Both the position numbers and the translations under genes were made by a program. The notes below the pieces were generated by a model that was given only the letters and a program-made list of their open reading frames with translations, had not been told where the DNA came from and ran no database searches. Below, in pieces: positions 1-18,360 of a stretch of 18,360 bases of DNA. The stretch comes from Chrysochromulina parva (taxonomy: Eukaryota > Haptophyta > Prymnesiales > Chrysochromulinaceae): positions 1-18,360 of the forward strand of contig PJAB01000995.1 of assembly GCA_002887195.1 (NCBI GenBank), read 5' to 3'. Numbering within the stretch: the first letter of the stretch is position 1; every line of letters begins with the position of its first letter.

Positions 1-261
1 GCTTCGGTCGTCGCGCTGACGTGCGGGGTGTGTGTTGTTGGTGGGTTTGGATGGTTGTGAGGTTCGTCTGTGTGGTCCGAGTGCCTTTGTGCGTCCGCGT
101 GTCCCGTGTGTGTCCCGTGTGTGTCCCGGCTCCCCCCGGTGTCTTTTTACCGGTACCATAGATTCCGAGTTCGGCCGAACCAGTCCAGTTCACAGCCATT
201 GGTGACAGTGGTCACCCCGGCATGTCGAGCCTCGGGTCTGCCTCGCCCGCACACTTCTGAG
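1..261 (+). other. 5' flank/leader of the small membrane-protein gene
   Basis: No in-frame ATG precedes position 262 in the frame of the downstream gene, so this stretch is read as promoter and 5' untranslated sequence. It is rich in GT/TCC and holds two perfect 11-bp copies of GTGTGTGTCCC at 106-116 and 117-127, preceded by a shorter copy. No clear TATA box is seen. An upstream exon left of the window cannot be excluded. Confidence 0.4.
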
Positions 262-660
262 ATGGAAAAGCTCCTGCCATCCACGACACCGAAACCTGAT
301 CCTCTGAAAGTTCTGCTCCAAGGCATGGCCGACTCCTTCGCACGAGCTTACGGGATCCAAGCAGAAACTGCCCAAGGGCTAATGCTAGCAGTCTTTTTCG
401 TTGTTGTGATTGCTGTTGTGTGGCCCATTGCATTGCGCATTGGAATGGACGGAGCGGCTCCGTTCAGCACTGACACGCCAATCGAGAATGCCACACCTGC
501 TGTTTCGCTCCTCCATGAGCAGCTGGCAACACTGGCAAACGAAAATCGGACTTTGCGATCCGCGCTGGAGCGCATTGCCTTGAGGCTGGATACCAACGAA
601 CGTCACTGCGCTGAGCTCCAGGCAAAGCTGGAGAGCAGAAGCAGTAAGAAGGAAGACTAG
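262..660 (+). CDS. small single-pass membrane protein with C-terminal coiled coil
   Basis: The product is 132 residues, taken from the first ATG in the open frame; the frame extends upstream only through non-ATG codons. Residues about 40-61 form one strong hydrophobic segment (MLAVFFVVVIAVVWPIAL). Residues about 80-127 are a Leu/Glu/Arg-rich amphipathic stretch with heptad-like spacing (LLHEQLATLANENRTLRSAL) that should form a coiled coil, followed by a charged tail ending KKED. There is no obvious cleavable signal peptide; the N-terminus is short and Pro/Lys-bearing. This layout fits a membrane-anchored tether or adaptor, but I do not recognise a family and assign no function. It is convergent with the RING gene to its right, with a 261-bp spacer. 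Coding status is supported by the hydrophobic/coiled-coil organisation and the clean stop. Confidence 0.6.
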   Translation: MEKLLPSTTPKPDPLKVLLQGMADSFARAYGIQAETAQGLMLAVFFVVVIAVVWPIALRIGMDGAAPFSTDTPIENATPAVSLLHEQLATLANENRTLRSALERIALRLDTNERHCAELQAKLESRSSKKED

Positions 661-921
661 GAGTCTCAATCCACCATGCACACTACACTCAGGTACCAAC
701 GGCTCTCGTAGTGTAGGTGTTGAAGAAGAGCCGCTGTGTGTCAAACGCGTCACAAATGCGCACGCTATCGACTTTGATCTAGGCATCGTCTGATATCGAC
801 GCCGATCAGACATCGGCTAATTTAGCACATTAGCAGTTTCCGGATACCTACCCTTATTTCTGAAACGGAATGGCGTGCCACAACGCTGAAATGCGGCCCG
901 GGGCCCGGCCCTGGCTCTTGG
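661..921. other. convergent intergenic spacer
   Basis: This is the shared 3' flank of the coiled-coil gene (+) and the RING gene (-). It is less GC-rich than its neighbours. A 7-bp inverted repeat (CTACACT at 683-689 and AGTGTAG at 710-716) could form a small hairpin just after the stop at 660. No coding or RNA gene is seen. Confidence 0.4.
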
Positions 922-2355
922 TCAGACCATGGCTGTACCAGCGGAGGGCCTCGCCTCGGGCAGCGGGGCGAAGGGGGCGCTGACGAGGATCTGGTGAACG
1001 ATAAGGCAGCAGCGCGGCATCTCACACTCGTCGTCGATCATCACGCCGTCGGGCAGCAACGGCGCTTTGCAGAGGGGGCAGCTTGTCGAGATCATGCGCG
1101 CTCGGGTCCAAGAGAGCAGGCACGCACGATGGAGCATGTGCCGGCAAGGCAACACGATAATCTCCTCGTTTTCCTCGTAGGCTTCCAGGCAGATAGGGCA
1201 CTCGGGTGCCTCGGTCCAGGCGCGAGGACTGAAGGCCTCCCCTTGGAAAGTATGCAAGTACGTCGGCCCAATCGCTGTCAGCGTCGACGAGGTTTGATCC
1301 ACCTCCGCTGGGGCCGGCGCCGGCGGTGCTGGCGCCGGTGCCGGTGCTGGTGGTGCCGCGGCACCCTGGGCGTCGTCGTGAGCGGGCGTCGAGTCGGGCA
1401 GCTGGTCGCTGCACAGGGCGGCGGCCTGCGCGGCGGCCACTACGCGCAGCTGCGCGATGGTCGTCACGTTACGCGCGTCGATGACGCGCTCCAAAATCTT
1501 CTGCTGCCGTCGAGTCTCACGTGTCCTCGTTTGGAGACCGCGAGCGACGGCGAGGTGGAGGAAGAGCCCAAAGAAGCCGAGCGAGAGACAGAGCGAGTAG
1601 GGCGAGCACGAGCGCGCGAACAGGTCGAACGAGTGCTCGGTGATCAGCACCACGTACACCTCGTGCGTCTGCGAGTATCGAAAGCGGATCACCTCTCCCA
1701 GCTCTGCAGAGGCACGTGTGTACGGAACGATGCGCTGGTAAGCGACGATGCACCGCTCAGGCGCGATGTTCATCACACGCACCGCCAGGTACCCTACCAG
1801 CAGGTAAACGCCCACGAGCGCGAACGCGAGCCGCCGCGCCATCAGTAGGCTGTTGCCGTCTGAGCGCTGCTCAAGTATTCCGACCGCCAACCCAAGGGCC
1901 GCCGCGGCGAGGAGCGCGCCGACCGTGAACGCGACGGTGGCGAGCTCGGCATCGAGCCCGGCATCGGGCTCGCTCGCCGCGCTCGTGACGTTGCGTGCCG
2001 CGTCAAACATGACGAGCGGCGGCGACGGCGACGGCGGTGGCAAGGGCGGCAGTGGCGGCGGCGCGACGGGCGCAAAGGCGCATCTGTGGCAGGCGTGCGG
2101 GCATGCGCGGCATTGGCCAAAGTCTGCTGCGCTGCCGCACGGGTTCGCGCGGCAGCCCGGATCAAACTTTTCCAGCCACGCGCACGTGTACAGTCCGCCA
2201 CCGTAGGCGGACCAGGCAGGATCATCGTGGCACCAGCCCTCCTCGTGCTCGCCCGCCTCGCCGGATGGCTTGAACTCATCGAGGATTAACCACACGCTCA
2301 TTATGAGCGCCGCCGTCGCGAAGGTGCACAGAGAGCCGCAGGCGATCCGGACCAT
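922..2355 (-). CDS. multi-pass membrane RING-H2 protein, probable E3 ubiquitin ligase
   Basis: The product is 477 residues from an ATG at 2355. Near the C-terminus, residues 386-429 have exact C3H2C3 RING-H2 spacing: Cys386, Cys389, Cys404, His406, His409, Cys412, Cys426 and Cys429. The core motif CPICLEAYEENEEI is followed by the usual Trp416 of the E2-binding face. Hydrophobic segments lie at about 6-25 (signal anchor or signal peptide), 139-161, 174-194 and 252-274. Between the first and second is a lumenal or extracellular Cys-rich module (eight Cys between 42 and 92), then a Pro-rich stretch (96-114). A Pro/Ala linker (about 335-350) precedes the RING. By family knowledge RING-H2 membrane proteins transfer ubiquitin from an E2 to membrane or ER substrates; the substrate is unknown. 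Intronless as read. The overlapping plus-strand frame at 994-1848 is a shadow. Confidence 0.85.
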   Translation of the reverse strand: MVRIACGSLCTFATAALIMSVWLILDEFKPSGEAGEHEEGWCHDDPAWSAYGGGLYTCAWLEKFDPGCRANPCGSAADFGQCRACPHACHRCAFAPVAPPPLPPLPPPSPSPPLVMFDAARNVTSAASEPDAGLDAELATVAFTVGALLAAAALGLAVGILEQRSDGNSLLMARRLAFALVGVYLLVGYLAVRVMNIAPERCIVAYQRIVPYTRASAELGEVIRFRYSQTHEVYVVLITEHSFDLFARSCSPYSLCLSLGFFGLFLHLAVARGLQTRTRETRRQQKILERVIDARNVTTIAQLRVVAAAQAAALCSDQLPDSTPAHDDAQGAAAPPAPAPAPAPPAPAPAEVDQTSSTLTAIGPTYLHTFQGEAFSPRAWTEAPECPICLEAYEENEEIIVLPCRHMLHRACLLSWTRARMISTSCPLCKAPLLPDGVMIDDECEMPRCCLIVHQILVSAPFAPLPEARPSAGTAMV

Positions 2356-2754
2356 GGAAGGTTGTCAGGTGCTCCAGAAGCTGGATGATCGGCAAGCGAT
2401 TACGATTGGGCGGGTTGCAGACCTCTGTGGGTCAAACATGCGCATCTGACGGAACTCGTCCCGAAAAGTCAAGAAAAGACAAGTCAAGTCAAGTCAAGTC
2501 GTTTCTCGTCAAGTCAAGTCAAGTCAAGTCACCTCACGTCAAGGTAAGTCTAAAGTCAAGTCACGTCAAGTCAACCGTCCGGGGGGTGTCCGGCGCGCCG
2601 AGTTCGGACCGTACAATTACATCCGCAACTCAGACCGACAGTGACTTGACTACATTGTAACGGACATACGTAAACGAAGATCGTTTTCTGAGAAGGGTTT
2701 CTTCAGACAGTGCGTGGTGCTCGCGCTCGAGGGTTCGGCGACCGCGTGCGCGTG
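2356..2754. promoter_or_regulatory. spacer holding the RING gene promoter and COMMD2 3' flank
   Basis: About 400 bp between two minus-strand genes. The RING gene starts at 2355, so its promoter should lie here. The main feature is an AAGTC pentanucleotide array (2466-2574). The right part (2575-2754) is unique sequence with no gene. No core promoter element can be named with confidence. Confidence 0.35.
2466..2574. repeat. AAGTC pentanucleotide microsatellite
   Basis: The pentamer AAGTC is repeated in tandem, with perfect blocks at about 2481-2500 and 2511-2530 and diverged units (CACGTC, AAGGTAAGTC) around and after them. It lies about 110-220 bp upstream of the RING gene start on that gene's template side, so length variation could affect its promoter. 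Read across the array, the frame is open but has no protein character. Confidence 0.9.
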
Positions 2755-3384
2755 TCACAGCCGTCGTGCAATGCGGCGCGAGTGGCTCGACTTATCCTCT
2801 TTGAGTGCTTCCTCGAGCTCGGAGGCGAGCCGGCGCAGATTGGGCAGGTCCGCCTGCATCAGGTGCTCCGCCGTGCCCTCGGGGCCGCCGCTTGTGTGCA
2901 ACCGCAGCAGGAAGCTCGCCTCAGGCGCCTTGCGCGAACGGTACCGGCCGCCGAGCTCCACCTGCAGTCGCCATTCGAGGCCGCGGTACTCGGGCAGCGC
3001 GAGCCCTGTGCGCAACTCCATCTCCATTTCGGGCGCCTCTGCCTGATAGAAGCTGATGATAGCCGCGCTCGTCTCCTCGGGAAGCTCGAGCGCGAGGCCC
3101 TGCAGCAAGTCCTCGGCGGGCCGCGAGGCGTGGGCTGCGCTCACCATCAAGTAGCACAGAGCGCGCACGGCAGCCGCCACGGCGTCCGGGTCCACGCCGA
3201 GCCCTTTCGCCGCCTTGCGGAACACTGCCGGGTCCTCAGGCGCGCGCAACAGCTGACGCGCGACGCCGCAGAAGGCCGTCACGTGCTCGGCGGGGAGCGA
3301 TTTGACAAGCGCCAAGTCCGCCGCCAACCCAGGCGGCGCCTGCCCTTGCTGCGCGTGGGCGGCAGAGTGCATAGTCGATGGCAT
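2755..3384 (-). CDS. COMMD2: COMM domain-containing protein 2 (COMMD2)
   Basis: The product is 209 residues from the ATG at 3384; the frame continues to 3417 only through non-ATG codons. The N-terminal half is helical (LALVKSLPAEHVTAFCGVA). The C-terminal COMM domain starts near YRGLEWRLQVELGGRYRS, matching the Trp-containing first strand of the family, and continues through SFLLRLHTSG and LPNLRRLASELEEALKE. The extreme C-terminus, SSHSRRIARRL, resembles the basic tail typical of COMMD2, and length is close to the roughly 200 residues of animal COMMD2. COMMD proteins form the ten-subunit Commander/CCC assembly that works with retriever in endosomal recycling and also modulates NF-kB and cullin ligases in animals. 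It is divergent from the 780-residue gene, with 167 bp between the two start codons. Family call is firm; the paralogue number is slightly less so. Confidence 0.9.
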   Translation of the reverse strand: MPSTMHSAAHAQQGQAPPGLAADLALVKSLPAEHVTAFCGVARQLLRAPEDPAVFRKAAKGLGVDPDAVAAAVRALCYLMVSAAHASRPAEDLLQGLALELPEETSAAIISFYQAEAPEMEMELRTGLALPEYRGLEWRLQVELGGRYRSRKAPEASFLLRLHTSGGPEGTAEHLMQADLPNLRRLASELEEALKEDKSSHSRRIARRL

Positions 3385-3551
3385 GGGGGTGTCGGCGAGA
3401 CCGGAAGCGGAAAACACATTCTTCGTGCCCTCACAGAGGACAGGGAAGGAATTGACTGTGAAAACACATGTGACAGTCCCAATCTCCCTCCTCCCCCTCC
3501 TCTCTGCGCTGAGGAAGGTATTGAATGTTCACACCTCAAGCTGTCTAAAAC
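3385..3551. promoter_or_regulatory. bidirectional promoter between COMMD2 and the 780-aa gene
   Basis: Only 167 bp separate the two start codons on opposite strands, so both promoters must share this interval. It contains a pyrimidine-rich tract (about 3480-3506, CTCC repeats) and two AAAACACAT words (3411-3419 and 3460-3468). No TATA box is evident. A GCGAGACC-GAAGC-AAAC string at 3395-3415 resembles one just upstream of the pyrophosphatase start (7115-7136). Confidence 0.5.
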
Positions 3552-5894
3552 ATGGTGATCGCTTCGCGGTTTGTCGCCGAGACGGCCACGATTCTTCAGC
3601 CGAAATTCCTATCCCTTTCGCCAGCGGTAGGCCTGCTCGCTCGCTCGGCGCCCACGGTCGTCACCAACCTCATGTCCATGCCGTCGGCCGGGCAGCGCGA
3701 CTGCGAATGGTCATCTGCGGCCGCTCTCTGTCGAGAGCTCTACTTCCAGCAGCGTGCTGGCGCACCGCCGCTCGTGTCGCGCTCTCGCTCGCACGCTGCG
3801 ACGCACCTCACGAGCGCGGCTGCGGGCCACATCCTTGGCCTTGGTCTGCGACCAAAGCCCGATGACACAGTCCTGGCCACGCTTCGAGCGCAAGGCATCG
3901 AATCGAACCACGTGGACGGCAAGTGGACGGGCGTCTCTTTGGCGCGCTACCGCCGGCTCATCGATTTGCTCGCGGCGAGTCCCGCACGTGGGATGACCGT
4001 CCCGCTCTTCTTGCGCTTCGTCTGGGAGCGCGCTCAGTCCAAGCGGTGCTTGCTGCATTTTCTGCTGGCCCTCGACACACACGTGGCAGTTCTGAGACCG
4101 GAATGGCGCGATGCTCTCACCGCCCACGACGGCGCTGCAGCCGAGGAATGGTGCCTCTCGGCCTTTGTGCCCTCGGAGACCAGCGCGGCCGCCGTCGAGA
4201 CCGCGGCGCAACGCATCCTATGCTCGGAGGATTCGATCTCCGCATCCCGAGATTCGATCTCCGCATCCTCCTCGTCGTTGCCAACAGGGTCGATGGCGGC
4301 GTCTTCGGCGTCGAGGGCGACATGCCCGAGCTTGGCTCGTGCTGTGGAAGTGCTCGCCGCTAATTTGGGCGACGTACACGCCTTCAAGCCCCCGAACTCG
4401 CTCGAGCGCCATGCCGTCGGCGGCGGCGAGGCGCGCCCCGACTGCGTCGAGATGGTCGTGCGTGAGCTCTTCGACTTGCTGTTGTACGACCCGATGAGGC
4501 ACGCCTTCGACCCGAGCCGTCTGCCGCCGGGCGCCTCGGCCGCGCTGCGAGCGCACTATGAGCAGCGCGCGAGTGGCGCACTGGCCGACCACGCTGCCGG
4601 TGCGGCGTGGTTCCCACTCTGCCAGGGTATCCTCGGCTGTGAATACCTATCGACGGCGCCCTCTGGCGAGCGGTACGAGGCAGCGCCAAGCCTGAGCAAT
4701 GTGAGTCGGCTCGCCGCGCATCTGCTGGGCGTCCCGCTGGGCGAGCAGCCCGAGCGCCGCTGGCGGAGCCTTGTGCAGATCGCTGAGCTATGGAATGGCC
4801 ACGTGGTGCAGACATGCGCCGACGGTGGCGCACCCCCGGCCTTGAGGTCTTTGAGGTTGGAGGTGGATGAGAGCGGTACCGGCATGTATCGCGCCATGCT
4901 GTCAGATCACACGCGGCGGCGCGAGCTGGCCCGGCTTCGGCTCGAAAGCAGCCGTCACGGCGTCGAGCTGCTGCTGGAGACCGATCCGCCGATTGCCATT
5001 GCGACGCACCGGCGCCTCGATGCGGCATGGTCGGAGGTGACGATGCGCTCACATTTGGAGGCATGGAGGAGCACTGCGCGGCCGCAGGCCACCAGCTCAC
5101 ATCTCAACTCACAACTTGGTCACGATCGCCGCAGTGACCCGGCAGAGGTGGAGGCAGGCGAGGCGGCGGCGGAAGCGGCGCGCGTGGCGGTGCTGCGGGT
5201 GCTGTGGCCTATCGTCCTGGGCGATCGAATGCTGGATGCACTGCCAAATAAGGCCAGCGGCGATTGCATGCTGCTGCTGCTTGAAGCGCTCACGAGCGCG
5301 CGCTGGGCAGATGAACTGGAGAGGCTGTGGAACCCTACCGTGGAGGCGAGCACGGCACATCTGGCAGAGGCCTCTCAGCTGGATGCCGCGCGAAGCAGAG
5401 CTCACGAGCGTACCGTGCGGGCCATCGAGGCGCTCAGCGCGCTCGCGGCCGCCGCGCCATCCGCGCGGCTCGGAGATGGCGACGAGGGCCGCGGGGTCGC
5501 CGCCCGTGCCTGGCTCGCGTGGCTGCTCGAGCGAGCGCCAGAGACCATGTCGCAGTCCGCACTGATCCGCGCGCTCCTCTCCGGCAGCCGTGCCGGCAGT
5601 TTAGCCGGCAGCAGCAGCAGCGGCGGCCGACAGGAGGAGGGCAGCTGGAGTGAGGTGCATCGGGCCGGTGCTGAAGGGAGAGCTGACGCCCGCGACGGCG
5701 CGATGCATCTGCGCACATTCAGCGACGCGGTGCGTCATGGGCTGCGCCACCGCGAGGACGCCGCTCTGGTGTGCACGCTCGTCAGCTACGCGCGGGGCGA
5801 GGTCTCGCTCAGCGCTGCGTGCCGGCGCGTGCAGCCAGAGTCGTTGGGGTCCGTGCTGCGTGTGCTGCGATTCTCGTGCACGCATAGCGTTTAG
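3552..5894 (+). CDS. uncharacterised 780-residue protein
   Basis: A single open frame of 780 codons begins at an ATG in good context (AACATGG) and stays open for 2.3 kb with coding-like composition. It is largely helical and Ala/Leu/Arg-rich, with no predicted membrane segment or signal peptide. A short low-complexity Ser patch near residues 226-250 includes two DSISASR heptads encoded by a 21-bp tandem duplication (from 4229). The best-conserved-looking block is around residues 300-420, with strings such as CVEMVVRELFDLLLYDPM and WFPLCQGILGCEYL. The C-terminal third (about 540-700) looks like helical repeats. A Ser/Gly-rich linker sits near 680-695. I do not recognise a family. It starts head to head with COMMD2, and its 3' end is convergent with the 6377 gene. 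Confidence 0.75.
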   Translation: MVIASRFVAETATILQPKFLSLSPAVGLLARSAPTVVTNLMSMPSAGQRDCEWSSAAALCRELYFQQRAGAPPLVSRSRSHAATHLTSAAAGHILGLGLRPKPDDTVLATLRAQGIESNHVDGKWTGVSLARYRRLIDLLAASPARGMTVPLFLRFVWERAQSKRCLLHFLLALDTHVAVLRPEWRDALTAHDGAAAEEWCLSAFVPSETSAAAVETAAQRILCSEDSISASRDSISASSSSLPTGSMAASSASRATCPSLARAVEVLAANLGDVHAFKPPNSLERHAVGGGEARPDCVEMVVRELFDLLLYDPMRHAFDPSRLPPGASAALRAHYEQRASGALADHAAGAAWFPLCQGILGCEYLSTAPSGERYEAAPSLSNVSRLAAHLLGVPLGEQPERRWRSLVQIAELWNGHVVQTCADGGAPPALRSLRLEVDESGTGMYRAMLSDHTRRRELARLRLESSRHGVELLLETDPPIAIATHRRLDAAWSEVTMRSHLEAWRSTARPQATSSHLNSQLGHDRRSDPAEVEAGEAAAEAARVAVLRVLWPIVLGDRMLDALPNKASGDCMLLLLEALTSARWADELERLWNPTVEASTAHLAEASQLDAARSRAHERTVRAIEALSALAAAAPSARLGDGDEGRGVAARAWLAWLLERAPETMSQSALIRALLSGSRAGSLAGSSSSGGRQEEGSWSEVHRAGAEGRADARDGAMHLRTFSDAVRHGLRHREDAALVCTLVSYARGEVSLSAACRRVQPESLGSVLRVLRFSCTHSV

Positions 5895-6376
5895 AAGAAG
5901 TGTAGTCTCGGTGTACAGTACCCTCGCCGCACCCGTCTTGATACTTGACGTCTGTACCACGACGCACGAGTCCACGACGCGCGTGGAGGTGTACCCCGTG
6001 TTCGACAGTTCCGCGACTTAAGTTCAAAGCGCGTTGCCATGCGCGTTGCGTGTTGCGACCGGCAACATATGCGGCATGATCATGGGCATGATATGCCGGA
6101 CGGGGCGGACCGATTGCGCGGCCAACCCCGCTACGCCTACGGCCGGCGCGGGGATGGGGGCGGATGCGGTCCCGCCGCACCGGTTCGCGTCAATATATTC
6201 GAGTTTCGACGCCGCCTTTCCTGCTAGGGAGTGCCTTCGAGCGGTGCCTATGGTTAGACTTTGTTATGAATTTCTTGACTAGAGCTTTACTTGGCAAAAC
6301 CGTGATCAGCAACAAAGCTTTAACTAGCGCCTATACGCCGCAGCCGATGGGCAATGGCCGGGCTCACGTATAGGGC
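5895..6376. other. convergent intergenic region, nothing recognised
   Basis: About 480 bp between the stop of the 780-residue gene and the 3' end of the minus-strand gene. It is less GC-biased than the coding regions, especially 6190-6330, as expected for 3' untranslated and terminator sequence. A nearly direct duplication of GGCTCACGTA lies at 6361-6370 and 6374-6382, next to the 3' end of the minus gene. No tRNA, rRNA or convincing small ORF is visible. Confidence 0.4.
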
Positions 6377-6877
6377 TCACGTAGGGCGACGGAACGGGGC
6401 CCCCGCAGGGTCGTGATAGGCGCGGTCGTCAATAGGCCTCCAGCGCAGCGTGGATTCGAGATTGGCGCGGGCTGAGTGCGTCCGTTGCCGCTCCGCCTCG
6501 AGCTGGCGCTCCATCTTGCGCACTTTTTGCCTCCCAGCATGCCTGGCGCCGATGTACGGCTCTTCGACCGGCACTGCTGGTTCGCGCGGATAGATAATAG
6601 GCGGACCATTTCCGAGCGCCTCACCCACCTGGCTCAGCGCCTGCGGTGTCAGCGCGTGGCGCGTGGCAGGTCTAGGGGTTGATGATGGCCACATAAAATG
6701 GGTGCCGGTTGAAGTCGAGAAGGATACCGGCTCATACCAATCCCGGGCTGAATGTGTTCCTGTGCCCCCCTTCGTGTCCCAATCCCAAGGATTGTGCACC
6801 TTGTAGTGTACCACCATCTTTGGCTCGCGCTCCTCCCTCTCGCGTCGCAAGTTCCTTAGCACGAGGGAGGATCCCAT
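6377..6877 (-). CDS. uncharacterised basic protein, 5' end uncertain
   Basis: The open frame runs from 7042 to 6377, but its upstream limit is a stop and the first in-frame ATG is at 6877, giving 166 residues. The 55 codons upstream (basic, Pro/Arg-rich) could be 5' untranslated or part of a coding exon joined to an unseen upstream start by splicing; an out-of-frame ATG at 7046 exists. The best-defined segment has aromatic motifs such as MVVHYKVHNPWDWDTKGG and ARDWYEPVSFSTSTGTHF. The C-terminal part is a charged helix (RKMERQLEAERQRTHSAR) that could form a short coiled coil. No membrane segment or known domain is recognised. It is divergent from the pyrophosphatase gene and convergent with the 780-residue gene. 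Coding status rests on the long open frame and non-random composition. Confidence 0.5.
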   Translation of the reverse strand: MGSSLVLRNLRREREEREPKMVVHYKVHNPWDWDTKGGTGTHSARDWYEPVSFSTSTGTHFMWPSSTPRPATRHALTPQALSQVGEALGNGPPIIYPREPAVPVEEPYIGARHAGRQKVRKMERQLEAERQRTHSARANLESTLRWRPIDDRAYHDPAGAPFRRPT

Positions 6878-7136
6878 GATTTTGCTTTCGCTCGGTAACT
6901 GGAACGCTCGCCATTTACGTTTCGCGCGAGGAAACGGCTCACGGGCGGCTCGCGGTGAAACCGCACGCGATGGGGGCTCTAGCACCTTTTTGTGAACCTC
7001 GTTCACGTGAAGCGCATTTAATTGCGCACCGATTGACGACACTCATCGCCGCGGGATAGGATCGACTTGATTTGTGCGGCGTGCTTTTGCCACGATTCCA
7101 CTCTCGCGCGGTTTGCGAGACCCCGAAAGCATAAAC
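6878..7136. promoter_or_regulatory. bidirectional promoter upstream of the H+-pyrophosphatase
   Basis: At most 259 bp, and as little as 94 bp if the minus gene is coding up to 7042, separate the two divergent genes. Both promoters and 5' leaders must lie here. The last bases before the pyrophosphatase ATG, AAAGCATAAAC, give a purine-rich context with A at -3. No TATA box is clear. Confidence 0.45.
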
Positions 7137-8947
7137 ATGGACACTGTCCTTGCGGGTGTGCCGACGCTGCACGAGTCTTGCGTGCCGAAGAGCCCGGACA
7201 ACTCCACGGTCATCATCGTCGTCACCGGTGCGGTCGGCATCCTTTTCTCCCTCCTGCTCCTCTCCCAGGTCGCCGCGGTCAAGCTGGACATCGCCTCGGT
7301 GCCGGGCACGAAGCGCAGCAAGGAGTCTGAGGAGTCGAACCTGAAGCTCGTGGAGCTTTACAATGCCATTTCGATCGGCGCCAGCTCGTTCTTGAACGCT
7401 GAGTACAAGCTGTGCGCCCTCTTCGTCGTCGTCGTCTTCCCCGCGCTGTCAGTGCTCATCGCGTGGGGTGACAAGACGAGCGAGGCGTCGTGGGCGTGGC
7501 CTACCGGTCTGCTCTCTGGCCTGTCGTTCGTCGTGGGTGCCGTCACCTCGATGCTCTGCGGCTTCATTGGCATGCGCGTCGCCGTCTTCTCCAACGCGCG
7601 CTGCACTGTCGGCGCGTGCAGCCCCACCGTCGGGTGGACCGACTCGTTCAACACTGCCTTCAAGGCGGGTGGTGTCATGGGCTTCTCGCTGACTGGCATC
7701 GCGCTCCTGTCGCTGTACGCGCTCATCTGCGTCCTCAGGTGCGCCCGCTCGCGCGCCACGCCGCGCCCGACCGTGCCCATGCACGCGCCCACACATGTTG
7801 AATGGACTCCGCAATCGGTCTCTGTGTGGGATTCCTTCACGGTCCCCCCCTCCCACACGCCCCCCTCCACGCGCCCCCTCCTTGCACGCGCCCTACCTCC
7901 CCGCCCCCTCCCCCCCCGTCCCCTCACACGTGCCCCCCCCATATACCGTGGGTCCGCAGCCCCTTCTTCAAGGACGACGAGGCTGGGATGCTCAACCTGA
8001 TGGAGGTCGTTGCGGGCTTCGGTCTGGGCGGCTCATGCATCGCCATGTTCGGTCGCGTGGGCGGCGGCATCTACACGAAGGCGGCGGATGTGGGCGCCGA
8101 CCTCGCGGGCAAGGTGGTCCAGGATCTTCCCGAGGACGACGTGCACAACCCGGGCACCATCGCGGACAACGTCGGCGACAACGTCGGTGACGTGGCCGGC
8201 ATGGGCTCCGACCTCTTCGGCTCTTTTGGCGAGGCGAGCGTTGCGGCCCTCCTCGTTGGCGCCTCGTCGGCGGGCATCTACGCCGCTGGGTGGGGCGCCC
8301 TCATGTACCCGCTCGTGGTCTCGGGCGCGGGCATCATTGCGTGCATCGTGACCAACTACTTCGCGACCGACTTCTTCCCGGTGCGCGAGGAGAACGACAT
8401 CGAGAAGGTGCTCAAGACCCAGCTCCTCGTCTCCTCCCTGCTGATGACCCCCGTCGTCTACTACCTCTCGATCACCCTGCTCCCCGCCGCCACCTGCGGC
8501 GAGTGCGTCGGCGGGTTCGTCGTGGGCAACGTGTGCTCTTCGCCTCTCAAGGCTGCACTTTGCGTCATCTTCGGCCTCTGGGGCGGTTGCGCCATCGGCT
8601 TCATCACCGAGTTCTTCACGTCCTTCTCGTACAAGCCCGTCCAGGATGTTGCGGACTCATGCCGCACCGGCGCCGCGACCAACATCATCTACGGCCTCGC
8701 GCTCGGCTACAAGTCGGTCATCCTCCCGGTCTTCATCCTCTCAGCCATCGTCTTCGGCGCCCACACGATCGCGGGCTTTTACGGCATCGCGCTCGCGGCC
8801 CTCGGGATGCTCTCGAACCTCGCGACGACCCTCTCCATCGACGTGTACGGCCCGGTGTGCGACAACGCGGGCGGCATCGCCGAGATGTGCGAGCTGCACC
8901 CGTCGGTGCGCGAGAAGACGGACGCGCTCGACGCGGCCGGCAACACG

Positions 8948-8982
<35 letters not shown>

Positions 8983-10122
8983 CGCGTGCCTCGTCGGCCT
9001 GGCGCTCTTCGGTGCCTTCGTCACCCGCCTCAACGATGCTGGCGCCGCTCAGGCTGTCGATCTCCTCGACCCGATCACCTTCGCCGGCCTGCTCGTCGGC
9101 TCGATGCTCCCCTACTGGTTCTCCGCCATGACGATGAAGAGCGTCGGCCTCGCGGCCAACGCGATGGTGAATGCCGCAGCGGCTCTTCCTCTGATTGCCT
9201 TGCATGCATGCAAGTGCCCACCACAGCGCCCTCGCGGCCAACGCGATGGTGATGACCACTCATTGCGCTCGATTGCCCCCCTCATCAGGTGCTCGAGATC
9301 AAGCGCCAGTTCGACCTCAACCCGAACCTGCTCATCCCGAACCACCCCGACCGTCCTGACTACGACAAGTGCATCGCCATCTCGACGGAGGCCTCCCTCT
9401 CGGAGATGGTGCCGCCTGCTATCCTCGTCATGTTCTCGCCCATCATCTGCGGTGTCTTCTTCGGCACGCGCTGCGTCACCGGCCTGCTCGCGGGCGGCAT
9501 CGCCTCGGGAGTCCAGATGGCCATCTCGTCCTCCAACACGGGCGGCGCTTGGGACAACGCCAAAAAGTACATCTCCAAGGGCGCGATGAACGACGTCATC
9601 GCCCGCGAGGAGCCGGACATGGTCAAGAACGGCAAGGTGCTCACGAAGAAGTCGCAGATCTTCAAGGCTGCCGTTACGGGCGACACAGTGGGCGACCCGC
9701 TCAAGGATACGTCGGGCCCCGCGCTCAACATCCTGATGAAGCTGATGGCGATCATCTCGGTCGTCTTCGCACCCCTCTTCCTCGCGATCAACAACGGCGG
9801 TGGCCTCATCGCCTCCACCGGCATCGTCGCCATCCCCGGCTCGACCGCCGCCTTCACCACCACCCTCCTCGCCAACGGCGCCACCGCGGGTGCGATCGCG
9901 ACCCCGATGGGCAACATGTTCGCCGCCGTGCTCTTCCTGACGGGCGCCGCCGTGGGTATGGGCGGCCTCTTCATCGGCCAGCGCATCAAGGACCCGCCTG
10001 TGCTCGTCATGCGCGAGTCGCTCAAGAAGCCGCTCCTCATGTGCCGTGCCGAGAGCGTCGAGGGCACCATCCTTGGCGAGCCCGCGCTCACCACTCCCTA
10101 CACCGCCTTCGGCACCGCCTAA
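7137..10122 (+). CDS. AVP1: vacuolar-type H+-translocating pyrophosphatase, K+-dependent type, 3 exons
   Basis: Spliced as 7137-7738, 7960-9166 and 9289-10122, the gene encodes 880 residues. Each join restores family alignment: LYALICVL to [10 protein letters not shown], and GLAANAMV to LEIKRQF. It hydrolyses pyrophosphate to pump protons into vacuoles or acidocalcisome-like compartments. Signatures seen: [18 protein letters not shown] (235-252), DNVGDNVGD (270-278), [33 protein letters not shown] and [24 protein letters not shown] carries Ala532 and Gly535, the pair found in K+-dependent enzymes; K+-independent forms have Lys and Thr there. Canonical enzymes are about 770 residues and end just after the LMA...VFAP segment. 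Here about 100 residues follow (from about 778), including another hydrophobic helix. Start chosen at MDTVLAG: an upstream in-frame codon at 7074 is not ATG. About 16 canonical membrane helices are expected. Confidence 0.97.
7739..7959 (+). other. intron 1 of the H+-pyrophosphatase gene
   Basis: 221 bp, phase 2, donor CTCAG|GTGCGC and acceptor GTCCGCAG|CCC. Removal joins CVL-S-PFFKDD in frame, matching the family at this point. The second half is extremely C-rich (runs of 6-8 C between about 7846 and 7940) with repeated ACGCGCCC words, so the opposite strand is G-rich. Confidence 0.93.
9167..9288 (+). other. intron 2 of the H+-pyrophosphatase gene, carries a copied splice junction
   Basis: 122 bp, phase 0, donor GCGATG|GTGAAT and acceptor CTCATCAG|GTGCTC. 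Splicing gives [11 protein letters not shown], as in the family. A 22-bp segment spanning the last 18 exon bases and the first 4 intron bases (9149-9170) is repeated exactly at 9231-9252 inside the intron, offset 82 bp. A 14-bp perfect palindrome TTGCATGCATGCAA lies at 9200-9213. Confidence 0.93.
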
Positions 10123-10123
10123 G

Positions 10124-10259
10124 CGCATTTGGGGGCACCGCCTGAGGCAGGACCTAACCGCATTTGGGGGCACCGCCTGAGGCAGGACCTAACCGCATTG
10201 GGGGTCACCGCCTGTTGCAGGACCTAACCGCATTGGGGGTCACCGTCTGAGGCAGGACC
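10124..10259. repeat. four 35-bp tandem repeats after the H+-pyrophosphatase stop codon
   Basis: Units begin at 10124, 10159, 10194 and 10229, each starting CGCATT(T/G)GGGG and containing CACCGCCTGAGGCAGGACC with a few changes; the last unit is incomplete. The final codons of the gene (GGCACCGCCT at 10111-10120) match an internal part of the unit, so the array appears to have grown from the end of the coding sequence. It lies in the 3' untranslated region. Confidence 0.95.
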
Positions 10260-10301
10260 GGTAAGGGCGTTGGTGCGCCGAAGGCGGTACCTCTGGGTGA
10301 T

Positions 10302-10332
10302 GGGGAGGGAGGGGGGAGGGATGGGAAGGGGG
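10302..10332 (+). other. possible G-quadruplex motif
   Basis: At least four runs of three or more G separated by single A or AT (GGGGAGGGAGGGGGGAGGG, then ATGGGAAGGGGG) fit the G3+N1-7 quadruplex pattern. The motif is on the sense strand, in the probable 3' untranslated or flanking region of the pyrophosphatase gene. Confidence 0.6.
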
Positions 10333-10891
10333 CGAGAGGCGGCGCCTCGAGATGCATACCTGCTCGCCGTACCTGCTGGGTGCCGACTGTCAGCCGAGCA
10401 ACTGACGAAGCTGACGAAGCTGACGGCGCGGCCTTGGATCGGGGTGTGGCGGCGGGTGGGGTGGCGAATCGGAGCGGTCGATCCAAACCCAGCGGCCAAA
10501 TGGTGGGTGCAGGACGCATCACGATCATGCACGTGTGGTCATGCTATCAACGCTCGCCGCAACGACATACAGTTGCACCGGGCCGTGCACGGGTGTAGGC
10601 TTTTGTAACCGCTGCCCGCAGCCACGTGGACTCTCGTCGGACGTCGGTCGTGTCTGGAGCGCGGCGCGCGGTGCATGCGTTGGTGTGTTTTCGTCCTAGA
10701 TTCGGGCCGATCCGCATCCGGCCGGACGGACCGGCGTGGCGGGGATTTTTTTTTATATAACATGATCGGCCGGGCGCACCATATCCGTACTGGGCTACGA
10801 GAGACGGGGGCCAGCCGGACAGGCAGTCAGAGTCGAAGTCAGAGGGCCGGCCGCCGCCGCCCCGCGGCCCCTGTTAACGCGCGAGGCCCGC

Positions 10892-10949
10892 CTCGAGGCT
10901 CCGCTCGCGACGCGTTGCAGCTCGCGGCTCCGCTCTCGACGCGTTGCAG
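10892..10949. repeat. two 29-bp direct repeats
   Basis: Adjacent copies at 10892-10920 and 10921-10949 both end in CGACGCGTTGCAG and differ at two positions. They sit in the spacer about 60 bp beyond the 3' end of the UBA-PRA1 gene. No function is evident. Confidence 0.85.
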
Positions 10950-11008
10950 GCCGCGCTTTGCCTCGCGCGACTAGTCACCGTGTCTACACGGCCTCTACTG
11001 TGTGGGCA

Positions 11009-11638
11009 CTAATCTGACTTCTCCACCGAGCTCTTGAAGTAAGCCCAGCGCGAATTCAACGTCCGCGCCCGAAAGCTGGCGTGCCCGAGTACCACTCCAG
11101 CACAGAGCACACTGACGCGCATGACGGTGGTGGTGGCGTCGAGCCAGTTCACGAGGAGCGACGAACCGATCAAAGCGATAACTAATCGCTGGTTGAGACG
11201 CAGCGGCGCCATGTTCCACTCGGCGGGCATCCGACCATCCCACTCCGAGGCGCCGTAGTGGAGCGCGATCGATGCGCCCAGCAATGCAAGCAGCTTCGGC
11301 TGCTGCAACGCTGAAATGCCCACGATCGCCCCGCAGATGATGGCGTAGTTGGCACGGTAGTAAAGAAGGTTGGTCTCGATGCGCTCGTGCAGGTGCTCAG
11401 GCCACAGAAACTTGTCAAAGAACTCTGACCACGGCTGCTGGTTCCTGAGGAACGCGTTGATCCGCGCCACCAAGGGGCCACCCTGCGCGCGCTCCCTCTC
11501 GCGCCTGTGCGCTTTCAAGAGCTCGGCGGCACGCTCAACGTTTCCAGACGTTGCCTCGAGGGCGAGGCGCGCTTCCACGACGCTGAAGCCCATCTCGACG
11601 AGGGCTTGTAAGCGGGCCGTGGACCCTTCGGCTCCCAT
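11009..11638 (-). CDS. PRA1: UBA domain fused to PRA1 (prenylated Rab acceptor) domain
   Basis: The product is 209 residues from the ATG at 11638. The frame is open upstream to 11875, but that would overlap the divergent aldehyde dehydrogenase start, and the extra residues have no domain. Residues about 8-43 form a UBA domain with the diagnostic MGF loop (Met16-Gly17-Phe18) and the helix GNVERAAELLKAH. After a charged linker, residues about 58-192 match the PRA1 family: RNQQPWSEFFDKFLWPE, then ERIETNLLYYRANYAIICGA, then paired hydrophobic hairpins at about 98-125 and 150-185. PRA1/Yip3 proteins reside in ER and Golgi membranes, bind prenylated Rab GTPases and influence their membrane delivery. 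The UBA domain adds predicted ubiquitin binding, which standard PRA1 proteins lack. Intronless. It is head to head with the aldehyde dehydrogenase gene. Confidence 0.88.
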   Translation of the reverse strand: MGAEGSTARLQALVEMGFSVVEARLALEATSGNVERAAELLKAHRRERERAQGGPLVARINAFLRNQQPWSEFFDKFLWPEHLHERIETNLLYYRANYAIICGAIVGISALQQPKLLALLGASIALHYGASEWDGRMPAEWNMAPLRLNQRLVIALIGSSLLVNWLDATTTVMRVSVLCAGVVLGHASFRARTLNSRWAYFKSSVEKSD

Positions 11639-11807
11639 TTTTCTCTGCGCCCGCGGACGAATTCCAGATTCTCTTTCGGAAATACATGATATTTCCCAAA
11701 GTCGCCGCCCCGCGTAGCACAGTGTGCGACGTTCAGGCTTTAGATGTGCAAAAAAGGGTTCACACATTCCAAGCGAAATTCCACAAAGGGCTTCTTCATC
11801 TGCGGAC
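11639..11807. promoter_or_regulatory. bidirectional promoter between UBA-PRA1 and aldehyde dehydrogenase genes
   Basis: Exactly 169 bp lie between the two divergent ATGs. The region is less GC-rich than the genes and contains a short A-run (AAAAAAGGGTTCACACATTC near 11750-11770) close to the dehydrogenase start. No TATA box is seen. Size and arrangement match the COMMD2 pair. Confidence 0.5.
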
Positions 11808-13656
11808 ATGCAGCGCTTGGTTGTGCTCGGGTCTGTCGCGCGACGCGGTCTGAGGTCGCGGCTGATTCGAACCACTTCTTCGCAGCCGCACTATCCACTC
11901 TGGCTCGACGGCCAGCCCGCCGAGGCCATCGACGGCGCCACACTTCCGATCGAGGACCCCTCCACGGCGACCACGTTTGCTACGACGGCGCTGGGCTCCG
12001 AGGCAGACATTGCAGCGGCCGTTGCCTCGGCCAAGCGCTGCCATGAAGAAGGCCACTGGAAGCGAATGGGCGCGCGCGGTCGAGGCCGGGTCTTGCGATC
12101 GGCCGCCAACAAGCTTCGCGAGAGGCTGCCCTTGCTCGTTGAGCTGGAGACGCGTGCGACGGGCCGCGCGCGTCGCGAGTACGAGGCGCAGCTGGGCCGC
12201 GTACCCGAATGGCTTGAGTATCACGCCTCGCTGGCCGAGAGCGTCGAGGGCACGGTGCCTCCGTTTGCCGACGCGACTGACCACCTGGCGATTGTGCGCC
12301 GTCGGCCACTCGGCGTGTGCGGTCTGATCACGCCGTGGAACCACCCGCTGCTGATCGCGACGAAGAAGGTGTCGGTGGCGCTCGCGACGGGCAACACGAT
12401 CGTGGTCAAGCCACCCGAGCTCACGCCGGCGTCCGTCGTCGAGCTCGCACGCTGCCTCACTGAGGCGGGCGCGCCGCCGGGCGCGATCAACGTGTGCACC
12501 GGCCTTGGGCCAGTTGCTGGGAGAGCTCTCGTAGAGCATCCCGATGTGGTGAAGATCGACTTTACGGGCGGCACCGCGGCCGGGCGCACGATCGGCGCGC
12601 TCGCGGGTGCGCAGGTGAAGCACTACTGCGCCGAATTGGGCGGGAACGCTCCCGTGCTCATCTTTGACGACGCCGACCTGGACGAGGCCGTCAACGGCGT
12701 CGCCTTCGCCGCTTTCGTCGCCTCCGGGCAGACTTGTGTCTCTGCGAAGCGCATCCTCGTGCATGCGCCGATCGCCGATGCCTTCGAACGCAAGCTCGTG
12801 GCCAAGGCCAACGGGCTGCGGCTCGGCCCGCCGATGGAACTGGCGACCCAGATGGGTCCGCTTGCGTCCGCAGGTGAGTGCGATGGATTGCGACGGATTG
12901 CGATGGATGGTGATGGATGGTGATGAATTGTGATGGATTGCGACGGATTGTGATGAATTGTGATGAATTGTGATGAACTGTGATGAATTGCGATGGATTG
13001 AGATGGATTGTGATTAATTGCGATGGATTGTGATGAATTGCGATGGATTGAGATGGATTGTGATTAATTGCGATGGATTGTGATGAATTGCGATGGATTG
13101 CGATGGATTGTGATGAATTGCGATCGCGCTCGTGTCCGCAGCGGCGCTCGCCAAAGTGGAAGCACAGCTTGCCGCCGGATTCGCCGAGGGAGCTGTCGCT
13201 CTGGCAGGCGGCGGCCGGCCGAGCGCCGCACGCTGCGCGCTCACTAAGGGCTACTATCTCGAGCCGACTATCTTGGGTCGCGTCGCGCCGAGCATGAGCT
13301 GTGTCCGTGAAGAGATCTTCGGGCCGGTCGTTTCGCTTCAGACGTTTGCCGATGAGGCCGAGGCGCTTGCGCTCGCCAATGCAAACGAGTACGCGCTCGG
13401 TGCGGGCGTGTGGACGCGCGACTTGAAGCGCGCCCATCGGGTCATGGAGGGGCTTCGCGCGGGCGTCATTTGGGCCAATGCGCACCACCGCAATGCGCCT
13501 GACGCGCCCTGGGGCGGCTTCGGCGCTTCCGGCATCGGGCGGGAGAATGGGATCGACGCACACCGCGAGTACACGGCGAGCGTCACGATGATCGTGCGCA
13601 CGAGTGAGACCAAGGAGGACTGGTTCGCAACGGCCGTGGGTGCGAGGTACGGCTGA
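11808..13656 (+). CDS. ALDH: NAD(P)+-dependent aldehyde dehydrogenase, 2 exons
   Basis: Spliced as 11808-12873 and 13142-13656, the product is 526 residues. It belongs to the ALDH superfamily, which oxidises aldehydes to carboxylic acids. Visible catalytic features: Asn178 in ITPWNHP, the cofactor-binding Lys201 in VVKPPE, FTGG at 252-255, general base Glu276 in ELGGN, nucleophile Cys310 in SGQTC, and EEIFGPV in exon 2. The first 25 residues (MQRLVVLGSVARRGLRSRLI) are Arg-rich without acids, which suggests a mitochondrial transit peptide. The ATG at 11808 is preferred; the open frame extends back to 11724 without need. The splice join gives GPLASA-ALAKVEA, the expected GPL...KVE region. Substrate cannot be deduced; the fold resembles broad-specificity or betaine/aromatic aldehyde dehydrogenases. 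Convergent with the RdRP gene. Confidence 0.95.
12874..13141 (+). other. aldehyde dehydrogenase intron made of a minisatellite
   Basis: 268 bp, phase 1, donor CCGCAG|GTGAGT and acceptor GTCCGCAG|CGG. Removal restores the ALDH frame. The word GTCCGCAG occurs immediately before both splice points (12866-12873 and 13134-13141). Retention would introduce stop codons, because TGA recurs in the repeat. Confidence 0.95.
12881..13124 (+). repeat. 10-bp minisatellite, 24 units, with a 50-bp higher-order period
   Basis: Consensus (C/T)GATG(G/A)ATTG repeats 24 times in perfect 10-bp register from 12881 to 13120, plus a 4-bp remnant. Units vary at positions 1, 4, 5, 6 and occasionally 8-9. The 70-bp stretch 12981-13050 is identical to 13031-13100, so a five-unit block was duplicated as a whole. 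The sense strand is nearly free of C beyond unit position 1. The array fills about 90% of the intron. Confidence 0.97.
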
Positions 13657-14471
13657 GGTCCCATGGCCAGCAGTCTGGCCTGTGGCATTCTGTGGCGCTT
13701 CGGAGCGATCATTCCGGCCCTGCGGTCGTCCGTTAAAAATGCGATGGCCGGCGACGCGCGCACGCCCAACTCAGAACTCTGTGTTGCTGCCAACGGCGTG
13801 GAGCGCGTGTGCCGTGTCTGGATATGGCTGGATTGAAATTAGGATCGAGAAAGATCCGATGCGCCACGTATGGACGTAAGGCAACGGAACGCCAAAAATC
13901 AACGACATTGCACACACGCTTTGTACCGGCCTGGAACCCCGGACCCTGCACCCTCGCCACGTCGTGCGTGTGCAGCCGAAAGCGGGCGTCCCGTCCCCCC
14001 GTCGCCCGTCCACGCCATGTTTACGCTTACGATACCCGAACTGTCTACTGACGACGGTTCCGGAACGTGTGGTGTCAGTCGGTAGAAAACCCCGGGAGCG
14101 CTGCAGAGTGCCGAAGGTGCAAGCAGCACTGTGCCCCGCAACAATGCCCTACCGTCGCTTGATCGACGACGCTCGACGGCCTTGACGGTGGGGAGCTGAC
14201 TAGCCGGTCGCTCAAATCAAACTTGAGCGCGTCAAGCATCGGCACGACACTTGTTCGCTTGAGAGCATTGCGCTTAAAACTGCTGTGCGCGCCATCTCGC
14301 CCAGTTTGACCGGGCGGGCGGGCTGGCATGGGCGGCACCGGCGACGGTTGTGCCGTGGCTTAAGGGGCCAGCCATCACAGCTCAATCTTGAGTCGCTGTG
14401 TCCGGATTCGGCGGCGGTGCGGAGGGCGCCCTTGGTGTCGTCGTTGAGAATCAACGCCACCGCCGATGGAT
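13657..14471. other. convergent intergenic region, no gene recognised
   Basis: About 815 bp between the aldehyde dehydrogenase stop and the RdRP stop. Short open frames on both strands (such as 14075-14338 on the minus strand) have no recognisable domain and irregular composition. No tRNA- or rRNA-like element was seen. Sequence composition is mixed, with a lower-GC part around 13730-13920. It should contain both 3' untranslated regions; a further small RdRP 3' exon cannot be fully excluded. Confidence 0.4.
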
Positions 14472-17400
14472 TCAGCGTCGGGAGAGGAGCAGCCGCATAT
14501 TCCTTGGAATGTGCATCTTTGGGGCGGTATGATCCCCCCCACGCTCGCACAACTCGAGATGCACCGCACGGCACTTGATATGTTCCAAAAAGTCGCCGGC
14601 AACCGCCCAAACGAAAGACAGACCGGTGCCCGCGTGCGCCGATTGGCTTTGACCGTGACGACTGCCGCCACTCGCCGCGACGGTCTGACTCATCTGCCCA
14701 GATGCTTCCATGGCAGGCAATACATAAGCAGATGCGCGCTCTGACGTCGGAGGCGCCGATGCTTGGCGTCCGCGCGCCGCCTGGTAGGTTACGCGGTACA
14801 TGGCGGAGACCTCGAGGAGCAGTCGATCTGGAGGGTTCACCACCGGTCCGAAGAGGCAGTCCTCGCCTTCGTACGTCGAGAGGAGCACGGAGCGGTACGT
14901 CGACTGGAGCGCAGTGATTCGCCCCAAACGGCGTTCCTCGGCGTCCTGCCCGGCGCACTCCTCGAGCACACGGGCTATCTGTCGGCCGTATTGCTCATGC
15001 AACTTCTTCCATTTGGCATGAAACCTGGAGGGCAAGGCGAGGGGGAGAGTGAATGCCAAAGGGCGCGTGGCCAGAGCCGAGGCCAATAGCACAGGTGGAA
15101 TTCCCTTGGCCACAGGTGGAATTCCCTCCAAGGCCAATAGCACACGTGCCCACACGTGGAAGAGCGGGGGCACACACGTGGAAGGGCGGGGGCACACACT
15201 GTTCGCTGCCCTCCAATTGTAGCATTGGATCGAGGATCACCGGCGCACTCTGCCGAGCGCTTGCCTCCGCCAGGACTTGCAGTAGGCTGCCGTGCAGGCG
15301 GCCGAGGATGGACGAGGGGGGCGATGGGCGGTAGGTGATGTCGGTGCGCAATGAGCGGCCGCGCATCCACTCCGGCCACGAGCGCGTGCGCAAGTTGCTC
15401 GGGATCGGCGGAAGGACTTCACCAGTGACCCCGACGTCGAGTGCCGCATAGTAGATGTCGATGAGTTTCAGCACGCGCGCATCGCCGAGGCCTACTTCGT
15501 CAGTGAGCGCCATCAGGTAATTAGCCGATTCACCCACGAGCGGGGACGACTTGTAACGAGCTTTGAGCACCTGCAAAATCAGCTGGCACTGCATGGCGCC
15601 AGATTGCGCGCGGTGCAGCGAGTGAGCCGAGGGCGTTTTCGTGCTGTGTGCTGGGCGGGAGCGTGGGCACGAGCGTGGGCACGCAGCGTCGAATCAGAAG
15701 GTTCTATCCCACCGAGGGTCATTACCTGCAGACTTTGTGGATTCGCGTCTGGCGTCGTGGCAGACTTTCGCCCGCGGGGGGGCTTCTCCCACGGGCGCGC
15801 TTCGGCGAAAAGGCGCACGAGGGTCGGGTCGCTGATGACGGTGAACTTGTCGCCGTCGTGGTCAGAACCCGCGATCGTGTCGGCGATCGCGCGCTCGCCC
15901 TTGGTGGAAAAGAAGACCGTGTGTGCGCGGCAGCGGTCGACGCCACGCAGCAGCGCATCCAGCTGGGGCGTGCGCGTGTGCCGGAGCTTGCGCACGTCTC
16001 CCGCGTGGCACCCCGGACTCTTATGGATCAGTACCTCTGGCGCACGCTGGCCGTCGCCGTCGCTGTCGCACATCTGATACGCGAGATCAAACCCATCGAC
16101 GACGAGACACACGTGCCCTTCTGGAAGCGAGTTGGTAGGGTCGGGCTGCCCCAATACATTGACCGCAGTATGTGGGGGCAGTGGCAGCTTAAAACTCCCT
16201 TGGAGCGAAGTGAGGCATTTGTCTTCTAGGCGTCGAAGCAGCTCGACTAGACGCGGCTCGTGTAATGGGTCGAAACCGCTCAACACCATCGAGCTGGCGG
16301 AGACGCCCACAGAGTTGGACGGATCGGCGCCCGATGCAAGCTCCGCGAGCGCCAACGCTCTCATCCGCTTGATCTCAGCGTACCGTGGGGCTGGTAACGG
16401 TACGCTACTCCCAAGCGGGGCCTTTTGCGGAGCCTCGTCGCTGCCGCCGGTGAGGAGCCTCCGCACGCGGCGCACCTCTGCCTCCTGCAGCCCAGTGAGG
16501 TAACAAGCGAGGGCCTCCCATCCAGACGGCCCGCCGGCACGCCGCGCGCCGTCCGCAAGGATCTCGATGAGGCTGGAGCTTAGCCGTGCGCTCGGCGCGC
16601 GCTCACTCGTATCGCACACTTCGAAGCGGCAGAAGCGGGCACGAAGCCCCTCAGAAGGTGATGTGCGATGGGGAGACGGCTGGGCTGTCGAGTCCGACCC
16701 ACCTACCGGCCCTGCAATCCCGTCCACCCCCCCACCGTCCGCCCCCCCATCGTCCACCCACCCGATCCCGTCCCACCCCCCACCGTCCACCTTTACCATC
16801 GATCTTCTCCGCAACACGATCACTCCGCTCTGCAGCGTGCCGCACGTGCAAAGGGTGCCCTTGGCCAACAAGCCCATCAGCCACAGGCGCAGCTGGGTGA
16901 CCAAAGGCGCTGAGGCGGCGTCATGATCAGCGTCCCTCACCAGCCGACCGCTCACCACCGCCGGTATGCGCCGGGCGAGGTCAAGTGAGATGAAGCCGGC
17001 ACCGTCGCTCATCAGCCGCGGCTCGCCATCCGCGTCCACAGCAGTCTGCCCACTCGGCATGGTGCCGACAATGTCGTCGCACACGTACACTCTGACGAGC
17101 CGGTCCGTGCCCGCTGGCAAGCTGGCGCACTCGGCTACTGTCAGCGCGCCATTGCAGTGCTGCACACAGAAATCCACGTCCTCGAGCGCGCGCACGGTGG
17201 ACGAGAACATGAGCTCAAGACGCTTCAACAGCTTCTCCACCGAAGGGAGTGTCTCAAAGGCGGCAAGCAGGCTTCGCGCATCGCCTGCTGTGCGCCACGC
17301 TCGTGGCTCAGGCTCACGCGTGTGCGGTGCCCACGACGGCGTCGCCACCGCCACAAAGTGCACCTTAATGTCCGTTATCTTGTGATCCGTCTTTGCGCCG

Positions 17401-18360
17401 AAGAACTCGAAGCGCTTGCCGCAGACCACGAGGCCGCCAGCGAACGCGTCGCTCAACTCGGCGAGCATCAGGCGCTGTGACGGGGTGCCGCTGAAGACAT
17501 CGTCGTCGGGCAGCAGCACACGCAGCAGGTTCGTCGGACCTAGCGTGGCATGCACCATGGTACGGTCGTGTGTCAAGATGCGGTGGCTACCGGCCACGAT
17601 CCTGCCGTGCGCGTTGATCGCCACCTCGTAGATTGGAACACTCCCCGCCGCGAGCAATGCCTCTTCGTCTGGTAAGCGCAGGCTGCTAGCGGTGGCGCAG
17701 CAGGGGAGGTCCAGAGCACGCAGGCAGCGGCCGGCAGCGGAAGGGCCATTGACGAGTAGCTCCATGAGCACTGAGTTGCGCTGAGCGAAGGTGAGGTCCT
17801 CGACGAGGCCCACACGCGCCTCGGCGAGCGCAAACAGCAGTGAGAACACACTTGAGAGGGTTTGGCTTGCATCGCTCTTGTACTCGCGATCGAGCGCGTT
17901 GATCACGTCGGCTGAGAGGTGCCGAAACTCGATGTTCGTCGAGCTCAACATCTCAACCAAGGGTCGTGCAAGAGGCAGCGCGTCGTCGCTCTCGACCTCG
18001 CTCTCGTCGTCGTCGCTCACCGCCACCATGCGGCGACGGGGATGTGACGATGACGGTGCAGCCTCTGGCAGCGCGGCTACGTCACCGGCTACGAGCGTCG
18101 TGCCAAGCGGCCGTTGCCGATCAGCCTCTTGCAGCGCGAGCAGCTGCGGCGTTCCCTCTCTCTGCTGCCGCGCCGCACGCGCTCCTCCTTCATTCACTGG
18201 CCATTGCTTCTCATACTCGGCGAGCGCCGCCGTGCCCACCAGGTTGCGACGTGGCTCCGTCGTCGTGTCGCCCGCACGCCAGAGCACCTTGTACTGGCGC
18301 CTCGTGCCGTCGCCACTGTGCGAGAGGATCCGATCCGCAAAGTGGCTCTGCCCGCTCACT
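14472..18360 (-). CDS. RDR: chromodomain-containing cellular RNA-dependent RNA polymerase (RDR), 5' partial
   Basis: Proposed exons on the minus strand are edge-16797, 16649-15726, 15588-15200 and 15024-14472, giving about 1142 visible residues; the start lies beyond the window. Numbering from the edge, residues 6-53 resemble a chromodomain (HFADRILSH, QYKVLWRAGDTTTEPRRNL, LAEYEKQW), followed by an acidic Ser/Asp linker (115-126). RDR-family motifs then run in order: FAGGLVVCGKRFEFFGAK (about 306-323), MFSSTVRALED, MSDGAGFISLDLA (from 450), PDPTNSLPEGHVCLVV, IHKSPGCHAGDVR, FFSTKGER and the catalytic GSDHDGDKF, with the three Asp encoded at 15863-15849. Downstream exons give LVGESANYLMALTDEVG and a C-terminal LSFVWAVAGDFLEHIK typical of the family. 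Such enzymes copy RNA into dsRNA for Dicer/Argonaute silencing, so this is a cellular, not viral, polymerase. RdRP identity is firm; chromodomain identity is probable. Confidence 0.93.
15025..15199 (-). other. RdRP intron 3, filled with nested tandem repeats
   Basis: 175 bp on the minus strand. Donor GAACA|GTGTGT is chosen because it alone among the nearby GTs keeps frame with acceptor CCTCCAG|GTTTCAT; the join reads EGSEQ-FHAKWKK. Repeats inside, on the plus strand: CACAGGTGGAATTCCCT at 15090-15106 and 15111-15127; AGGCCAATAGCACA at 15080-15093 and 15131-15144; and a 22-bp unit starting CACACGTGGAAG at 15151-15172 and 15173-15194. Confidence 0.75.
15589..15725 (-). other. RdRP intron 2
   Basis: 137 bp, phase 0, donor CTGCAG|GTAATG and acceptor GCCATGCAG|TGCCAG. 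The join gives PQSLQ-CQLILQVLKARYKSS, leading into the RDR thumb-region block. A second acceptor 18 bases downstream (TTGCAG|GTGCTC) also keeps frame. The 12-bp word GAGCGTGGGCAC is repeated at 15659-15670 and 15671-15682 (plus strand). Confidence 0.85.
16650..16796 (-). other. RdRP intron 1, probable, G-rich and frame-preserving
   Basis: 147 bp on the minus strand; donor TCGATG|GTAAAG, acceptor CACCTTCTGAG|GGG after a pyrimidine-rich tract. A donor 6 bases later (AAG|GTGGAC) is also possible. The removed part is Gly/Asp-rich low complexity (repeats of GGTGGACGG with long G runs) inside an otherwise conserved RDR region. The CAG and TAG acceptors upstream break frame. Because the interval is stop-free, it could also be a translated insertion. 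Confidence 0.65.

Follow-up and report, generated by a model that had tools for sequence, protein, structure and literature searches.

A chromodomain-like segment predicted in one polypeptide with a cellular RNA-dependent RNA polymerase, and RecQ-type helicases ahead of sister polymerases, in an algal genome

In fission yeast, the chromodomain protein Chp1 (of the RITS complex) and the RNA-dependent RNA polymerase (RdRP) Rdp1 (of the RDRC complex) cooperate in silencing as separate proteins. It is still debated by what means cellular RdRPs locate aberrant transcripts where these arise. For Neurospora, PMC2950127 describes that the RdRP QDE-1 makes RNA from single-stranded DNA and subsequently double-stranded RNA from it, helped by RPA, and that the binding of QDE-1 to RPA requires the RecQ helicase QDE-3. 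Fusions of a helicase (including a helicase-C domain) to an RDR are described in PMC4791657 for oomycetes, Dictyostelium, Hydra and Nematostella. There, the helicase is described as being of the Dicer-like DEAD-box type, and the main text contains neither RecQ nor words beginning with "chromo". Finally, the bdelloid N4CMT and the plant chromomethylases join a chromodomain to a silencing enzyme, an arrangement termed 'histone-read-DNA-write' in PMC8885841.

Here, we study one window, i.e., the whole contig PJAB01000995.1 of 18,360 bases from a 45-Mb draft genome. We read its gene as an RDR-family polymerase of RNA silencing with a chromodomain-like N-terminal module, which belongs to a local family that fuses chromatin-type modules and RecQ-type helicases ahead of the polymerase, and which would produce double-stranded RNA at chromatin within the nucleus (probability of roughly 0.6). 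The features of the gene, all on the minus strand, are as follows.

14472..18359, minus strand: RdRP gene, predicted from sequence alone (open frame, GT-AG sites, comparison with relatives P0001 and P0006-P0008)
18359-15726, 15588-15200 and 15024-14472, minus strand: predicted exons, 1,191 visible codons plus the stop, which the gene model places at 14472
18204..18338, minus strand: chromodomain-like segment with degenerate aromatic cage, residues 8-52 of the visible protein (Pfam, own-genome profile, first-half test, cage alignment)
17982..18014, minus strand: acidic stretch DDDESEVESDD in the linker (from the sequence; an acidic run is also found in P0001-P0005)
15759..17540, minus strand: cellular RdRP domain PF05183, 175.7 bits, found at the same place by the genome profile search
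15849..15863, minus strand: catalytic motif DHDGD (DxDGD) within GSDHDGDKF (from the sequence; aligned with the DxDGD of 11 other rows)
15589..15725, minus strand: first predicted intron in the visible part, CTGCAG/GTAATG...GCCATGCAG/TGC, frame kept
15025..15199, minus strand: second predicted intron in the visible part, with 15199, 15175 or 15145 as possible donor

A single open frame of 926 codons extends from the contig end at 18359 to 15582. No start codon is visible in this frame, and the 5' end of the gene, and with it the N-terminus, runs off the contig. The original prediction held that chromodomain-like segment, acidic linker and RDR motifs share one frame, such that no splicing is needed to place chromodomain and polymerase in one polypeptide, and both points agree with our data. 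It had further placed the catalytic GSDHDGDKF in a next exon after position 16797, which we have to correct, i.e., DHDGD (15863-15849) is intact within the same frame and the predicted introns are located further on. An intron at 16797 was rejected, given that the frame stays open and the relatives read straight through. Since, in addition, the codon-position G+C (judged from its table) is coding-like beyond 16797 and up to the contig end, and the five relatives P0001-P0005 keep SMVKV or SMIKV across this position, no exon break is needed here. Across predicted intron 1, the relatives P0001, P0007 and P0008 continue with LQ/RQL. For intron 2, there are three in-frame donors, of which 15199 shows the best fit to P0008.

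The assignment to the polymerase family, which the original prediction had proposed to check against PF05183, is clear: residues 274-867 of the frame match this domain with 175.7 bits compared to a cut-off of 23.8. Among PDB sequences, the window's RdRP matches QDE-1 (5fsw, E 1.6e-4), while the RdRP chains 7w82 (1.8e-8) and 7w84 (3.8e-8) provide better matches.

A search of 5.8 billion proteins returned eight relatives of the window protein (P0001-P0008). The junction to the RdRP is kept at 62-70% identity in P0001, P0002 and P0004, i.e., in the three of the eight that reach far enough. These show the second half of the segment, VLWRAGDxxxEP, joined to the RdRP, while its first half is not visible because the upstream sequence seems to enter an intron. 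The other five say nothing on the segment, since the predicted starts of P0003 and P0005 (MVSDDED and MVVIDDD, respectively) lie after it and P0006-P0008 begin within the RdRP. These two starts are near a methionine at residue 111 of the window frame, and the contig stops 22 bases past the segment such that the true start is unseen. One might thus argue that the polymerase starts at residue 111 as an ordinary RDR and that the chromodomain-like stretch lies in non-coding sequence ahead of it or belongs to another gene. We consider this quite improbable, because the window, P0001, P0002 and P0004 have the protein sequence VLWRAGDxxxEPRxxLVxTxALxEY in common whereas the linker that follows is variable, the coding-like G+C continues to the contig end, and a chromodomain precedes the RdRP in the paralog C271, too. 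That is, the presence of chromodomain-like segment and RdRP in a single predicted polypeptide is well supported.

With regard to the segment itself, the Pfam Chromo profile yields 16.0 bits (E 0.012) for the first 68 residues and 16.8 bits (E 0.0065) for the first 57. Both scores are below the curated cut-off of PF00385 (25.1), and we thus name the segment chromodomain-like and do not file it as a member of that family. When the whole 926 residues are compared with Pfam Chromo at E<=10, no match is reported, and a search of the whole genome with PF00385, which yielded 59 matches (46 of them over cut-off), does not list the segment either. An identity as chromoshadow domain was rejected, since Pfam lists none in the window protein at E<=10. 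A profile built from 23 chromodomains of the same genome, with C271 left out, assigns 21.9 bits (p 5.6e-9) to the 68-residue piece. The best of 20,000 shuffles reaches 12.5 bits, i.e., the similarity to chromodomains is beyond chance. Of 3,253 stop-free pieces of 68 residues taken from the window and from the RdRP loci, none scores above 6 bits except those with the C271 chromodomain or the window segment. The first half of the segment is supported separately, i.e., when the first 24 residues are shuffled and the second half is kept, none of 20,000 sequences reaches the real score. The similarity of the first residues to chromodomains, expected by the original prediction, is therefore found, while the Pfam score remains below the family's cut-off.

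Docking on modified chromatin, which had been proposed as well, is not supported for the window copy. Aligned with the 23 chromodomains of the genome, the three positions of the aromatic methyl-lysine cage, which we take to be those of HP1, show H, W and a deletion instead of three aromatic residues, and the TWEP motif reads TTEP (W replaced by T). Given such a degenerate cage, it is unlikely that the window copy reads methylated lysine, and its docking on a methylated histone is doubtful; binding of a protein partner or of the nucleosome surface appears more likely for this degenerate chromodomain. The loss of the cage and the TTEP variant would also fit a fold of the Royal family that has diverged, or another small fold, whose sole role within the polymerase is structural or partner-binding, with no link to chromatin. 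The structure model of the segment is poor, and the only PDB sequences it matches at E<=10 are three chains of the chloroplast protein cpSRP43 (E 0.047-0.2), which points in the same direction. We nevertheless regard such a fold as unlikely, although it has to be taken seriously, because the best score is obtained with chromodomains of the same nuclear genome and a better chromodomain is found in the paralog C271, beside a PHD-like finger. A retrotransposon chromodomain that lies beside the gene by chance was rejected, given that the place before the RdRP is kept in three relatives and that the C271 chromodomain is also located ahead of an RdRP.

A profile search of the contigs finds six RdRP places in the genome. 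The RdRPs of the window, C271, C403 and C867 share 27-36% identity and keep DxDGD; the RdRP tree does not resolve C271 and C867. In its frame, the RdRP of C867 is the only Pfam match, while C1034 combines an RdRP with a UBA-like match just under cut-off and C390 is an RdRP fragment. A single Piwi match (183.4 bits) is found in the genome as well, and one frame of 1,197 codons contains, as in a Dicer-like protein, two RNase III matches, one of which is slightly below cut-off. With Argonaute/Piwi and RNase III genes present, there is a silencing pathway in which the polymerases can take part. As a side observation, 58 matches to light-harvesting proteins are found in the genome and identify it as that of an alga.

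The C271 locus shows on one strand and in this order a RecQ-like helicase, a C4HC3 PHD-like finger, a chromodomain, a long linker, pieces colinear with the window's module, and the RdRP. The chromodomain scores over the PF00385 cut-off of 25.1 (33.9, 32.2 and 28.6 bits), shares its frame with the helicase, and has CBX1 (E 3.5e-4) and CBX5 (E 7.6e-4) as best PDB matches. According to its sequence, the cage may be complete, with Y, W and, after a five-residue insert, F. The pieces ahead of the RdRP core align with the window's module with 33.8 bits (p 1.2e-12). C271 is apparently one gene, which requires several introns.

Two relatives, P0010 (79%) and P0011 (45%), repeat the helicase-finger-chromo order of C271. 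For P0010, Pfam Chromo yields 24.0 bits, just under the cut-off of 25.1, and for P0011 it yields no match, while the own-genome chromodomain profile detects both (22.6 and 16.1 bits, respectively). In P0011, a single ORF covers the helicase, the finger, the chromo-like segment and the beginning of the polymerase module. This last part reaches 12.4 bits, a score not obtained by any of 5,000 shuffles, and is little seen by BLASTP (E 0.83 for the window, 0.032 for P0001). When compared with the RecQ profile TIGR00614, P0010 and P0011 remain below the cut-off of 219.8 (124.1 and 91.2 bits); in both cases, the ORF starts past helicase motif I, which is present in an upstream frame of C271. The best PDB matches of P0010 are BLM, and we call the helicase RecQ-like. 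The finger is called PHD-like. Its eight C4HC3 ligands do not vary among three sequences, PF00628 neither matches it nor is among the best 100 candidates of a further search, and the PDB comparison yields Pygopus and ORTHRUS chains at E 0.33-0.94.

In C403 (contig of 27,611 bases), a RecQ helicase and an RdRP share a single frame that runs for 2,780 codons without a stop. The helicase exceeds the TIGR00614 cut-off (289.4 vs. 219.8 bits) and has RecQ as its best PDB match (1.8e-66), while the RecQ zinc-binding domain PF16124 reaches 17.9 bits at a cut-off of 25. Nine proteins were returned for C403, of which three environmental ones (P0017, P0018, P0019) hold both helicase and RdRP; no RdRP domain is listed for the remaining six. 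P0017 (99% identity) shows both helicase lobes and the RdRP in one frame and stems from another assembly, since its contig comprises 60,225 bases; its JGI name is just ATP-dependent DNA helicase RecQ. P0018 (57%) and P0019 (41%) show only the second helicase lobe together with the RdRP; the first lobe is missing because their ORFs begin inside the helicase. The segment between helicase and RdRP is conserved in the C403 group, and one member out of three shows a weak Tudor match there.

The fusions of C271 and C403 could be artefacts, i.e., read-through of neighbouring genes in a G+C-rich genome or joins made by the assembly. They are known here from genomic sequence, in which long stop-free frames are common (the window has 97 of at least 100 codons), C271 needs its several introns, and the first helicase lobe is lacking in P0018 and P0019. 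On the other hand, RecQ and RdRP recur in one stop-free frame in P0017 of another assembly, the second lobe remains joined to the RdRP in both P0018 and P0019, and the order of helicase, finger and chromodomain is repeated in P0010 and P0011. We thus judge artefacts to be very improbable. Overall, the sequences show that the domains are joined, that DxDGD is intact, that the junction recurs in relatives, and that two paralogs add a helicase.

For the preferred reading, i.e., an RDR-family polymerase with a chromodomain-like module, we suggest the following mechanism. The window protein would act in the nucleus and make double-stranded RNA at chromatin, and its chromodomain-like module would bind a partner or the nucleosome. 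For the sisters that bear a helicase, we suggest that this enzyme would expose single-stranded DNA or release a nascent RNA, which the polymerase attached to it would then copy, in the way proposed for QDE-3 and QDE-1 as two separate proteins. The reader-type modules that precede the polymerase may place the protein on chromatin, an idea which C271, with its possible Y/W/F cage and its PHD-like finger, seems to fit better than the window copy.

A wider reading, to which we give somewhat less than even odds, is that the alga and its relatives carry one-protein engines of nuclear silencing. In these, a RecQ-type helicase would open DNA or R-loops, histone-reading modules (PHD-like finger and chromodomain, or Tudor-like) would bring the protein to chromatin, and double-stranded RNA would be made right there by the fused RdRP; the window gene, which begins beyond the contig, may carry a helicase as well. 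A fusion as in C403 is expected if both enzymes work on one substrate. In Neurospora, the tie of RecQ and RdRP was demonstrated with two separate proteins. Their natural fusion, which recurs down to 41% identity, is independent evidence that both act on the same substrate, and the reader-type modules before the polymerase suggest that chromatin determines where the machine is placed. Both ideas can be tested on a single algal polypeptide.

When relating the locus to known systems, a RecQ-RdRP or chromodomain-RdRP fusion was not found in searches of an open-access library, which agrees with the statement of the original prediction that it knew of no described enzyme with such an architecture. 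What is new is thus the architecture, for which we found no description, of a known polymerase family; fusions of DEAD-box helicases and RDRs are already known. The latter likewise have a helicase in front of a cellular RdRP, as far as they are described in PMC4791657. They differ from C403, whose helicase is RecQ by TIGR00614 and whose sister genes have chromatin-type modules; the helicases are set apart here by description and profile, respectively. In N4CMT and the chromomethylases, the fused enzyme writes DNA methylation, while the window has an RNA polymerase instead. The comparison with fission yeast made by the original prediction holds in so far as the functions of Chp1 and Rdp1 are comparable. 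These are separate proteins there, whereas the window joins both, but its chromodomain is without most of the cage, and the RecQ-type helicases on two sister polymerases point at least equally to QDE-3 and QDE-1 of Neurospora. The latter represent the same two enzyme classes as found in C403. They are encoded by separate genes, while C403 has them in one frame and C271 apparently in one gene; the window copy shows no helicase. That is, parts which a well-studied fungus makes separately are joined in one predicted protein in those sister genes of the alga that have a RecQ-type helicase.

Three relatives of the RdRP protein that extend to VLWRAGD in the second half of the chromodomain-like segment (P0001, P0002 and P0004) show an apparent intron acceptor immediately before this motif (window 18287), while the reading frame of the window gene runs unbroken through the same position. 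As judged from the sequences, this difference seems to be either a loss of the intron in the window gene or a gain in the three relatives. In the linker of the RdRP gene, a stretch of 43 bases (window 18074-18116) matches another contig of the same draft genome (C285:6411-6453) at 98%, with differing surroundings.

The neighbouring genes are:

922-2364, minus strand, RING finger protein
2755-3525, minus strand, COMM-domain protein
7802-10122, plus strand, H+-pyrophosphatase
11012-11890, minus strand, UBA-PRA1 protein
11718-13653, plus strand, aldehyde dehydrogenase

None of these five genes (window 922-13653) gives a pointer to silencing. The aldehyde dehydrogenase gene is interrupted at 12900-13140 by a short-repeat array (CAATCCATCG-like on the minus strand), which probably lies inside an intron.

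A frame on contig C2093 that is cut by the contig edge within a PHD finger could be the neighbour that the window gene lacks here, but chance alone would give about 0.7 cuts of this kind, as roughly estimated by hand:

C2093:3-1337 (L056), minus strand, 445-codon frame

PHD and chromodomain matches also adjoin on the same strand in further genes on contigs C41 and C996, so in this genome the two may commonly occur together as a unit.

Two further RdRP genes were located:

L039:429-5309 (contig C1034), RdRP with the top score in the genome, 387 bits
C403:7325-15664 (L042:826-9165), minus strand, RecQ helicase and RdRP in a single 2780-codon frame

The former has a UBA-like match slightly below the cut-off in its N-terminal part. 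In the latter, helicase and RdRP are separated by a conserved, possibly Tudor-like segment. The same arrangement is found in the environmental protein P0017 (99% identity), and with only the second lobe of the helicase in P0018 and P0019 (57% and 41%).
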